Source: a virus. From it: a stretch of DNA of 64,000 nucleotides. Location: positions 62,001 through 126,000 of IMG/VR virus record IMGVR_UViG_3300032249_000542; one strand, 5' to 3'. This document shows, piece by piece, positions 1-64,000 of this stretch (position 1 is the first letter of the stretch; each line of letters opens with the position of its first letter). The notes beneath the pieces were generated by a model. The model was given only the letters and a program-made list of their open reading frames with translations. It was not told where the DNA came from and did no database searches. The position numbers and the translations under genes were made by a program.

Positions 1-918
1 GCGATTCAAACTGAGATTCGTGATCCAGAATATTTATATCTGTTGGTAAATAATTACGTCAAGTATGATAAACGTAAAACAACAGATACCGAACAACAAA
101 TAAAAAATAAAATTAGAAATGCAATTCTAAACTATCGTGAATTGAATCTGAATAGGTTCGGCGGACGTTTTGTTCTATCTAAACTACAAGATGCTGTGGA
201 TAGCACGAACACAACTGCAATTATTGGTTCCGAAACTGTAGTTCGTGTTCAAAAAAGATTTGAACCAGAAATAGGTGTATTGAGAAACTATAAGTTAAAC
301 TTTAATGTACCGTTACATAGAGGAACATTGACTAACAGATTAACTTCTACAGAATTTGATGTGTTTGATTCACAAGGAGTTTTAAGAACTGTTACCTATG
401 AAGAATCAGCAGAAACATATACTGGTGTTGAAGATATTCAAGTTGTAAATCCTGGAGTTAATTACACATCTCCTCCAACAGTAACAATTACTGGTGATGG
501 AAATGGAGCTACCGCAGTTGCAACTATCGTCAATCAAAGAGTAGAAAAAATTACTATTACTAATAGTGGTTTTGGTTATACCCGTGCTGTTGTGACACTT
601 TCGGGCGGTGGTGGAAGTAGTGCTACAGCTGTTGCAATTGTTACTGCAAGAACTGGATTTTTAAGAACAGTTTATTATGATGCAGATGCACAGAAACAAA
701 TTGTTAGCTCATCAGCCGGAAGAATTAATTACGAAACAGGTGAAATTACTTTATCTGATGTAGATATTCAAACAATATATTCTTCTGATAGTTTTATGAG
801 AGTAACAATTGAATCTGATAAAGGTATTGTTGAAACAAACAGAAACACTATATTGGAAATAGATGTGAACGATTCTTCTTCTATAACGGTAGACCTATCT
901 GAAATAAGTGCGAAGTAA
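1..918 (+). CDS. gp6: Baseplate wedge protein gp6, C-terminal part (5' end cut by window)
   Basis: Frame 1 is open from base 1, so the gene starts upstream; the TTG at 43 is internal. The visible 305 residues open with a segment (EIRDPEYLYLLVNNYVKYD) typical of the C-terminal region of T4-like gp6, the wedge protein that forms the dimeric baseplate ring. At about residues 150-215 of the visible part is a glycine-rich beta segment with two GxxY-type repeats (NPGVNY, NSGFGY) and a GGGG run; similar segments occur in the next two wedge genes. The stop overlaps the next start (TAATG at 916-920), so translation is probably coupled. The assignment rests on this motif and on position before gene 8; it was not checked by a search. 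Confidence 0.72.
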   Translation, partial: AIQTEIRDPEYLYLLVNNYVKYDKRKTTDTEQQIKNKIRNAILNYRELNLNRFGGRFVLSKLQDAVDSTNTTAIIGSETVVRVQKRFEPEIGVLRNYKLNFNVPLHRGTLTNRLTSTEFDVFDSQGVLRTVTYEESAETYTGVEDIQVVNPGVNYTSPPTVTITGDGNGATAVATIVNQRVEKITITNSGFGYTRAVVTLSGGGGSSATAVAIVTARTGFLRTVYYDADAQKQIVSSSAGRINYETGEITLSDVDIQTIYSSDSFMRVTIESDKGIVETNRNTILEIDVNDSSSITVDLSEISAK

Positions 919-3548
919 TGACTAGTTTAAAAATATCAAATTTAGTTCGCAATCAAGTTCCTGAATTTGTTCGTGAGCAACATCCTAAATTTGTTTCTTT
1001 CCTAGAAGCTTATTATGAGTTTTTGGAAACGCAACAAGGAACACAGAAAAATGATTTAATCAATCAGGCAAAGTCTTTACGATATTTGTCGGATGTTGAT
1101 TCTTCATTGGATACGTTTGAAAATAATTTCTATGAAAAGTTTGCATCTTTACTTCCTAGAGATGCTGCGGTACGTAAAGATATTCTTTTCAAAAATCTGA
1201 CAAATCTTTATTTGTCAAAAGGCAGTAGTTCATCATATAAACTTTTGTTTAGAATGTTGTTTGGTGAAGAACTTGAAATCATTGAACCAAAGAATGAAGT
1301 CCTTCGTGCATCTGCAAGCACGTGGTCAGTTGAAAATTCATTACGTGTAGACCCAGATACATTGTATTTACTACACAGCGGTAATGGAACTACTAAAACT
1401 TTTTTATTACCTAGTGCCTCATTTACAGTAAAATCTGTTTTAATTAATGGTGTTGAAACTACGGCGTATCTTGTAAATCAATATTCTAAAAGAATTATAT
1501 TCAATACCGCCCCTAGCAATGGTTCAACAATAAAGATTTTCTTTAATAATTTTGATTACTCTCTTTTAGTAAATCGTAAAATTGAAGGTAAGACTTCAAG
1601 AGCTTCCGGTATTACAGAACGATTTGCGGTCAGTCTTGTTTCAAATAGAAACATTGAGGATTTGTACATAAACTCAAAAACTGTTATAGGATCGTTTTCT
1701 AATGGTGAATTTTGTGTAACAGATATTATTGTAGACGGAAATTTATTAAACATAGAATTTTTAACATCTTCATCATTGCGTACTATTATTATTAATGAAG
1801 GTGGATCGAATTATTCAAACGGAGATTTGGTAATTGTATCTGGTGGTGGTGCAGATCAAGAAGCTGTCGCAGTTATTGAAGAAGTTTTTTCTGGCTTCAT
1901 TGATACGATTAGAGTAAATAAACCAGGAGCAGGATTTACAGTTGGTGGAATCATTGATGCAATAGACCCACCTCTTATCGTAAACGGTTCTATTGCAACG
2001 GTAAATACTTCATCTAGTAATGTAACTAATACCTATAGTATTTTATCGGATGTTCTTATTGCTAATTTATCTAGTATTATGATTGGTGCAGCTGATTATG
2101 CAATCGCTGGAAAATCAATAAGTAATACCTCAAAGATTATTACTTTGATGAATCCAAGAACAATTACAGTTGGTTCGATTGCAAACTGTCTAGTTGTTAC
2201 TGCAAACTCTGTTGCGACAGCTGTTCCTATTGTTCAAACTCAAGGTGCGACATACACCACAGGAACAGTAATTCATTCTATTACTGGATTCAGGTCAATA
2301 GGCGGTTATATAATTAATGGTTCCGGAGAAAACTATCGAGTTGGCGATGAAGTTATTTTTGGATCAAATCCAGTATTAACTGATGGTGTTGGTGCAGCTG
2401 CAAGGGTTAGTGCTACAGATACATCTGGTAGAATATTAAAATTAGATATCGAACCAACTAGATTAACTGGTACTGCAAACGTAACTGCAAATAGTCACAT
2501 TGTAACTGGAACAGGAACAAGTTTTGACACAGAAATAACAGTTGGTGATAGAATTATTGTAAATGGTGAATCAAGATTTGTTAATGCAATAACTAGTGCA
2601 ACTTCTATCAATTGTAACTTAGTGTTTACATATACGACTGCTGGGATAGATGCAGCAATTGGTAAGTATTGGATATACCCAACTGGTGGAACAAACTATA
2701 CACAAAATAGTTTTCCATCGATTACGATACGTTCAAGAATCGGTACAGGTGCAAATATAGCTATAGATTCGTGCATGGGTGACGGTGAGAATCTAACTGC
2801 AACTGGTTCTAAATTACCAGGAGCTATTGTTAAGATTAAAATTGTTGACGGTGGTAGAGGATATAAGTATATTCCGTTCATTAACTTAACAGAATCTGGT
2901 GATGGACTAGCAAGTGCAGAAGCAGAGATTGAAAGTTCGTTTGTAACCTTTGAAGGTAAGTGGACAACTTCTGATTCCATCATTTCTTCAACAGAAAGAA
3001 AAATTCAAGGTAAAGATTATTATGTAGACTATTCTTACATAACATCGTCAAAAGTTGAATTTAGAAAATACAAACAGATTTTAAAAGATTTACTACATCC
3101 TGCAGGTCTAATCAACTATGCAAGATATCGCATAGATAAAGAAGCGAATGTAACAAACTTAGGTGTTACAACTATCAGTCCTAATAAAGTAATTTCTGGT
3201 AAAGTTAATATTTCACAAGGGGGAATATATATTACTGGAGTGAATACTAAATTTGTTGATGGATATAATAAAGGTTATATTGGTATAGGTGATGGAATTG
3301 ATGTCAACGGCAGAATATATGTTGTTGAATCTATTATTAGTAACACAAACGTACAGGTATCACAAGTAACAACAACTCCACCTTTAGGAGTTATTTCTGC
3401 ACCAGTTCCGTTCAACGTAACGGCAAATCTAGAACCATTTATGATTCTTGGTGGAGTAACAAATGTTGCACCTGGAACTGCTGAAATAATATTAGAAAAT
3501 GGGGATATGTTAGTAACAGAAGATGGAAATATTATCACAACGGAATAA
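918..3548 (+). CDS. Large baseplate wedge-associated protein at the gene 7 position
   Basis: An 876-residue protein between gp6 and gp8, where T4 has gp7 (1,032 residues). The N-terminal 130 residues are helical and resemble a conserved marine T4-like baseplate protein (LVRNQVPEFVREQHPKF; FLEAYYEFLE; LFRMLFGEE). The rest is beta-rich and built of recognisable modules. Three glycine-rich GGxxY segments lie near residues 290-340, 460-510 and 575-675. Two copies of a GTGTxF-type beta domain lie near 518-578 and 761-825, and the same kind of domain occurs in gp13. I cannot show direct similarity to T4 gp7, so the wedge role is inferred from position. The start overlaps the gp6 stop by one base. 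Confidence 0.55.
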   Translation: MTSLKISNLVRNQVPEFVREQHPKFVSFLEAYYEFLETQQGTQKNDLINQAKSLRYLSDVDSSLDTFENNFYEKFASLLPRDAAVRKDILFKNLTNLYLSKGSSSSYKLLFRMLFGEELEIIEPKNEVLRASASTWSVENSLRVDPDTLYLLHSGNGTTKTFLLPSASFTVKSVLINGVETTAYLVNQYSKRIIFNTAPSNGSTIKIFFNNFDYSLLVNRKIEGKTSRASGITERFAVSLVSNRNIEDLYINSKTVIGSFSNGEFCVTDIIVDGNLLNIEFLTSSSLRTIIINEGGSNYSNGDLVIVSGGGADQEAVAVIEEVFSGFIDTIRVNKPGAGFTVGGIIDAIDPPLIVNGSIATVNTSSSNVTNTYSILSDVLIANLSSIMIGAADYAIAGKSISNTSKIITLMNPRTITVGSIANCLVVTANSVATAVPIVQTQGATYTTGTVIHSITGFRSIGGYIINGSGENYRVGDEVIFGSNPVLTDGVGAAARVSATDTSGRILKLDIEPTRLTGTANVTANSHIVTGTGTSFDTEITVGDRIIVNGESRFVNAITSATSINCNLVFTYTTAGIDAAIGKYWIYPTGGTNYTQNSFPSITIRSRIGTGANIAIDSCMGDGENLTATGSKLPGAIVKIKIVDGGRGYKYIPFINLTESGDGLASAEAEIESSFVTFEGKWTTSDSIISSTERKIQGKDYYVDYSYITSSKVEFRKYKQILKDLLHPAGLINYARYRIDKEANVTNLGVTTISPNKVISGKVNISQGGIYITGVNTKFVDGYNKGYIGIGDGIDVNGRIYVVESIISNTNVQVSQVTTTPPLGVISAPVPFNVTANLEPFMILGGVTNVAPGTAEIILENGDMLVTEDGNIITTE

Positions 3549-3551
3549 CAA

Positions 3552-4820
3552 ATGGCAAATACAAAAATTACAGAACTGGTAATAGCATCGTCACTAGATT
3601 CTAATACACAAAATACTTTGTTTCTAATTGTAGACAGACAAAGTGGAACTCCAACAACTAAACAAGTTGAAATGAGTATATTAGATACGGTGTTTGATTA
3701 CACTACCTCAAAAGCAAACTCCGCAGCACTATATGCTAACGGTGCTTTTGTTCAATCAAACTCTGCGTATGGATCACAGAATACAACTGGCATATATGCT
3801 AATGCTGCGTTCCTACATGCGAATAATGCATACGGTTCTCAGAATACAACTGGTGTTTATGCCAATGCAGCATTCCTAAAAGCGAACACTCCATCGGATG
3901 TTGCGAACTCTGCGGCACTATATGCTAATGGTGCATTCGTACAAGCAAATGCTGCTTTTATTGCCACAAACACTTCTTCTGCCGGAAGTTATGCAAACTC
4001 AGCATTTTTAAAAGCTAATTCCGTATATGAATTGGCAAATCTCAATTACTTGCAAGCTGCCACTAGATTAAATGTATCATATACTGCTGCCGATGCTTAT
4101 TTGTTCGACCAATATGTTGGAAACAATCCAACTATCCGTGTATCTCCAGGTACAACTATTGCGTTTGATTTGAATTATGTTGGATCAAATTCTTTCATGA
4201 TTCGTCAATCTATTGGTGGAACTAATGTATCAACTAATTTAATTCACGTTTCACCTACTGGTGTTATATCACTTAATGATGAAGCGCAAGGTAAAAACTC
4301 AGGTATATTGTTCTTTAAAGTTCCAGTTGATATTGTCAACACAGATTATGCATATCAGAATTCCAATAATCCAGGAACCATGCGTGGAATAATTCGTATT
4401 GAGCAACATATTGGTGTTGTGCAAAATATTGCAAACGCAGGATACGTTCAAGCTAATACTCCTTCGCATGTTGCGAACTCTGCGGCACTTTATGCTAACG
4501 GTGCGTTTGCTCAAGCGAATGCTGCTTTCTTAACTGCAAACACTCCGCCTGCTATTGCAAACTCTGCTGCGTTATATGCTAATGGTGCGTTTGTACAATC
4601 GAATGCTGCTTTCCTAACTGCAAATACTCCTTCACATGTTGCGAACTCTGCTTCAACATATGCTAACGGTGCGTTCTTATCGGCGAATTCTGCATACAGT
4701 TATAGTTCAAATAATACTACAGCAAAGTGGGCCGCAACTGCTCCAACAACTGTTCAGGCAGCAATTGATAGACTTGCAAATGCAGTATATACACTAAGAA
4801 GTAATTCGCCAATACCTTAA
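3552..4820 (+). CDS. Repeat-rich fibre-like virion protein with cupredoxin-like core
   Basis: A 422-residue protein between the wedge genes. After a short N-terminal head come heptad-type repeats (pattern A-[YF]-x-x-A-N-x) at about residues 53-165 and again at 295-385, the same shaft repeat used by the fibres downstream. Between them, residues 175-285 form a compact beta domain that looks like the cupredoxin-like domains of marine T4-like phage proteins (TIRVSPGTTIAFDLN, then FFKVP, then MRGIIRI). The Cys/His metal positions of a blue-copper site are not there (SNNPGTMRG), so it is unlikely to bind copper. It may be a baseplate-attached fibre or a spacer. No Shine-Dalgarno sequence is visible; the start lies 3 bases after the previous stop. 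Confidence 0.55.
   Translation: MANTKITELVIASSLDSNTQNTLFLIVDRQSGTPTTKQVEMSILDTVFDYTTSKANSAALYANGAFVQSNSAYGSQNTTGIYANAAFLHANNAYGSQNTTGVYANAAFLKANTPSDVANSAALYANGAFVQANAAFIATNTSSAGSYANSAFLKANSVYELANLNYLQAATRLNVSYTAADAYLFDQYVGNNPTIRVSPGTTIAFDLNYVGSNSFMIRQSIGGTNVSTNLIHVSPTGVISLNDEAQGKNSGILFFKVPVDIVNTDYAYQNSNNPGTMRGIIRIEQHIGVVQNIANAGYVQANTPSHVANSAALYANGAFAQANAAFLTANTPPAIANSAALYANGAFVQSNAAFLTANTPSHVANSASTYANGAFLSANSAYSYSSNNTTAKWAATAPTTVQAAIDRLANAVYTLRSNSPIP
3708..4704 (+). repeat. Heptad-coding repeats in fibre-like gene
   Basis: Degenerate 21-bp coding repeats (A-Y/F-x-x-A-N-x) fill about 3,708-4,038 and 4,431-4,704, with a non-repeat beta domain between. Codons differ from copy to copy, so the repeat is clearer in protein than in DNA. 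Confidence 0.7.
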
Positions 4821-4827
4821 AATGACA

Positions 4828-4835
4828 GATAAATA
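4828..4835 (+). promoter_or_regulatory. Late promoter candidate GATAAATA before gene 8
   Basis: Matches 7 of 8 bases of the T4 late consensus TATAAATA. It lies only 6 bases before the gene 8 ATG, so a transcript from it would have almost no leader, and no Shine-Dalgarno sequence is visible. It is a moderate candidate only; AT-rich DNA gives chance matches. Confidence 0.35.
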
Positions 4836-4841
4836 ATTCCT

Positions 4842-6419
4842 ATGGCAAATACAGTAACGACAATTAAAACTAGGTTTAGTACCTCGGAACAGTTCAAGGA
4901 AAGTTTCTCTGAAGCTAATCCTACTGTTTCTTATGTTTTTATCGGAAATCATCTAGCATATACAGATGAAAATACACCCACAGATATTTCAGACACCGTT
5001 CAAGATGAAAAGGTTGTTTGGAATAATATGATTGGTGGTAAAAAGATTACAGGAAATGACGTTGAACATGTTGCTCCTCGTGTCAACTGGACGGCAAATA
5101 CAAAGTATCGTCAATTCGATGATCGCATTGATGCTTTAACATTATTATCTGCAAACACTACACAAAATCTAAAACCAATGTATGTGATTACAACTGGTCG
5201 TAGTGTGTATAAATGTTTGTCAAATAACACTTCAGCAAATTCTACGATAGAACCTACCGGTGATTATGCAACATCCAATGGTGTTATTGATACGGCAGAT
5301 GGTTATCGTTGGAAGTACATGTTCAATATTAAACCAGGGAATAAGTTTTTAACGCTAGATTGGATTCCTTGCCCAACAAGTAATGCACAATTAGATTACA
5401 CTTCCAGTAGGTTGGGAGTTGTTGATGGTGAATTAACGACCATTGTTGTTACTAACGGTGGAACAAATTACAATCACGCAAACGTCAATGTAGTATCATT
5501 TATTTCTGGAACAAATAGACTTACAATTTCTAATACAACGGTTGTATTGAATCAGTTTAATATTCCTACACTTGCAAACCTCACTAACATGTCAGTTACT
5601 GGTCCAGGTATTCGCCCAGGAACATACATCTCCGACATCAATGTTGCATCTGGTATTGTAACTCTTTCAACCAATACTAATAGTACAGGGGGAAATACAA
5701 ATCCTCTATCATTGACAAGTCGTGTTGCAATTATCGGAGACGGAACAAAAGCAGAAGCATCTGTTTTCATCAACAATACAGGTAATGTTGCAAACATCAA
5801 ATTAACAACAGTAGGTATAAACTATTCTTTTGCAAATGCAACTGTCTATGGTTCTGGAACTGGTGCAATAACTAGAGTTATTTTATCACCGAAGTATGGA
5901 CATGGATATAATCCAGCAAAAGAGTTGGGTGCTAAAAATATTATGGTTGCAGTTCGTGTGGGCGAAATTGATTCTACAGAAGGTGGAAAAATAACCGCAA
6001 ACACTAACTTCAGACAGTATGGAATCCTAAGGGATCCGCATAAATATGGTGAAACCTCAATTGTATCATCGGCAAATGCTAACTCTGCGATATCGCAAAC
6101 TACCGATTTGAATGTTGTTCCTGGGTCATTATATCAAGCAAATGAATTTGTTTATCAAGGAACTATTTCAAGTCCATCTGCATACGGATATGTGGTAGAT
6201 CAAACCGAATCTGTTATTAAGTTGACAGGAGTTCGTGGAGTAATGGCAACAGGATTGAATTTGCTTGGAGCAAATTCTGCAATTCAACGAACCGTTGTTT
6301 CAATTAAAAATCCAGATTTTCAATCATTCTCTGGTGACATTTTACATGTTGAAAACGTAACTGCGATTGATCGAGAAGAAGGTCAAGCAGAAGATATAAA
6401 ATTTGTTCTTAAATTCTAA
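4842..6419 (+). CDS. gp8: Baseplate wedge subunit gp8
   Basis: A 525-residue gp8 family protein; T4 gp8 is 334. The family core is readable: an N-terminal strand/helix region, a VVWNNMIGGKKI segment matching the T4 'MWTHMMGTVKV' region, HVAPRVNW matching 'VIPRRDW', VYKCLSNN matching 'VYRCLD', and GYRWKYMFNI matching 'GYVWEYLFEI'. gp8 is a dimeric part of the baseplate wedge that contacts gp10, gp7 and gp6 in T4. The extra length is a beta insertion at roughly residues 190-345 with GGTNY/GINY glycine-rich repeats, the same kind as in the gp6 and gene-7-position proteins. A late promoter candidate lies just upstream. Confidence 0.85.
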   Translation: MANTVTTIKTRFSTSEQFKESFSEANPTVSYVFIGNHLAYTDENTPTDISDTVQDEKVVWNNMIGGKKITGNDVEHVAPRVNWTANTKYRQFDDRIDALTLLSANTTQNLKPMYVITTGRSVYKCLSNNTSANSTIEPTGDYATSNGVIDTADGYRWKYMFNIKPGNKFLTLDWIPCPTSNAQLDYTSSRLGVVDGELTTIVVTNGGTNYNHANVNVVSFISGTNRLTISNTTVVLNQFNIPTLANLTNMSVTGPGIRPGTYISDINVASGIVTLSTNTNSTGGNTNPLSLTSRVAIIGDGTKAEASVFINNTGNVANIKLTTVGINYSFANATVYGSGTGAITRVILSPKYGHGYNPAKELGAKNIMVAVRVGEIDSTEGGKITANTNFRQYGILRDPHKYGETSIVSSANANSAISQTTDLNVVPGSLYQANEFVYQGTISSPSAYGYVVDQTESVIKLTGVRGVMATGLNLLGANSAIQRTVVSIKNPDFQSFSGDILHVENVTAIDREEGQAEDIKFVLKF

Positions 6420-6429
6420 AGGTTAATTC

Positions 6430-9400
6430 ATGCCAATCAGCACTAATTTTAATGTAAATCCATACTACGATGACTATGATGAGGATAAGCAATTTCTCAG
6501 ATTACTATATAAACCCGGATATGCGGTTCAGGCTCGTGAATTAACCCAAGCACAAACACTACTTCAAAAACAAGTAGAAAGATTTGGTAACCACATATTC
6601 AAGAATGGTTCTATTGTAACTGGCGGTCAGGTATTCCTACAAAATGTATCTTATATGAATTTGGATAGCCAGTATGCAACTACCGATATTCTTGCTGCTG
6701 ATTTTGTTGATAAAATTATTCTAACAACAGATAATTCAAAACGTGGCCAAGTTATTAAAGTTTATGATGCAACAGCAAATACCCCACATACTTTATTAGT
6801 TAAACAAATATACGGTAACACATTTACTTCAGGCGATTCTATTAAGACACTTGAAACTGGTGGCGATGCGTTTGCGAATCGTGCAAACATTTCTACATTA
6901 GGTACTGGTACAGGACAAGTATTTTCAGTAAATGATGGTGTTTTCTACTACGAAGGTTTTTTTGTTAAGGTAGATCCACAAGCAATCGGAACATCAATAT
7001 ACAATAATAATACTGCAAACGTAAGAATAGGTTTTGAAGTTACCGAATCAATAGTCGAATCTGTTAATGATACGTCACTACTTGATCCAGCACAAGGTGC
7101 ATCTAATTTCCAAGCACCAGGTTCTGATCGTTTTAAAATTGAATTAAATCTAACAACAAGATCATTGGATAGTGTTGACTTAACAAAGTTTATTGAACTT
7201 GCACAAGTTAAAGAAGGTATATTACAAAAAGTAATTAGAAATGCTCTTTATGCTAATTTAGAAGATACTCTAGCAAGACGTACATATGATGAATCAGGTG
7301 ATTATGTTGTAAATCCGTTTTTATTGAGTATAGAAACAAATGCATCAAATACTGCTAACATGGATCTTGTTTTATCTGCTGGTAAAGCTTATGTTAAAGG
7401 TTATGAATATCAAACAATTTCGCCAATAACAATTACTGTTCCAAAACCAAGAGATACAATTAACGTAGATACAAAATTTATTTCTGCTGACTTTGGTTCA
7501 TATGTTTATACGTTTAATCATTTTGCATTATTGCCTTCTGATACTTTAGGCACAATTGATATTCATTGCGTACAAAACAATAGTATCTGGACTGCAAATA
7601 CAGCTGTATACTCAAATACCAAGATTGGTACAGCAAGAGTTAAATCTGTAGTTTTTGACACTACTGCTGGAAGTCAATCAGATGCAAGTACCTATGTTTA
7701 TAAAACATATTTGACAGATATTAATGTTGGTTCTATCGTTGCTTCCGTTGCAACCGGAGTTAATACATCTTGTTTTGCTTTAGGAAGCGCAACAGTAGGG
7801 TCAATGTCAAATATAGATAATGCATATGCTGGTGCAAAGATTCGTATTGTTTCTGGTCCAGGTGCTGGAGAAACACCAAAAACAATTACAACATATTCAG
7901 GTTCAACTAAAAATATAACAACCAATATTCCGTTTGCAGTTGCTCCTACTACTTCTAGTATATACTCTATTGATTTTGAAATTAAAGATGCGGAATCTTT
8001 TGTTGAGATTGGTGCAGACTCTACTAAATTCACATCAGCTGCAAATATTTACGGATTTTCTAAAGATCAAGCGTCAACGTATGAAAACGTGTTTGTTTCT
8101 GAAAAATCACAAGAACCGTTGTTGTTCAAGTTGGGTGAAGATTATGTAGTTGCTAATTCTATTGCAAATTTCTCTTATGAATATCAAAAGTTTTTATCTG
8201 GCGTAACAATAAGTGCAAGTACAGTTGACTTATCATCTTATTTGTCTGCGGGTGAAACATTAACCACAACATCTACTTCATCAATTTCATCCAAACAAAA
8301 AGATTTAATAGTTCAAGCAAAAACTACAAGTGGAATTTATGTTCCTAATCAAATTATTGCTGCAGCTAACTTATCTGTTTCTGGAACAACACTAACAATC
8401 AGTTCAGCGTATACTGGTACTGCTGACATGTTCGTTACTGTACGTTCAGATGCTACATCTAAAAATAAGAATTACGTTCGTGCTAATGTAGTTGTTCAAA
8501 ATTATGGTGCCGCAAATAATATTTTTGGTAACAGTTCAGTTTTCGTAATAAATGACCAAGGTCAAACTCAAATTCACAATACATCGCATATAAACAAACT
8601 CCCTGGTTTATCTCAGTCACTATATGTTTCTGATGTTGTGTCAATTAATGCAATCTTCGATTTCCAAGGTACAACTATTAGTCAAGCGAACATGGGTTCT
8701 GCTGCTAACGTCACAAGTCGTTATTTACTAGATACGGGTCAAAGAGATAGTTATTATGACCATGCATCTATTATACTAAAAGCAGGAGTAACTCCTCCTA
8801 CTGGCCCATTATTAATTAGATATAATCGTTATACCACATCTAATACTCCGGGTTACTATACAGTAGACTCATATCTACGTGGACACAATAGTGGTTATTC
8901 TGAAGTTGCATATGAAAATGTTCCAAGGTTCACTTCAATATCTTCTGAAAAAGAGAATTATTTACTAAGAGATCATTTGGATTTTCGTCCATGGAGACAG
9001 GATGCATCCGCAAATGATTTAACTTTAGCTAACACAAAAACATTTGGTACAACCACAAATGGATTAAAAATTCCATTAAATGGTTCCGATATTGTTACAT
9101 CGTTTAAAAACTATTTACCAAGAATTGATAAAGTTGTTTTAAATGTTGCTAGAGAATTCAGTATCATTAAAGGAGAATCTTCGGTTACTCCTTCGAGACC
9201 ACAAGACAAAGAAGATTCAATGACTCTGTATATTTTGAGTTATCCTCCTTTTGTTGATGATACAAAATTTATTTCTGTTAGACCAATTAAAAATCAAAGA
9301 TACACAATGAAAGATATTGGTAACTTTGAAAAAAGAATTGAGAATCTTGAATATTATACTTCATTATCGTTACTAGAATTCGACACAGCAACAAAACAAG

Positions 9401-12400
9401 ACTTTAGTATTCTTGATTCTGCAAACTTACCAAGATTTAAAAACGGATTCATCGTTGATGCTTTTAACGGAACTTCCGTATCGAATGTTTTAGATTTTGA
9501 TTTTAAAGCATCTATTGATAGACAACAAAAATTACTTCGTCCTACGTTTAATGTTACTTCAACACTATTGAACTATGCTCCATCTGATGGAGATAATACA
9601 AACATTAATCGTAACGGACCTATCTTTACAGTTGATTCTAATGAGATAACATACTTAGATCAACCACTTGCTTCAAGGTCAGTTAATATTAATCCGTTTA
9701 ATGTTATCAATTATCTTGGTAAAGTGCAACTTGATCCATCTTCAGATGTTTGGTATGATGAAACTCGTCTAGCAGATTTGGCTGTTGATATTTCAGGTGA
9801 CCGTGCTGCATGGCAACAATTAGTTGAGGGTGCTGCTCAAACTGAATGGGATTCTTGGAAAGATATCTGGACTTCAACTCAAACAAGAGATATTGAAAGA
9901 AGTGGTTGGCAGGTAACTGGTACATCTCAAAGTGGACGTGCTGTAACAGTTTCAGAACAACAAAGAGTTGATACATTAAGTGTATCAACAACACAACAAG
10001 GAAGAACTGGTGTAAAATCAACTGTCACACTTGATACACTTACGAAATCATTAGGTGATCGTGTCGTAGATGTTTCGATTATTCCTTACATGAGAGATGT
10101 AAATATTCTTATTGTTGGTGATGATTTCTATCCATCAACACAGTTATTTTCTTTCTTTGATGCACAAGATGTTAGTGGATATGTTGCTCGTGCGAACAAA
10201 ATTGTATTCAGAAATAACAATTTAAAATATCAAACACAAATAGGTAATCCAGAAGTTATAACATTTAAGAATAATGTTACAGGAACAACTAATGCTCAAG
10301 GTATTATTGTTAAAACTTCAAACAATGTTGGATTCTTTGTAAGTGCAGAAGCAACTTCTTCTTTAAATGTAACACCAACATCAGCAACATTAAGTGTCAT
10401 TGGACAATCAAGTACACAAAATAATGTTATTGAATATTTTGAACATTATACTGGTAATGCAGCTGCTGGAGGAGCTTCAACAATTACGTTGAATCTACTC
10501 GCTTCTGGTGCTTTAAATGCTACCAATGCAAACTTTACTGGTGAACCAATTAAGATTATATCAGGTAAGGGTGTTGGACAATCTGCAACAATTAGCGCAT
10601 ATGATCCTGCGACTAGAATTGCAACTATTACTCCTGCATGGACTACTGTTCCAGATGTGACTTCACGTTATACGGTCGGCCGTTTAACAACAACTGATAC
10701 TGGTTCTGTTGCAGGTATTTTCTTCTTACCAACTGGAACATTTAGAGTTGGTGAAAAATTATTCAGATTGATCGATGATAGTGCAGGTAACTTAGAGGCA
10801 TCTAAAACAAATGGGGATGCACGATTCTTTGCAGCAGGATTATTACAGACAAAACAAGAATCATCAATTACTGCAACTGTTCCTGCAGGTATTCAGCGTT
10901 CAGATGTGTCTGATACTCGAACTGTTCAGTCTACATCGTTTGGACAGAGGACAGAAAAAAGATCGTATGTGTATTATGTCGATCCTCTTGCACAAACATT
11001 CTTTGTTAATGGTGCATTATTTCCGAATGGATTATATATCAGTAAGATTCGTGTTTGCTTTAGAACAAAGGATCCTACTGTTCCAGTAACACTACAAATT
11101 AGACCTACCGTAAATGGATTCCCTCATAGTTCAGTTGTTTATCCGTTTGGTACTGTTACATTGACTCCAGATAAAGTTACTGTATCTGAAAAACCAAGTC
11201 TTGATGATGCAGCAAAATTTACTGACTTTGTGTTTGATGCTCCAATCTATTTGCTCCCAGGTGAACATTCATTTGTTCTACTTGCAAACTCAAATCAATA
11301 TGAAGTGTATTGTGCAGAAAAAGGTAAGACGAATCTTTTGGATAATAAACAAATTTCAGACCAACCATATGGTGGTTCATTATTCTTATCACAGAATGGA
11401 TCGACTTGGACACCAGAACAAAATCTTGACATGATGTTTAGGGTTAGTAGAAATGAATATTCTCAAACTCCATCGCAAGTTGTGTTTCATGCGAACATGT
11501 CGAACACCACATCAAATGTTGTGTATGATCTAATTCATTTGATGACTGGAGAAATGATTCTTCCAGGAACATCTGTAACATATAAATTTGCATCGGAAAG
11601 AGCTGCACCATATGGTGGAGCTGTTGGATACAAACCAATTATTCCTTTAGAAAATTATATTGTAAATGATGGTGAACGCCGTCGTGTATTGAATCCAACA
11701 ACTGGTAACACTACATTCAAAGTTATTGCTACACTCGCAACAAGTGATTCTGCAATATCACCATATGTTGATACAAATAGATTTAATTTATTAACAGTTG
11801 AAAATAGAATGAACAATCTACCATTGTCTAACGACCAAATCGTTATTGCAAATACTGGTAGTGGGATGACTAGTGGAATATACAGTATTGCATTATCAAA
11901 TACTGCCGGTGGTGGTGCAATCCTTCTTGCAAATGTTGTTGGAGGTTCTATTTCTAGAGCTTGGGTACAAGATGGTGGAAGTGCATATGTAGATTCCCCA
12001 TCAATTAACTTATTTGCTTCGTTAGCAACATCTGCTGGTGGATATACTGGTGGAATGTGTGTTGGATCAGGTGCAAATGGTGCTTCTATTATAATCAACG
12101 GAGAAACCTCTAAATCAGGTGGTCCTGCAACAGCACGATACATTATGCGTACCGTAACACTTGAAGATGGATTTGATTCCGGAGATATTCGTGTTTATCT
12201 AACTGCATATAAACCAGCAGGTAGTGACATTTACGTTTACTTCAAACCACAGTCTGTATCAGATATTGAAAAATTCTCTGATTTAAATTGGCAATTATTG
12301 ACACAGATTAATAATGGTAACTTTGTATCAACACAAGCAAATGACTTTAGAGAATTGGTATTTGCTCCTGGAATAAACGGTGTTGCAAACAACTCTATTC

Positions 12401-12537
12401 TGTATTCGTCTGGTACAACATCATTTACTAACTATAAATCTTTTGCAATTAAAATTGTCATGTCTGGTTCTGATACAGTAGACGTTCCATTAATAAGAGA
12501 CTTACGTGTTATTGCTTTACCGGAGGGTAACGTATAA
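6430..12537 (+). CDS. Giant DUF4815 virion structural protein
   Basis: A 2,035-residue protein, the longest in the window. The N-terminus (NPYYDDYDEDKQFLRLLYKP, then ARELTQAQT, LQKQVERFGNHIFKNGS) is the hallmark of DUF4815 proteins of marine T4-like phages, which are virion proteins of unknown exact place. It follows gp8 where T4 has genes 9-12, none of which I recognise here, so it may do the peripheral baseplate or fibre-socket job; that is inference. Two copies of a small beta module with a 'SGxGxG...TIxxYxxxT' core lie near residues 455-515 and 1,355-1,420; a third is in the fibre gene at 21,020. The C-terminal third is beta-rich with glycine-rich stretches. The gene is separated from gene 8 by 10 bases and overlaps the next by one. 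Confidence 0.75.
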   Translation: MPISTNFNVNPYYDDYDEDKQFLRLLYKPGYAVQARELTQAQTLLQKQVERFGNHIFKNGSIVTGGQVFLQNVSYMNLDSQYATTDILAADFVDKIILTTDNSKRGQVIKVYDATANTPHTLLVKQIYGNTFTSGDSIKTLETGGDAFANRANISTLGTGTGQVFSVNDGVFYYEGFFVKVDPQAIGTSIYNNNTANVRIGFEVTESIVESVNDTSLLDPAQGASNFQAPGSDRFKIELNLTTRSLDSVDLTKFIELAQVKEGILQKVIRNALYANLEDTLARRTYDESGDYVVNPFLLSIETNASNTANMDLVLSAGKAYVKGYEYQTISPITITVPKPRDTINVDTKFISADFGSYVYTFNHFALLPSDTLGTIDIHCVQNNSIWTANTAVYSNTKIGTARVKSVVFDTTAGSQSDASTYVYKTYLTDINVGSIVASVATGVNTSCFALGSATVGSMSNIDNAYAGAKIRIVSGPGAGETPKTITTYSGSTKNITTNIPFAVAPTTSSIYSIDFEIKDAESFVEIGADSTKFTSAANIYGFSKDQASTYENVFVSEKSQEPLLFKLGEDYVVANSIANFSYEYQKFLSGVTISASTVDLSSYLSAGETLTTTSTSSISSKQKDLIVQAKTTSGIYVPNQIIAAANLSVSGTTLTISSAYTGTADMFVTVRSDATSKNKNYVRANVVVQNYGAANNIFGNSSVFVINDQGQTQIHNTSHINKLPGLSQSLYVSDVVSINAIFDFQGTTISQANMGSAANVTSRYLLDTGQRDSYYDHASIILKAGVTPPTGPLLIRYNRYTTSNTPGYYTVDSYLRGHNSGYSEVAYENVPRFTSISSEKENYLLRDHLDFRPWRQDASANDLTLANTKTFGTTTNGLKIPLNGSDIVTSFKNYLPRIDKVVLNVAREFSIIKGESSVTPSRPQDKEDSMTLYILSYPPFVDDTKFISVRPIKNQRYTMKDIGNFEKRIENLEYYTSLSLLEFDTATKQDFSILDSANLPRFKNGFIVDAFNGTSVSNVLDFDFKASIDRQQKLLRPTFNVTSTLLNYAPSDGDNTNINRNGPIFTVDSNEITYLDQPLASRSVNINPFNVINYLGKVQLDPSSDVWYDETRLADLAVDISGDRAAWQQLVEGAAQTEWDSWKDIWTSTQTRDIERSGWQVTGTSQSGRAVTVSEQQRVDTLSVSTTQQGRTGVKSTVTLDTLTKSLGDRVVDVSIIPYMRDVNILIVGDDFYPSTQLFSFFDAQDVSGYVARANKIVFRNNNLKYQTQIGNPEVITFKNNVTGTTNAQGIIVKTSNNVGFFVSAEATSSLNVTPTSATLSVIGQSSTQNNVIEYFEHYTGNAAAGGASTITLNLLASGALNATNANFTGEPIKIISGKGVGQSATISAYDPATRIATITPAWTTVPDVTSRYTVGRLTTTDTGSVAGIFFLPTGTFRVGEKLFRLIDDSAGNLEASKTNGDARFFAAGLLQTKQESSITATVPAGIQRSDVSDTRTVQSTSFGQRTEKRSYVYYVDPLAQTFFVNGALFPNGLYISKIRVCFRTKDPTVPVTLQIRPTVNGFPHSSVVYPFGTVTLTPDKVTVSEKPSLDDAAKFTDFVFDAPIYLLPGEHSFVLLANSNQYEVYCAEKGKTNLLDNKQISDQPYGGSLFLSQNGSTWTPEQNLDMMFRVSRNEYSQTPSQVVFHANMSNTTSNVVYDLIHLMTGEMILPGTSVTYKFASERAAPYGGAVGYKPIIPLENYIVNDGERRRVLNPTTGNTTFKVIATLATSDSAISPYVDTNRFNLLTVENRMNNLPLSNDQIVIANTGSGMTSGIYSIALSNTAGGGAILLANVVGGSISRAWVQDGGSAYVDSPSINLFASLATSAGGYTGGMCVGSGANGASIIINGETSKSGGPATARYIMRTVTLEDGFDSGDIRVYLTAYKPAGSDIYVYFKPQSVSDIEKFSDLNWQLLTQINNGNFVSTQANDFRELVFAPGINGVANNSILYSSGTTSFTNYKSFAIKIVMSGSDTVDVPLIRDLRVIALPEGNV

Positions 12538-12767
12538 TGGCACTAGTTAAAGTAGAAAATCATAATAACTTAGTCCGTGATACTTCTTCTGGTGCTGTTC
12601 TAAATACAGATAGAACCGGATTGCAAGAGTATTATCGTAGGCGTGAGATTGCAAAGAAAGAACTTCTGGAAAGAGAAGAAAATAAAATGCGTTTGCAAAA
12701 AATGGAACAAGAGATGCAAGAGATAAAAGAATTGTTAAAAGAAATTGCAATAATTAGGAAACAATAA
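12537..12767 (+). CDS. Small coiled-coil protein
   Basis: 76 residues. The first 25 or so are extended; residues 27-76 are highly charged and helical (many E, K, R with regular L, M, I), a likely coiled coil. It starts on the last base of the DUF4815 gene stop and ends on the first base of the next gene (TAATG at both ends), so it is translated as part of the structural operon. It may be a small oligomerising virion protein or an assembly helper. I do not recognise a family. Confidence 0.55.
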   Translation: MALVKVENHNNLVRDTSSGAVLNTDRTGLQEYYRRREIAKKELLEREENKMRLQKMEQEMQEIKELLKEIAIIRKQ

Positions 12768-13381
12768 TGGCATTAATAAACAATATTAATACGCAGAATA
12801 CCTTTGACCAATGGGTTACCACAACTCAGCAATTAGTTTCTACTGTAAATAATTTTACAGATGGTCCTGCGATTATTGCAAATACCAGTCTTGATATTTC
12901 AGGAACAGGTAGTAAATTAAATGTTCGTAATAGTGGTGCAATCAACACATTCTATGCGAATACTGCAAACATAGCAAACATTTCATTTTCTCAAAATGGA
13001 ATGACTATTCCCGGTAATGTTGCAACTTTAAATGTGACATCAAACATTGCAATTGGTGCTAATGCATCAATTTCAAACAATGTAAATATTGGTGGATCCG
13101 TTATCGTTTCTCAAAGCATGAATGTTGCAAGTAACATTACCGTAAATAACATTACTGTTTTTGGTAGAGTAAACGCAACTTTAGGAATAACTACATCAGG
13201 TAACACTACATTTGGTAATGTAATTGTTACTGGAACAAGTAATACAAAACATTTTGAGTATACTACTGCAAATGGACAGACTCTTGCAGTCACAGGAATT
13301 GCCACGATGAATCGTGCAGCAGGAAATGTGTTAAGTCAAATAGAAGAAATTTCAATAGCACTATCACTCGTTTTAGGATAA
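12767..13381 (+). CDS. Short fibre-like structural protein
   Basis: 204 residues, rich in Asn, Thr, Ser, Ile and Val. From about residue 60 it shows alternating short strands of the form 'GN(V/A)xxxNVTxNxxxxxNxxI' followed by a 'SGNTTFGNVIVTGTSN' segment, typical of triple-stranded beta-helical fibre shafts. The C-terminal 30 residues are helical (NRAAGNVLSQIEEISIAL). It is probably a short tail fibre or collar-fibre-like protein. No lectin or enzyme domain is visible. Confidence 0.5.
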   Translation: MALINNINTQNTFDQWVTTTQQLVSTVNNFTDGPAIIANTSLDISGTGSKLNVRNSGAINTFYANTANIANISFSQNGMTIPGNVATLNVTSNIAIGANASISNNVNIGGSVIVSQSMNVASNITVNNITVFGRVNATLGITTSGNTTFGNVIVTGTSNTKHFEYTTANGQTLAVTGIATMNRAAGNVLSQIEEISIALSLVLG

Positions 13382-13384
13382 GAA

Positions 13385-13717
13385 ATGGCAAATACGTACA
13401 GAAAGAAAATTGCTGGTGGTGTTGGTGTAACACTAACTGATGTTTATGTTGCAAATAGTGGAATTCAAGGTATTGCAATTGGTATGACTGTTGCAAACAT
13501 ATCTACCGCTCCTGTATCTGCAAACGTCAAAGTGTTTAGCGCAGCAACATCAAATTCAGCATTCGTTGTTAGAGAATCAACGATTGCAATCGGTGGTACA
13601 TTAGTTCCACTTGGTGGCGACCAAAAACTTATTTTAGAAGCAGGAGATAAGGTACAAGTGCAAATGTCAGCTGCAGGTTCTGGCGATGTAGTTATATCGG
13701 TTCTGGAGATTAGTTAA
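13385..13717 (+). CDS. Small beta-sandwich virion protein, paralogue of the protein at 23,548
   Basis: 110 residues, all beta by pattern. It has a Gly-Val-Thr-rich start, a central block with GGTLVPLGGDQKLILEAGDK and an ending VVISVLEIS. The 112-residue protein at 23,548 has the same length and layout (LTGKLVLEAGD near the same place, ending LTLSILETA), so the two look like diverged paralogues. Both sit directly before a long fibre, which suggests a fibre-attachment or trimer-cap role; that is inference. Confidence 0.5.
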   Translation: MANTYRKKIAGGVGVTLTDVYVANSGIQGIAIGMTVANISTAPVSANVKVFSAATSNSAFVVRESTIAIGGTLVPLGGDQKLILEAGDKVQVQMSAAGSGDVVISVLEIS

Positions 13718-15045
13718 TGTCATACCTAGGAAATACGCCAGACAAGAATATAATTTTTTATGTTCTTGGTATTGACAAATTTAATGGTACAGGAGCCTGT
13801 ACTACGTTTACCATGTCAAGAACATTGGCTCAGGATATTGATGCACAAGTTCTTGTTAATAATGTTCAACAAGCACCTATTGACGCATATTCTGTTTCCG
13901 GAAGTTCATTAGTATTTACAGAAGCACCATCTGTTGGTACTGAAAATATTCAAGTCATTTATCGTACTCAGAATGTTGTATCGTATAGTCAGTTATCAAC
14001 TTCAGAAATTCAAGGTGAAGCTGTTACTGCCGCAAAACTTGCAACTGGTTCTGTAACTGAAACTAAAATTGGAACAGGTGCTGTAACAGTTACTAAAATT
14101 GGTACTGGTGCTGTAACAAGTGTTAAACTTGGAGCTGGTGCTGTAGAAACTAGTAATATATTGGATGGTGCAGTAAACGCAGACAAAATTGCAACAAATG
14201 CTGTTACCGCAGATAAAATTATTGCGGGTGCTGTAACAAGCACTAAGATCGGTACAGGTGCAGTTGGGACAACACAATTAGCTACAGGTATAAGTGTAAC
14301 AATTACAGGCGGAACTATTTCAGGTATCACAGACCTTGGAGTTGCAGACGGTGGTACAGGAGCATCTGACCAAGCAACAGCAAGAACTAATTTGGGGTTA
14401 GGTTCAATATCAACGCAAGCAGCAAGTGCTGTTGCAATTACAGGTGGAACAGTTCAGGGAGTTTCAAGTTTAACTGGATTTACATCCAATCCAACTGGAA
14501 CAACTGGTCTTTTCTCATTAGGTACTACAGGAATTCTAAACATAACATCTGGTGCATATGCAACAACTGACGGAATGACATTTGGTACAGATGGTGCAGG
14601 TGCTAAGAAATTATTTGTTTCTGCTAGTTCTGATTCTGCTGCAGCATTTAGACGTAGAACAACTGACGGACAAGTAGTTACATTTACCAAAGATGTTACA
14701 ACTGTCGGTAGTGTATCTGTTACTGATACCGCAACCGCATATAATACAAGTTCAGATCGTAGACTGAAAGATTATATTCAACCATTCACAAACGGACTTG
14801 AGTATGTAAATCAGATGCGTCCTGTTCATTTTAGATGGATATCTAACAACAAACAAGGAATTGGATTTATTGCAGATGAACTACAAGAGGTAGTTCCACA
14901 AGCAGTTACAGGTCATGCTAATGGAGAAACATATCAAGGTGTTGATGCATCTTTTGTAGTTCCTTATCTGGTAAGTGCTGTACAAGAATTGCATGACCAA
15001 ATCTTAGAATTAAAAGCAGAAATTAACACTTTAAAGAATAGTTAA
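13717..15045 (+). CDS. Tail fibre with C-terminal intramolecular chaperone (peptidase S74)
   Basis: 442 residues. Residues 1-90 form a small head domain shared with the next gene. Residues 105-195 are repeats of 'GAVTxxKIGTG' with a regular hydrophobic pattern. The middle is a fibre module of 'ADGGTGASDQATARTNLGLG' type, common in phage fibres. The last 97 residues are the endosialidase-type chaperone domain: SSDRRLKDYI, then HFRWISNNKQGIGFIADELQEVVP, then a C-terminal coiled coil. This family trimerises the fibre and then cuts itself off at the conserved Ser-Asp, here residues 346-347. Cleavage is inferred from the conserved motif. Confidence 0.82.
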   Translation: MSYLGNTPDKNIIFYVLGIDKFNGTGACTTFTMSRTLAQDIDAQVLVNNVQQAPIDAYSVSGSSLVFTEAPSVGTENIQVIYRTQNVVSYSQLSTSEIQGEAVTAAKLATGSVTETKIGTGAVTVTKIGTGAVTSVKLGAGAVETSNILDGAVNADKIATNAVTADKIIAGAVTSTKIGTGAVGTTQLATGISVTITGGTISGITDLGVADGGTGASDQATARTNLGLGSISTQAASAVAITGGTVQGVSSLTGFTSNPTGTTGLFSLGTTGILNITSGAYATTDGMTFGTDGAGAKKLFVSASSDSAAAFRRRTTDGQVVTFTKDVTTVGSVSVTDTATAYNTSSDRRLKDYIQPFTNGLEYVNQMRPVHFRWISNNKQGIGFIADELQEVVPQAVTGHANGETYQGVDASFVVPYLVSAVQELHDQILELKAEINTLKNS

Positions 15046-15047
15046 CC

Positions 15048-15524
15048 ATGGCATACATCGGAAATACTGTAAGGTCAGTACCTTTTATTGTTGACACTTT
15101 CTCTGGAAATGCATCAGCAACTAATTTTACGTTGACAAGAGCTCCTGCAAGTACAACATCAATTGCTGTATTTGTGAATGGTGCTTATCAACAACCAACT
15201 GCTAACTATTCGTTGGACGTAACGACTATTTCGTTTACTGTTGCACCTCCAACAGCTACAAATAATATTCAAGTATTACATATTGGTGAAGGACAGATTG
15301 CATCACAAGTTCCATCAGATGCAACGGTAACAACACCAAAGATGGCAGCGAATGTTGCGGTGACCGCATTTACTGCGAATACATCTTTAAGAGTTCCAGT
15401 TTACACAAGTAATACTACAAGAAATTCTACGATTACAACTCCTCAAATAGGTATGGTAATAATTTCTGGAACACAGTTTCAAGGTTACGATGGAAGCGGG
15501 TGGGTAGTTCTAAATAATAATTAA
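15048..15524 (+). CDS. Short fibre-head protein sharing the N-terminal domain of its neighbour
   Basis: 158 residues. Residues 1-90 match the N-terminal head of the fibre at 13,717 in pattern (M-x-Y-x-GNT, FSGNASATNFTLTR, VFVNGAYQQP, NNIQVLHIGEG). The remainder is a short shaft and a compact end containing QIGMVIISGTQFQGYDGSGW, a motif frequent at fibre ends. It has no S74 domain. It may be a short fibre using the same baseplate socket as its neighbour, or a decoy or adaptor trimer. The start lies 2 bases after the preceding stop. Confidence 0.5.
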   Translation: MAYIGNTVRSVPFIVDTFSGNASATNFTLTRAPASTTSIAVFVNGAYQQPTANYSLDVTTISFTVAPPTATNNIQVLHIGEGQIASQVPSDATVTTPKMAANVAVTAFTANTSLRVPVYTSNTTRNSTITTPQIGMVIISGTQFQGYDGSGWVVLNNN

Positions 15525-15533
15525 GGAGTGTAC

Positions 15534-15881
15534 ATGTTTTATCAATATGGTGTTGACGTAGCAGTTAAAAAATTAAGACCTGGAGCAAAATTCTCTTTGT
15601 ACAATTTGGACATTACTGGATGGGAAGATCCTGAAGGTAGAGAACCACCAACACAAGAAGAAATCTTAGATCAAATTGAAAAAGATAAAATACTACATGA
15701 TTACTACATGTATCAGCAATTAAGATTTAGAGAATTTCCAGAAGGTTGGCAACAATTAGAAATGCTTTGGGATGATATAGATCAAGGCAGAATTCCTGGA
15801 AAAGACAGTTCAATCTGGTATCAGAAAATAAAAGAAATAAAAGAAAAGTATCCTAAACCAACAGAACCCTTAGAGACATAA
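15534..15881 (+). CDS. Small acidic protein, tail fibre assembly-like
   Basis: 115 residues from ATG 15,534. A GTG at 15,528 is also in frame, but the strong Shine-Dalgarno AAGGAG at 15,523-15,528 overlaps it and is correctly spaced for the ATG, so I choose the ATG. The protein is unlike its neighbours: charged, with many Trp, Tyr, Glu and Asp. It has an acidic linker (PPTQEEILDQIEKDKI) and a C-terminal helical region with DDIDQGRIPGKDSSIWYQ. The layout recalls small fibre-assembly chaperones encoded next to phage fibres. That role is inferred; an unknown soluble protein is the alternative. Confidence 0.5.
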   Translation: MFYQYGVDVAVKKLRPGAKFSLYNLDITGWEDPEGREPPTQEEILDQIEKDKILHDYYMYQQLRFREFPEGWQQLEMLWDDIDQGRIPGKDSSIWYQKIKEIKEKYPKPTEPLET

Positions 15882-16613
15882 ATGCCATTATCAAGAATTA
15901 CGTCACAGTCAATACAAGACGAAACGATTATCCCAGCTGACATTCTAGATTTCTCAATTACCAGTAGTCAGTTGTCAAATACGGGAGTAACCGCGACCAC
16001 ATTTGGTGGAGGTACCTCTGGGACGGTTGTTGTTCCTGTTATTGCTACGGATATCGCTGGAAGAATAACCTCTGCGGCAAATCAAACTTTATCACTAACA
16101 TCTTTTGGTGTTGTTGATGTTACTGCATTAGCAAGTTCAGGTAAAGTAAATGTAGCATCCTTACAAAGTAATGCATCAATTTTTACTAGCACTTTAAATG
16201 TTACTGGAACTACTTCAATAGCACAAGCGAAAGAAAAAGTTACTGTCACAGGAACTGGTGCAGGTGGTACTATTAATTTTGATGCATTAACACAAGCAGT
16301 TGCATATTACAATTCAACATCAACTTCAAATTTTACTGTTAATATTCGTGGCAATTCTGGAACATCATTAAATACTGTTATGAATACTGGTGAATCATTA
16401 ACGATAGTTGTTGTTTCAACTCAAGGTGGTTCTTCTTTCTATCTAACTGGAATTACCGTTGATGGTACTGCAACAGGTGTTACCACTCGTTATGCAACTC
16501 AGGCACCATCATCTGGTGGTACTTCGGGTATTGACGCATATACAATAACCATTATTAAAACCGCTTCTGCAACTTTTACAGTTCTTGCAGCGCAAACTAA
16601 ATTCGTAGCTTAA
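15882..16613 (+). CDS. Fibre-like structural protein
   Basis: 243 residues. The N-terminus (SRITSQSIQDETIIPADILDF) resembles fibre-anchoring segments. The middle is a Ser/Thr-rich shaft. From about residue 118 there is a globular beta domain (VNIRGNSGTSLNTVMNTGES, SSFYLTGITVDG, IDAYTITIIKT, TFTVLAAQTKFVA) of a type seen at the end of several marine phage fibres. It is likely a short fibre or a receptor-contacting protein. Confidence 0.5.
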   Translation: MPLSRITSQSIQDETIIPADILDFSITSSQLSNTGVTATTFGGGTSGTVVVPVIATDIAGRITSAANQTLSLTSFGVVDVTALASSGKVNVASLQSNASIFTSTLNVTGTTSIAQAKEKVTVTGTGAGGTINFDALTQAVAYYNSTSTSNFTVNIRGNSGTSLNTVMNTGESLTIVVVSTQGGSSFYLTGITVDGTATGVTTRYATQAPSSGGTSGIDAYTITIIKTASATFTVLAAQTKFVA

Positions 16614-16619
16614 AAATAC

Positions 16620-19600
16620 ATGGCAACAATATCAACTTTCGCAGCATTTTCATCTAGAGGTTATGGAGCATTTACTTCAGGTAGATTAGTTCCTACAGGA
16701 GGTGACTTTGTTATTGACAATAATGGTGCAGGTAAACGTGTTCACGTATTCCTTGGTGGAGGAACTTTTACAGTACCAGCAGAAACACTACCCACAAATA
16801 GATTTGTTGATTTAGAAATTCTTGTTGTTGGTGGTGGTGGTCCTGCAGGATCATCTGATAGTGGAGGTGGCGGTGGTGGTGGAGGTGCTGTAATTTATGA
16901 TAGTGCATTTAGAATTCCTAAAGGACATTCACTTTCTGTTACAGTAGGTGGTGCGGGGCAAGTAAGTAAAGTAACAGGACTTCATGCTGCTCCTGGTGGT
17001 GGTACCGGTGGAACTTCTGATAGATATAGTAAAGGACAACCCGGTGGTTGTGGTGGTGGAGGATCGTGGCAAAACGCTGGTCCTAACGGAGGAGAGTATA
17101 CATTATCAAATCCTGGAGCAACTTGGGGAACATCTGGACCGGCCGCACCAGCGAATGTAACACCCGCATTTCCAACTCCTGCGATAGGACCAACATATGC
17201 TCCAGGTCTTACTGTTGACAGGACATTTAATGCAGGTTATCATAACAATCGTGGTAATGGTCAATACGGATGTTCATCTGCTACACCAGATTCATCAAAA
17301 GGAATTGCTGGATCAATAACTTCTCCAGCTCCAGGGACATCATATAGTCCAAAAGCATTCAGAATGCGTGGAGGAGGTGGTGCATCTTATGTTGGTGGAC
17401 TTGGAGGACAAGGAATACTAACAGATTTCCGCACCTTAGAAAATGGTACATATGAATTTATACTTGCTGGAGGACATGGTGATCTTCCAAACAATGGTGA
17501 CAGATCATGGAATTCCTTAAAACAAGTTGCTGGTGCTAAAGGATTAAGGGATTCTGGAGTTTATAATGGAACTTTTTATGATGCTGGTGATTCGTACATA
17601 TCATCACCATCACAAGTAAATTGGGAAACTGAATATGATAATCCAGTTCAAAGTTCTGTAGAAAATGCTCCTTCAGGTAGTGAAACGTATGGGTCGGGTG
17701 GAAGTAGAACTCATGAACAAGACGGAGGACGAGGTTTTCTTATTTTAAGATATCTTGATTCTGCGGTAACTAGTGCATCAGCAAATGTTTTTGGTGGAAA
17801 TATTTCAACTTCTGCAAACGGTCAGTACAGATATCATATCTGGTATGGTGATGAAACGAATGATGGTTCTTATAAAGGAACTAGTGCTAATTCACAAGGA
17901 TATATTGCGTTTAATGATGAAGGTAATTATAGAGCAAAGTATTTTAATAGTAATACTGAAGAAGCGTATTATACTGTAAAAGGTAAGGACGGACAACCAC
18001 GAGGTGCAAACACAACACCATTTTATTTCTATCAAGATGTTCCAGCATTTAGTGTGCAATATATGCTTGTGGGTGGCGGTGGTTCTATGGGGACAAGAGG
18101 AAACTCAGTTCATCCTGGAGGATTAAATTACTTAGTTGGAGGAGGGGGTTCTGGAGGAATTGCAATGGGATCCTTTACTACTCCATCTCAGGCACCTTCT
18201 TCATATAATATGCCAGAACTTCCATCATCATTAGCTAATAGTGCTAGTTTTGGTGACCAAATAACCGGTTCGTTTCAACATAGACTTGGGTATATTGAAG
18301 TACGTGCGAATAGTCTATTAACTACCAAATTATCAACAAGTAAATATCTTTCATCGTTAGATAATGATGTTAATGCATATCATAGACAGAGACAAGGAAC
18401 AATAAGAATTCGTGGAAGTGGTAACGAGTCAGCTAGATTGTTACAAAGATTACGCCGTGATACTATTGAAGGATATTTTGCGGATAATGGAAATAATGAT
18501 ACAGGTAAGCGTTACTTAGTTTACGCTTCAAATAATCCCGGAGATCCACAATCTGATGGATGGGGATCTTCTATTAATCTTAATGATGGTTATGAATCGT
18601 ATTTTTACACTAATTATACTAGAGTAAGAGCAGGACGTAAAGCACATATAATGCAAGATGGTAATGATAATAGTGGTCCAACAACTGATTACTCAGAAGG
18701 AAATCCTTCTTGGAACAATAACATAGAATTTGAGTTGGGAACTGGTTCTACCGCAGAAACATTTGTTGCAACACCAACAGGAACTCATCCACAGACTGGT
18801 GAGAGTTACTATAACGCACTAAGAATAACTAGAGCACTTCCAAGAATTTCTAGTGGTGGTGATGACCTTGGAACAAATCGTTATAGTCAATTTCATAGTG
18901 CAATATCAAACTTTAATAGTAGTTCTCCTGGGTGGGAAGTAAGAGATCCACCAATGCAGTCGGGATTGAATAATGTAGATAATCTTTATAATAGAAATTT
19001 TAATATGAATGTTGGTAGTGTTTTTGGTGGTGGAAGAACGCTACGTGGTTCATATGTTCTACAACAAGGTGAAAACACAGCAACTAGAAGATTTGAACAC
19101 ATTAACTGGGATGATGGAAACCACAATGTTTCTGTTGACGCTGGTTGGAAAATAGTTGATGTTAATGCTGGTACTGTCAACAGAATGACTTATACTACTG
19201 AATCCGAAGATACAGTTAGAACCCGTGTTGAAGTTTGGAGAAGGTCATTAAGAAAAATTTGGATAAGACATTTATTTGCGTTTGACACAAGTATCGGTAA
19301 TGGTGGTAAAGGTAATAAACAGCCATCAGCACGTAGACGTTCTGGTGGAACCACTAGTTTACATATGCAAAATGATGATAATCCATCTTATTCAGCTGGT
19401 GGAGGTGGTGCAGGAGGATGGCACACATATTCCAGCGAAGGAGAATCACCGGTTGATGCAGGTGGACCAGAAATAGCAACATCAGACAGAAGTCCTGGAA
19501 CTTATGCTGGAGCAGGTGTAGGAACCAGTCCAATGAATTGGGGAACATTAACTCCAGCAGGTTCTGGTGGTGGTGCTGCACATTCTATAAATGCTCTTAG

Positions 19601-20432
19601 TGAGAGTAGCAATCCAGTCCCTGGTGGTAGTGCTGGTCCTGGTGGAAGCACTTCAGAAACATTAGGAGCATATGCTTCTGGTGGTGGAGGAGGCGGTTCA
19701 ATTGCCGACAGAGATTCTACAGTTAAATTTGGAGGAGCTACAAGAGGTTTAATATTCTCTGGTGGACGAGACTCTAAAAGAAACGCAGGAAATAGTTCAA
19801 ATGGTCATGGTGGTCGTGGATGGTTTGGTAGCACAACCAACTGGCCAGGAACAGTCGGTGTACAAAATATTTCTGGAACAAACTATTATTATTATGTTGA
19901 TGTAAATCAATTTCCACACAATGCACAATTTGCTGCAGGTGGTGGAGGTGGTGCTAGCAATGCCGACGGTGGTGATGGATCTGGAACATCTGGTGGAACT
20001 GGTGGTAACGGAGCAGATGGTGTATCTTATTCATTAACTGGTTACGCTACAATTTATGGACATGGCGGTGGGGGAATGGGAAGATTTGTTAATGGAACTC
20101 CAGGAAGTGGACAACCAGCAGACCCATCAACACAAACTGTTCCTTCGGGAGCTCCTAGTGGTGCTCTATACTTACCTTATGGTGGTGGAGGTGGTTATTC
20201 TGCTGGCAGACAAGAAGGTGGAGGAGCAGGTGGTGGACCAACACAATATTATCCTGGAAGTGGACCTTGGCCAACTGCATATGATGTTTCATTTGGTACT
20301 GCACACATGGATTATATGCGTTATATTAATTCCAATGTCCCTGGTCCACAAAAAGGAGATTTTGGTACTGCATATTCTGGGAAACAAGGTGTAGTAATTA
20401 TTTCTTACGATAGAGCTCCTTACTTCAGTTAA
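16620..20432 (+). CDS. Large glycine-rich adhesin-like protein
   Basis: 1,270 residues. Two long glycine-rich regions (about residues 65-260 and 890-1,250), with runs such as GGGGGGGG and VVGGGGPAG, flank a mixed region with ordinary composition. A further 'MLVGGGGSMGTRG' segment lies near 480. Regions like this in phage tips can pack as polyglycine-II sandwiches with exposed loops, as in the phage S16 gp38 adhesin. The end (GKQGVVIISYDRAPYFS) resembles the 'GVVIIRY' strand that ends the glycine-rich domains of the fibres downstream. It is probably a receptor-binding tip or free adhesin. It has no heptad shaft, so it may bind the end of another fibre, as gp38 does. Confidence 0.6.
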   Translation: MATISTFAAFSSRGYGAFTSGRLVPTGGDFVIDNNGAGKRVHVFLGGGTFTVPAETLPTNRFVDLEILVVGGGGPAGSSDSGGGGGGGGAVIYDSAFRIPKGHSLSVTVGGAGQVSKVTGLHAAPGGGTGGTSDRYSKGQPGGCGGGGSWQNAGPNGGEYTLSNPGATWGTSGPAAPANVTPAFPTPAIGPTYAPGLTVDRTFNAGYHNNRGNGQYGCSSATPDSSKGIAGSITSPAPGTSYSPKAFRMRGGGGASYVGGLGGQGILTDFRTLENGTYEFILAGGHGDLPNNGDRSWNSLKQVAGAKGLRDSGVYNGTFYDAGDSYISSPSQVNWETEYDNPVQSSVENAPSGSETYGSGGSRTHEQDGGRGFLILRYLDSAVTSASANVFGGNISTSANGQYRYHIWYGDETNDGSYKGTSANSQGYIAFNDEGNYRAKYFNSNTEEAYYTVKGKDGQPRGANTTPFYFYQDVPAFSVQYMLVGGGGSMGTRGNSVHPGGLNYLVGGGGSGGIAMGSFTTPSQAPSSYNMPELPSSLANSASFGDQITGSFQHRLGYIEVRANSLLTTKLSTSKYLSSLDNDVNAYHRQRQGTIRIRGSGNESARLLQRLRRDTIEGYFADNGNNDTGKRYLVYASNNPGDPQSDGWGSSINLNDGYESYFYTNYTRVRAGRKAHIMQDGNDNSGPTTDYSEGNPSWNNNIEFELGTGSTAETFVATPTGTHPQTGESYYNALRITRALPRISSGGDDLGTNRYSQFHSAISNFNSSSPGWEVRDPPMQSGLNNVDNLYNRNFNMNVGSVFGGGRTLRGSYVLQQGENTATRRFEHINWDDGNHNVSVDAGWKIVDVNAGTVNRMTYTTESEDTVRTRVEVWRRSLRKIWIRHLFAFDTSIGNGGKGNKQPSARRRSGGTTSLHMQNDDNPSYSAGGGGAGGWHTYSSEGESPVDAGGPEIATSDRSPGTYAGAGVGTSPMNWGTLTPAGSGGGAAHSINALSESSNPVPGGSAGPGGSTSETLGAYASGGGGGGSIADRDSTVKFGGATRGLIFSGGRDSKRNAGNSSNGHGGRGWFGSTTNWPGTVGVQNISGTNYYYYVDVNQFPHNAQFAAGGGGGASNADGGDGSGTSGGTGGNGADGVSYSLTGYATIYGHGGGGMGRFVNGTPGSGQPADPSTQTVPSGAPSGALYLPYGGGGGYSAGRQEGGGAGGGPTQYYPGSGPWPTAYDVSFGTAHMDYMRYINSNVPGPQKGDFGTAYSGKQGVVIISYDRAPYFS

Positions 20433-20435
20433 TAC

Positions 20436-20482
20436 CTTTCTCCCGTTTCAGTTTGACTAAATAGACAATAATCGGGAGAAAG
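20436..20482 (+). promoter_or_regulatory. Perfect 10-bp inverted repeat covering a ribosome binding site
   Basis: CTTTCTCCCG (20,436-20,445) is exactly complementary to CGGGAGAAAG (20,473-20,482), with a 27-base loop. The right arm contains the GGGAGA Shine-Dalgarno of the gene at 20,484 and ends one base before its ATG. No U-run follows, so it is not a normal terminator. The loop holds the late promoter candidate at 20,456. Read-through RNA could fold and hide the site; RNA begun in the loop could not. Confidence 0.6.
20456..20463 (+). promoter_or_regulatory. Late promoter candidate ACTAAATA inside hairpin loop
   Basis: It matches TATAAATA at 6 of 8 positions, and the identical octamer lies before gene 18 (50,090). 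It is 20 bases upstream of the ATG at 20,484, which leaves room for start site and Shine-Dalgarno. Confidence 0.5.
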
Positions 20483-20483
20483 T

Positions 20484-20816
20484 ATGGCAGACTTCGTTGA
20501 ACTCACATTAGAAAAAGGCGCTACGTTTAGTAGTACAATTACAGTTAAAGATGACCAAGGATTGGAACAAAATTTAACTGGATACATCGCACGTTCGCAA
20601 ATGCGTAAATCGTATTATGCGAATTCAAAACATGATTTTACTGTTACAGTTACAGCACCATCAATTGGATTAATTACCATGGGAATGACTGCTGCAAATA
20701 CTTCTAACATATCTCCTGGTCGTTACGTGTATGACGTTGAAATAGAAAATAACTCTGGTGATGTTACAAGAATATTTGAAGGAATCGTAACCGTTCTACC
20801 GAATGTTACCAGATAA
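20484..20816 (+). CDS. Small Ig-like/beta virion protein
   Basis: 110 residues, beta-rich: LEKGATFSSTITVKDDQG, LTGYIARSQMRKSY, SNISPGRYVYDVEIEN, IFEGIVTVLP. This small protein is common in marine and other phages and looks like a single Ig-like domain of the baseplate/fibre-associated BppU type; the exact role is unknown. It has a good Shine-Dalgarno (GGGAGA, 20,474-20,479), unusual for this region, which is part of an inverted repeat. It begins a new run of genes after the glycine-rich adhesin. Confidence 0.6.
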   Translation: MADFVELTLEKGATFSSTITVKDDQGLEQNLTGYIARSQMRKSYYANSKHDFTVTVTAPSIGLITMGMTAANTSNISPGRYVYDVEIENNSGDVTRIFEGIVTVLPNVTR

Positions 20817-21020
20817 ATGGCTAATTATACAGTACAGATAAAACCGAATAAAACTGCGGTTACTTCGGTTCAAATTGCAAAAACTCCAGCGATATATCTT
20901 TCACAGATTGCAGACGTTGACGCCGGTGATCCAGATAATGGAGAAGTCTTAGTGTACGATTCCGTAACGCAAAGATACGTCATTCAAGCAATACCAGTCA
21001 TTAGAGGAGGGACATTCTAA
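20817..21020 (+). CDS. Small fibre-associated protein
   Basis: 67 residues, starting directly after the previous stop and overlapping the next start by one base. It holds the short motif GEVLVYDSVTQRYV and ends RGGTF. Segments like this occur in marine phage collar and fibre proteins. It may be a capping or linking peptide for the next fibre. No function can be assigned. Confidence 0.45.
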   Translation: MANYTVQIKPNKTAVTSVQIAKTPAIYLSQIADVDAGDPDNGEVLVYDSVTQRYVIQAIPVIRGGTF

Positions 21021-23545
21021 TGGCTCTTGGTAATACAACAATACAAATAAAATATTCTACAGCAAATGGTAGACCAGCATCTTTAAATGTTGGCGAACTT
21101 GCTTATTCGTTTGCATCAAATACATTATTCATTGGTACGTCATCAAGCACTACTCTCAATATTGGTGGTCATACGATTGCAAACGTAGTTGAGAATAGAA
21201 CTTCTTTAGCATTACCAAATACTTTAGTTTTTCGTGACCAGTTTGGTAATTTTACTGCAAACGGAATTAATGCTCCTATACTTGGAAACGCAAATACTGC
21301 CACTAGGTTTGAAGTCCCAAGATATATTAATATCTCTGGTGACGTAGGAAATACAAGTAATCTATATGATGGTAGTTCAAATGCAGACATCATTCTAAAA
21401 CTAGATGATACTGGAATTGCTGCTGGAACGTATGGTGGAAATCGTACAGTACCAGTTATTAAATACTACGCAAATGGTATATCATACTTTGCTGGAAACG
21501 TAGCCGTAGATACAACTTTATCATTTGCCGGAGATTTTGGTACTGCAAATTTAGAGACTCGTACTGATACTCTTACGTTTGGTGGTGGTGATGGTATCAT
21601 TACACATGCACATGATTCAAATAATGTTGTAGATATTTTTGTTGATGAAACCGTTGTTAAGACAGATAGAACAGACCAAATAATTCAAGGTAATATTGTT
21701 ATTACTGGTAACTTGAATGTTCAAGGTAACACGTTATACACTCAAACTGAAACAGTATTAATTGAAGATAATATCATCACACTTAATGCGGCGATTGGTC
21801 AGGCATCACTTCCGATTAGAGATGCTGGTATTGAAATTGACCGTGGGTCATTACCAAACTCTCAGATTATTTGGAATGAGACAGTTGATCGTTGGACATA
21901 TACGCATGATGGGTCTATATATTACAACATTGGTTCTGTACAAAATGCATTTGTAACATTTACTGCAAATGGAACACCAGTAACTCCACAAAGTAATAAT
22001 GACACATTAACTATTAACGGTCTAAGTGGTATTCTTATTACCGCTAATGATAGTTCAAATACTATCAACATTGGTTTAACAGAACTTGCACAAGGTAACT
22101 CAGGATCACAATTATATGTTGCACCAAATGGTGACGATTCATATGATGGTTATGCAATCTCACGTCCTAAGAGAACAGTTCGTGCTGCTGTAAATGCGGC
22201 ACGCCCTGGAACAAGAATATTCATTGCTTCAGGAATATATGAAGAAGTTACACCAATCATTGTTCCACAAAGAGTTGAAGTTTCTGGTGATGGTGAGCGT
22301 TCAACAATTATTAGACCGGTCGATCCAACAAAAGATATATTCTGGTTGAACAATAATTGTTTGATTACCAACATGGGGTTTGAGAATTACACAGCATCAG
22401 CATGTGCGTTTCCTGAACTTACAATTCGTTCCGCAACTGCACAGGGTGGAACTGCAAACACAATAACACTTGATTCCAGTTCTGATTCATTGACAAGTTA
22501 TTACAATGAAATGCAAATTGAAATTCTTTCTGGAACTGGTTCAGGACAAACCAAAACAATATCTGCATATGACGGTTCTACTAAAATTGCAACAGTAGAT
22601 TCTGCTTGGTCAGTTATTCCTAACAGCACTTCTGTATTTAAAGTTTCTATTCCTAGAAGGTCAACTCCTGCAGCAAATACTGCACGTTGGACAACCTTTA
22701 TTACTGCATCACCATACGTTTATGTTTGTTCATCAAGAACAACAACTGGTACCGGACTAAAAGTAGATGGTGCTCGTGCAACTGGTAATAAGAGTATGGT
22801 GTCTGCACAGTTCACTCAAGTTAATACTGGAGGAATTGGATTCCATGTATTGAATGATGGTTACGCACAGTTAGTTTCTATGTTTAGTATTTTTTGTGAT
22901 ACTGGATTCTTAGCAGAGAGTGGTGGTACTGCATCAATGGGTAACTGTAACGTCAACTTTGGTAATCGTGGATTAAAATCAAATGGTCGTGGTGCATTAA
23001 TAATGACTGGAACATTGAGCGCTAATGGTATTTTTAACGACTTTACACTCAATCTAAATAACATAACAGTTAATACAGATCCATACATGAGTGTTTCTGC
23101 AAACGTACCTTATGTTGGTTTGATTGGTTACGTTGATGGTGACGCATCGGATACATATTATTATGTTACATCATCTACTGTTCCATCTAGTGGAAATACA
23201 TTAACAACAATAAAAAATTCATTAGACAATACTTTTATTTCTGGAACAACAATTAGATTTTATCAACAGTCTCAGCTTCGTGCATCAGGTCAGACGTTTG
23301 AATTTGTTGGTGCTGGAACATCATTATCAACTGCACTACCGAGAAATGGCGGGATACCAAATAGTGAAGCACAAATTGTAAGATCAAATGGCGGTGCGGT
23401 ATTCTGTACTTCAACAAATGAAAGCGGAGATTTTCAAGTGTCTGATTTAATTATCGAACAAACTACTGGTACTATATCAGGTAGAACATTCAGTAAAAGT
23501 TTATATGCAGAACTGACTCCGTTTATTCTAGCATTGGAAGGCTAA
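21020..23545 (+). CDS. Tail fibre with pectin-lyase-like beta-helix domain
   Basis: 841 residues. The N-terminus (ALGNTTIQIKYSTANGRP, LNVGELAYSF) is the usual head of marine T4-like fibres. Residues 225-310 hold a fibre module (NIITLNAAIGQ, AGIEIDRGSLPN) found again in the fibre at 41,340. Residues about 363-440 start a right-handed beta-helix (LYVAPNGDDSYDGYAISRPK, RIFIASGIYEE, EVSGDGERSTII), interrupted near 475-545 by the 'SGTGSGQTKTISAYDGSTK' module, and resuming to about 700. This fold often binds or cleaves surface glycans in phage tailspikes; no catalytic residues can be named. The C-terminal 140 residues are probably the trimer end. Confidence 0.72.
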   Translation: MALGNTTIQIKYSTANGRPASLNVGELAYSFASNTLFIGTSSSTTLNIGGHTIANVVENRTSLALPNTLVFRDQFGNFTANGINAPILGNANTATRFEVPRYINISGDVGNTSNLYDGSSNADIILKLDDTGIAAGTYGGNRTVPVIKYYANGISYFAGNVAVDTTLSFAGDFGTANLETRTDTLTFGGGDGIITHAHDSNNVVDIFVDETVVKTDRTDQIIQGNIVITGNLNVQGNTLYTQTETVLIEDNIITLNAAIGQASLPIRDAGIEIDRGSLPNSQIIWNETVDRWTYTHDGSIYYNIGSVQNAFVTFTANGTPVTPQSNNDTLTINGLSGILITANDSSNTINIGLTELAQGNSGSQLYVAPNGDDSYDGYAISRPKRTVRAAVNAARPGTRIFIASGIYEEVTPIIVPQRVEVSGDGERSTIIRPVDPTKDIFWLNNNCLITNMGFENYTASACAFPELTIRSATAQGGTANTITLDSSSDSLTSYYNEMQIEILSGTGSGQTKTISAYDGSTKIATVDSAWSVIPNSTSVFKVSIPRRSTPAANTARWTTFITASPYVYVCSSRTTTGTGLKVDGARATGNKSMVSAQFTQVNTGGIGFHVLNDGYAQLVSMFSIFCDTGFLAESGGTASMGNCNVNFGNRGLKSNGRGALIMTGTLSANGIFNDFTLNLNNITVNTDPYMSVSANVPYVGLIGYVDGDASDTYYYVTSSTVPSSGNTLTTIKNSLDNTFISGTTIRFYQQSQLRASGQTFEFVGAGTSLSTALPRNGGIPNSEAQIVRSNGGAVFCTSTNESGDFQVSDLIIEQTTGTISGRTFSKSLYAELTPFILALEG

Positions 23546-23547
23546 AA

Positions 23548-23886
23548 ATGGCAAGTGCAATTCCATTAAATTCGTTTAAAACTATAATTTCAAATGTTAC
23601 TAATGCAGCGAATACTGTATATACAGCTCCTATCGGAGTTACAACAGTAGTTCTATTAGCACAAGTTTCTAATATTGATACTTCAACAGTTACCGTAACA
23701 GCATCGCATCGTCGTGGTGCGAATACAACACGCTTGATTGCAAACGTAAAGATTCCTATTCAAGATGCTGGAAGCTTGTTGACTGGCAAACTTGTTTTAG
23801 AAGCTGGAGATGGTTTCTCTATCCAAGCAGATAGAATAAATGCTGCTGAACTAACATTATCAATACTAGAAACTGCTAATGCGTAA
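23548..23886 (+). CDS. Small beta-sandwich virion protein, paralogue of the protein at 13,385
   Basis: 112 residues. It has the same length and order of strands as the protein at 13,385, with LTGKLVLEAGDGFSIQ in place of the LILEAGDKVQVQ block and LTLSILETANA at the end. The last 8 bases overlap the start of the giant repeat fibre that follows, so it is made with that fibre and may cap or attach it. Both copies precede fibres. Confidence 0.5.
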   Translation: MASAIPLNSFKTIISNVTNAANTVYTAPIGVTTVVLLAQVSNIDTSTVTVTASHRRGANTTRLIANVKIPIQDAGSLLTGKLVLEAGDGFSIQADRINAAELTLSILETANA

Positions 23887-26800
23887 TAAACAGATACTAT
23901 TAAGTGGTAGAGCAGTAACGACGAATGCCGCAAATGTAGCGGCAGATCGTTACTCGTTTCTAAATCTTAGTGATGCAGAACCAAATCTTGGAGTAGCAAG
24001 TGCTAACGACTATGTTTTAGTCTACAATACACATGCAAATACTTCTGGTAATAGACTTTGGTCTAAGAGTCTTATTACATCATACGACCATGCTAACTCT
24101 GCATATAGTTCACAGAATACAACTGGAGTGTATTCCAATGCTGCATATGCACAAGCAAACTCTGCATCCCTGTATGCTAATGGTGCTTTCGTACAAGCGA
24201 ATGCTGCATACGGTTCACAAAATACTACAGGTACGTATGCAAATGCTGCTTTCTTAAAAGCAAACTCTGCATATGCATCTCAAAACGTAACTGGCACTTA
24301 TGCTAATGCTGCGTATGCACAGGCAAACTCAGCTTCCTTATATGCAAATGGTGCATTTGTTCAAGCTAATGCTGCATACGGAAGTCAGAACACAACCGGC
24401 ACTTATGCTAACGCTGCATACGCACAAGCCAATTCTGCATCGTTATATGCGAACGGTGCGTTCATTCAAGCAAACGCTGCATACGGTTCGCAAAACGTAA
24501 CAGGAACTTATGCGAACAATGCTTATGTACGTGCAAACAATTCGTTAAATGCAAACGTAGGTGGCACGGTTACAGGTAACGTAACTATTGTTGGTAACCT
24601 AGTTTCTAACACATTGACTACAACTGGTAGTGGTGGAAACATTACTGGTGCCAATGCGATATTCGCAAACTATGTTTTTGCCAATAACATTGATTTACAA
24701 TTACTGGCAAACGCTGCGTATGCACAAGCAAACTCTGCAAGTCTCTACGCAAATGGAGCATTTGTTCAGGCTAATGCTGCGTATGGTTCACAGAATACAA
24801 CAGGAACATATGCTAATGCATCATTCCTAAAAGCGAACTCTGCATATGAAAGTCAGAACACGACTGGTGTTTACGCTAATGCTGCATATGCACAAGCAAA
24901 CTCTGCAAGTCTTTATGCTAATGGTGCGTTTGTACAAGCGAACGCTGCATATAATTCTCAAAACACGACTGGAGTTTATGCAAACTCTGCTTTCTTACAA
25001 GCAAACTCTGCATACGCACAAGCGAACTCGGCATCCTTGTATGCCAACGGTGCGTTTATACAAGCAAATGCTGCATACAATAGTCAGAATGTAACTGGTA
25101 CATATGCGAACAATGCATATGACCAAGCAAATTCCGCAGCATCATATGCTAACTCTGCATTTGTAAAAGCGAATAGTGCATACGCAAGTCAGAACACAAC
25201 TGGTGTTTATGCAAACGCAGCATACGCACAAGCGAATAGCGCAAGTTTATATGCCAATGGTGCATTTGTTCAAGCGAATGCTGCATATGGTTCACAGAAT
25301 ACTACTGGTGTTTATGCGAACTCTGCATATGCATCTCAGAATGTAACTGGAACGTATGCTAATAATGCATACGTTCGTGCAAACAATTCTCTTAATGCAA
25401 ATGTAGGTGGTACTGTTACTGGTAGTGTTAATGTTACTGGAGACTTGGCTGTTTCTGGAAACCTTTATATTTTAGGTAATGTAACCACTATCGGAGCAGA
25501 CTCTTTATCAATTGAAGATCCAATAATATTGTTAGCCAATAATAATATTACGGATGTTGTTGATATAGGTTTTGTATCTCATTACAGTAATAATCCAGTA
25601 AGACATGCTGGATTAATTAGACATTATGTTGATAAAGAGTGGTATCTTTTTGATGGGTATATTCCTCATATTCAAGATACAAATTTATTAGATTTAAGTA
25701 ATACAAGTTTAGTTATTTCAACTTTGAATGCAAACTTATCTGCAAATCTAATAACACTAAGAGGTATAGAACTAGGTTACTATGCAAACGCAGCATTCTT
25801 GCAAGCCAATACTGCATATGCATCTCAAAACGTAACAGGAACATATGCTAACTCTGCATATACACAAGCTAACTCTGCAAGTCTTTATGCCAACGGTGCA
25901 TTCGTCCAAGCAAACGCTGCATACACATCTCAGAATGTAACTGGTACCTATGCGAACAATGCATACGATCAAGCAAACTCTGCAGCATCATATGCTAACT
26001 CTGCATTTGTAAAAGCAAACTCTGCGTATGCAAGTCAGAATGTAACTGGCACATATGCTAACAATGCATACCTACATGCAAACTCTGGTTTTATTCATGC
26101 GAATTCTGCGTTTGAAACGATAAACAATTTTTCAGTAGTTGCTAATACTACTAATACAACCGTAATTGCAGTAAACGATCATGCGAATGGTGCTTTCTTA
26201 AAAGCAAACTCTGCATATGCAAGTCAGAATGTAACTGGAACATATGCCAACGCTGCATATGCACAAGCGAACTCTGCGGCACTATATGCCAACGGTGCGT
26301 TCATACAAGCGAATGCTGCATTTGAAGTTGCAAATTCTGCTGCACAATCAACATATGCAAACGCAGCTTTCCTAAAAGCAAACTCCGCATACGATAGTCA
26401 GAATGTAACTGGCACATATGCAAACAATGCTTATGCACAAGCGAATAGTGCAAGTCTGTATGCGAACGGTGCGTTTATACAATCCAATGCTGCCTATACA
26501 TCTCAGAACGTAACTGGAACTTATGCAAACAACGCATATGCACAAGCGAACTCTGCTGCGACATATGCTAACGGCGCTTTCATTGTTGCAAATACACCAT
26601 CACATGTTGCGAACTCAGCTGCACTTTATGCTAACGGTGCATTCATACAAGCGAATGCTGTATTTAATGTTGCGAACTCTGCAGCACTTTATGCTAACGG
26701 TTCTTTCATACAATCAAACGCTGCATACAGTTCACAGAACACGACTGGTGTTTATGCTAATGCTGCGTATGCACAAGCGAACTCTGGTGCGTTATATGCC

Positions 26801-28747
26801 AACGGTTCTTTCGTACAATCAAACGCAGCATTTGATATTGCAAACTCGGCAGCTTTATATGCCAATGGTTCGTTTATACAAGCGAATGCATCATACAATT
26901 CACAGAATGTAACAGGTACATATGCTAATGCTGCATTCATTCATGCCAATGCTGCATTTAATGTTGCAAACAATTCTATTGATACGTATGTTCGTGCTCA
27001 TGCTAATGCATCATACAATACTGCAAACGCAGCTTTTGTTAGAGCAAATTCATCAGTATTCTCTATTACTGCAAACTCGTATGAGATTTATACGAACACA
27101 TCAACTGGAAACATACAGATTGGTCTTGCAAATGTAAACGCAAGTATCGGTACGTATGGTGGTGCTACTGCAATTCCAGTTATTAATGTTGATGGTTACG
27201 GTCGTGTACAGTCAGTTTCTAACACCACGATTACTGTTCCTCCTGGAACATATATTTTCCCGAACACCGGTCAACTTACAACAAATTCGAATTTTGGTAA
27301 TGTACTAATTGGGTTAGCTAATGTTAATTCAACTATAGGTACATTTGGTGGTGCTTCTGTTATTCCAATAATTCAAACTGACGGTTATGGTCGCATTACT
27401 AATATCGTTAATTCATCTATTAGTATACCATCCGGAACGAATATTGTCAATAGCAGTTTTATTACTGCCAACTCTCCAAATGGTACTGTTGCATTATCTC
27501 TGGCAAATTCTGGTGTAACTTCAGGAACGTATGGTGGTGGAGGTAATGTACCAGTAATTACGATAGATCAATATGGTCGTATAACGGTAGCTTCAAACAC
27601 AGTATCTTCAACAAATGCATTAAGTACGATTATCAGAAATTCGTACACAGCAACTGCTGCACAGACAGCATTTAACACAACTACTTCGTTTACTCCAGGG
27701 TATGCAGATGTTTATGTCAATGGATTAAAACTAAGTCCTGCTGATTATACCGCAAATCCAGTTGGCAGTATTAACATACTAAACCCAACATTAATAGATG
27801 GTGATGCAGTTGATATTCAAACCGCAACTACATTTATTGTTGATGCAAATACAAGATACGAAAAAACTACGTTTACTGCAACTGCTGGACAGACTGCATT
27901 TACGGTATCATACGTTGTAGGTAGTGTAAATGTATATCTAAATGGTTTACGTTTAAAAGAGACTGATGACTTTGTTGCAACCAATGGTTCAACTGTAACA
28001 TTAACTGTTGCTTGCGAACTAAATGATATAGTAGAGATTGAACGATCTGGTATGATGTATACCTATCTTGATAATCTTTATCTCTCAACAAGGTATGCTA
28101 ATACAGCAATATCAAATGGACAGACTACGTTTACTGTAACTGGTGGATACAAGGTTGGTTTTGTCGATGTCTACTTAAACGGTATTAAGTTAAACATTCC
28201 ATCTGACGTAGTTGCAAGTGATGGTTCGACTATTGTAATGCAATCATCAATTGTTGAGACTGGTGATAATATTGAAGTTGTTGGTATAGGTCCAGAGTTT
28301 ACACCTGCCAATGCGATATCAGTACGTGGTGGTACAATTTATGGATCGTTGATTGTTACAGAGAACGTAGTTGCAAATGCAGTTAATGTTGCAACCGTTT
28401 ACTTCAACGACGGAACAAAAATGATTACTGCTGCGTCTGGTTCAGGCACAGGAATAACATGGAAGATAATTAGTGCGAATACAACGGCAAATACAACAGA
28501 AGGTTTCCTTGTAGATACAACGACTGCGAATGTTTATATCACATTAAACTCATCACCTAGTCTTGGAAATACTGCTCGAATTGTAGATATGGCAGGAAAC
28601 TTTGCGATAAATAACTGTATCATCAAAGGAAATGGTAATAAGGTTATGGGAAGTACAGATGACTTTATCATTTCATCAAACAACGCTGGCATTGGTCTAG
28701 TGTACAGTAATGCAACTTACGGTTGGAGAATAATTGAGAATCCATAA
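23879..28747 (+). CDS. Long heptad-repeat tail fibre
   Basis: 1,622 residues. After a 65-residue head, residues about 70-1,060 are almost all heptads of the form A-[YF]-x-x-A-N-[SAG], often arranged as five-heptad blocks (AYAQANS, ASLYANG, AFVQANA, AYGSQNT, TGTYANA). This fits a trimeric alpha-helical coiled coil with Asn in core layers. Two non-repeat modules break the shaft near residues 219-275 and 500-635. The C-terminal part has beta modules with 'YGGxxxIPVINVDGYGRV' repeats. Then come three copies of a 70-residue domain (TATAAQTAF... DVYVNGLKL; TATAGQTAF... NVYLNGLRL; ISNGQTTF... DVYLNGIKL) and a compact end (GTGITWKIISANTTANT). Probably a long tail fibre. Confidence 0.7.
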   Translation: MRNKQILLSGRAVTTNAANVAADRYSFLNLSDAEPNLGVASANDYVLVYNTHANTSGNRLWSKSLITSYDHANSAYSSQNTTGVYSNAAYAQANSASLYANGAFVQANAAYGSQNTTGTYANAAFLKANSAYASQNVTGTYANAAYAQANSASLYANGAFVQANAAYGSQNTTGTYANAAYAQANSASLYANGAFIQANAAYGSQNVTGTYANNAYVRANNSLNANVGGTVTGNVTIVGNLVSNTLTTTGSGGNITGANAIFANYVFANNIDLQLLANAAYAQANSASLYANGAFVQANAAYGSQNTTGTYANASFLKANSAYESQNTTGVYANAAYAQANSASLYANGAFVQANAAYNSQNTTGVYANSAFLQANSAYAQANSASLYANGAFIQANAAYNSQNVTGTYANNAYDQANSAASYANSAFVKANSAYASQNTTGVYANAAYAQANSASLYANGAFVQANAAYGSQNTTGVYANSAYASQNVTGTYANNAYVRANNSLNANVGGTVTGSVNVTGDLAVSGNLYILGNVTTIGADSLSIEDPIILLANNNITDVVDIGFVSHYSNNPVRHAGLIRHYVDKEWYLFDGYIPHIQDTNLLDLSNTSLVISTLNANLSANLITLRGIELGYYANAAFLQANTAYASQNVTGTYANSAYTQANSASLYANGAFVQANAAYTSQNVTGTYANNAYDQANSAASYANSAFVKANSAYASQNVTGTYANNAYLHANSGFIHANSAFETINNFSVVANTTNTTVIAVNDHANGAFLKANSAYASQNVTGTYANAAYAQANSAALYANGAFIQANAAFEVANSAAQSTYANAAFLKANSAYDSQNVTGTYANNAYAQANSASLYANGAFIQSNAAYTSQNVTGTYANNAYAQANSAATYANGAFIVANTPSHVANSAALYANGAFIQANAVFNVANSAALYANGSFIQSNAAYSSQNTTGVYANAAYAQANSGALYANGSFVQSNAAFDIANSAALYANGSFIQANASYNSQNVTGTYANAAFIHANAAFNVANNSIDTYVRAHANASYNTANAAFVRANSSVFSITANSYEIYTNTSTGNIQIGLANVNASIGTYGGATAIPVINVDGYGRVQSVSNTTITVPPGTYIFPNTGQLTTNSNFGNVLIGLANVNSTIGTFGGASVIPIIQTDGYGRITNIVNSSISIPSGTNIVNSSFITANSPNGTVALSLANSGVTSGTYGGGGNVPVITIDQYGRITVASNTVSSTNALSTIIRNSYTATAAQTAFNTTTSFTPGYADVYVNGLKLSPADYTANPVGSINILNPTLIDGDAVDIQTATTFIVDANTRYEKTTFTATAGQTAFTVSYVVGSVNVYLNGLRLKETDDFVATNGSTVTLTVACELNDIVEIERSGMMYTYLDNLYLSTRYANTAISNGQTTFTVTGGYKVGFVDVYLNGIKLNIPSDVVASDGSTIVMQSSIVETGDNIEVVGIGPEFTPANAISVRGGTIYGSLIVTENVVANAVNVATVYFNDGTKMITAASGSGTGITWKIISANTTANTTEGFLVDTTTANVYITLNSSPSLGNTARIVDMAGNFAINNCIIKGNGNKVMGSTDDFIISSNNAGIGLVYSNATYGWRIIENP
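24088..27060 (+). repeat. Heptad-coding repeat tract in long fibre gene
   Basis: About 3 kb of 21-bp-periodic coding repeats, broken at about 24,535-24,710 and 25,370-25,785. Copies agree in protein but differ widely at third codon positions (for example GCA/GCT/GCG for Ala, AAC/AAT for Asn), so long identical DNA runs are rare. Confidence 0.75.
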
Positions 28748-31700
28748 TGGCTGATTTAAGAGACTATACAAAAAAGAACCCCATATTTGTTGGAACAGAT
28801 GGTATTAGATTACCAATTGGAACAGGCGCACAAAAAGGTGCGTCATCAAATGTTGCAGGTACTCTACGTTACAACACAGATATTAGTAGTATAGAATTTT
28901 TTACTCCATCGGGTTGGATTCCCCTTGGAGCTCCACCAGCTATAACTACAGTAACTCCTTCAACTTTTAATGGTACATCTGGATCAGAATTTACAATTAA
29001 CGGTTCAAACTTTAGTTCAGATGTTCAGGTGTATTTTGTTACATCAAATGGAACTAACATATTAGCATCAACTGTTACGTATATTGGTAATTCACAATTA
29101 AAAGCAACTACTCCTAGAAATATCACAGTACAAGAAGAACCGATTAGTGTTAAAGTAAATCAACCTTCGGGAATTTTTACAAAACCAGATTGTATTGATG
29201 CTGGTGGTCTACCGAGTTGGATTACTACAGCAGGAACATTAGGAAGTATATTTGGTGCAAATACAGTTAATGTATATGTGTCTGCAACGGACCCTGAAGG
29301 TTCATCAATATCATATCAAATAACATCAGGTTCATTGCCTGCAGGTTTAAGTTTAACTTCGGCAAATGGATTAGTTCAAGGTCTTGCAAGTTCAGTCTTA
29401 GCAAACACAACTTATAATTTTACAATTAAAGCAAACGACACGGCAACTAATAATACTGACAGAGCATTCAGTTATACTGTATTAAATCGTGCTCCTGTAA
29501 TCAATACTGCTGCAGGAAGTTTAGGAACAATCTATTCTGGAAATGCAGCTTCGGCAACAATTTCTGCATACGATCCAGACGGTGGAAGTATAACATTTGC
29601 TGTTGCTTCTGGATCATTACCAGCAAATAGTTCATTAGGAACTGCAAACGGAGTCATACAGGGAACTCCGATTCTTGTAACTACCAATACAACATATACA
29701 TTCTCAATTAGTACAACTGATGAAGGTAGTTTATCTGCATCAAATACCTACACATATACTGTATTAAATCGTCCTCCTTTGTGGAATACCAATCCGACAT
29801 TGACAACTATTAATGGTGCTGACCCTTACACACCAATTACAATTAACGCATACGATCCAGACGGAGCGAGTATAACATATTCTTTAACTTCTGGTGCTGT
29901 TCCAAGTGGATTAACATTTGTTACTGCAAATGCTACACTTACTGGAACACCTGATGAAGTTGAATCTAATACCACAAGTACATTTGTTGTTACTGCAACC
30001 GACGTTGGTTCAGATGCAAATGCAAGAACATTTAGTTTAACAGTTACACCAATTGTTGATGCTCAGTTTTCTAACACAGTTTTATTATTGCATGGTGATG
30101 GAAATACTTCAATTAGAGATGCCTCATCAGATAATCGCCCATTAACTGTTTTTGGAGATGTAAAGACAACTAACTTTAGTCCATTTTCAAATACTGCATA
30201 TGGTTCATATAGTGGAAATTTTGGTATGGCTGCAGGCAACTTGTACTATCCTGATAGTGATGCATATACATTAGGTAGTGCGGATTTTGCAATTGAATTC
30301 TGGTGGTATCCTACTAACATATCTTCAGAAACAGATATGTTTGGTCAATGGTCAAGTGGTGGTAATGATGAATCGTGGTTAATACATTGCCGTTCATCAA
30401 CCTTTGGACTGTCTTATGTAACGGATGGTTCATCTGACATTTATGTAGAAAGTGGAACTAAACCAACATTAGGTCGTTGGAATCATATTGTAGTATGTAG
30501 AAATAGTAATACCATTTCCATTTTTATAGATGGAGTGAGAACAGCTACTGGTTCTGAGTCAGGAGCGATTAGTAATTCTACTAGAGTGTGGTGCGTGGGT
30601 GGACGTGGAGGAAGTTCATATGGAAGAATAAATGGAATGATTTCTGATTTCCGTATCGTAAAAGGTAACGGACTCAGTCCATATAATGCAACTTCTTCTA
30701 CATTAACTGTTCCAACTGCACCGTTGCAAGATATTGCTGGAACAAGTTTTCATATCTTTAATAGAGCAAGAGGATTTACAGATACTATAACTGGGAATAT
30801 TCCTACGGTAGTTGATGCAGTATTATTAACAGCAAAAAGTCCATTTGGAAACACAGAAGCAGATACTACCACAGGATCAATGTATTTTGATGGTTCAGGA
30901 GATTATCTCAGTCTAGGAGCACCATACAATTTTGGTTCAAATAACTTTACTGTAGAAGGTTGGTTTTATTTAACCACAATATCTGGAACTCAATCACTTT
31001 GGGGATCATCTAATGGTGGTGGAGGACAATCTAAACTTCAAGTATATGTCTCAAGTGGAAATATTACTTTAGATTTTAATGGAAGTGCTGTTGTTGCAGC
31101 TACAGCAGCAACATATCTAGTTCCTGGCACATGGAATCATGTTGCGTATTGTAGAGGTGGAACCGGATCTAATCAAACCGCAGTTTTTATAAATGGTGTT
31201 CGTGCTGCGGTTGGTACATTAGGAAGTCAAACTGGAATTACCGATCATTTTAAAATTGGAAATAGTGAAGCTGGTGTAATTGCTGCGTCTTACATTTCTA
31301 ACTTTAGAATTGTTGATGGTACTGATGTTTATGGGTATACAAACACAACATATACTGTCCCAACAACTCCATTAACAAATATAACGAACACAAAATTATT
31401 AACTCTACAGAATCGTCAACCACACAACAATCACGGATTTATTGATAGTTCTAGAACTAAGAGTTTAATTACAAGAAACGGTAATCCTTCACAAGGTACG
31501 TTTACTCCGTTTAGTGCTGACTCTGGAAAATGGAGTGCATATTTTAATGGAAGTAGTGGAGTAAGATTTCCAGATAGTTCTGTTTTCTCAATGGGAACAA
31601 ATCCATTTACGATTGAAGCTTGGGTGTATGTAACAAAGACACAAGGAGCTGGATATTCTATTATTAGTCAATGGATAGACGGAAATGATAGTAACAGTTC

Positions 31701-33423
31701 ATGGATGATTGGATTTAATTGGGGTGGAGGATCAGGTGGTTCAAAATTTGAAGGAACTATTTCTATTGGTGGATCTGTTACTTCAGTAACAGACACGGTT
31801 GATTGTACACTTAACACTTGGAACCATGTAGTTCTTTCTCGTTCTGGTTCTCCAGGAACATTAGCATTATTCGTTAATGGAGTTCGTAAAGCTACAGCAA
31901 CTCCTACAGGTTCACTTATTGATGCTACTAATTCAGTTGGTATAGGTATTCGTGGTGGTACTAATGGTTATTACGCTGACGGAGTGTATATTTCCAATGC
32001 TCGTGTTGTTAATGGAACAGACGTATATGGAGCTACTAATACATCATTTACAGTTCCAACAACACCATTAACAGCAATTACAAACACTTCATTATTAACT
32101 TGTCAAGACAATCAATATAAAGACAATTCACCTAACGGATTAACTTCAACTACTGTAAGTATTCCACAAGTAAAAGCATTCTCACCATTTGCACCTAATA
32201 ACAAATATTCTACTGCAAATACTGGTGGTTCAATATACTTAGATGGTTCAGGTGACCATCTTTATGTTGGACATCCTATTGACTTTTACTTAGGTAATAA
32301 CTCAAGTGGTTATGATTTTTCATTCGAATGTTGGTATTACACTACAACTGCTGCTTTTCAAGGATTACTGTCTAAAAGAACAGGTGGGGTTGCATCGGGT
32401 TGGGAATTTGCAACTTCTGGAATGTATGGGGATTTAAACGGAACTTGGCGTGATTCAAATTCTATAGTTGGAGAAGGAGCAGGTACATATACTTCACAAA
32501 AATATGGACAATGGACACATATTTGTTACACTCGTTCAGGAACAAATGTTAGAATGTTTATTAATGGTAAATTAACATATGTTAAAACAGATATATCCGG
32601 TTACATACAACAACTAACCGATAAGTATTTAACCATAGGTGCTAACGGTGCAAATGGTGGAAATGAAAATTTATTTAATGGTTATATTTCTAGTATGAGA
32701 TTCTGCATTGAATCAATACCTACTGGTTACCAAACAGCTAGCACTACTGCAGGAACACAAATATTTACTCCACCGACTGCTCCGGTTACATTAACATCAC
32801 AAGGAGCTTTGGCAAATTCAGTTGTAATGCTAACAAATTTTAATAATGCAGCTATTGTAGATTCAACTGCAAAAACTATACTTGAAACCACTGGCGAAGC
32901 AAAAGTAAATAATTCCATTTATAAGTATGGAACAGGAGCATTGACATTTGATGGTACCGGAGATTCTTTGTTGTTTCATAATCCAATTGATTTTGCGTTT
33001 GGTATCGGAGATTTTACTGCTGAACTTTGGTTGTATCCAGTTTCGTGGGACTCAAACATGGTTGTGTTAATGGGTTATAGTTCTACTGGATTTGGAATAC
33101 AGAGATATGGTGGTGCTAGTAATCTAGGAATTATTATTAATGGATCATGGGTACTAACAGATGCTACCTTACCTTCCACTGGACAATGGACACATATTGC
33201 TGTTACAAGAACTAGCGGAACATTACGGTTTTTTGTTAATGGGGTAGTTTCAGGAAGCACTCCATCAAACACATCTGACATTAGTGGTGGAATGTACGGT
33301 GTTGCTGGATACTCCGGACAAACTTATTTTAATGGACACATGGAAGATATTCGTATTACCAAAGGTTCATCTCGTTACACAACAACCTTTACTCCTCCAA
33401 CTAGAGGATATCCAGACAAATAA
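28747..33423 (+). CDS. Giant adhesin/fibre with IPT, Ig-like and five LamG-like domains (copy A)
   Basis: 1,558 residues. Residues 1-60 are a head with the LRYNTDISSIEFF...GW junction module. About 62-140 is an IPT/TIG-like domain (ITTVTPSTFNGTSGSEFTI). Residues 150-435 are three cadherin/putative-Ig repeats, each with a DPDG or DPEG turn and 'SGSLPAGLSLTSANGLVQG' signature. From 438 to the end there are five concanavalin A/LamG-like domains, each with a 'FDGSGDYL...FTVEGWFYL...WNHVAYCR...FINGVR' pattern. These bind glycans or proteins in known families, so the protein probably contacts the host surface. The gene at 35,104 is a full-length paralogue. The ending, TRGYPDK, resembles that copy's TKAFPNK. 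Confidence 0.7.
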   Translation: MADLRDYTKKNPIFVGTDGIRLPIGTGAQKGASSNVAGTLRYNTDISSIEFFTPSGWIPLGAPPAITTVTPSTFNGTSGSEFTINGSNFSSDVQVYFVTSNGTNILASTVTYIGNSQLKATTPRNITVQEEPISVKVNQPSGIFTKPDCIDAGGLPSWITTAGTLGSIFGANTVNVYVSATDPEGSSISYQITSGSLPAGLSLTSANGLVQGLASSVLANTTYNFTIKANDTATNNTDRAFSYTVLNRAPVINTAAGSLGTIYSGNAASATISAYDPDGGSITFAVASGSLPANSSLGTANGVIQGTPILVTTNTTYTFSISTTDEGSLSASNTYTYTVLNRPPLWNTNPTLTTINGADPYTPITINAYDPDGASITYSLTSGAVPSGLTFVTANATLTGTPDEVESNTTSTFVVTATDVGSDANARTFSLTVTPIVDAQFSNTVLLLHGDGNTSIRDASSDNRPLTVFGDVKTTNFSPFSNTAYGSYSGNFGMAAGNLYYPDSDAYTLGSADFAIEFWWYPTNISSETDMFGQWSSGGNDESWLIHCRSSTFGLSYVTDGSSDIYVESGTKPTLGRWNHIVVCRNSNTISIFIDGVRTATGSESGAISNSTRVWCVGGRGGSSYGRINGMISDFRIVKGNGLSPYNATSSTLTVPTAPLQDIAGTSFHIFNRARGFTDTITGNIPTVVDAVLLTAKSPFGNTEADTTTGSMYFDGSGDYLSLGAPYNFGSNNFTVEGWFYLTTISGTQSLWGSSNGGGGQSKLQVYVSSGNITLDFNGSAVVAATAATYLVPGTWNHVAYCRGGTGSNQTAVFINGVRAAVGTLGSQTGITDHFKIGNSEAGVIAASYISNFRIVDGTDVYGYTNTTYTVPTTPLTNITNTKLLTLQNRQPHNNHGFIDSSRTKSLITRNGNPSQGTFTPFSADSGKWSAYFNGSSGVRFPDSSVFSMGTNPFTIEAWVYVTKTQGAGYSIISQWIDGNDSNSSWMIGFNWGGGSGGSKFEGTISIGGSVTSVTDTVDCTLNTWNHVVLSRSGSPGTLALFVNGVRKATATPTGSLIDATNSVGIGIRGGTNGYYADGVYISNARVVNGTDVYGATNTSFTVPTTPLTAITNTSLLTCQDNQYKDNSPNGLTSTTVSIPQVKAFSPFAPNNKYSTANTGGSIYLDGSGDHLYVGHPIDFYLGNNSSGYDFSFECWYYTTTAAFQGLLSKRTGGVASGWEFATSGMYGDLNGTWRDSNSIVGEGAGTYTSQKYGQWTHICYTRSGTNVRMFINGKLTYVKTDISGYIQQLTDKYLTIGANGANGGNENLFNGYISSMRFCIESIPTGYQTASTTAGTQIFTPPTAPVTLTSQGALANSVVMLTNFNNAAIVDSTAKTILETTGEAKVNNSIYKYGTGALTFDGTGDSLLFHNPIDFAFGIGDFTAELWLYPVSWDSNMVVLMGYSSTGFGIQRYGGASNLGIIINGSWVLTDATLPSTGQWTHIAVTRTSGTLRFFVNGVVSGSTPSNTSDISGGMYGVAGYSGQTYFNGHMEDIRITKGSSRYTTTFTPPTRGYPDK

Positions 33424-33426
33424 GAT

Positions 33427-35097
33427 ATGGCAACTACAAAATCATCTAATACGGTAGTAAATATTAAACAAGTACCTATTGCTTTTGCACAGGCTAATAC
33501 TGCATTTGCATCTGCAAACAATGTAGCTCCACAAATACAACCTGCGTTTAGTACAGCTAATTCAGCAGGACTTTATGCTAACGCATCTTTCTTACATGCT
33601 AACAATGCTTATGTACGTGCAAACAATTCTCTTAATGCAAACGTGGGTGGAACAGTTACTGGTAATGTTGTAGTCATTGGTAATGTGGTATCAGATGCAT
33701 TCCAAACATCTGGACCTGCTGGTGACATTACTGGTGCTAATGCAATATTCGCAAATTACATTTTTGCAAGTAACACAAATTTACACTTACTTGCAAACTC
33801 ATCATATGCACAAGCAAATGCTGCATTCAACGCTGCGAATAATGCATCAGATTCATGGGTACGTAATCAAGCAAATCTTGCTTTTGACAAAGCGAATACT
33901 TCATTATCAAACACTAATTTAAATGTTTTTGGAACACTCAGAATGTTAAATCAAAGTGGTGATGAAGGTGGTGAATTATTTTTAGATAAACCAGTATCAA
34001 ATACATCTTTAGCAGCTGGTGTAACAGTTGATATTTTTCAAAATAAATTAAGAATTTTCGAAACTGGTGGTAGTATTCGTGGTGCTTTTATTGACATAGC
34101 TAATACTACTGCTAACGGAGTTGGTAGTGAAATAGTAAAGTATGATGCAAATAATTCATCTACTGGATTCCTCTCACTACCTAATGGAACAACAGCACAA
34201 CGTCCCGCATCAACTGCTAACGGCGTTATGAGATACAACACTAGTAATAATGTAGTAGAAGTTTATATGCCTACTGCTGGATGGACAATTATTGCTTCTG
34301 ATAGTCTTATTGTAGATTATTTAATAGTCGGTGGAGGTGGTGCTGGTGGTTCTGGTCACGCAGGAGGTGGAGGTGCTGGTGGTTATATATCTGGTTCATC
34401 ATTAACAGTATATAAAGGTACATCTTATCCTGCTGTAGTTGGTGCTGGTGGAACAGGAGCTACTTATAACTCATCTGCTCCATCAGTCGGATCAAACACT
34501 TCTATTTTTGGATATACTGCGATACGTGGTGGATACGGTGGAGGACAAAATCAACCGGGTATTGCAAAGGATGGTACATCAGGTGGTTCAGGTGGTGGCG
34601 GTGGAAATACAACTAGTGGAGCTGGTGATGGTGGTGCAGGAACACCGGGACAAGGTTTCCCAGGTGGAATCGGTTCTGGTGGAAACTCATGGTCTGGTGC
34701 TGGTGGAGGTGGTGCAAGTGCAGCTGGATCAAACAATCCAAATTCTAGTACCGGTGGTGCTGGAGGAGCCGGAATTGAATGGATTAATAGTGTTGCTTAC
34801 GCTGGTGGTGGTGGCGGAGGTGGTGGAAGTCCAGCTGATGATACTGGTGGTGCTGGTGGATTTGGTGGAGGTGGTCCAGGAGTGGCGGGTGGATCACGAA
34901 CTGCAACATCAGGAACAACCAATCGTGGAGGTGGAGGTGGAGGATCAAGAGATGGTCCCGCAGGAAATGGTGGTTCTGGTGTAATAATTGTTCGTTACCC
35001 TGGAACAACAGAAAGAGCTTCTGGTGGAACAATAACAACATCAGGCGGATATACATATCATACGTTTACAGGTTCAGGAACTTTTTTACCAACATAA
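33427..35097 (+). CDS. Fibre with heptad shaft and glycine-rich tip (1 of 4)
   Basis: 556 residues in four parts: a short heptad shaft (residues 15-160) including the ANNSLNANVGGTVTGN module also present in the long fibre; a beta linker; a junction module (GTTAQRPASTANGVMRYNT...GW, about 255-285); and a glycine-rich tip (about 300-520) that starts YLIVGGGGAGG. It ends with a cap, GVIIVRYPGT...SGGYTYHTFTGSGTF, shared by three more fibres (39,963, 41,340, 43,712). The tip probably contacts the receptor, and the cap closes the trimer. It lies between the two giant LamG genes. Confidence 0.65.
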   Translation: MATTKSSNTVVNIKQVPIAFAQANTAFASANNVAPQIQPAFSTANSAGLYANASFLHANNAYVRANNSLNANVGGTVTGNVVVIGNVVSDAFQTSGPAGDITGANAIFANYIFASNTNLHLLANSSYAQANAAFNAANNASDSWVRNQANLAFDKANTSLSNTNLNVFGTLRMLNQSGDEGGELFLDKPVSNTSLAAGVTVDIFQNKLRIFETGGSIRGAFIDIANTTANGVGSEIVKYDANNSSTGFLSLPNGTTAQRPASTANGVMRYNTSNNVVEVYMPTAGWTIIASDSLIVDYLIVGGGGAGGSGHAGGGGAGGYISGSSLTVYKGTSYPAVVGAGGTGATYNSSAPSVGSNTSIFGYTAIRGGYGGGQNQPGIAKDGTSGGSGGGGGNTTSGAGDGGAGTPGQGFPGGIGSGGNSWSGAGGGGASAAGSNNPNSSTGGAGGAGIEWINSVAYAGGGGGGGGSPADDTGGAGGFGGGGPGVAGGSRTATSGTTNRGGGGGGSRDGPAGNGGSGVIIVRYPGTTERASGGTITTSGGYTYHTFTGSGTFLPT

Positions 35098-35103
35098 AAG
35101 AAT

Positions 35104-38100
35104 ATGTCAAAAGCTTACGATAACGCAAAAGAATTAGAGTACATTAGTTTCGACTCTACAAATAATAAAATAAATTTCAGTATTGGAATTTCTACAAACA
35201 ATGCTCCTGTTGCTGCAAGTGTCTATGATGCAAACACAACATCTAATGGTTCCTTTACATTACCTGCGGGTAATACTGCATCACGTCCTGCTTCAGCTGC
35301 AAACGGTGCAATTCGTTTTAATACAACGATTGGTGCAGGAGAAATGTATTTTGAAAAGAGTGGATGGTCGACTTTTGTAGGTGAACCATTAATTACTAGT
35401 GTAAGTCCTGAAACATTTAACGGAACATCTGGAACAGCATTTGAGATTATAGGTGTACGATTTGACCAAGACGCACAGATTTATTTTGTAGCAGCTAACG
35501 GAACATCTTATCTTGCTGGATCAACAGCATTCTATTCTCCAACACGTATTGTTGCAACTACTCCTAGAACTTTTACTGTTGCATATGAACCATTGAGTGT
35601 TAAGATTGTTCAAAACTCTGGAACATATACAAAAGAAAATGCAATTGATTGCGGTGGAGTTCCTTCTTGGATTACTACTGCTGGAAATTTAGGTACTATC
35701 TTTGGTGCAAATACAGTTAATGTATATGTGTCTGCAACGGATCCAGATGGTAATGCAATCAGTTATTCTATTACATCTGGTTCATTACCATCAGGTTTAA
35801 CATTAACAAGTGCTAATGGATTGATTCAAGGATTGAATCCAGGAGTAACAACAAATACAACATACAACTTTACAATTACTGCAACGGATGCTGTTAATAA
35901 TACAGACCGTGCATTTAATTATGTCATTTTAAATCGTCCACCAGTTTGGAATACTGCTGCAACTTTATCGGACATTACTGACGATAACGTATCTTCTTAT
36001 GTAGCAAATACAACTGTCAATGCATACGACCCAGATGGTGGTTCAATATCTTATACATTAGCTAGTGGTTCATTACCAGCAGGTATGACATTCGTTACCG
36101 CTAATGGTGCGTTAGTAGGTCCGGTTACTCCAGTTGATTCTAACACTACAAGCACATTTACTGTTACTGCAACTGACGTTGGAAGTTTAACAAACACTAG
36201 AACATTTAGTTTAACAGTACAATCACCATTACCAGATGATAATTTTGCCAATACCGTATTATTACTACGTACAAATTCGGACACAGTAATTAAAGAATCA
36301 TCGACAAACAATTTACCAATAACTGTCCTTGCTGATTCTAGAGCATCTAATTTTAATCCATATAATACTTCATGGTCGGGTTATTTTGACGGATCAAGTT
36401 CTATTAGAACTGTTGCAAATCCAAATTTAGCTATTGGTACTGGAGATGTGACTGTTGAATTTTGGATGAACACATTTGATAATAGTGATAATGGAATTTT
36501 TGGAACAACAAATGAAGCTGCATGGAATGATAATTCTTGGTCATTTATTTATAGTGATAGTCAAATATCTTTATATAACGGTAATGTTGGTGGTGTTTTT
36601 TGGAGTATAGCAACAGGAACTTTACATGATGGTAATTGGCACCATATAGCAATCGTCAGAAGCAGTGGAACGTGGCAAGTGTTTGTTAATGGAGTATCTA
36701 AAGGTACAACCACAACACAAGGATCTAGAAGTTTAGGTAACAATACGTGGCGTTTTGCTGTTGGTTGTATTGAGCCAAGTAATGCGGACCTTAAATTCAC
36801 AGGTTATATTTCAAACTTTAGACTTAATAATACAGCCCTATATTCCTCAAACTTTACACCAAGCACAACACCATTAACTGCAATTACTGGAACAACATTA
36901 CTTACTTGCCAGTCAAATCGTTTTGTTGACAATAAGACTTCACCAACATCATTTACTGCTGGTAGTTTTCCACAAATTGTTGGACTAAGTCCATTTGCAG
37001 AAACAGATACATCAAATGGATCAATGTACTTTGACGGTACCGGAGATTATTTAACCATTCCAAATAATACGGCTTTTAGCTATAATAGCACATTTTCAGC
37101 TGAGTTATGGTACTACTCAACACATACTAGTTGTACAGATGTAATTCCTTTTTCGGGAAATGGTAATTGGGACTTTATTATTCCAGCTGCGACAACTGTT
37201 GCCTTTAGATGGTTTGTTCCAGGTTATGGTGACACAAACGCACATACGATGATACCAAGTAGTTGGAATCACATTGCAGTAGCGGTAAGTGGAGGAAGAC
37301 TATCTTTTTACCTTAACGGTACTAGAATGTATACTAATGATGCTGTATCATTTTCTCTTGGCGGAAGTGATCCTTCAAGAATAGGTTATGGTAGTAACAG
37401 TATAATGAAAGGTTATATATCAAATGTTCGTGTTACTAGAGGATCAACACCATATGATCCAACACAAACAACTATTACTGTACCAACTTCACCATTAACT
37501 ACAGTTTCTGGAACTACATTTTTAACTTTACAGAATCGTAAAGGACACAATAATCATGCATTTATTGACGAATCAAAAAGTAAATCTTTAATTACTCGTT
37601 TTGGTAATACAACACAAGGTACATTTACTCCGTTTAGTCAGACAGGGTGGAGTAATTATTTTACTTCCGCTGGACTTTCAATACCTTATGCCGATGCTTT
37701 GCAATTACAAAACACAAACTGGACTATTGAGAGTTATTTTAATCTGTCTAGTGCGTCAGCAGAATTTTGTGTTATGGGTGCATCAAACGGTGGTGGTGGC
37801 GTACCTAAATATTTTATGGGTGGGAACTGGAATACTTCGTTTGGTTATACAGCAAATAGAGCGACATTTTTTACTTACACCTCCGGAGGTAGTAGATTTA
37901 TAGACGTTCCATTCACTTGGGAAATTGGTCGATGGTATCACATGGCGGCTGTTTATACTCATTCAAACACAACTATCACTCTTTACATAAATGGTGTAAG
38001 TGTTGGAAGTATGGTTTTCGGTATAGATAATTGCACAGGAAATATACTAATTGGAAGAAACGGTGAAAATGGTGGGGTTATAAATGGTTATATATCTAAT

Positions 38101-39537
38101 TTTAGATATATCGTAGGAACATCACTTTACACGACTAACTTCACTCCAAGCATTACACCACTAACAGCAATTACCAATACACAAATTCTTACGTGTCAGT
38201 CAAATAGGTTTATAGATAATAGCGCAAGTAATCGTACAGTATCCGTAGCTACTGGATCTCCATCAGTCCAAGCCTTCAGTCCATTTGCTCCAAACACAGC
38301 ATACTCTGTTGCGAACACAGGAGGATCATTTTATAATCAAGCTGCTGGTGATGGCTTAAAGTTTCTTACATCAAATCATTCTTTTGGTATTAATGGGGAC
38401 TTTACAATAGAGATGTGGTACTATCCAACAGGACAAACTGGAGATTATAATTTACTTTGGGCTCTTACAAATAGCACTTCGGATGACAATCCATCAATAG
38501 GATTCTTTTTTAATTCCTCTTATAATTTATTCTGGTTAAATAATGGTGGAGGAGGAAACGGATTTGATGCCGGAACTGGTATTAATATAGTTCCTTTTCA
38601 ATGGACTCATATTGTAATCTCACGTTCAGGAGCAAACACTCGTTGTTGGACTAATGGCAAATTAAGAATTAGTAATTGGGGTGTTAGTGCTATTAATACT
38701 AGTAAAAGATTTTTATATGTTGGAATGGATCGTACCGCTTCAGTCACAACTCCCGGGTATACTTCAGGGTTTAGATTTGTAAACGGAAACGCATTATATT
38801 CTGGAGCAAGTGATTTCACACCACCGTCTGCACCACCTACCGCAGTTGCAAATACTGTCGCATTAATAAATGGAACTAATGCTGGAATTTATGATGGTAC
38901 TGGTAAAATCAATTTTAGAACAGTTGGTGATGCAAGGGCAAATACATCAAACGCTAAATTTGGTTTATCAAGTTTTTCAGCTGGAACAACAGTCGATACT
39001 GGAAGTTATCTATCGACAAATGACATTTACCTTCCAGAATTTGGTACTGGAAATTTTACGGTAGAAGCGTGGGTTAGATTAGACACCACAACATTTGACC
39101 ATACTGCTATTGGCCCAATAGTTAGTTATGGTAATGGTGGAGGAAATGGTCCGTTAGGAACATATTCTGCTTGGCAACTTGATATTTTAAATGGTGGAGC
39201 TGGTTTAAAATTCTACAGATATGATGGATCTGAAACTATACAAACTTTTTCTGGAACAATTAATGCAAATAGATGGTATCATGTTGCTATATGTAGATCA
39301 GGAACATCATTAAGAGCATTTATTGATGGAACTCAAATTGGATCAACAGCTACATCTAGTACAAATTATTCTAGAGTTAATGGAACAAATAGAATTTTGG
39401 TTGGTGTACAATCTGGTGGTGGTGGAAATGCTCAGTATTATAGATTCCCAGGATTAATTCAAGAACTTCGTGTTACTAAATCAGCACGTTACACAACAAA
39501 CTTTACACCAGAAACTAAAGCATTTCCAAACAAATAA
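35104..39537 (+). CDS. Giant adhesin/fibre with IPT, Ig-like and five LamG-like domains (copy B)
   Basis: 1,477 residues, colinear with the protein at 28,747. The head carries the ASRPASAANGAIRFNT junction module; then come an IPT/TIG-like domain (SVSPETFNGTSGTAFEI), Ig-like repeats with DPDG turns (about residues 180-375) and five LamG-like domains from 379 on. One fewer Ig-like repeat than copy A is visible. A 41-base stretch (35,701-35,741) is identical to copy A (29,251-29,291), while the LamG domains differ strongly in sequence. This suggests duplication, with the conserved part kept similar and the contact domains diverging. Probable host-binding adhesin. Confidence 0.7.
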   Translation: MSKAYDNAKELEYISFDSTNNKINFSIGISTNNAPVAASVYDANTTSNGSFTLPAGNTASRPASAANGAIRFNTTIGAGEMYFEKSGWSTFVGEPLITSVSPETFNGTSGTAFEIIGVRFDQDAQIYFVAANGTSYLAGSTAFYSPTRIVATTPRTFTVAYEPLSVKIVQNSGTYTKENAIDCGGVPSWITTAGNLGTIFGANTVNVYVSATDPDGNAISYSITSGSLPSGLTLTSANGLIQGLNPGVTTNTTYNFTITATDAVNNTDRAFNYVILNRPPVWNTAATLSDITDDNVSSYVANTTVNAYDPDGGSISYTLASGSLPAGMTFVTANGALVGPVTPVDSNTTSTFTVTATDVGSLTNTRTFSLTVQSPLPDDNFANTVLLLRTNSDTVIKESSTNNLPITVLADSRASNFNPYNTSWSGYFDGSSSIRTVANPNLAIGTGDVTVEFWMNTFDNSDNGIFGTTNEAAWNDNSWSFIYSDSQISLYNGNVGGVFWSIATGTLHDGNWHHIAIVRSSGTWQVFVNGVSKGTTTTQGSRSLGNNTWRFAVGCIEPSNADLKFTGYISNFRLNNTALYSSNFTPSTTPLTAITGTTLLTCQSNRFVDNKTSPTSFTAGSFPQIVGLSPFAETDTSNGSMYFDGTGDYLTIPNNTAFSYNSTFSAELWYYSTHTSCTDVIPFSGNGNWDFIIPAATTVAFRWFVPGYGDTNAHTMIPSSWNHIAVAVSGGRLSFYLNGTRMYTNDAVSFSLGGSDPSRIGYGSNSIMKGYISNVRVTRGSTPYDPTQTTITVPTSPLTTVSGTTFLTLQNRKGHNNHAFIDESKSKSLITRFGNTTQGTFTPFSQTGWSNYFTSAGLSIPYADALQLQNTNWTIESYFNLSSASAEFCVMGASNGGGGVPKYFMGGNWNTSFGYTANRATFFTYTSGGSRFIDVPFTWEIGRWYHMAAVYTHSNTTITLYINGVSVGSMVFGIDNCTGNILIGRNGENGGVINGYISNFRYIVGTSLYTTNFTPSITPLTAITNTQILTCQSNRFIDNSASNRTVSVATGSPSVQAFSPFAPNTAYSVANTGGSFYNQAAGDGLKFLTSNHSFGINGDFTIEMWYYPTGQTGDYNLLWALTNSTSDDNPSIGFFFNSSYNLFWLNNGGGGNGFDAGTGINIVPFQWTHIVISRSGANTRCWTNGKLRISNWGVSAINTSKRFLYVGMDRTASVTTPGYTSGFRFVNGNALYSGASDFTPPSAPPTAVANTVALINGTNAGIYDGTGKINFRTVGDARANTSNAKFGLSSFSAGTTVDTGSYLSTNDIYLPEFGTGNFTVEAWVRLDTTTFDHTAIGPIVSYGNGGGNGPLGTYSAWQLDILNGGAGLKFYRYDGSETIQTFSGTINANRWYHVAICRSGTSLRAFIDGTQIGSTATSSTNYSRVNGTNRILVGVQSGGGGNAQYYRFPGLIQELRVTKSARYTTNFTPETKAFPNK

Positions 39538-39540
39538 ATA
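39533..39540 (+). promoter_or_regulatory. Late promoter candidate AATAAATA
   Basis: It overlaps the stop of the giant adhesin and lies 42 bases before the ATG at 39,583, with a Shine-Dalgarno (AGGAG, 39,569-39,573) between. Seven of eight bases match TATAAATA, and the leader length is normal. Confidence 0.55.
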
Positions 39541-39582
39541 GAGTATAAAACAACATTTATATCTTAATAGGAGAAAATAGTA

Positions 39583-39948
39583 ATGGCACATTTTGCAAAA
39601 CTTGGTATTGATAACATAGTGCTAGAAGTATTGGTTGTCAATAATGTAGATACGATGACTCCACAAGGAGAAGAAAGAGAAGAAGTTGGTGTAGAGTTTC
39701 TTAAAAAATTAACAGGTCATGAGGTCTGGAAAAAAACTTCATATAACGGAAACATTCGTAAGAACTATGCAGGTATAGGTTATACGTATGACACTTCCCG
39801 TGATGCATTCATTCCACCTAAACCATATCCTTCATGGACATTAAACGAAACTACTTGTCTATGGAACGCACCTGTTGCATATCCAACAGACGATAAACAT
39901 TATATTTGGAATGAAGAAACTACCAGTTGGGTAGAAACAACTTACTAA
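39583..39948 (+). CDS. Conserved small marine-phage protein of unknown function
   Basis: 121 residues. It has the features of a protein very common in marine T4-like phages: an N-terminal AHFAKLG.DNIVLEVLVVNN strand region, GNIRKNYAGIGYTYDTSRDA, PKPYPSWTLNETTCLW, and an ending YIWNEETTSWVE. The Trp/Tyr-rich C-terminal half suggests a small folded virion or assembly domain. Its own Shine-Dalgarno and late promoter candidate suggest separate expression from the fibres around it. The function is not known. Confidence 0.6.
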   Translation: MAHFAKLGIDNIVLEVLVVNNVDTMTPQGEEREEVGVEFLKKLTGHEVWKKTSYNGNIRKNYAGIGYTYDTSRDAFIPPKPYPSWTLNETTCLWNAPVAYPTDDKHYIWNEETTSWVETTY

Positions 39949-39962
39949 TAAGTGTAAAATAA

Positions 39963-41327
39963 ATGGCATCTAAGGTCTATGACAATATAGTTGAATTAAG
40001 TAAAATTCAATATATTTCTGGTAATAATACTATAAACTTTATCGGTACTCCTATTAATAATGGAGCTGCTATTGTTGATGCAACCGCCGGTCTATATGCT
40101 AATGGTGCGTTTTTACAATCTAATTCATCATTTAGTACGGCAAACTCTGCGTCACTTTATGCCAACGGTTCTTTTGCACAAGCTAATGCTGCGTTTAATT
40201 CTGCAAACAATGTAGCACCACAAATACAACCTGCGTTTAGTACGGCAAATTCTGCGGCACTTTATGCTAATGCTGCATTTATAAAAGCAAACACACCATC
40301 GGATGTTGCAAACTCTGCGGCACTTTATGCTAACGGTGCTTTTGTAAAAGCAAATTCTGGAGCTCAGTATGATGCGAACTCAACATCAACTGGATATTTT
40401 TCAATGCCAATTGGAACAACAGCAGAACGTCCGGCTTCACCAATTGCAGGTTCAATCAGATACAATACTACATTAGGTAGAATAGAAGGATATACTGCCG
40501 GTGCCGGATGGCAAAATATTCTCTCAGATCAGTACACCATCCAATACTTAGTTGTTGCTGGTGGTGGTGCAGGTGGTGGAGGTAATAATGGTGAAGGTTC
40601 TGGTGGAGGTGGAGGTGCTGGAGGTTTAGTTCAGTCATCTTTAGTTGTTACTCCTGGAAATGAATATCCAATCGTTATTGGAGCCGGTGGTAGTAGTGGT
40701 CCAACTGGTGATGCTGGAAATGCTGGTGGAAACACAACTGCATTTTCTCAAACTGCTATTGGAGGTGGACGAGGATCACAGGGTCATGCTGCAGGTGGTC
40801 AGAATGCTACTAGTGGTGGATCAGGTGGTGGTGGTGGTGCTTTTGGTAATAGTTCTGGTGCTGGAACTCCTGGGCAAGGTAACCCTGGTGGTAATCCTGG
40901 AGCTCCTCCTGGTGGTTCAAGTGGAGGCGGCGGTGGTGGTGCAGGTGCTTCAGGTGGTGCTGGTTCAGGCGGTGGTGCAGGTGCTGGTGGTGTAGGACTT
41001 GAATGGCAATCACTTGGAACATTCTATGCTGGCGGCGGTGGTGGCGGAGGATGGAATGGAGGTCCTGGTGGAGCTGGCGGTAGCGGAGGTGGTGGTCAAG
41101 GTGGTGCTCCTAATGGTTCCGGACAAACTGGTGGTAGCCCAAACACCGGTGGAGGTGGTGGTGCTGGTGGAGAAAATCCAGCTAGCACTTCAGTAGGTGG
41201 TGCGGGTGGCTCAGGAATAGTCATCGTTCGTTATACGGGAACACAAAGAGGTAATGGTGGAACCATCAGTCAATCAGGTGGTTATACATATCATACGTTT
41301 ACAGGTTCAGGAACATTCACAGCTTAA
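39963..41327 (+). CDS. Fibre with heptad shaft and glycine-rich tip (2 of 4)
   Basis: 454 residues. The N-terminus (ASKVYDNIVELSKIQYISGNN) is shared in pattern with the heads at 35,104 and 43,712. There is a short heptad shaft (residues 38-135) with a NNVAPQIQPAFSTAN element, a junction module (GTTAERPASPIAGSIRYNTT, residues about 153-172), a glycine-rich tip starting YLVVAGGGAGGGG, and the shared cap. The cap DNA at 41,283-41,314 is identical over 32 bases to 35,050-35,081 in the first fibre of this group. Short shaft plus variable tip suggests an alternative receptor-binding fibre. Confidence 0.65.
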   Translation: MASKVYDNIVELSKIQYISGNNTINFIGTPINNGAAIVDATAGLYANGAFLQSNSSFSTANSASLYANGSFAQANAAFNSANNVAPQIQPAFSTANSAALYANAAFIKANTPSDVANSAALYANGAFVKANSGAQYDANSTSTGYFSMPIGTTAERPASPIAGSIRYNTTLGRIEGYTAGAGWQNILSDQYTIQYLVVAGGGAGGGGNNGEGSGGGGGAGGLVQSSLVVTPGNEYPIVIGAGGSSGPTGDAGNAGGNTTAFSQTAIGGGRGSQGHAAGGQNATSGGSGGGGGAFGNSSGAGTPGQGNPGGNPGAPPGGSSGGGGGGAGASGGAGSGGGAGAGGVGLEWQSLGTFYAGGGGGGGWNGGPGGAGGSGGGGQGGAPNGSGQTGGSPNTGGGGGAGGENPASTSVGGAGGSGIVIVRYTGTQRGNGGTISQSGGYTYHTFTGSGTFTA

Positions 41328-41334
41328 CTAAATA
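41327..41334 (+). promoter_or_regulatory. Weak late promoter candidate ACTAAATA
   Basis: The same octamer as before gene 18, but it overlaps the stop of one fibre and lies only 5 bases before the ATG of the next, so a transcript would lack a leader. Possibly coincidental. Confidence 0.2.
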
Positions 41335-41339
41335 ACTAA

Positions 41340-43706
41340 ATGGCTACAGCAGGAAATACAGTAAATAAAATACAGAGGTTTTCGTATACTAATGCGAACA
41401 ACACAACTGTCTATAACACCGACTTAACTGTTAAGGGAAATCTTACAGTCGTTGGAGCATCCGTATATGCACAAACTGAAGTTGTTCTAGTTAAAGACAA
41501 CATCATAACACTTAATGCGGCGATTGGACAATCCGATACACCACTATTCAATGCAGGTATTGAAGTTGATCGTGGCAATCAACCAAACGTATCGTTGATA
41601 TGGAGTGAATCTAATCAAGCATGGCAATTTACCAATAACGGTTCAACATATGAATCTCTTGGTGGAGGTTCATCTGGTGTTTATGCCAATAGTGCATTTT
41701 TACAAGCAAACGGTGCATACGCTCATGCTAATGCAGCATTTATATCTGCGAACAATGTAGCACCTCAAGTACAACCTGCGTTTGATAAAGCTAATGCTGC
41801 ATACGCTCATGCTAATGCAGCATTTATATCTGCGAACAATGTAGCACCTCAAGTACAACCTGCGTTTGATAAAGCTAATGCTGCATATGCGTTTGCAAAT
41901 ACAACTACTGCATGGGGTACACGACAAGCATTCAAAGCTACTGCTGGACAAACAGTATTTTCTCCAGGGTCTGGTTATCTCTCAGGATACATCGACGTTT
42001 ATTATAACGGTATTAAACTATACGACACAGAAGATTATACTGCAACAGATGGTATTAATGTCACTCTTGCAAATCCTGCTACAGTAAATTCTATTATTGA
42101 GATTGTTGGATTTGGTGCAAACGTACCTGTTGCAAATATCTACGTTTTGAATTCAATGGCAAGTATTGTGAATCGTCAAACATTCTATGCGAATAGTGGA
42201 CAAACAACATTCACAGTAACAGGCGGATATCGTGTTGGGTATATTGATGTATACTACAACGGTATTAAAGTCAATATTCCAGAAGATGTAACAGCAGGAA
42301 ATGGTACAACGATTAGTTTTGTTACTTTAACTCCAACAGTAAATTCTATTATTGAAGTTGTTGGGTTGACTCCTAATGTTGCACTTGCAAATGCTATACC
42401 AATTACAGGTGGTACAATTTCCGGAGGATTAAATCTTGCAGGTAATGTAAACCCAACAACTGATAACACTTATTATTTGGGTTCGTCAACAAATCGTTGG
42501 CATAGTTTATTTGTTGGTCCAGGGTCAATTGATATTGGTGGATTAAAGTTAAGTAATGTTGGAGGAGTTCTTTCTATATCTTCTCCAGGGTCAGCACCAA
42601 CTCCAATCGCAGGAGAAGATAATTGGGTTCGTGCTCAAGCTAATGCATCTTTTTTACAATCCAATTCTGCATTTACATCTACCAATGCATCTTTTTTACA
42701 AGCTAATTCTGCATTTATATCATCTAATGCTGCGTTTAATAAAGCAAACTCTGGAGTCCAATACAATGCAAACTCATCAACTACTGGTTCGTTAGCTGTA
42801 CCAATTGGAACAACTGCTGAACGTCCTGCAAATCCACAATCAGGAATGCTTCGATATAATACAACAACCGCATCATTAGAATCATACATGCCTACCGTTG
42901 GGTGGAAAACAGTTACTTCAGATTCATTTACGGTTGAGATTTTAATTGTTGGTGGTGGTGCTTCAGGTGGATATTCTGGTGGTAACGGATACGAAGCTGG
43001 AGGTGGTGGTGCTGGTGGTTTACTATATTACGGAGCAGAAACTCCATTTACAGGAGCAGCTTTAGTATTAAATCCCGGAACATCTTATACTGTTACCATT
43101 GGTGCAGGAGGAGCTGGAACTAATAGCACTACTGCTAATGGAAGTAATAGTGCATTCCACACATATACAGCTGAGGGTGGCGGTTCTGGTGGTAACAACA
43201 ATAATAGTGCAGTAGGATATCCTGGAGCTTCTGGTGGTGGAGGACTACAAGCTAATGCAGGAGGTGCGGGTAAATCCGGACAAGGATACCCTGGAGGAAA
43301 TGGAACAGGTTCAAAAGCAGGTGGCGGAGGTGGTGCTGGTGGCCCTGGAGGAAATGGTGACAATCCAAATGTAGGTGGTGGACATGCTGCAGTATATGGC
43401 ATTTCTGGTACAAACATTCAGTATGCTGGTGGTGGTTCTGGCGGTAATGCAGCAAATACTACTACTCAAGGTGGAGGAGGTGTTGCTGGACCATCGGGAA
43501 CAAACCATGCTACTATTGCTAATAGAGGTTCTGGTGGTGGAGGTTCAAATCCTGGAGGACCAACTGGTTCAGGCGGTACAGGAAGTTCTGGTGTAGTTAT
43601 TCTTCGTTATCTAGGAACACAAAAAGCTTCAGGTGGTACTATAACTTCAATTGGTGGTTATACTGTACACACATTCACAGGTTCAGGAACATTCTCGGTT
43701 ACGTAA
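41340..43706 (+). CDS. Fibre with two adhesin-like domains and glycine-rich tip (3 of 4)
   Basis: 788 residues. Residues 25-110 carry the NIITLNAAIGQ...AGIEVDRGNQPN module of the fibre at 21,020. Next is a shaft containing two identical 28-residue units (AYAHANAAFISANN... start). Then come two copies of the 70-residue domain also found in the long fibre (TAGQTVF...DVYYNGIKL and NSGQTTF...DVYYNGIKV, about 200-350), a short heptad stretch, a junction module (GTTAERPANPQSGMLRYNTT), a glycine-rich tip and the shared cap. It is the most composite of the four tip fibres. Confidence 0.65.
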   Translation: MATAGNTVNKIQRFSYTNANNTTVYNTDLTVKGNLTVVGASVYAQTEVVLVKDNIITLNAAIGQSDTPLFNAGIEVDRGNQPNVSLIWSESNQAWQFTNNGSTYESLGGGSSGVYANSAFLQANGAYAHANAAFISANNVAPQVQPAFDKANAAYAHANAAFISANNVAPQVQPAFDKANAAYAFANTTTAWGTRQAFKATAGQTVFSPGSGYLSGYIDVYYNGIKLYDTEDYTATDGINVTLANPATVNSIIEIVGFGANVPVANIYVLNSMASIVNRQTFYANSGQTTFTVTGGYRVGYIDVYYNGIKVNIPEDVTAGNGTTISFVTLTPTVNSIIEVVGLTPNVALANAIPITGGTISGGLNLAGNVNPTTDNTYYLGSSTNRWHSLFVGPGSIDIGGLKLSNVGGVLSISSPGSAPTPIAGEDNWVRAQANASFLQSNSAFTSTNASFLQANSAFISSNAAFNKANSGVQYNANSSTTGSLAVPIGTTAERPANPQSGMLRYNTTTASLESYMPTVGWKTVTSDSFTVEILIVGGGASGGYSGGNGYEAGGGGAGGLLYYGAETPFTGAALVLNPGTSYTVTIGAGGAGTNSTTANGSNSAFHTYTAEGGGSGGNNNNSAVGYPGASGGGGLQANAGGAGKSGQGYPGGNGTGSKAGGGGGAGGPGGNGDNPNVGGGHAAVYGISGTNIQYAGGGSGGNAANTTTQGGGGVAGPSGTNHATIANRGSGGGGSNPGGPTGSGGTGSSGVVILRYLGTQKASGGTITSIGGYTVHTFTGSGTFSVT
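41715..41882 (+). repeat. Perfect 84-bp tandem duplication in fibre shaft
   Basis: Two adjacent identical 84-base copies (41,715-41,798 and 41,799-41,882), each coding 28 residues, with the first bases of a third following. Frame is kept. It stands out because the other shaft repeats in the window have diverged at silent sites. Confidence 0.9.
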
Positions 43707-43711
43707 AAAAT

Positions 43712-44962
43712 ATGTCAAAAGCAGCTAATAACGCAACAGAACTAGATTACATAAACTATATTCCATCGAATAATAGTATAAACTTTACGGCTACAGTAAT
43801 TGGTAATGGTTCTCCTATTGCAGATGCAACGGCAGGAGATTATGCAAATTCATCATTCATAAAAGCGAATAGTGCATATACAAGTCAGAATACAACTGGA
43901 ACATATGCTAATGCTTCATACGCACAAGCAAACTCAGCGGCACTTTATGCTAACGGTGCGTTTATAAAAGCTAATTCTGCAGCACAATATGGTTCAAACA
44001 CTAGTACCACATCGGCACTTGCATTACCTTATGGAACAACTGCGGAACGTCCAGCAAGTCCTCAAGTTGGAATGCTCAGATACAACTCATCATTGAGTAG
44101 AGTAGAAGCATATCTTTCTGCAACTGGATGGGCAAGTGTTATTGCCGACACATATCAAATAGACTATTTGGTTGTTGGTGGTGGAGGTGGAGGAGGTTCT
44201 CGTCACGGAGGCGGTGGCGGTGCAGGTGGATTTAGAGCTGTTACAGGATTTCTTGTAACTGGAGGAACTGCATATCCCGTTACTGTTGGTGCAGGTGGTC
44301 CGGGAAATAGTGATGCTGGAACTGCAACTGTTGGTACAAGCGGTAGTGATTCTGTTTTCTCAACTGTAACATCACTTGGTGGAGGTGCAGGTGGAGGAAA
44401 CGCTGCTCCAGGTGGTTTGGTTGGTGGTTCAGGAGGTGGTGGTGGAGCAGGTAGTCCTGCTGGAGCTGCAACAGCAATAACTCCAGTTTTTGGAGAAACT
44501 ACAACTGTACAGGGTTATGCTGGTGGAAGTGGTGCAAGTCCGTTTAATCAAGATTATCTTGGTGGCGGTGGTGGTGGTGCAGGTGGAGTTGGACAAGTTG
44601 CCAATGGCGGAAAAGCAGGTGGTGCTGGTGCAACATCAGCAATAACTGGTTCAACTGTAACTTACGCTTGCGGTGGTGGTGGTGGTGCGTTCCAAGGACT
44701 GGGTGCTGGCGGTCCTGGTGGAGATGGTGGATCCAGTAACGTAAACGGCGGTAGAGGTCAAGGTAACAATGCAGGTAGTAACGGTACAGCATATACTGGA
44801 ACTGGTGGAGGCGGTGGTGGTTCTACGGGAGGATTCAATGGTGGATCAGGAGTAGTTATTATTCGTTACACAGGATCACAAAAAGGTTCAGGCGGTACTG
44901 TAACGTCATCGGGTGGTTATACGATACACACGTTTACAGGCACAGGAACATTCACAGCATAA
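43712..44962 (+). CDS. Fibre with short shaft and glycine-rich tip (4 of 4)
   Basis: 416 residues: head (SKAANNATELDYINYIPSNN), a few heptads (about residues 45-90), junction module (GTTAERPASPQVGMLRYNSS), a long glycine-rich tip beginning YLVVGGGGGGG, and the shared cap (GVVIIRYTGS...GGYTIHTFTGTGTF). It has the shortest shaft of the group. It is the last gene of the fibre block; the neck gene 13 follows after a late promoter candidate. Confidence 0.65.
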   Translation: MSKAANNATELDYINYIPSNNSINFTATVIGNGSPIADATAGDYANSSFIKANSAYTSQNTTGTYANASYAQANSAALYANGAFIKANSAAQYGSNTSTTSALALPYGTTAERPASPQVGMLRYNSSLSRVEAYLSATGWASVIADTYQIDYLVVGGGGGGGSRHGGGGGAGGFRAVTGFLVTGGTAYPVTVGAGGPGNSDAGTATVGTSGSDSVFSTVTSLGGGAGGGNAAPGGLVGGSGGGGGAGSPAGAATAITPVFGETTTVQGYAGGSGASPFNQDYLGGGGGGAGGVGQVANGGKAGGAGATSAITGSTVTYACGGGGGAFQGLGAGGPGGDGGSSNVNGGRGQGNNAGSNGTAYTGTGGGGGGSTGGFNGGSGVVIIRYTGSQKGSGGTVTSSGGYTIHTFTGTGTFTA

Positions 44963-44965
44963 ATA
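44958..44965 (+). promoter_or_regulatory. Late promoter candidate CATAAATA before gene 13
   Basis: Seven of eight bases match TATAAATA. It overlaps the stop of the last fibre and lies 7 bases before the gene 13 ATG. It could start the neck/terminase transcript, but the leader would be very short. Confidence 0.4.
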
Positions 44966-44972
44966 GACGACT

Positions 44973-45926
44973 ATGGCAAAACCAAGCAACCGCACAGATT
45001 TTAAAGATTACTGTTTAAGAAAACTAGGTTTTCCAGTAATTCAAATTAACGTAGATGACGATCAAGTAGAAGATCGCATTGACGAAGCACTTCAATTCTG
45101 GAATGACTATCACTATGATGGTACAGAAAAGACTTACTTCAAACATCGTATTCAACAGGCAGACATTGACCGTGGATGGATTTACTGTCCAGATTCGGTT
45201 ACATTCGTAACTGGTGTTATCCCTTTTGATGAATCTAATTCGTCAATCAATATGTTTGACCTTCGTTATCAATTACGTCTGCATGACCTCTATGACTTCA
45301 CATCGGTATCGTATGTGTCATATGAAATTACAATGCAACACATTCGTACATTAAATCTATTATTTTCTGGTACTCCACAATTTAGATTTAATCGTCATCA
45401 AAATAGATTACACTTAGACATCGACTGGACAAGAGACTTACAAGTTGGTCAGTATGTTGTTATGGAATGTTATCGTAGAATGAGTGCTGATGTAACAACA
45501 TTAACTGGTACAGCAACCGCCAATACTACATCAAATTTTGTAATAGGTACAGGTACATATTTTGATAAAGAAATATTAGAAAAAGATTTTGTTACTATTG
45601 GTACAGAAACAAAACAAATTATTACAATTATTTCTCCAACACAAATGATAGTGGATAGTCCATATAGTTCTAACACAAGTGGACTAACAATTGTTAAAGA
45701 AGGCGATACCGATGTTTGGAATGACCGTTTTCTAAAAAGATATGCGACTGCATTAATCAAACGTCAATGGGGAAACAATCTTAAAAAGTTTGGTGGAATA
45801 CAAATGCCTGGTGGAGTTGTATTAAATGGTAAAGAAATATACGACGAAGCTGAAGAAGAAATAGAAAAGTTAGAGGAAGATTTAATTAGTACAAATGTGT
45901 TACCAGGTGACATGTTTGTAGGATAA
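44973..45926 (+). CDS. gp13: Neck protein gp13
   Basis: 317 residues, close to T4 gp13 (309). The N-terminus (FKDYCLRKLGFPVIQINVDDDQVEDRIDEALQFW) is a conserved gp13 signature, as is the C-terminal helix region (RFLKRYATALIKRQWGNNLKKFGG, then MPGGVVLNGKEIYDEA). gp13 and gp14 close the filled head and provide the tail docking site. Residues about 175-242 hold an inserted beta domain (GTGTYFDKEI...DFVTIG...IIS...IVDSPY) of the same type as two domains in the protein at 918. The gene opens the neck/terminase block. Confidence 0.88.
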   Translation: MAKPSNRTDFKDYCLRKLGFPVIQINVDDDQVEDRIDEALQFWNDYHYDGTEKTYFKHRIQQADIDRGWIYCPDSVTFVTGVIPFDESNSSINMFDLRYQLRLHDLYDFTSVSYVSYEITMQHIRTLNLLFSGTPQFRFNRHQNRLHLDIDWTRDLQVGQYVVMECYRRMSADVTTLTGTATANTTSNFVIGTGTYFDKEILEKDFVTIGTETKQIITIISPTQMIVDSPYSSNTSGLTIVKEGDTDVWNDRFLKRYATALIKRQWGNNLKKFGGIQMPGGVVLNGKEIYDEAEEEIEKLEEDLISTNVLPGDMFVG

Positions 45927-45932
45927 TGACGA

Positions 45933-46844
45933 ATGTCAACTAATTTTTATTTTAATAATTTTCCTAAAGATCACATAACCGAAGAACAACTTTTAGTTGA
46001 AGATTTGGTTATTGAGGCAATGCAAATCTATGGCATGGATGTTTTTTATCTTCCAAGAACTAGTCGTGATGTAGTAGATACAATCTATGGTGAGGACACA
46101 TTAAAACAATACATTAATGCCTACCCAATTGAAATGTATCTTGAGAATGTTACGGGTATGGAAGGTGAAGGAGACTTCATGTCCAAGTTTGGTCTTGAGA
46201 TTCGTGATGAGATGACCTTACTTGTTTCACGCCGCAGATTTAAATACTCAACAGGTGCATCTAATCTAATTCGTCCACGTGAAGGTGATTTAGTTTATGT
46301 ACCTTTATTACAAAACTTTTTTGAAATAACTTTTGTCGAACATGAAAACGATCAGGCAATGTTCTATACGTTAGGACGTGGTCGTGGTGGTAATGTTTAT
46401 GTGTATGCATTGAAGTTGAAACAGTTTGTATTCTCAGATGAAGTTGTTGATACTGGAGTTACAGAAGTTGATGAACAAGTGTTTGATTTGTATAGAAGAA
46501 CGAATGTTCCTTATGCTGAAACTGGTAATAATATTAGATACTTGTTAAATGAAATTGTTTATCAGGGAAGTAGTCTTGCAAATGCAAATGCACAGGGTAT
46601 AGTTCATTCAGTTAATACTACAGGTAACAATTATTTGGATCTTGTTCGTGTTCAAGGAAACTTTGCAAACGGAACTATTATAATTGGTGCGACAAGTAAT
46701 GCACGTTACTTAATGCTTGGAACTATAGACGACATGACACCATTTGATACACAAACAGAAGATTTGATTGATAACAATGCTATTGAGTTTGAATCAGATG
46801 ACATCATCGATTTTACTGAAGTTAATCCATTTGGTGAACCATAA
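45933..46844 (+). CDS. gp14: Neck protein gp14
   Basis: 303 residues; T4 gp14 is 256. The conserved N-terminal block is clear: YFNNFPKDHITEEQLLVEDL, GMDVFYLPRTSRDVVDTIYGED, YPIEMYLENVTGMEGEGDFMSKFGLEIRDE. gp14 forms the outer neck ring with gp13. The extra length is mostly an insertion near residues 205-270 (GIVHSVNTTG...GTIIIGATSNARY), beta-rich by pattern. The end overlaps gene 15 by one base. Confidence 0.88.
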   Translation: MSTNFYFNNFPKDHITEEQLLVEDLVIEAMQIYGMDVFYLPRTSRDVVDTIYGEDTLKQYINAYPIEMYLENVTGMEGEGDFMSKFGLEIRDEMTLLVSRRRFKYSTGASNLIRPREGDLVYVPLLQNFFEITFVEHENDQAMFYTLGRGRGGNVYVYALKLKQFVFSDEVVDTGVTEVDEQVFDLYRRTNVPYAETGNNIRYLLNEIVYQGSSLANANAQGIVHSVNTTGNNYLDLVRVQGNFANGTIIIGATSNARYLMLGTIDDMTPFDTQTEDLIDNNAIEFESDDIIDFTEVNPFGEP

Positions 46845-47617
46845 TGTTAGGTAATGCACACTTTTACAATCGTACCATTCGCAAAATTGTTATTGCAATG
46901 GGTACAGTTCTAAACGACATTCAATTAGTAAGATATACTAAGGATGGACTGACGGCAAAAGAAAAGTTTAAAGTACCTTTGTCGTATGGTGCCAAAGAGA
47001 AGTACATTGTTCGTATTAATTCAGATCCAACATTAACTAAATCAGTTGCTGTTGTAGTACCACGTATTTCATTTGAACTTACTGGTATGAGTTACGATTC
47101 ATCACGCAAACAACAAACAACATTGATGAATTGTTCTACTGGCACTAATACAACTTCAAAGACACAATATTTGCCAGTACCATATGACTTTACGTTTGAC
47201 GCTGCAATCTATGTGCGTAATACCGAAGATGGTACACAAATATTAGAACAGATTCTTCCATTCTTTACACCAGACTTTACTGTAACAGCAAAGTTGGTAC
47301 CTAGTTTAAATCGTTCATATGACTTACCTATTATTCTAAATTCAGTTTCAAATGAAGTAGATTATGAAGGAGACTTTATGACTACTCGTTTAATTATTTG
47401 GAACTTGACATTTACAGTTAAAGGTTACATATTCCCAGGAGTAAAAGACTCCAAGATTATTCGTGGTGCAAATACACGTATTGTTGATCTTGCAAACACA
47501 TCACAAGTTTACGTGAAAATTAATTCACAACCTAATCCTGCAAACACCGCTCCTGGTACTCCGGATGATGAGTTTGGATTTGCTGAAATTATAACTGAGG
47601 CTCCGTATGCATCATGA
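46844..47617 (+). CDS. gp15: Tail sheath stabiliser/terminator gp15
   Basis: 257 residues. The start (HFYNRTIRKIVIAMGTVLNDIQLVRYTKDG) and the following VPLSYGAKEKYIVRI...VVPRISFELTGMSYD match the gp15 family (T4: 'FYNSSFRRYATLMGDLFSNIQIKR', 'LPRINLHLVDFSY'). gp15 caps the finished tail and joins it to the neck. Its position after 13 and 14 is the T4 order. The last 4 bases overlap the terminase small subunit start (ATGA). Confidence 0.9.
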   Translation: MLGNAHFYNRTIRKIVIAMGTVLNDIQLVRYTKDGLTAKEKFKVPLSYGAKEKYIVRINSDPTLTKSVAVVVPRISFELTGMSYDSSRKQQTTLMNCSTGTNTTSKTQYLPVPYDFTFDAAIYVRNTEDGTQILEQILPFFTPDFTVTAKLVPSLNRSYDLPIILNSVSNEVDYEGDFMTTRLIIWNLTFTVKGYIFPGVKDSKIIRGANTRIVDLANTSQVYVKINSQPNPANTAPGTPDDEFGFAEIITEAPYAS

Positions 47618-48018
47618 AAAAACTAGACCAAAACTTATCTGATGTTTTTGACATTGAACCACTAGATTCGGTCCAAGTAAGTCAAGAAATTGTTGCAATA
47701 AATAATCCAGTAGTTACAGATGATGCAGACTTTGCCAGAACAAATATTAGGGAACTAATTAATACTGGTAACTTTGCATTGAATAATCTTTTAACTGTTG
47801 CAAAAGAATCAGAAGCACCTAGGGCATATGAAGTTGCGGCAACTTTAATTAAGAATCTCTCAGACCTGAATAAAGATTTGATGGAGATTCAAAAACGCAA
47901 ACAAGACTTGACAGGTGAGAGTACAAAGAATAAAAATATAAATGTAGACAAGGCAGTCTTTGTTGGTTCTACTACCGAATTAGTTAAATTTTTAAAAAAT
48001 AATAAACAGGAAACCTAA
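47614..48018 (+). CDS. gp16: Terminase small subunit gp16
   Basis: 134 residues (T4 gp16: 164). The central helical hairpin (NIRELINTGNFALNNLLTVAKES, PRAYEVAATLIKNLSDLNKDLMEIQKRK) and the C-terminal VFVGSTTELVKFLK motif are typical of T4-like gp16. The small subunit forms a ring that helps the large subunit find and cut DNA. The stop overlaps the start of the Dps-like gene by one base (TAATG), so in this phage the two terminase genes are split by one unrelated gene. Confidence 0.85.
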   Translation: MKKLDQNLSDVFDIEPLDSVQVSQEIVAINNPVVTDDADFARTNIRELINTGNFALNNLLTVAKESEAPRAYEVAATLIKNLSDLNKDLMEIQKRKQDLTGESTKNKNINVDKAVFVGSTTELVKFLKNNKQET

Positions 48019-48455
48019 TGGAAACATTAATTCAACAATTACGTACTATCCTAGGTACAAATTTTGGTTTGTATTTTAAAGCACATTCATATCATTGGAA
48101 TGTTGAAGGACCACACTTTAGCGACTATCATGTATTTTTAGGAGCGTTATATAATGCAGTTTTCGCAAATACAGATTTGATTGCAGAAAAACTTCGTATG
48201 TTAGGTGTTTATGCACCTCCTTCATTGGCACGTATGTTAGAAAACTGTGATATAAGTACAGATGCAGTTACAATTCCAGATGCACGTATGATGTTTATGG
48301 AATTAAAAATAGACAACGACAGATTAATAACACATCTTCGTGCAGGTATTGCTGCAGCAGAAGGTGCAAACGAACCTGCGATTGGTAACTTTTTACAAGA
48401 CCTTTTGGATCAACATCAAAAACATGCATGGATGATTAGTAGTATTATAAAATAA
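48018..48455 (+). CDS. dps: Dps/ferritin-like protein
   Basis: 145 residues, a four-helix ferritin-like protein of the Dps family. The signature region is clear: AHSYHWNVEGPHFSDYH, then LYNAVFANTDLIAEKLRMLG, then an alanine-rich helix and a C-terminal HQKHAWMISSIIK. The ferroxidase ligands of Dps have counterparts with the right spacing: His26, His38, Asp53 and Glu57 (E. coli Dps His51, His63, Asp78, Glu82). The position of E. coli Asp67 is Gly42. There is no lysine-rich N-terminal tail of the E. coli type. Dps proteins form 12-subunit shells that oxidise and store iron and protect DNA. It overlaps both terminase genes by one base, so it is made late with the packaging motor. Confidence 0.85.
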   Translation: METLIQQLRTILGTNFGLYFKAHSYHWNVEGPHFSDYHVFLGALYNAVFANTDLIAEKLRMLGVYAPPSLARMLENCDISTDAVTIPDARMMFMELKIDNDRLITHLRAGIAAAEGANEPAIGNFLQDLLDQHQKHAWMISSIIK

Positions 48456-50086
48456 TGAATGACGGATATCTTGGTAATGAACGATTAAAACGTGTAGGGA
48501 TAGAGTTATCCTATACCGAAGAGCAAGTATCAGAAATTTTAAAATGTACTGAAGATCCAGTATACTTTATTAAGACCTATGTCAAAATTGTAAACGTAGA
48601 CCACGGACTTGTTCCATTTAATATGTGGAACTTTCAAGAGGACATGGTTCGTGACTTTCACAGCAATCGTTTCTGCATCGCAAAGATGCCACGACAAGTT
48701 GGTAAGACAACAACTACAGTCGGATATATGTTATGGTGTGTACTTTTTCAAGAAGAATATACAGTAGGTATCCTTGCAAACAAAGGACAACTTGCACAAG
48801 ATATTCTTGGAAAGATACAGAAGGCATATGAATATCTTCCTATCTGGTTGCAACAAGGTATCATTACTTGGAACAAACGATCACTAGAACTTGAAAATGG
48901 TTCTAAGATATTTGCGTATGCAACATCAGCTGCAGGTGTTCGTGGTGGTACGTACAACTTAATCTTTCTTGATGAGTTTGCATTCGTTCCACATAACATG
49001 GCAACTGAATTCTTTACATCAACATATCCTGTTATCTCGTCTGGTAAAACGTCTAAAGTAATTATTGTTTCTACTCCTAACGGATTGAATCTATTCTACA
49101 AGATGTGGAAAGATGCGACAGAAGGACGTTCAAACTATAAGACGCTTGAAGTCCATTGGTCACAAGTTCCAGGGAGAGACTTTTTATGGAAAGAAGAAAC
49201 GATACGGAACACTTCTGAAGAACAGTTCCGACAAGAATTTGAAACAGAGTTTATTGGTTCAACGGCAACTCTTATCTCTGGTTCTAAACTTAAAACTCTG
49301 GCTTATTCAAATCCAGTTGAAAGTCAAGAAGGTCTGGATATCTTTGTTAGACCACAACCTGGGCGAATGTATATTGCATGTGTTGATCCATCCGAAGGTG
49401 TGGAACAAGATTATTCAACGATTAACGTATTAGATGTAACGGAGTCACCCTATGTACAAGTTGCAAAGTATCGCAGCAACAAAATACCACTACTATTTCT
49501 TCCTACAATCATCTACTCCTTGGCGAAAAAGTATAATGAAGCGTTTGTATTAATTGAGACAAACAGTATTGGTAAACAAGTTGTAGATATTATGCATTAC
49601 GATTTGGAATATGAGAACATTTATAAAGTAGAACATCATCACATCAAAGGTCAAAGTATCTCTGGTGGATTTAAACGTGCCGCATCATTTGGTGTTCGTA
49701 CAACTAAATCAGTTAAAAAGATTGGTTGTGCCAACTTAAAGACACTAGTGGAAAACGATAAGTTGATTATTCATGACTTTGACACTATTGCGGAAATGAA
49801 TACTTTCTCTCGATATCTGGATACTTATCGAGCAGAAGAAGGAAATAATGATGACTTAGTTATGGGCCTAGTTTTATTTTCATGGTTGGCAGCACAAAGT
49901 TACTTCCGTGAATCAACGAACATAGATGTTAGAAAGATTATGTTAGAAGAAAATAACATGTTAGTAGATGAAGATTTGACACCTGTTGGCATCATAGACA
50001 ACGGTTTACAACCCGAAGAATATGACGATGGACAGGACAAATGGCGTTATGCTGAAAAATTGGGGTATCCAACATCAAGTTTATAA
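48455..50086 (+). CDS. gp17: Terminase large subunit gp17
   Basis: 543 residues (T4 gp17: 610). The ATPase domain has Walker A PRQVGKTT (79-86), Walker B LIFLDE (169-174) and coupling motif STPNG (206-210). The nuclease domain starts with ACVDPSEG (Asp311 as metal ligand), with further acids in IETNS and GNNDDLVMG. It powers DNA packaging and cuts the concatemer. It starts on the last base of the Dps-like gene. The gene ends the neck/terminase operon; the next gene has its own late promoter candidate. Confidence 0.95.
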   Translation: MNDGYLGNERLKRVGIELSYTEEQVSEILKCTEDPVYFIKTYVKIVNVDHGLVPFNMWNFQEDMVRDFHSNRFCIAKMPRQVGKTTTTVGYMLWCVLFQEEYTVGILANKGQLAQDILGKIQKAYEYLPIWLQQGIITWNKRSLELENGSKIFAYATSAAGVRGGTYNLIFLDEFAFVPHNMATEFFTSTYPVISSGKTSKVIIVSTPNGLNLFYKMWKDATEGRSNYKTLEVHWSQVPGRDFLWKEETIRNTSEEQFRQEFETEFIGSTATLISGSKLKTLAYSNPVESQEGLDIFVRPQPGRMYIACVDPSEGVEQDYSTINVLDVTESPYVQVAKYRSNKIPLLFLPTIIYSLAKKYNEAFVLIETNSIGKQVVDIMHYDLEYENIYKVEHHHIKGQSISGGFKRAASFGVRTTKSVKKIGCANLKTLVENDKLIIHDFDTIAEMNTFSRYLDTYRAEEGNNDDLVMGLVLFSWLAAQSYFRESTNIDVRKIMLEENNMLVDEDLTPVGIIDNGLQPEEYDDGQDKWRYAEKLGYPTSSL

Positions 50087-50089
50087 AAC

Positions 50090-50097
50090 ACTAAATA
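50090..50097 (+). promoter_or_regulatory. Late promoter candidate ACTAAATA before gene 18
   Basis: It lies just after the gene 17 stop, 45 bases before the gene 18 ATG, with Shine-Dalgarno AAAGGAG at 50,129-50,135. The long leader and strong ribosome site fit a highly expressed sheath gene. Confidence 0.55.
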
Positions 50098-50142
50098 GAC
50101 GATAAAGAAAAAATTTGATCCCTCAACTAAAGGAGAAATCCA

Positions 50143-52059
50143 ATGGCATTTAGAAATCCGCAGTCTGTTCAACTTTCAGCCGGCGTAAGCGTATCAGAAG
50201 TTGATCTGACTACTGTTATACCGTCTACTAGTACCTCTATTGGTGCTTTTGCCGGTCCGTTTTCTTGGGGCCCAGTTAATGAAGTGATTACTATATCTGA
50301 TGAAACTCGTCTTGCTGATCGTTTCGGTACTCCAACGTCCAGCAACTATGAATACTGGTTCTCTGCAGCAAACTTTTTAGCATACTCGAACTCATTACGT
50401 GTTGTTCGTTCTGCAAATACAACATCAACACTCAACGCTAGTGCAAATGGCGCAGGTATACTTATTGAGAATGACACAGACTATGACTTAAATCATTCCA
50501 CAGCAAATACACAAAACGGTCCATTTACTGCAAAATACGCAGGAGAGATTGGAAATTCATTAAAGATTTCTATCTGTCCTACTGCTGCTGCGTTTTCATC
50601 TAATCTAACATCAACAACAGGAGTAACATGTAACGCTACTTCTGCTGGAGCAACAACGATTGGTGTTACTGGTTCAGCAACAGCTAATCTAATAGTGGGA
50701 ACTCTAATTTCTTTTGACGGTGGAACATCTTATGTTCGTGTTGCTAACCTAACTGCTAACTCAATTGGTATAGGTTCAGCAGTCGGAACAGGTGGTATTG
50801 TTGTAGGTGCTCCACTTCTACGTAAGTGGGAATATGCAGATAACTTTGGTATTGCTCCAGGAACATCTGACTATGCTACTTCAGTTGGTGGACTTAATGA
50901 CGAAATGCACGTTATTGTTATTGACGAAGATGGTAAGTTTACTGGTGCAGCAAATACGATTGTAGAAAAATGGGCATTTGTATCTAAGGCATCTGATGCT
51001 AAATCAGCTGATGGTTCATCAAACTACTATAAAAATGTTATCAACGATAAATCAAGATATGTTTGGTGGTCAGGACATCAACCAGGTGGTACTAATTGGG
51101 GTACTGCTGCTGCAGGTTTAACATTCACACAAATTAATACCAACTTTACAGCATCCCTATCTGCTGGTGCAGATGGCACAATCGGTAATGCAGATATTAT
51201 TGCAGGTTATAATAAGTTTGCAAATCCTGATTCAGTAGATATTGGTCTAGTTATTTCTGGCCCAGGTAATCAAACAACAGTTACAAGCATGATTTCTTTA
51301 GTAGAAAATCGAGGAGATGCTGTATTATTCATCTCTCCAAATAAAGCAAATGCTGTAGACAACGCAGGAGATGAGGTAACTGATATTGTTGCATATCGTG
51401 ACAATCTAGCTTCATCATCATATGTTGTTATGGACTCTGCATGGAAATATCAGTACGATAAGTATAATGACGTATATCGTTGGGTACCATTAAATGGTGA
51501 CATCGCAGGTCTATGTGCTCGTACAGATTTAGAACGTGATCCTTGGTATTCTCCAGGTGGTTTCTCACGTGGTCAGATCCGTAACAGTATCAAACTAGCA
51601 TGGAATCCAACACAAACAGAACGTGATGATTTATATATTAAAGGTATAAATCCAGTTGTTACTTTCCCAGGTGAAGGTACAGTTCTATTTGGCGATAAGA
51701 CTATGTTAAGTAAGCCTTCGGCGTTTGATCGTATCAATGTTCGTAGACTATTCATTACACTAGAAAAAACTATTGCCCGTGCTTCAAGATCGTCATTGTT
51801 TGAATTCAATGACCAGTTTACAAGAGCTCAATTTGTTTCTATCGTAGAACCATTCTTGCGTGATGTGCAAGGTCGTCGTGGTATTACAGACTTCCGTGTA
51901 GTTTGTGACGAAACAAATAACACCGCAGAAGTAATTGATCGTAACGAATTCCGTGGTGATATCTATATCAAACCGGCACGTTCAATTAACTTTATCCAAC
52001 TAAACTTTGTTGCGGTTCGTACAGGCGTAAGCTTTGAAGAAATCGTTGGCAGATTCTAA
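50143..52059 (+). CDS. gp18: Tail sheath protein gp18
   Basis: 638 residues (T4 gp18: 659). Typical start: SVQLSAGVSVSEVDLTTVIP, then GAFAGPFSWGPVNEVITIS. The conserved C-terminal sheath domain is clear: VPLNGDIAGLCARTDLERDPWYSPGG, NPVVTFPGEGTVLFGDKTM, INVRRLFITLEKTIARA, FEFNDQFTRAQF. The sheath contracts to drive the tube through the envelope. A beta insertion with TGVTCNATSAGATTIGVTGS lies near residues 160-235, resembling the small beta modules seen in other virion proteins here. Confidence 0.95.
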   Translation: MAFRNPQSVQLSAGVSVSEVDLTTVIPSTSTSIGAFAGPFSWGPVNEVITISDETRLADRFGTPTSSNYEYWFSAANFLAYSNSLRVVRSANTTSTLNASANGAGILIENDTDYDLNHSTANTQNGPFTAKYAGEIGNSLKISICPTAAAFSSNLTSTTGVTCNATSAGATTIGVTGSATANLIVGTLISFDGGTSYVRVANLTANSIGIGSAVGTGGIVVGAPLLRKWEYADNFGIAPGTSDYATSVGGLNDEMHVIVIDEDGKFTGAANTIVEKWAFVSKASDAKSADGSSNYYKNVINDKSRYVWWSGHQPGGTNWGTAAAGLTFTQINTNFTASLSAGADGTIGNADIIAGYNKFANPDSVDIGLVISGPGNQTTVTSMISLVENRGDAVLFISPNKANAVDNAGDEVTDIVAYRDNLASSSYVVMDSAWKYQYDKYNDVYRWVPLNGDIAGLCARTDLERDPWYSPGGFSRGQIRNSIKLAWNPTQTERDDLYIKGINPVVTFPGEGTVLFGDKTMLSKPSAFDRINVRRLFITLEKTIARASRSSLFEFNDQFTRAQFVSIVEPFLRDVQGRRGITDFRVVCDETNNTAEVIDRNEFRGDIYIKPARSINFIQLNFVAVRTGVSFEEIVGRF

Positions 52060-52065
52060 TAAATA
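52058..52065 (+). promoter_or_regulatory. Late promoter candidate AATAAATA before gene 19
   Basis: It overlaps the sheath stop codon and lies 20 bases before the gene 19 ATG; Shine-Dalgarno CAGGAG at 52,073-52,078. Confidence 0.5.
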
Positions 52066-52085
52066 AGAGAAACAGGAGAAACTAA

Positions 52086-52631
52086 ATGGCATTTTCAGTA
52101 AATGAATTCCGCTCTCAAATGCAAGGGGACGGAGCACGTCCTAATCTATTTGAAGTCGCTATGCCCTTCCCAACTTTTTCATTACCAGCGAACGCACAAA
52201 CTAAATTAACTTTTATGTGCAAGACGGCGCAGTTACCAGGTTCCACTATTGGTACTGTGCCTGTTCAATATTTTGGACGTGAATTAAAGTTTGCAGGTAA
52301 TAGAAGCTTTGCAGATTGGACAATTTCTATCATCAATGATGAAGATTTTGTTATTCGTAACGCATTCGAAAGATGGATGAATGGAATTAACAGTCACAAC
52401 TTAAACGTAAGAAACCCAGCAGCACTTTTGTTAAGTTCTTACACAGTTGATGCTGATGTTAAACAGTTTGGTAAACGTGGTAACGAATTAAAGAAATATA
52501 AATTCATCGGTGCTTTCCCAACAGATGTATCACCAATCGACGTTGATTGGGGTTCAAATGATGCAATTGAAGAATTTACAGTAACTCTATCATATCAATG
52601 GTGGGAATCCATTGAAGATGGCGTGGTCTAA
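52086..52631 (+). CDS. gp19: Tail tube protein gp19
   Basis: 181 residues (T4 gp19: 163). Conserved tube-protein pattern: PNLFEVAMPFP, MCKTAQLPGSTIGTVPVQYF, RSFADWTISIINDEDFVIRNAFERWMNGIN, and YKFIGAFPTDVSPIDVDW near the end. Stacked hexamers form the inner tube inside the sheath. It is followed at once by a rho-independent terminator. A related tube-fold protein is encoded at 59,302. Confidence 0.93.
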   Translation: MAFSVNEFRSQMQGDGARPNLFEVAMPFPTFSLPANAQTKLTFMCKTAQLPGSTIGTVPVQYFGRELKFAGNRSFADWTISIINDEDFVIRNAFERWMNGINSHNLNVRNPAALLLSSYTVDADVKQFGKRGNELKKYKFIGAFPTDVSPIDVDWGSNDAIEEFTVTLSYQWWESIEDGVV

Positions 52632-52633
52632 AA

Positions 52634-52667
52634 GGGAGTAGGGGATTTTCCCCTATTCTCTCTTTTT
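52634..52667 (+). terminator. Rho-independent terminator after gene 19
   Basis: Stem GGGAGTAGGGGA (52,634-52,645), loop TTT, and TCCCCTATTCTC (52,649-52,660), 12 pairs with two G-U, followed by TCTTTTT. It would limit read-through from the highly expressed sheath/tube genes into the portal gene. Confidence 0.8.
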
Positions 52668-52688
52668 ATAGAATGAGAGGTACCTAAA

Positions 52689-54305
52689 ATCGCAATCAAA
52701 CTTTTCGGATTCACCCTAGGTAAATCGGACATTGTTCAGGAACAACCACCTGAACAACCGTCGTTTACTCTACCTACTTCTGCGCTTGATGATGGTGCAG
52801 TCACAGTCACTTCCAATGCTTATTATGGAACATATGTTGATTTAGAAGGTTCTGTTCGTAATGAACTAGAACTCATTACACGTTATCGTGAAATGGCTAA
52901 TCATCCAGAATGTGAAATGGCAATTGATGAAATTGTTACAGAAGCAGTTTCATTTAATCCAACTGGAAGAATAATCAATATTGTCATGGACAATTTGAAA
53001 CAACCAGACACAATCAAGAAGAAAATTAGAGATGAGTTTGATAACGTCTTAACAATGTTAAACTTTAGTAATCTTGCTGATGATTTGTTTAAGCGTTGGT
53101 ATATTGACGGAAGAATCTATTACCATGTAGTTGTCAATGAAAAGGCACCTAAAGAAGGTATTCAAGAACTACGATATATTGATCCACGTAAGATTCGTAA
53201 AGTCAGAGAGATTGCAAAAGATCGTGATGCAAAGACTGGCACAATGATTATCAAATCTATTGCCGAATACTATGTGTATAATGATCGTGGTACATCAACA
53301 CAAACATACACCTCACAAGTAAATTCAGGTGTACGTATTGCACCAGAATCAGTTATCAATGTTAATTCTGGTTTAACAGACGCAAAGAATACGTTTGTTA
53401 TTTCTTATCTACATAAAGCAATTAAACCACTCAATCAACTTCGTATGGTTGAGGATGCAATCGTCATCTATCGTATTTCAAGAGCACCAGAACGCCGTGT
53501 ATTCTATATTGACGTAGGTAACTTACCTAAAGGTAAAGCAGAACAGTATCTACGTGACGTTATGGTTAAGTATCGTAACAAGATGGTTTATGATGCAAAC
53601 ACCGGTGAACTCCGTGATGATCGTAAACATATGTCAATGTTGGAAGATTTCTGGTTACCTCGTCGTGAAGGTGGTAAAGGTACAGAGATTACTACATTGC
53701 CTGCAGGACAAAACCTTGGTGAGTTAGAAGATGTAAAGTATTTCCAAAAGAAACTTTTACAATCACTTAACGTACCATATTCACGACTAGAACCACAACA
53801 AGGTGGAATGATTGGTCTAGGTCGTGTATCTGAAGTTACCCGTGATGAAATTAAGTTCACTAAGTTTATTCAAAGATTGCGTAACAAGTTCTGTCAAATA
53901 TTTGATAGAGCAATGGAGATGCAACTTGTACTAAAAGGTATTTGTACAAGAGAAGAATGGGCACAGTTTAAAGAGTTTATTCACTATGACTTTATCAAAG
54001 ATAATAATTATATCGAGATGCGTGATGCAGAAGTTCTCCGTGAAAGACTGAATCTTGCAATGCAGGTAGATCCATTTACTGGTAAATATTATTCACAGGA
54101 ATGGATTAAGAGAAATGTTCTACGTTTGACCGATGCTGAAATATCAGAGATGGACAAACAGATGCAAAAGGAACAAGCAGGACCTGTACTTGCACCTCCA
54201 CCTGAAACGCAGCCGGTTGATAATACACAAGATGATGCGTCTGCAACTACTGAGTCAGCTACTCCGCAACTTGATGCGGAAGTAGATAAATACTCACTCA
54301 AATAA
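52689..54305 (+). CDS. gp20: Portal protein gp20 (probable ATC start)
   Basis: About 538 residues (T4 gp20: 524). The dodecameric portal is the DNA gateway at the special head vertex. Conserved parts include YYGTYVDLEGSVRNELELITRYREMANHPECEMAIDE, YIDPRKIRKVREI, SYLHKAIKPLNQLRMVEDAIVIYRISRAPERRVFYIDVG, and GKGTEITTLPAGQNLGELEDV. The first in-frame ATG (52,893) lies inside this conserved block, so it is not the start. Upstream the frame codes a portal-like N-terminus (IKLFGFTLGK) and is closed by TGA at 52,674. No ATG, GTG, TTG or CTG lies between. The best start is ATC at 52,689, in context CTAAAATCGCAATC, 8 bases after AGAGG; one base change would give ATGGCA like the neighbouring genes. Confidence 0.88.
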   Translation: MAIKLFGFTLGKSDIVQEQPPEQPSFTLPTSALDDGAVTVTSNAYYGTYVDLEGSVRNELELITRYREMANHPECEMAIDEIVTEAVSFNPTGRIINIVMDNLKQPDTIKKKIRDEFDNVLTMLNFSNLADDLFKRWYIDGRIYYHVVVNEKAPKEGIQELRYIDPRKIRKVREIAKDRDAKTGTMIIKSIAEYYVYNDRGTSTQTYTSQVNSGVRIAPESVINVNSGLTDAKNTFVISYLHKAIKPLNQLRMVEDAIVIYRISRAPERRVFYIDVGNLPKGKAEQYLRDVMVKYRNKMVYDANTGELRDDRKHMSMLEDFWLPRREGGKGTEITTLPAGQNLGELEDVKYFQKKLLQSLNVPYSRLEPQQGGMIGLGRVSEVTRDEIKFTKFIQRLRNKFCQIFDRAMEMQLVLKGICTREEWAQFKEFIHYDFIKDNNYIEMRDAEVLRERLNLAMQVDPFTGKYYSQEWIKRNVLRLTDAEISEMDKQMQKEQAGPVLAPPPETQPVDNTQDDASATTESATPQLDAEVDKYSLK

Positions 54306-54308
54306 ATA
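54301..54308 (+). promoter_or_regulatory. Late promoter candidate AATAAATA before gene 67
   Basis: It overlaps the portal stop and lies 18 bases before the ATG at 54,327, with Shine-Dalgarno AAGGAG at 54,315-54,320. Confidence 0.5.
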
Positions 54309-54326
54309 CATGTTAAGGAGTCTTAA

Positions 54327-54518
54327 ATGGACATAAGAAATTTTATAGATTTAGTTGGTTCAAATCAAAATGCAGAAGCTAAAGATGCATTAGACGAAAT
54401 TCTATCAGGTAAAGCTTTTGAAGCACTAGAAGGTCGTAAACAAGAAATAGCTAGTTCCTTATATTCTAGTGAACAATCAGAAGTTTCTAATGAGGAACCT
54501 GAAACGGAAGAAGAATGA
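54327..54518 (+). CDS. gp67: Prohead core protein gp67-like
   Basis: 63 residues (T4 gp67: 80). It has a short helical N-terminus (FIDLVGSNQNAEAKDALDEIL), a middle EALEGRKQEIASSLY, and a strongly acidic tail (EEPETEEE). This layout and the position directly after the portal gene match gp67, a small prohead core protein that is later cut by gp21. The last 4 bases overlap the next gene (ATGA). Sequence similarity is limited by the short length. Confidence 0.72.
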   Translation: MDIRNFIDLVGSNQNAEAKDALDEILSGKAFEALEGRKQEIASSLYSSEQSEVSNEEPETEEE

Positions 54519-55288
54519 AATCGTTATTAGAGTTTAAATCTATTACCGAAGAAGAAAAGGCAGACTACTCTAAGTTTGATGCCTTGATCCGTGCTGGACT
54601 TGCAAACAAAGCACAGGTTCAACGTATTCATAAAATCTTAGATAAGATGGGTGAAGAACGTCCAGTATTTAACAATGCTGATCGTGCCATCATGCAAAAC
54701 CTATTCACTAAAATGGTAGATTTAATCTCTAATAATAAACAGATTTTTACACAAGCACGCCGTGCTGTGCGTGAAGAAATAGAAGAAGGTGTAATTGCAA
54801 CATCCGATTACAAGATTGGTACAGATGGTCGTAAAGTAAAAGCACATCGTATTCAAGTTGGTAAACGTGATGAACCAGAAGATCAAAAGATTATGGAAGA
54901 ACCTTTGGCAATAAAGGATCCTCCTAATGTTCTTCTACTAAAAAGAATTACGACTAGACTGTTTCCTGACGGAACAAGAGTTGCATTATATTATAACAAA
55001 TTATTAGATAAGCATTTTACCATACCATATGGTCCTGGTATTAATGCACCATTGCAAGCTGAAGAATTACAAATGTCGGCATTTGATTCTTTACAGATGG
55101 TTCTTGCAAATGGAGAAGATACAGAAATTTCATTTGGTAATGAATACCGTATAGTAAGTTTAGTTGAGGCACAGTCGTTAATACGTCTATATCATAATTT
55201 AAGTGAAGAAAACAAACAACGAATGATTAATCAGTTAGATAATCCAGAGATGTTTGACAAATTTACCGATTATGCATTAAAACAATGA
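54515..55288 (+). CDS. Conserved prohead-region protein of unknown function
   Basis: 257 residues, between gp67-like and gp68-like genes and overlapping both by 4 bases. The N-terminal 110 residues (KADYSKFDALIRAGLANKAQ, RIHKILDKMGEERPVFNNAD, NLFTKMVDLISNNKQIFTQARR) are helical and look like a family found at this place in marine T4-like phages but not in T4. The C-terminal part (residues 140-250) is mixed and includes RLFPDGTRVALYYNKLLDKH. Strict translational coupling to core genes suggests a prohead core or assembly role; no motif for an enzyme is visible. Confidence 0.6.
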   Translation: MKSLLEFKSITEEEKADYSKFDALIRAGLANKAQVQRIHKILDKMGEERPVFNNADRAIMQNLFTKMVDLISNNKQIFTQARRAVREEIEEGVIATSDYKIGTDGRKVKAHRIQVGKRDEPEDQKIMEEPLAIKDPPNVLLLKRITTRLFPDGTRVALYYNKLLDKHFTIPYGPGINAPLQAEELQMSAFDSLQMVLANGEDTEISFGNEYRIVSLVEAQSLIRLYHNLSEENKQRMINQLDNPEMFDKFTDYALKQ

Positions 55289-55710
55289 ACCTTATAAATG
55301 CATTACTAAGTAATGATGTAATTAAATTTAAAGAACTGGTTTATGAGCAGTTAAGTATTATTGCTGCTCGTAAACTAGAAGAAGAAAAAAAAGAAATTGC
55401 TTCTGCTCAATTTGAAGTAGAGTTAGAAGAAGGAAACATTGTTACTTCTGGACGTGTTCAAAGAATACGCCGTCGTATTAGAAGAAATAAAAAAGGTAGA
55501 ATTACAGTACAACGTAATGTACGTAGGTCTGCTATTAAAGGTTATAGACTTTCTGGTGGTACCGTAAGACGCATTCCTGTTCAACAGAAAATGCACAAGG
55601 CCAGAATGTTAAAAAGGTATTGGAAAACTAAAGGTCGTTCAAAATTAAAACGTACCTTAATGAAAAGAAAAATGTCTTTGAATAGACGCAAATCAATGGG
55701 GATAAAATAA
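55285..55710 (+). CDS. gp68: Prohead core protein gp68-like
   Basis: 141 residues, the same length as T4 gp68. The N-terminal third is helical with LINALLSNDVIKFKELVYEQL and AARKLEEEKKEIAS. From about residue 55 the protein is very basic (IRRRIRRNKKGR, KRTLMKRKMSLNRRKSMGIK). The basic tail suits binding to the acidic core or DNA. Position and layout match gp68. Its Arg/Lys-rich end contrasts with the acidic gp67 tail. Confidence 0.68.
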   Translation: MNLINALLSNDVIKFKELVYEQLSIIAARKLEEEKKEIASAQFEVELEEGNIVTSGRVQRIRRRIRRNKKGRITVQRNVRRSAIKGYRLSGGTVRRIPVQQKMHKARMLKRYWKTKGRSKLKRTLMKRKMSLNRRKSMGIK

Positions 55711-55711
55711 A

Positions 55712-56074
55712 ATGCCATTAGAGATTACCAACTCGTTAAGAAATCATTCTATTGCAAGGGCTACTGGTCCAGGAACATATACGATTGCTCTTAACGATCT
55801 AAGAAAAAATACAACAACCGAAGTTGTTAATACGGCTGATATTAAAAGAATAGTTTGGTCAACAAATGCTAGCATTACTATTGTACGTAATAGTGTAGAA
55901 CTTGCATCTTTACATACTGCTGGTGAAATGCGTTTTGATGACTGGAATCACAGTCTTGCAAATAACAATGGTTCAAGCATTGTAATTACTATTGTAACTG
56001 GTGGAACAATTGTTTTAGAGTTATCTAAACAAGCATCGTTTAATGTGGATCCAGTAACAGGAGTAACACTATAA
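55712..56074 (+). CDS. Small beta protein in the prohead operon, possible head decoration protein
   Basis: 120 residues, beta-rich, with no charged core-like helices: LEITNSLRNHSIARATGPGT, IALNDLRKNTTTEVVNTADI, RIVWSTNASITIVRNS, GEMRFDDWNHS, IVITIVTGGTIVLELSKQA. A similar small protein is found at this place in marine T4-like phages and not in T4. It is probably a virion protein. A capsid decoration role is plausible because it sits among head genes, but this is inference. It overlaps gene 21 by one base. Confidence 0.55.
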   Translation: MPLEITNSLRNHSIARATGPGTYTIALNDLRKNTTTEVVNTADIKRIVWSTNASITIVRNSVELASLHTAGEMRFDDWNHSLANNNGSSIVITIVTGGTIVLELSKQASFNVDPVTGVTL

Positions 56075-56724
56075 TGAAACTAATTACCGAACAAATTGAG
56101 AACGTAAAATATCTCACAGAAAAAACTGAAGATGGTAAAAAGAAGTTGTACATTGAAGGTACATTCTTAGTGGGTGATGCAGTTAATAAAAATAACCGCA
56201 TGTACAAGATGGACACCCTACGCAATGAAGTTAAAAGATATGACGAAGAATATATTAAGACCAATCGTGCATTAGGTGAACTTGGTCACCCAGATACTCC
56301 TTCTTTGAATCTAGAGAGAGTGTCACATAAAATTGTTTCTTTAGCAGAAGATGGTAACACATTCTATGGCAAAGCAATGATTCTAGACACACCATACGGT
56401 CAGATCGTCAAAAACTTTATTGACTCTGGTGTTAATCTAGGAGTATCATCCCGTGCTATGGGTTCTGTTACCATGACTAAAGAAGGATATAATCTGGTAC
56501 AAGATGATTTAAGGCTTGCAACTGCAGCCGATATTGTTGCAGATCCATCTGCTCCAGGCGCATTTATCAACGGCATTATGGAAAATAAAGAGTGGTTGTT
56601 TGTCGAGGGACGTTTTGTGGAAATGGATATTGATAACGCCAAAAGACAGATCAAACAGGCATCTAAACAACAAATAGAACATGTAGCTCTGAATCTATTT
56701 GAAAATTTTCTCAGAAAACTTTAA
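56074..56724 (+). CDS. gp21: Prohead protease gp21
   Basis: 216 residues (T4 gp21: 212). Features of the T4 prohead protease family, a herpesvirus-protease-like serine peptidase: KNNRMYKMDTLRNEV, His72 in ELGHPDTP, and the Ser pair 125-126 in LGVSSRAMG. It cuts core proteins and the capsid N-terminus after (I/L)-x-E during head maturation. It lies before scaffold and capsid genes, in T4 order. Confidence 0.92.
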   Translation: MKLITEQIENVKYLTEKTEDGKKKLYIEGTFLVGDAVNKNNRMYKMDTLRNEVKRYDEEYIKTNRALGELGHPDTPSLNLERVSHKIVSLAEDGNTFYGKAMILDTPYGQIVKNFIDSGVNLGVSSRAMGSVTMTKEGYNLVQDDLRLATAADIVADPSAPGAFINGIMENKEWLFVEGRFVEMDIDNAKRQIKQASKQQIEHVALNLFENFLRKL

Positions 56725-56727
56725 TTT

Positions 56728-56735
56728 TATAAATA
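56728..56735 (+). promoter_or_regulatory. Late promoter TATAAATA before gene 22
   Basis: An exact match to the T4 late consensus, in the only 36-base gap between genes 21 and 22, 25 bases before the ATG, with a strong Shine-Dalgarno AAGGAGAT at 56,747-56,754. The best late promoter candidate in the window. Confidence 0.75.
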
Positions 56736-56760
56736 TTCAATCATAAAAGGAGATCCTTAA

Positions 56761-57828
56761 ATGGCAACCAACAAATTACTAGAAGCAGCTGCTGATATTC
56801 TTGCCGGAAGCAAGAAGTCTGCCCCAGCTATGCCGACAGCAAAACTTTCAGGTACAGAAATGGACTTGGGCGGACCAACACCACAAAATGGCAAACCAGA
56901 CGACGATTCGAATAAAATCGATTCGACTAAGGGTGCTAAGTCTGCAACTGCTCCAACAACAAAACCATCTGCTGCATCTTCGGATACTCAGAACCATCCA
57001 CAAGGTGGAACTAAGACAATGAAGGAAGATGACGAACAAGACGAAGAATTAATTGCTGAAAAAATGCATGACGAAGAAAAGAAAGAAATGATGAAGAAGA
57101 AAATGAAAGAGGACGTTAATGCTCTTTTCTCTGACGATTCTACCATTTCCGAAGAATTCAAATTTAAAGCAGCTACAATTTTTGAAGCACGTATTAATGA
57201 TCGTATTCAACAAATTGAAGAAGAAGTAGAAGTTAGATATGCTTCTATGTTCGAAGAAGCTGTAGAAGAAATCAAAAATGATTTGACGACTAAAGTAAAT
57301 GACTACCTAGAGTATGTTGTTGAACAATGGTTGGCAGATAACGAAATCGCAATTGAATCCGGTTTACGTTCAGAAATTACTGAAGAATTTATCGCAGGAC
57401 TACGTAATCTATTTGCAGAACATTACATCGATGTTCCAGAAGATAAAGTTGACCTAGTAGATGAACTAGCAGGACAAGTTGAACAACTGGAAGACAAACT
57501 TAACGAAGAAATGCAATATGGCATTGAGTTAAGAAAAGCTTTAATTGAATCAACTAAAAATGAAATCGTTCACAATGTGTGTGATGGTTTAACGGCAACT
57601 CAAGTTGAAAAGATCAGATCACTCGCAGAGAGTGTAGAATTCTCCACAGAGGAAGAATACACAGAGAAACTTGAAACAATCCGTGAAAACTATTTCCCAT
57701 CAGGAATTAGAAAAGCTGATGTAACACATTTGCAAGAACAATATGAAGATGCTGACAACGAAAAGAAAGTCATTCATGACCCTTACGTTGCAATGGTATC
57801 CCAAGCAATTTCAAAAACAAAAATTTAA
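56761..57828 (+). CDS. gp22: Prohead core scaffold gp22
   Basis: 355 residues (T4 gp22: 269). The N-terminal third is low-complexity, with Pro, Ser, Thr, then Asp/Glu/Lys-rich. The rest is charged and mostly helical, with likely coiled coil near residues 235-265 (DLVDELAGQVEQLEDKLNEEM). The ending is VIHDPYVAMVSQAISKTKI. It is the scaffold around which the prohead forms. Possible gp21 cuts of (I/L)-x-E type include LIAE and TIFE. Position between protease and capsid gene confirms it. Confidence 0.85.
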   Translation: MATNKLLEAAADILAGSKKSAPAMPTAKLSGTEMDLGGPTPQNGKPDDDSNKIDSTKGAKSATAPTTKPSAASSDTQNHPQGGTKTMKEDDEQDEELIAEKMHDEEKKEMMKKKMKEDVNALFSDDSTISEEFKFKAATIFEARINDRIQQIEEEVEVRYASMFEEAVEEIKNDLTTKVNDYLEYVVEQWLADNEIAIESGLRSEITEEFIAGLRNLFAEHYIDVPEDKVDLVDELAGQVEQLEDKLNEEMQYGIELRKALIESTKNEIVHNVCDGLTATQVEKIRSLAESVEFSTEEEYTEKLETIRENYFPSGIRKADVTHLQEQYEDADNEKKVIHDPYVAMVSQAISKTKI

Positions 57829-57831
57829 ATA
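57824..57831 (+). promoter_or_regulatory. Late promoter candidate TTTAAATA before gene 23
   Basis: Seven of eight bases match TATAAATA. It overlaps the gene 22 stop and is 15 bases before the capsid ATG, with Shine-Dalgarno AAGGAG at 57,835-57,840. Confidence 0.4.
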
Positions 57832-57846
57832 AACAAGGAGACTTAT

Positions 57847-59187
57847 ATGTATTTGTCAGAAGGCCTACAAACCAAATGGGAATCGGTGCTTAATCACCCA
57901 GAACTCCCAGCAATTAAAGATCCATACCGTAAAGCAGTTACGGCTTTGATTCTAGAAAACCAAGTTCAATCGATGCAAAAGGAAGGTCAAATCCTTACCG
58001 AAGCATCACCAACTAACTCTGCTGGTACAGGTGGTTTTGGTGGTGGCGCTACTGCAACAGGTCCTGTTGCTGGTTTCGACCCAATCATCATTTCTTTGGT
58101 TCGTCGTTCACTACCTAACCTAATCGCTTATGACGTTTGCGGCGTTCAGCCAATGACTGGTCCTACAGGATTAATTTTTGCAATGCGTACACGTTTTGGT
58201 ACACAATCAGGAGACGAAGCATTCTATAACGAAGCTAATACTCGTCACTCTGGTGCTGAATCCGCTGTTGCAACAACTTATGCACTACAAGCTGATACAG
58301 CTGCATCAGACAACGTATTCGCAAACACAATTCTTGCAGGTCCTTCAATGGCTACAGCATCTGCTGAAGCTCTTGGTACTTCAGGTGCAGTTGCATTTGA
58401 AGAAATGGCATTCTCAATCGAGAAAGTTACTGTAACTGCTAAGACCCGTGCTCTAAAAGCAGAATACTCAATGGAACTTGCACAAGACTTGAAAGCAGTT
58501 CATGGTCTAGACGCAGAAACAGAATTGGCTAACATCCTTTCTTCTGAAATTCTTGCTGAAATCAACCGTGAAGTTGTTCGTACAATTTACACAGTTGCAA
58601 AAACTGGCGCACAAATTGGTACAACTACTGCTGGTACATTCAATCTTGACACCGACTCAAACGGTCGTTGGATGGTTGAAAAGATCAAAGGTCTAGCATT
58701 CCAAATCGAACGTGAAGCTAACTTCATCGCTAAGACAACTCGTCGTGGAAAAGGTAACATGGTTATCTGTTCTTCAGACGTAGCTTCTGCTCTAGCAATG
58801 GCTGGTATTCTTGACTATCAATCAGCATTGCAAGGTCAAGTATCATTGACAGTTGATGATACTGGTAACACATATGCTGGTACATTGTTCGGTCGTATGA
58901 AAGTGTACATCGATCCATACTTCCCAACTGGCTCTTCAACCGAGTTCGCTGTTGTTGGTTACAAAGGTTCGAATGCTTATGACGCTGGTATCTTCTACTG
59001 CCCATACGTTCCTCTACAAATGGTTCGTGCAGTTGATACAGGTTCCTTCCAACCAAAAATTGGTTTCAAGACTCGTTACGGAATGGTTGCAAACCCATTC
59101 GCAGAGGGTACAACCCAAGGTTCAGGAAACTTGAATCGTCAATCGAACTTCTACTATCGTGCAATCAAGATCGCAAACTTGATGTAA
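57847..59187 (+). CDS. gp23: Major capsid protein gp23
   Basis: 446 residues (T4 gp23: 521). Clear T4-like capsid features: N-terminal propeptide, then FDPIIISLVRRSLPNLIAYDVCGVQPMTGPTGLIFAMR, FEEMAFSIEKVTVTAKTRALKAEYS, ELANILSSEILAEINREVVR, and FGRMKVYIDPYF. The likely gp21 cut is after Glu52 in QILTE-ASPTN, an L-x-E site like T4. Codon choice is visibly more biased (many C-ending codons) than in the fibre genes, as expected for the most expressed protein. It is followed by a strong terminator. Confidence 0.96.
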   Translation: MYLSEGLQTKWESVLNHPELPAIKDPYRKAVTALILENQVQSMQKEGQILTEASPTNSAGTGGFGGGATATGPVAGFDPIIISLVRRSLPNLIAYDVCGVQPMTGPTGLIFAMRTRFGTQSGDEAFYNEANTRHSGAESAVATTYALQADTAASDNVFANTILAGPSMATASAEALGTSGAVAFEEMAFSIEKVTVTAKTRALKAEYSMELAQDLKAVHGLDAETELANILSSEILAEINREVVRTIYTVAKTGAQIGTTTAGTFNLDTDSNGRWMVEKIKGLAFQIEREANFIAKTTRRGKGNMVICSSDVASALAMAGILDYQSALQGQVSLTVDDTGNTYAGTLFGRMKVYIDPYFPTGSSTEFAVVGYKGSNAYDAGIFYCPYVPLQMVRAVDTGSFQPKIGFKTRYGMVANPFAEGTTQGSGNLNRQSNFYYRAIKIANLM

Positions 59188-59225
59188 TCAGTAGACAAAA
59201 CATAATAATAACTATAAGATGTTTT

Positions 59226-59253
59226 AGAGGGATCTTCGGATCCCTCTTTTTTT
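59226..59253 (+). terminator. Strong UUCG rho-independent terminator after gene 23
   Basis: Perfect 9-bp stem AGAGGGATC / GATCCCTCT (59,226-59,234 and 59,239-59,247) closed by a TTCG tetraloop and followed by a T-run to 59,253. It ends the capsid transcript. Confidence 0.93.
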
Positions 59254-59257
59254 CGCA

Positions 59258-59265
59258 CATAAATA
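59258..59265 (+). promoter_or_regulatory. Late promoter candidate CATAAATA after the capsid terminator
   Basis: Seven of eight bases match TATAAATA. It lies directly after the terminator and 36 bases before the ATG at 59,302, so the tail-tube-fold gene gets its own late transcript. Confidence 0.6.
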
Positions 59266-59301
59266 TATGCATCAGTTTCACTCAACCATAGAACATAACA
59301 T

Positions 59302-59829
59302 ATGAGTTCAAGTTTAATAGGCGGAGAAGGTACGTCATTCTTACATGGGAATAAGTTTCAATTAAACTTTGCCCGTGTACCATATCTTCAATATTTCTGT
59401 CAAGCAGTCAATCTCCCAGGGATATCTCTTGGTGAGATACAAAGGAACACCCCTTTTGTTGACATCTATTCTCCAGGTGAAAAGGCAATCTATGATATAT
59501 TGAATGTAACTTTTATTGTTGATGAGAATTTAAAGTCTTGGTGGGAAATACATGACTGGATTCGTGCAATGACATTCCCAACTACCTTTGAAGAATATAA
59601 AGGTTTAAACCAACTATCACCTCTTGCAGATAAAGACTTTCCGCAATTCTCTGACGCACATTTAAGTATTTTAACAACGGCAAACAATCCAAACTATCGT
59701 GTTAAGTTTGTGGATTGTTTCCCAATATCATTATCGTCTATAATGTTTTCCGCAATGGATACTCCAGACAATATCATTACTGCCGATGCATCATTCAGAT
59801 TTTCTTATTTTAATATTGACAAAATGTAA
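59302..59829 (+). CDS. Tail-tube-fold protein (gp19/gp54-like); candidate tube initiator or connector
   Basis: 175 residues. It follows the same strand pattern as gp19: FQLNFARVPYLQYFCQAVNLPGISLGE compares with LTFMCKTAQLPGSTIG, and YDILNVTFIVDENLKSWWEIHDWIRAM with DWTISIINDEDFVIRNAFERWM. So it belongs to the tail-tube fold superfamily, which in T4 includes gp19, gp48 and gp54. It may start the tube on the baseplate (gp54-like). Alternatively, marine T4-like phages often have gene 3 (tube terminator, 176 residues in T4) near here, so a gp3 role is possible from position and length. The sequence fits the tube fold better. Confidence 0.65.
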   Translation: MSSSLIGGEGTSFLHGNKFQLNFARVPYLQYFCQAVNLPGISLGEIQRNTPFVDIYSPGEKAIYDILNVTFIVDENLKSWWEIHDWIRAMTFPTTFEEYKGLNQLSPLADKDFPQFSDAHLSILTTANNPNYRVKFVDCFPISLSSIMFSAMDTPDNIITADASFRFSYFNIDKM

Positions 59830-59844
59830 CAAATAGTATATACT
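59816..59844 (+). promoter_or_regulatory. Sigma-70 promoter for uvsY
   Basis: TTGACA (59,816-59,821), 17-bp spacer, TATACT (59,839-59,844): 11 of 12 consensus bases at ideal spacing. It lies across the end of the tube-fold gene. The expected start is near 59,851, followed by AGGAGA (59,853-59,858) and ATG 59,866. It marks host-polymerase early transcription of the replication genes. Confidence 0.8.
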
Positions 59845-59865
59845 CTCCACATAGGAGATTACTTT

Positions 59866-60300
59866 ATGAAACAACTTGATGAACTATTAGAAATGTGGCG
59901 CAAAGACTGTGACATTGATCGCACAGAACCAGGTAAAGCACTTCTAGACATACCCAAACTACACAGTAAATATTTGACTATTCTTTCCAAACATAGAATG
60001 TTAGGGAAGGATGCTGAGTTTCAACTTAACCGTTGGAAGAAAACTAAATGGGAATATTATACTGGTAAGTTAGATGATGATGACTTGAAGAAGTATGGTT
60101 GGGAACCATTTCCATATACTCTCAAATCTGATCTTAATACATACTTAGATGCAGATGAAGATATTGCAAAGTACAAAGCAAAAAAATTAATACATGATGA
60201 AGTTGTAGATGTCTGTACATTCATTCTTAAAGAGTTAAACTCTCGCACATATCAATTACGTGACTTTATAACATGGGAAAGATTTATTCAAGGTGTCTAA
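59866..60300 (+). CDS. uvsY: Recombination mediator UvsY
   Basis: 144 residues (T4 UvsY: 137). Family features: LHSKYLTILSKHR, KTKWEYYTGKLDDDDLKKYGWEPFPYTLKSDLNTYLDAD, and the C-terminal ILKELNSRTYQLRDFITWERFIQGV. UvsY loads the UvsX recombinase onto gp32-covered single-stranded DNA. It is the first gene after the sigma-70 promoter and overlaps uvsW by 8 bases. Confidence 0.92.
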   Translation: MKQLDELLEMWRKDCDIDRTEPGKALLDIPKLHSKYLTILSKHRMLGKDAEFQLNRWKKTKWEYYTGKLDDDDLKKYGWEPFPYTLKSDLNTYLDADEDIAKYKAKKLIHDEVVDVCTFILKELNSRTYQLRDFITWERFIQGV

Positions 60301-61756
60301 TATAATTCTCCACAAGCGTAACGAAGCATTCATACATTTTGAATGTGACCGTGGTACAGCACAAGAGTTAAGTGATTACTTTACTTTTTTTGTCCCAGGT
60401 TATCAGTTCATGCCTGCATTTAAAAATAGAATCTGGGATGGGAAGGTACGACTTGCAGACCTTCGTAACTTTACCATCTATCATGGACTAGTACCTTACA
60501 TTCAACAATTCTGTGAAGAAAGAGATTATGAATTAACAATTGATCCTAAAGTTAATTCTACAATAAATTACTCTGCGATAGAAGCAAAAGAATTTATTGA
60601 TACGTTAAATCTACCGTATGAAATTCGTGACTATCAATTAAAATCATTTATACAAGCAGTAAGAAACAAACGTATAATGATTCTCTCACCTACTGCATCT
60701 GGCAAATCACTTATCCTTTACATGATACTTCGGCATCTACAACACACAGATCATCAAAAAGGTTTGTTGATTGTACCAACCACATCGTTGGTAGAACAGA
60801 TGTATAAAGACTTTGAAGATTATGGATTTGATTCAGATCAATATTGTCACCGTCAATATTCTGGTAAAGAAAAACATTCAGATAAATTTTTAACGATTAC
60901 TACGTGGCAATCTATCTACAAGAATCCTAAAGAATATTTTGAACAGTTTGATTTTGTATTAGGTGATGAGGCACATCAATTTAAAGCAAAGTCATTAACC
61001 ACAATTATGTCTGGTCTAGAAAATGCATCGTATCGTATTGGATGTACAGGAACACTAGATGGAGCGCAGACACACAAGTTAGTATTAGAAGGATTGTTTG
61101 GTCCTGTATATAAATTTGTGACTACTGCGGAACTGATTGAACAAGGTCACCTAGCAGAATTTAAAATTAAATGTTTGATACTTGAATACCCAGAAGAAGT
61201 TAGGAAGATGGCAAAGGGTTGGGACTATCAATCTGAGATCGAATATATAGTTAAGAACCCGAAAAGAAATGAGTTTATTCGTAATCTAGCACTCTCACTT
61301 GAAGGTAACACTCTCATACTATTCCAGTTCGTTGAAAAACACGGAAAGGATTTGTATGCATCAATTAAAGAACACTCAAAAAATAGACAGGTGTTCTTTG
61401 TCTATGGCGGAACAGATGTTGAGATCCGTGAATCTGTACGCTCCATTACTGAAAAAGAAAACGATGCAATTATTGTCGCATCCTACGGCACTTTTAGTAC
61501 AGGTATCAACATTCGCAATCTTCATAATATTGTTTTTGCATCTCCTAGTAAGTCAAGAGTACGTAACTTACAATCTATTGGTAGAGGATTAAGAATAGGA
61601 GATAATAAAGAATCAGCAACTTTGTTTGATATTGCAGATGATTTTCGTATTGGTAAATATACCAACTACACCTTGCATCATTTCATAGAACGTGTTAAAA
61701 TATACGATGAAGAAAAGTTCAAATATAAGTTTTATAACATAGAGATAAAAAAATGA
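60293..61756 (+). CDS. uvsW: DNA/RNA helicase UvsW
   Basis: 487 residues (T4 UvsW: about 500), starting with GTG. Superfamily 2 motifs are in order: Q-like region LPYEIRDYQ, Walker A SPTASGKS (132-139), DEAH (225-228), TGTLDG (252-257), and motif VI QSIGRGLR near 430. UvsW unwinds R-loops and branched DNA and regresses forks, moving T4 from origin- to recombination-dependent replication. The gene overlaps both neighbours slightly, which indicates a coupled operon with uvsY. Confidence 0.95.
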   Translation: MSNIILHKRNEAFIHFECDRGTAQELSDYFTFFVPGYQFMPAFKNRIWDGKVRLADLRNFTIYHGLVPYIQQFCEERDYELTIDPKVNSTINYSAIEAKEFIDTLNLPYEIRDYQLKSFIQAVRNKRIMILSPTASGKSLILYMILRHLQHTDHQKGLLIVPTTSLVEQMYKDFEDYGFDSDQYCHRQYSGKEKHSDKFLTITTWQSIYKNPKEYFEQFDFVLGDEAHQFKAKSLTTIMSGLENASYRIGCTGTLDGAQTHKLVLEGLFGPVYKFVTTAELIEQGHLAEFKIKCLILEYPEEVRKMAKGWDYQSEIEYIVKNPKRNEFIRNLALSLEGNTLILFQFVEKHGKDLYASIKEHSKNRQVFFVYGGTDVEIRESVRSITEKENDAIIVASYGTFSTGINIRNLHNIVFASPSKSRVRNLQSIGRGLRIGDNKESATLFDIADDFRIGKYTNYTLHHFIERVKIYDEEKFKYKFYNIEIKK

Positions 61757-62166
61757 CTATTAAAATAATCCGTATGCAATCAGGTGAAGATATATTAGCT
61801 GATGTTCATCATGAACCGAATCATGTTAAGATAGACAATCCTATGCGTTTAGTATTTCGTAGATTACCTACTGGTCAAACGATGATGTTGTTAGCACCAT
61901 GGTTACCAAATGAATTAGTAGAAGAAGATTATGCAACTATATCTAATAGTGATATCCTAACTATATTTAATCCTAAGATGAAGTTAGTTGAATATTACAA
62001 TAAGATGGTAGAAATTCAGATGAAAAGAAAACAAGAGTTTGGAAAGGTAATCGATGAATACTTACAAGATGAAATGGATGATGTAGATAACCTTGAAGAA
62101 CCAGATGAATTAACAGCAGAGATATTAGAAGCATTGAATGATGTCACTAGAGATAAACTTCATTAA
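61753..62166 (+). CDS. Conserved small protein between uvsW and gene 55, Sm-like N-terminus
   Basis: 137 residues, 4-base overlap with uvsW. The N-terminal 60 residues (IKIIRMQSGEDILADVHHEP, VKIDNPMRLVFRRLPTG, LLAPWLP) follow the strand order and 'SGEDILADV...I.NP' pattern of Sm-like small beta-barrels. The middle is helical (LVEYYNKMVEIQMKRKQEF) and the end is strongly acidic (DEMDDVDNLEEPDELTAE). Genes of this kind lie here in marine T4-like phages. An RNA-binding role is a guess from the fold pattern. Confidence 0.55.
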   Translation: MTIKIIRMQSGEDILADVHHEPNHVKIDNPMRLVFRRLPTGQTMMLLAPWLPNELVEEDYATISNSDILTIFNPKMKLVEYYNKMVEIQMKRKQEFGKVIDEYLQDEMDDVDNLEEPDELTAEILEALNDVTRDKLH

Positions 62167-62224
62167 TCACACAACCATTATACAACAAATTTTAAAAAAG
62201 TCAAGTACAATCTAAGGCAATCAT

Positions 62225-62764
62225 ATGGCGAACGCAAAACATTATGTAAATAACACAGACTTCCTGAATGCTCTTATAGAGTATAAAGCTAAATGTGATG
62301 AGGCAAAGGCAAACAATAAACCAGATCCACAAATTCCGAATTACATTGGAGAATGTTTTCTAAAGATCGGTGAACACTTGTCTAGAAAACCAAACTTTAT
62401 ATCTTATTCTTTCCGAGATGAGATGATTGCCGACGGTATTGAAAATTGTTTAATGTATTTCAGAAACTTTGATCCTGATAAATCAAAGAATCCATTTGCA
62501 TACTTTACTCAGATTATTTACTATGCATTCTTGCGAAGGATTATGAAAGAGAAGAAACAGCTATATGTGAAGTATAAAGCAACAGAACAGTTTGGTATTC
62601 TGGATGAAGCAGAAATGTTTGAAGATGAGAACGGTAACTATAAACAGTTCGAGATGTATGAAAATATATCTGAATTCATTCAAACATTTGAGGAAAACAA
62701 GAAGAAGAAAAAGGCAAAAGTGATAAAAGGAGTTGACAACTTCATAGAAAATGATATAGAATAA
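62225..62764 (+). CDS. gp55: Late transcription sigma factor gp55
   Basis: 179 residues (T4 gp55: 185). The T4 core is readable: N-terminal [17 protein letters not shown] (T4 'YVNNKELLQAIIDWK'), [49 protein letters not shown] (T4 '[48 protein letters not shown]'). It redirects host RNA polymerase to TATAAATA late promoters. In T4 a C-terminal hydrophobic segment binds the sliding clamp; the end here ([21 protein letters not shown]) differs, though VDNFIE could serve. Confidence 0.93.
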   Translation: [179 protein letters not shown]

Positions 62765-62768
62765 GATT

Positions 62769-63839
62769 ATGAAAATTGCGATTCTTGGTGACACGCATCA
62801 CGGTATGCGTGGTGACTCTTTAGACTTTCATAGATACTATGAGAAGTTTTATTCTGAAATATTCTTTCCATACCTCAAAGAGAATGGAATTGATACTGTA
62901 TTTCAATTAGGTGATTTATTTGACCGCAGGAAGTTTATTAACTTCAACTCTCTTTATTTGGTACGTAAGTATTTCTTTGAAGCACTTAGAGAACATAATA
63001 TACAGTTTCATACGTTACTTGGTAATCATGATGTTGCATTTAAAAATACACTAGAGGTAAACTCCTCTCAACTACTATTAAACGAATATGGTAACATTAC
63101 TGTATACGATTCTTTTACTACACTTAACTTTGACGGCATTGATGTTGATGTGGTACCTTGGATATGTGATGATAACCAAGTTGAAATCTTTGATAAAGTA
63201 AAAGAATCAAAATCACAAATTTGTTTCGGTCATTTTGAAATCGCAGGATTCGAAATGGATCGTGGTAATGTTTGTCATGAGGGTATTGACAAATCACAAT
63301 TATCCAAGTATGATGTAGTATTATCTGGTCACTTTCATCACAAATCAGATGATGGACATATCTTTTATGTTGGTACACCTGGAGAGATGACATGGTCCGA
63401 TTATAATGATCCTCGTGGATTCCATATCTTTGATACCTCTACAAGAGAATCTACATTCATTCAAAATCCATACAGTATGTTTTATAAAATAACATACGAT
63501 GATACCAAACAAGATTTTGAATATTGGAAACAACACGACTACACACAATACAAAGAAACCTATATAAAAGTAGTAGTATTAAACAAACAAAATCCATTTA
63601 TGTTTGACACCGTTATTGATAACTTATATAAATGTGGAGTGTCAGACCTTTCAATCGTTGAAGATTTTTCTGAAATAACTTTTGACCAAGATCAAGAAAT
63701 TATAGATCAAGCAGAAGATACTATGACTATTCTTTCTAAGTATATTGATGGGTTAACATTAAATGTTGAATCAGAAAAACTTAAAACACTAATGCGTGAA
63801 CTATATGTTGAAGCATTGAACTTGGAGAAAATAGAATGA
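62769..63839 (+). CDS. gp47: Recombination nuclease subunit gp47 (SbcD/Mre11 family)
   Basis: 356 residues (T4 gp47: 339). Metallophosphoesterase motifs are in order: GDTHHG (residues 7-12), GDLFDRR (48-54), GNHD (85-88), GHFE (154-157), GHFHHK (187-192), then GTPGEMTWSDYNDPRG. With gp46 it resects DNA ends for recombination and host DNA breakdown. The gp46 gene is not in the window. It overlaps the next gene by 4 bases (ATGA). Confidence 0.95.
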   Translation: MKIAILGDTHHGMRGDSLDFHRYYEKFYSEIFFPYLKENGIDTVFQLGDLFDRRKFINFNSLYLVRKYFFEALREHNIQFHTLLGNHDVAFKNTLEVNSSQLLLNEYGNITVYDSFTTLNFDGIDVDVVPWICDDNQVEIFDKVKESKSQICFGHFEIAGFEMDRGNVCHEGIDKSQLSKYDVVLSGHFHHKSDDGHIFYVGTPGEMTWSDYNDPRGFHIFDTSTRESTFIQNPYSMFYKITYDDTKQDFEYWKQHDYTQYKETYIKVVVLNKQNPFMFDTVIDNLYKCGVSDLSIVEDFSEITFDQDQEIIDQAEDTMTILSKYIDGLTLNVESEKLKTLMRELYVEALNLEKIE

Positions 63840-64000
63840 GTAGATCGATTTATCTATTCCCTAAAGAAAGAATGGGAGTGACTTATCCTTATGTATTTTG
63901 GGATGGACTTTTTACTGATGAAGAACTTGATAGAGTAAAAGATTATTGTCGTGGTCTTGAATTGGCAACTGGAACTACAGTTGGAAAAGATGGAGAACAG
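63836..64000 (+). CDS. Probable 2OG-Fe(II) oxygenase, N-terminal fragment (cut by window)
   Basis: Starts at ATG 63,836, overlapping the gp47 stop; 55 residues to the window end. The segment YPYVFWDGLFTDEELDRVKDYCRGLELATGTTVGKDGEQ matches the beginning of prolyl-hydroxylase-type 2OG-Fe(II) oxygenases frequent in marine T4-like phages (aromatic strand, then 'F...E...I..YC..L'). The His-x-Asp...His iron site would lie beyond the window, so activity cannot be judged. Confidence 0.6.
   Translation, partial: MSRSIYLFPKERMGVTYPYVFWDGLFTDEELDRVKDYCRGLELATGTTVGKDGEQ

Follow-up and report, generated by a model that had tools for sequence, protein, structure and literature searches.

Why should the ribosome-binding site of a tail-fibre assembly gene be placed inside one arm of an inverted repeat, with a late promoter motif in the loop between the two arms? 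This question was raised by a 64,000-nucleotide stretch (the window), corresponding to bases 62001–126000 of a 169,777-base virus record that contained T4-like head and tail genes and belonged to a Kyanoviridae-like phage. The arms CTTTCTCCCG and CGGGAGAAAG composed a perfect 10-bp stem with a 27-nt loop, ACTAAATA was located at 20456–20463 within this loop, and the whole structure lay between the TAA stop codon (20430–20432) of the upstream 1270-aa gene and the ATG start codon (20484) of the 110-aa gene (Table 1). The sequence-only reading of this DNA had described a perfect 10-bp inverted repeat before the gene at 20,484, with GGGAGA in its right arm and a late promoter-like octamer in its loop: coordinates and sequence of the repeat were exact, GGGAGA was found at 20474–20479, and ACTAAATA was present, the 7-mer CTAAATA being a better description of it than the degenerate T4 octamer. 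The structure was probably a cis-acting translational switch set by the RNA start point: the 10-bp stem would hide GGGAGA on read-through RNA, while late RNA from the loop promoter would escape, and the fibre gene would be insulated.

Table 1. Coordinates and sequences of the hairpin element, the genes around it, the late sigma factor gene, and the site-hiding stems of relatives
Feature	Position in window	Strand	Sequence	Basis
Upstream gene for a putative adhesin/fibre protein of 1270 aa, rich in glycine	16620..20432	+		ORF; weak PHROG 2295 and Gly_rich_2 matches
Left arm (putative anti-ribosome-site arm)	20436-20445	+	CTTTCTCCCG	Sequence; identical in L003 and L004
Late promoter (well supported), in hairpin loop	20457-20463	+	CTAAATA	Aeh1 motif match, genome bias, presence in most relatives
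Predicted +1	20469	+		Aeh1 spacing, C20457 = -12
Right arm	20473-20482	+	CGGGAGAAAG	Sequence; recovered by genome-wide inverted-repeat search
Shine-Dalgarno site, inside right arm	20474-20479	+	GGGAGA	Sequence, computed accessibility
Putatively controlled gene of the tail-fibre assembly family (110 aa)	20484..20816	+		PHROG 1084, PHROG 3304 'L-shaped tail fiber protein assembly'
Genes for a 67-aa protein and for a tail fibre protein of 841 aa, presumed on the same transcript as the 110-aa gene	20817..23545	+		ORFs, PHROG matches
gp55, late sigma factor	62225..62764	+		58% identity to P-HM1 gp55, E=2e-53
Stem of L113			AATTCCCCTTTT/AAAAGGGGAATT	
Stems of L106 and L256			CCCCTTAT/ATAAGGGG	
Stem of L105			CTCCTGTTT/AAACAGGAG	
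Stem of L355			CTCCCGTTTT/AAAACGGGAG	

The hairpin had an MFE of −17.7 to −18.1 kcal/mol (z ~ −3), and 0–3 of 200 shuffles were equally good. When the ribosome site was held fixed and the upstream region was shuffled, a perfect stem of at least 10 bp on the ribosome site arose in 0.04% of shuffles (p = 0.0004). Among the 179 Shine-Dalgarno starts of the ~170-kb genome, the window element had 10 bp of stem on the ribosome site, two other starts had 7 bp, and the rest had at most 6 bp; the window element also had the strongest arm-to-ribosome-site duplex among the 18 late-promoter starts of this genome (−17.4 kcal/mol; p = 0.003 by shuffle). Rfam covariance models gave no match up to E = 1 within 20300–20600. 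The window hairpin was ruled out as an intrinsic terminator, since its stem was followed by TATGGCAG, with no T run directly 3′ of it. Another inverted repeat was observed outside the window at G000 29852–29906: it had 13-bp arms (TGTTTACCGTTAT/ATAACGGTAAACA), carried GTAAATA in its loop, and lay 5′ of a 354-aa frame.

The T4 late promoter is TATAAATA at −13 to −6, its Aeh1 counterpart is CTAAATA starting from −12 (PMC1524935), and the late promoter given for cyanophages is NATAAATA (PMC2984593). Both ATAAATA and CTAAATA were in use in the studied genome: the plus strand contained 42 copies of [AC]TAAATA, 14 of them intergenic, and the minus strand contained 6, of which 1 was intergenic, the shuffled expectations for intergenic copies being 3.6 and 2.5, respectively, and the motif stood before the tail sheath gene, among others. 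[ACT]TAAATA was located 10–45 nt 5′ of the start codon in 326 of the 371 relatives of the 110-aa gene. The phage encoded gp45 in addition to gp55, and thus the T4 late system was present. On these sequence features, the assignment of CTAAATA at 20457–20463 as a late promoter was well supported, and transcription would start near 20469, which is 3′ of the left arm and the promoter and 5′ of the right arm (beginning at 20473). A separate gene cluster at G000 ~128329–131854 (L011:8329–11854, outside the window) comprised a peptide deformylase, a DNA methyltransferase, and a protein related to beta-glucosyl-HMC-alpha-glucosyltransferase, a hint that the phage DNA may be modified.

Computed folding set the two transcripts apart: GGGAGA had a mean unpaired probability of 0.00 in read-through RNA versus 0.58–0.62 in RNA starting at 20468 or 20470, and the ribosome site of L003 gave 0.00 and 0.67, respectively. 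The same program gave −14.9 kcal/mol for the full leader of T4 gene e, weaker than the stem of the window, and an unstructured late leader; T4 soc displayed no stem under the measure used, probably because the nearest TTAAATA was chosen as its promoter. The sequence-only reading had proposed that the site is hidden in RNA from upstream and open in RNA begun in the loop, and that T4 uses this design for gene e; the predicted values (0.00 versus ~0.6) agreed with the former, the same fold of the e leader agreed with the latter, and the mechanism as a whole was supported by the sequence, all of its predictions at that level being borne out.

The proposed course of events is as follows. Read-through RNA from the 1270-aa gene would contain both arms, the 10-bp stem would form and hide GGGAGA, and the 110-aa tail-fibre assembly gene would then be poorly translated; the gp55-type promoter CTAAATA would start RNA at ~20469, 3′ of the left arm, and this RNA would form no stem and be translated. 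Expression of the first fibre gene would be tied to its own late promoter and shielded from upstream transcription. The sequence itself shows the stem and where it sits, the promoter motif, the gene for the late sigma factor, the accessibilities predicted by folding, and the conservation in close relatives; the true position of the start, repression in infected cells, and a purpose as dose insulation are inferred. The plus-strand intergenic space before the 110-aa gene contained no terminator-like site, and thus read-through was plausible. The 1270-aa gene belonged to a cluster of structural genes in which late motifs occurred at 12600 and 15510, and the upstream messages were probably late too; the element would therefore be an insulator, not a timer, and a separation of dose was more likely than a separation of early and late time. 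Another putatively insulated boundary lay at 59200–59302 of the window, where an intrinsic terminator (agagggatcttcggatccctcttttttt) was immediately followed by the late promoter ATAAATA (59259) and then by a gene at 59302.

Megablast yielded no close DNA match among annotated phages, and the comparison was therefore based on IMG/VR loci (L numbers); the relatives of the 110-aa protein were in Kyanoviridae phages infecting Pelagibacter, Methylophilales, Prochlorococcus, and Synechococcus. The conservation of the two arms, put forward as a check in the sequence-only reading, was partial: (i) in L003 and L004, the two nearest relatives (95% protein identity), the left arm was unchanged and the stem was still 10 bp, its outer C-G pair being gone and an inner U-A pair being added, and a true double compensatory change between the window and L003 was found in no pair; and (ii) in L099–L103 (66–72% protein identity), with which further L099 relatives concurred, the window-type stem was absent despite the retention of gene and promoter, so that the refuting outcome named in that reading (arms lost while the gene is kept) did occur in part, at this larger distance. 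Relatives with ~50% identity carried site-hiding stems with other arm sequences at the same place (Table 1), and such stems were also found in L149, L334, L225, and L228. L113 and L180 differed by one C-G pair changed to U-A, provided that the arms were read ungapped, while L225, L228, L334, and L355 shared the right-arm core and had left-arm C/U differences that preserved G-U pairs; the window-type stems failed to align in one register.

Across 107 nonredundant upstream regions, arm-to-site duplexes reaching −14.5 kcal/mol were found in 8 versus 1.19 expected (maximum 5 in 300 shuffles), and promoter-enclosing stems reaching −17 in 24 versus 8.2 expected (maximum 15); a strong site-hiding stem was absent in most of these relatives. 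As controls, gene 23 upstream regions were dropped (promoter in range in 4 of 35) and replaced by other late genes of the same loci, which reached −14.5 in 2 of 56 cases versus 0.17 expected, and thus the design may extend beyond the 110-aa gene. A different arrangement was observed in L262, L266, L270, L274, L275, L282–L284, and L287, where a left arm (AACCCTTATAAAT) overlapped the late promoter and paired with ATTTATAAGGGTT at the ribosome site.

The gene adjoining the 110-aa gene upstream varied widely among relatives while the late promoter stayed, which marked this site as a gene-exchange boundary, and 16 of the 107 nonredundant relatives harbored an intrinsic terminator 5′ of the promoter. 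L357 and L358 were alike from promoter to start codon, the former having a terminator and no stem and the latter having the stem AACTCCT/AGGAGTT and no terminator. In L109 (~1040–1125) and L482 (~1440–1495), a terminator stem (AAAAACCTTCTCA ... TGAGAAGGTTTTTTT in L482) plus T run had the late promoter CTAAATA as its loop, with the same gene 3′; in the L361–L421 clade (e.g., L370:1430–1475), CCCCTCGCTAAATAGTGAGGGG was followed by a T-rich stretch, and the late promoter again formed the hairpin loop. For this terminator-like clade (A5), a covariation count gave 99.3% paired cells and one pair changed on both sides, only weakly above the shuffle control. RNA begun in the terminator loop would be without the left arm and hence would escape termination. 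Terminators and site-hiding stems were not found to exclude each other (Fisher p = 1.0), so the argument that one can replace the other draws on individual natural pairs, e.g., L357/L358. These observations suggest selection for insulating the 110-aa gene from its upstream neighbours by more than one means. A tentative extension, possible although not the likelier outcome, is that Kyanoviridae-like phages have a general insulating design before the fibre-assembly gene, in which the late promoter lies in a hairpin formed by read-through RNA alone and there are two outputs: (i) a hidden ribosome site (the window, L105, L106, L113, L149, and L355) and (ii) an intrinsic terminator whose loop carries the promoter (L109, L482, and L361–L421). 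No description of the latter version was found in the literature searched.

Counting against the hiding switch were the loss of the stem at 66–72% identity, the lack of a true double compensatory change between the window and L003, the absence of a strong site-hiding stem in most of the 107 nonredundant relatives, and the overlap that a ribosome ending at 20432 would have with the left arm. The upstream stop is 3 nt 5′ of this arm, and a terminating ribosome may therefore open the stem, which made translational coupling the main rival: a ribosome stopping at 20430–20432 would cover much of the left arm and free the site, keeping both proteins in proportion on read-through RNA. Coupling was nevertheless judged unlikely; the start codon is 51 nt past the stop, a long distance for re-initiation, the loop has its own late promoter, which would bypass coupling, and L113, L180, L181, and L228 have the stem but no long-frame upstream stop within 150 nt, so the stem does not depend on it.

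The position of the hairpin directly 3′ of the upstream stop would also suit a role in the upstream adhesin message (as RNA end, processing site, or stabilising stem), the overlap with the ribosome site being incidental, and intrinsic terminators are common among relatives at the same boundary; this role was considered quite improbable, given the lack of a T run 3′ of the stem and the overlap of stem and ribosome site in several relatives whose arms are unrelated. Chance or neutral complementarity, by which pyrimidine-rich DNA past the stop would match a purine-rich ribosome site, would account for the absence of the stem in the 66–72% identity relatives, and the per-start p of 0.0004 became ~0.07 after correction for 179 starts; it was assigned very little probability, because both 95% relatives keep the stem with a shifted pair, the late promoter falls exactly within the loop, and the wider family exceeds shuffles. 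The switch set by the RNA start point remained the preferred reading.

In T4 gene e, for which the mechanism has been demonstrated, a stem hides the ribosome site on the longer RNA, the promoter is at or in the loop, and the late RNA is without the 5′ part of the stem, with a reported ~100-fold repression; the cyanophages examined in the same review were listed as without gene e (PMC3014915). I-TevI, I-TevII, I-TevIII, segB, Aeh1 mobE, and T4 soc, 49, 25, and 26 are further cases in which read-through RNA hides the ribosome site and late RNA escapes (PMC2988022, PMC3014915). By sequence, the window element resembled that of gene e in having its ribosome site paired in a stable read-through stem and a promoter so placed that late RNA would omit the 5′ arm, and its membership in the T4 e/I-TevI kind was supported. 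Differences from gene e were also displayed: the window gene is for tail-fibre assembly instead of lysis and belongs to another phage family, the arm sequences are unrelated, the promoter is CTAAATA instead of TATAAATA, and the upstream gene is apparently structural and hence not clearly early, whereas the T4 device separates early from late. The I-TevI group consists mostly of homing endonucleases in early or middle units, while the window element precedes a structural gene where two apparently late units adjoin; its promoter is the same 7-mer as the Aeh1 late promoter, whereas cyanophages have been described with NATAAATA.

The literature searched contained no earlier account of this kind of element for Kyanoviridae, although its partial coverage makes this weak evidence of novelty; what is added to the known kind is the gene, the phage family, and those relatives in which a terminator loop carries the promoter. 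The stems with differing arms, together with the natural pair L357/L358 (terminator present versus absent), provide material for a direct test. The finding would extend a T4 regulatory trick to a tail-fibre gene of an abundant aquatic T4-like group, and a built-in insulator at a place where the upstream gene varies would permit the exchange of neighbours with the fibre operon undisturbed.
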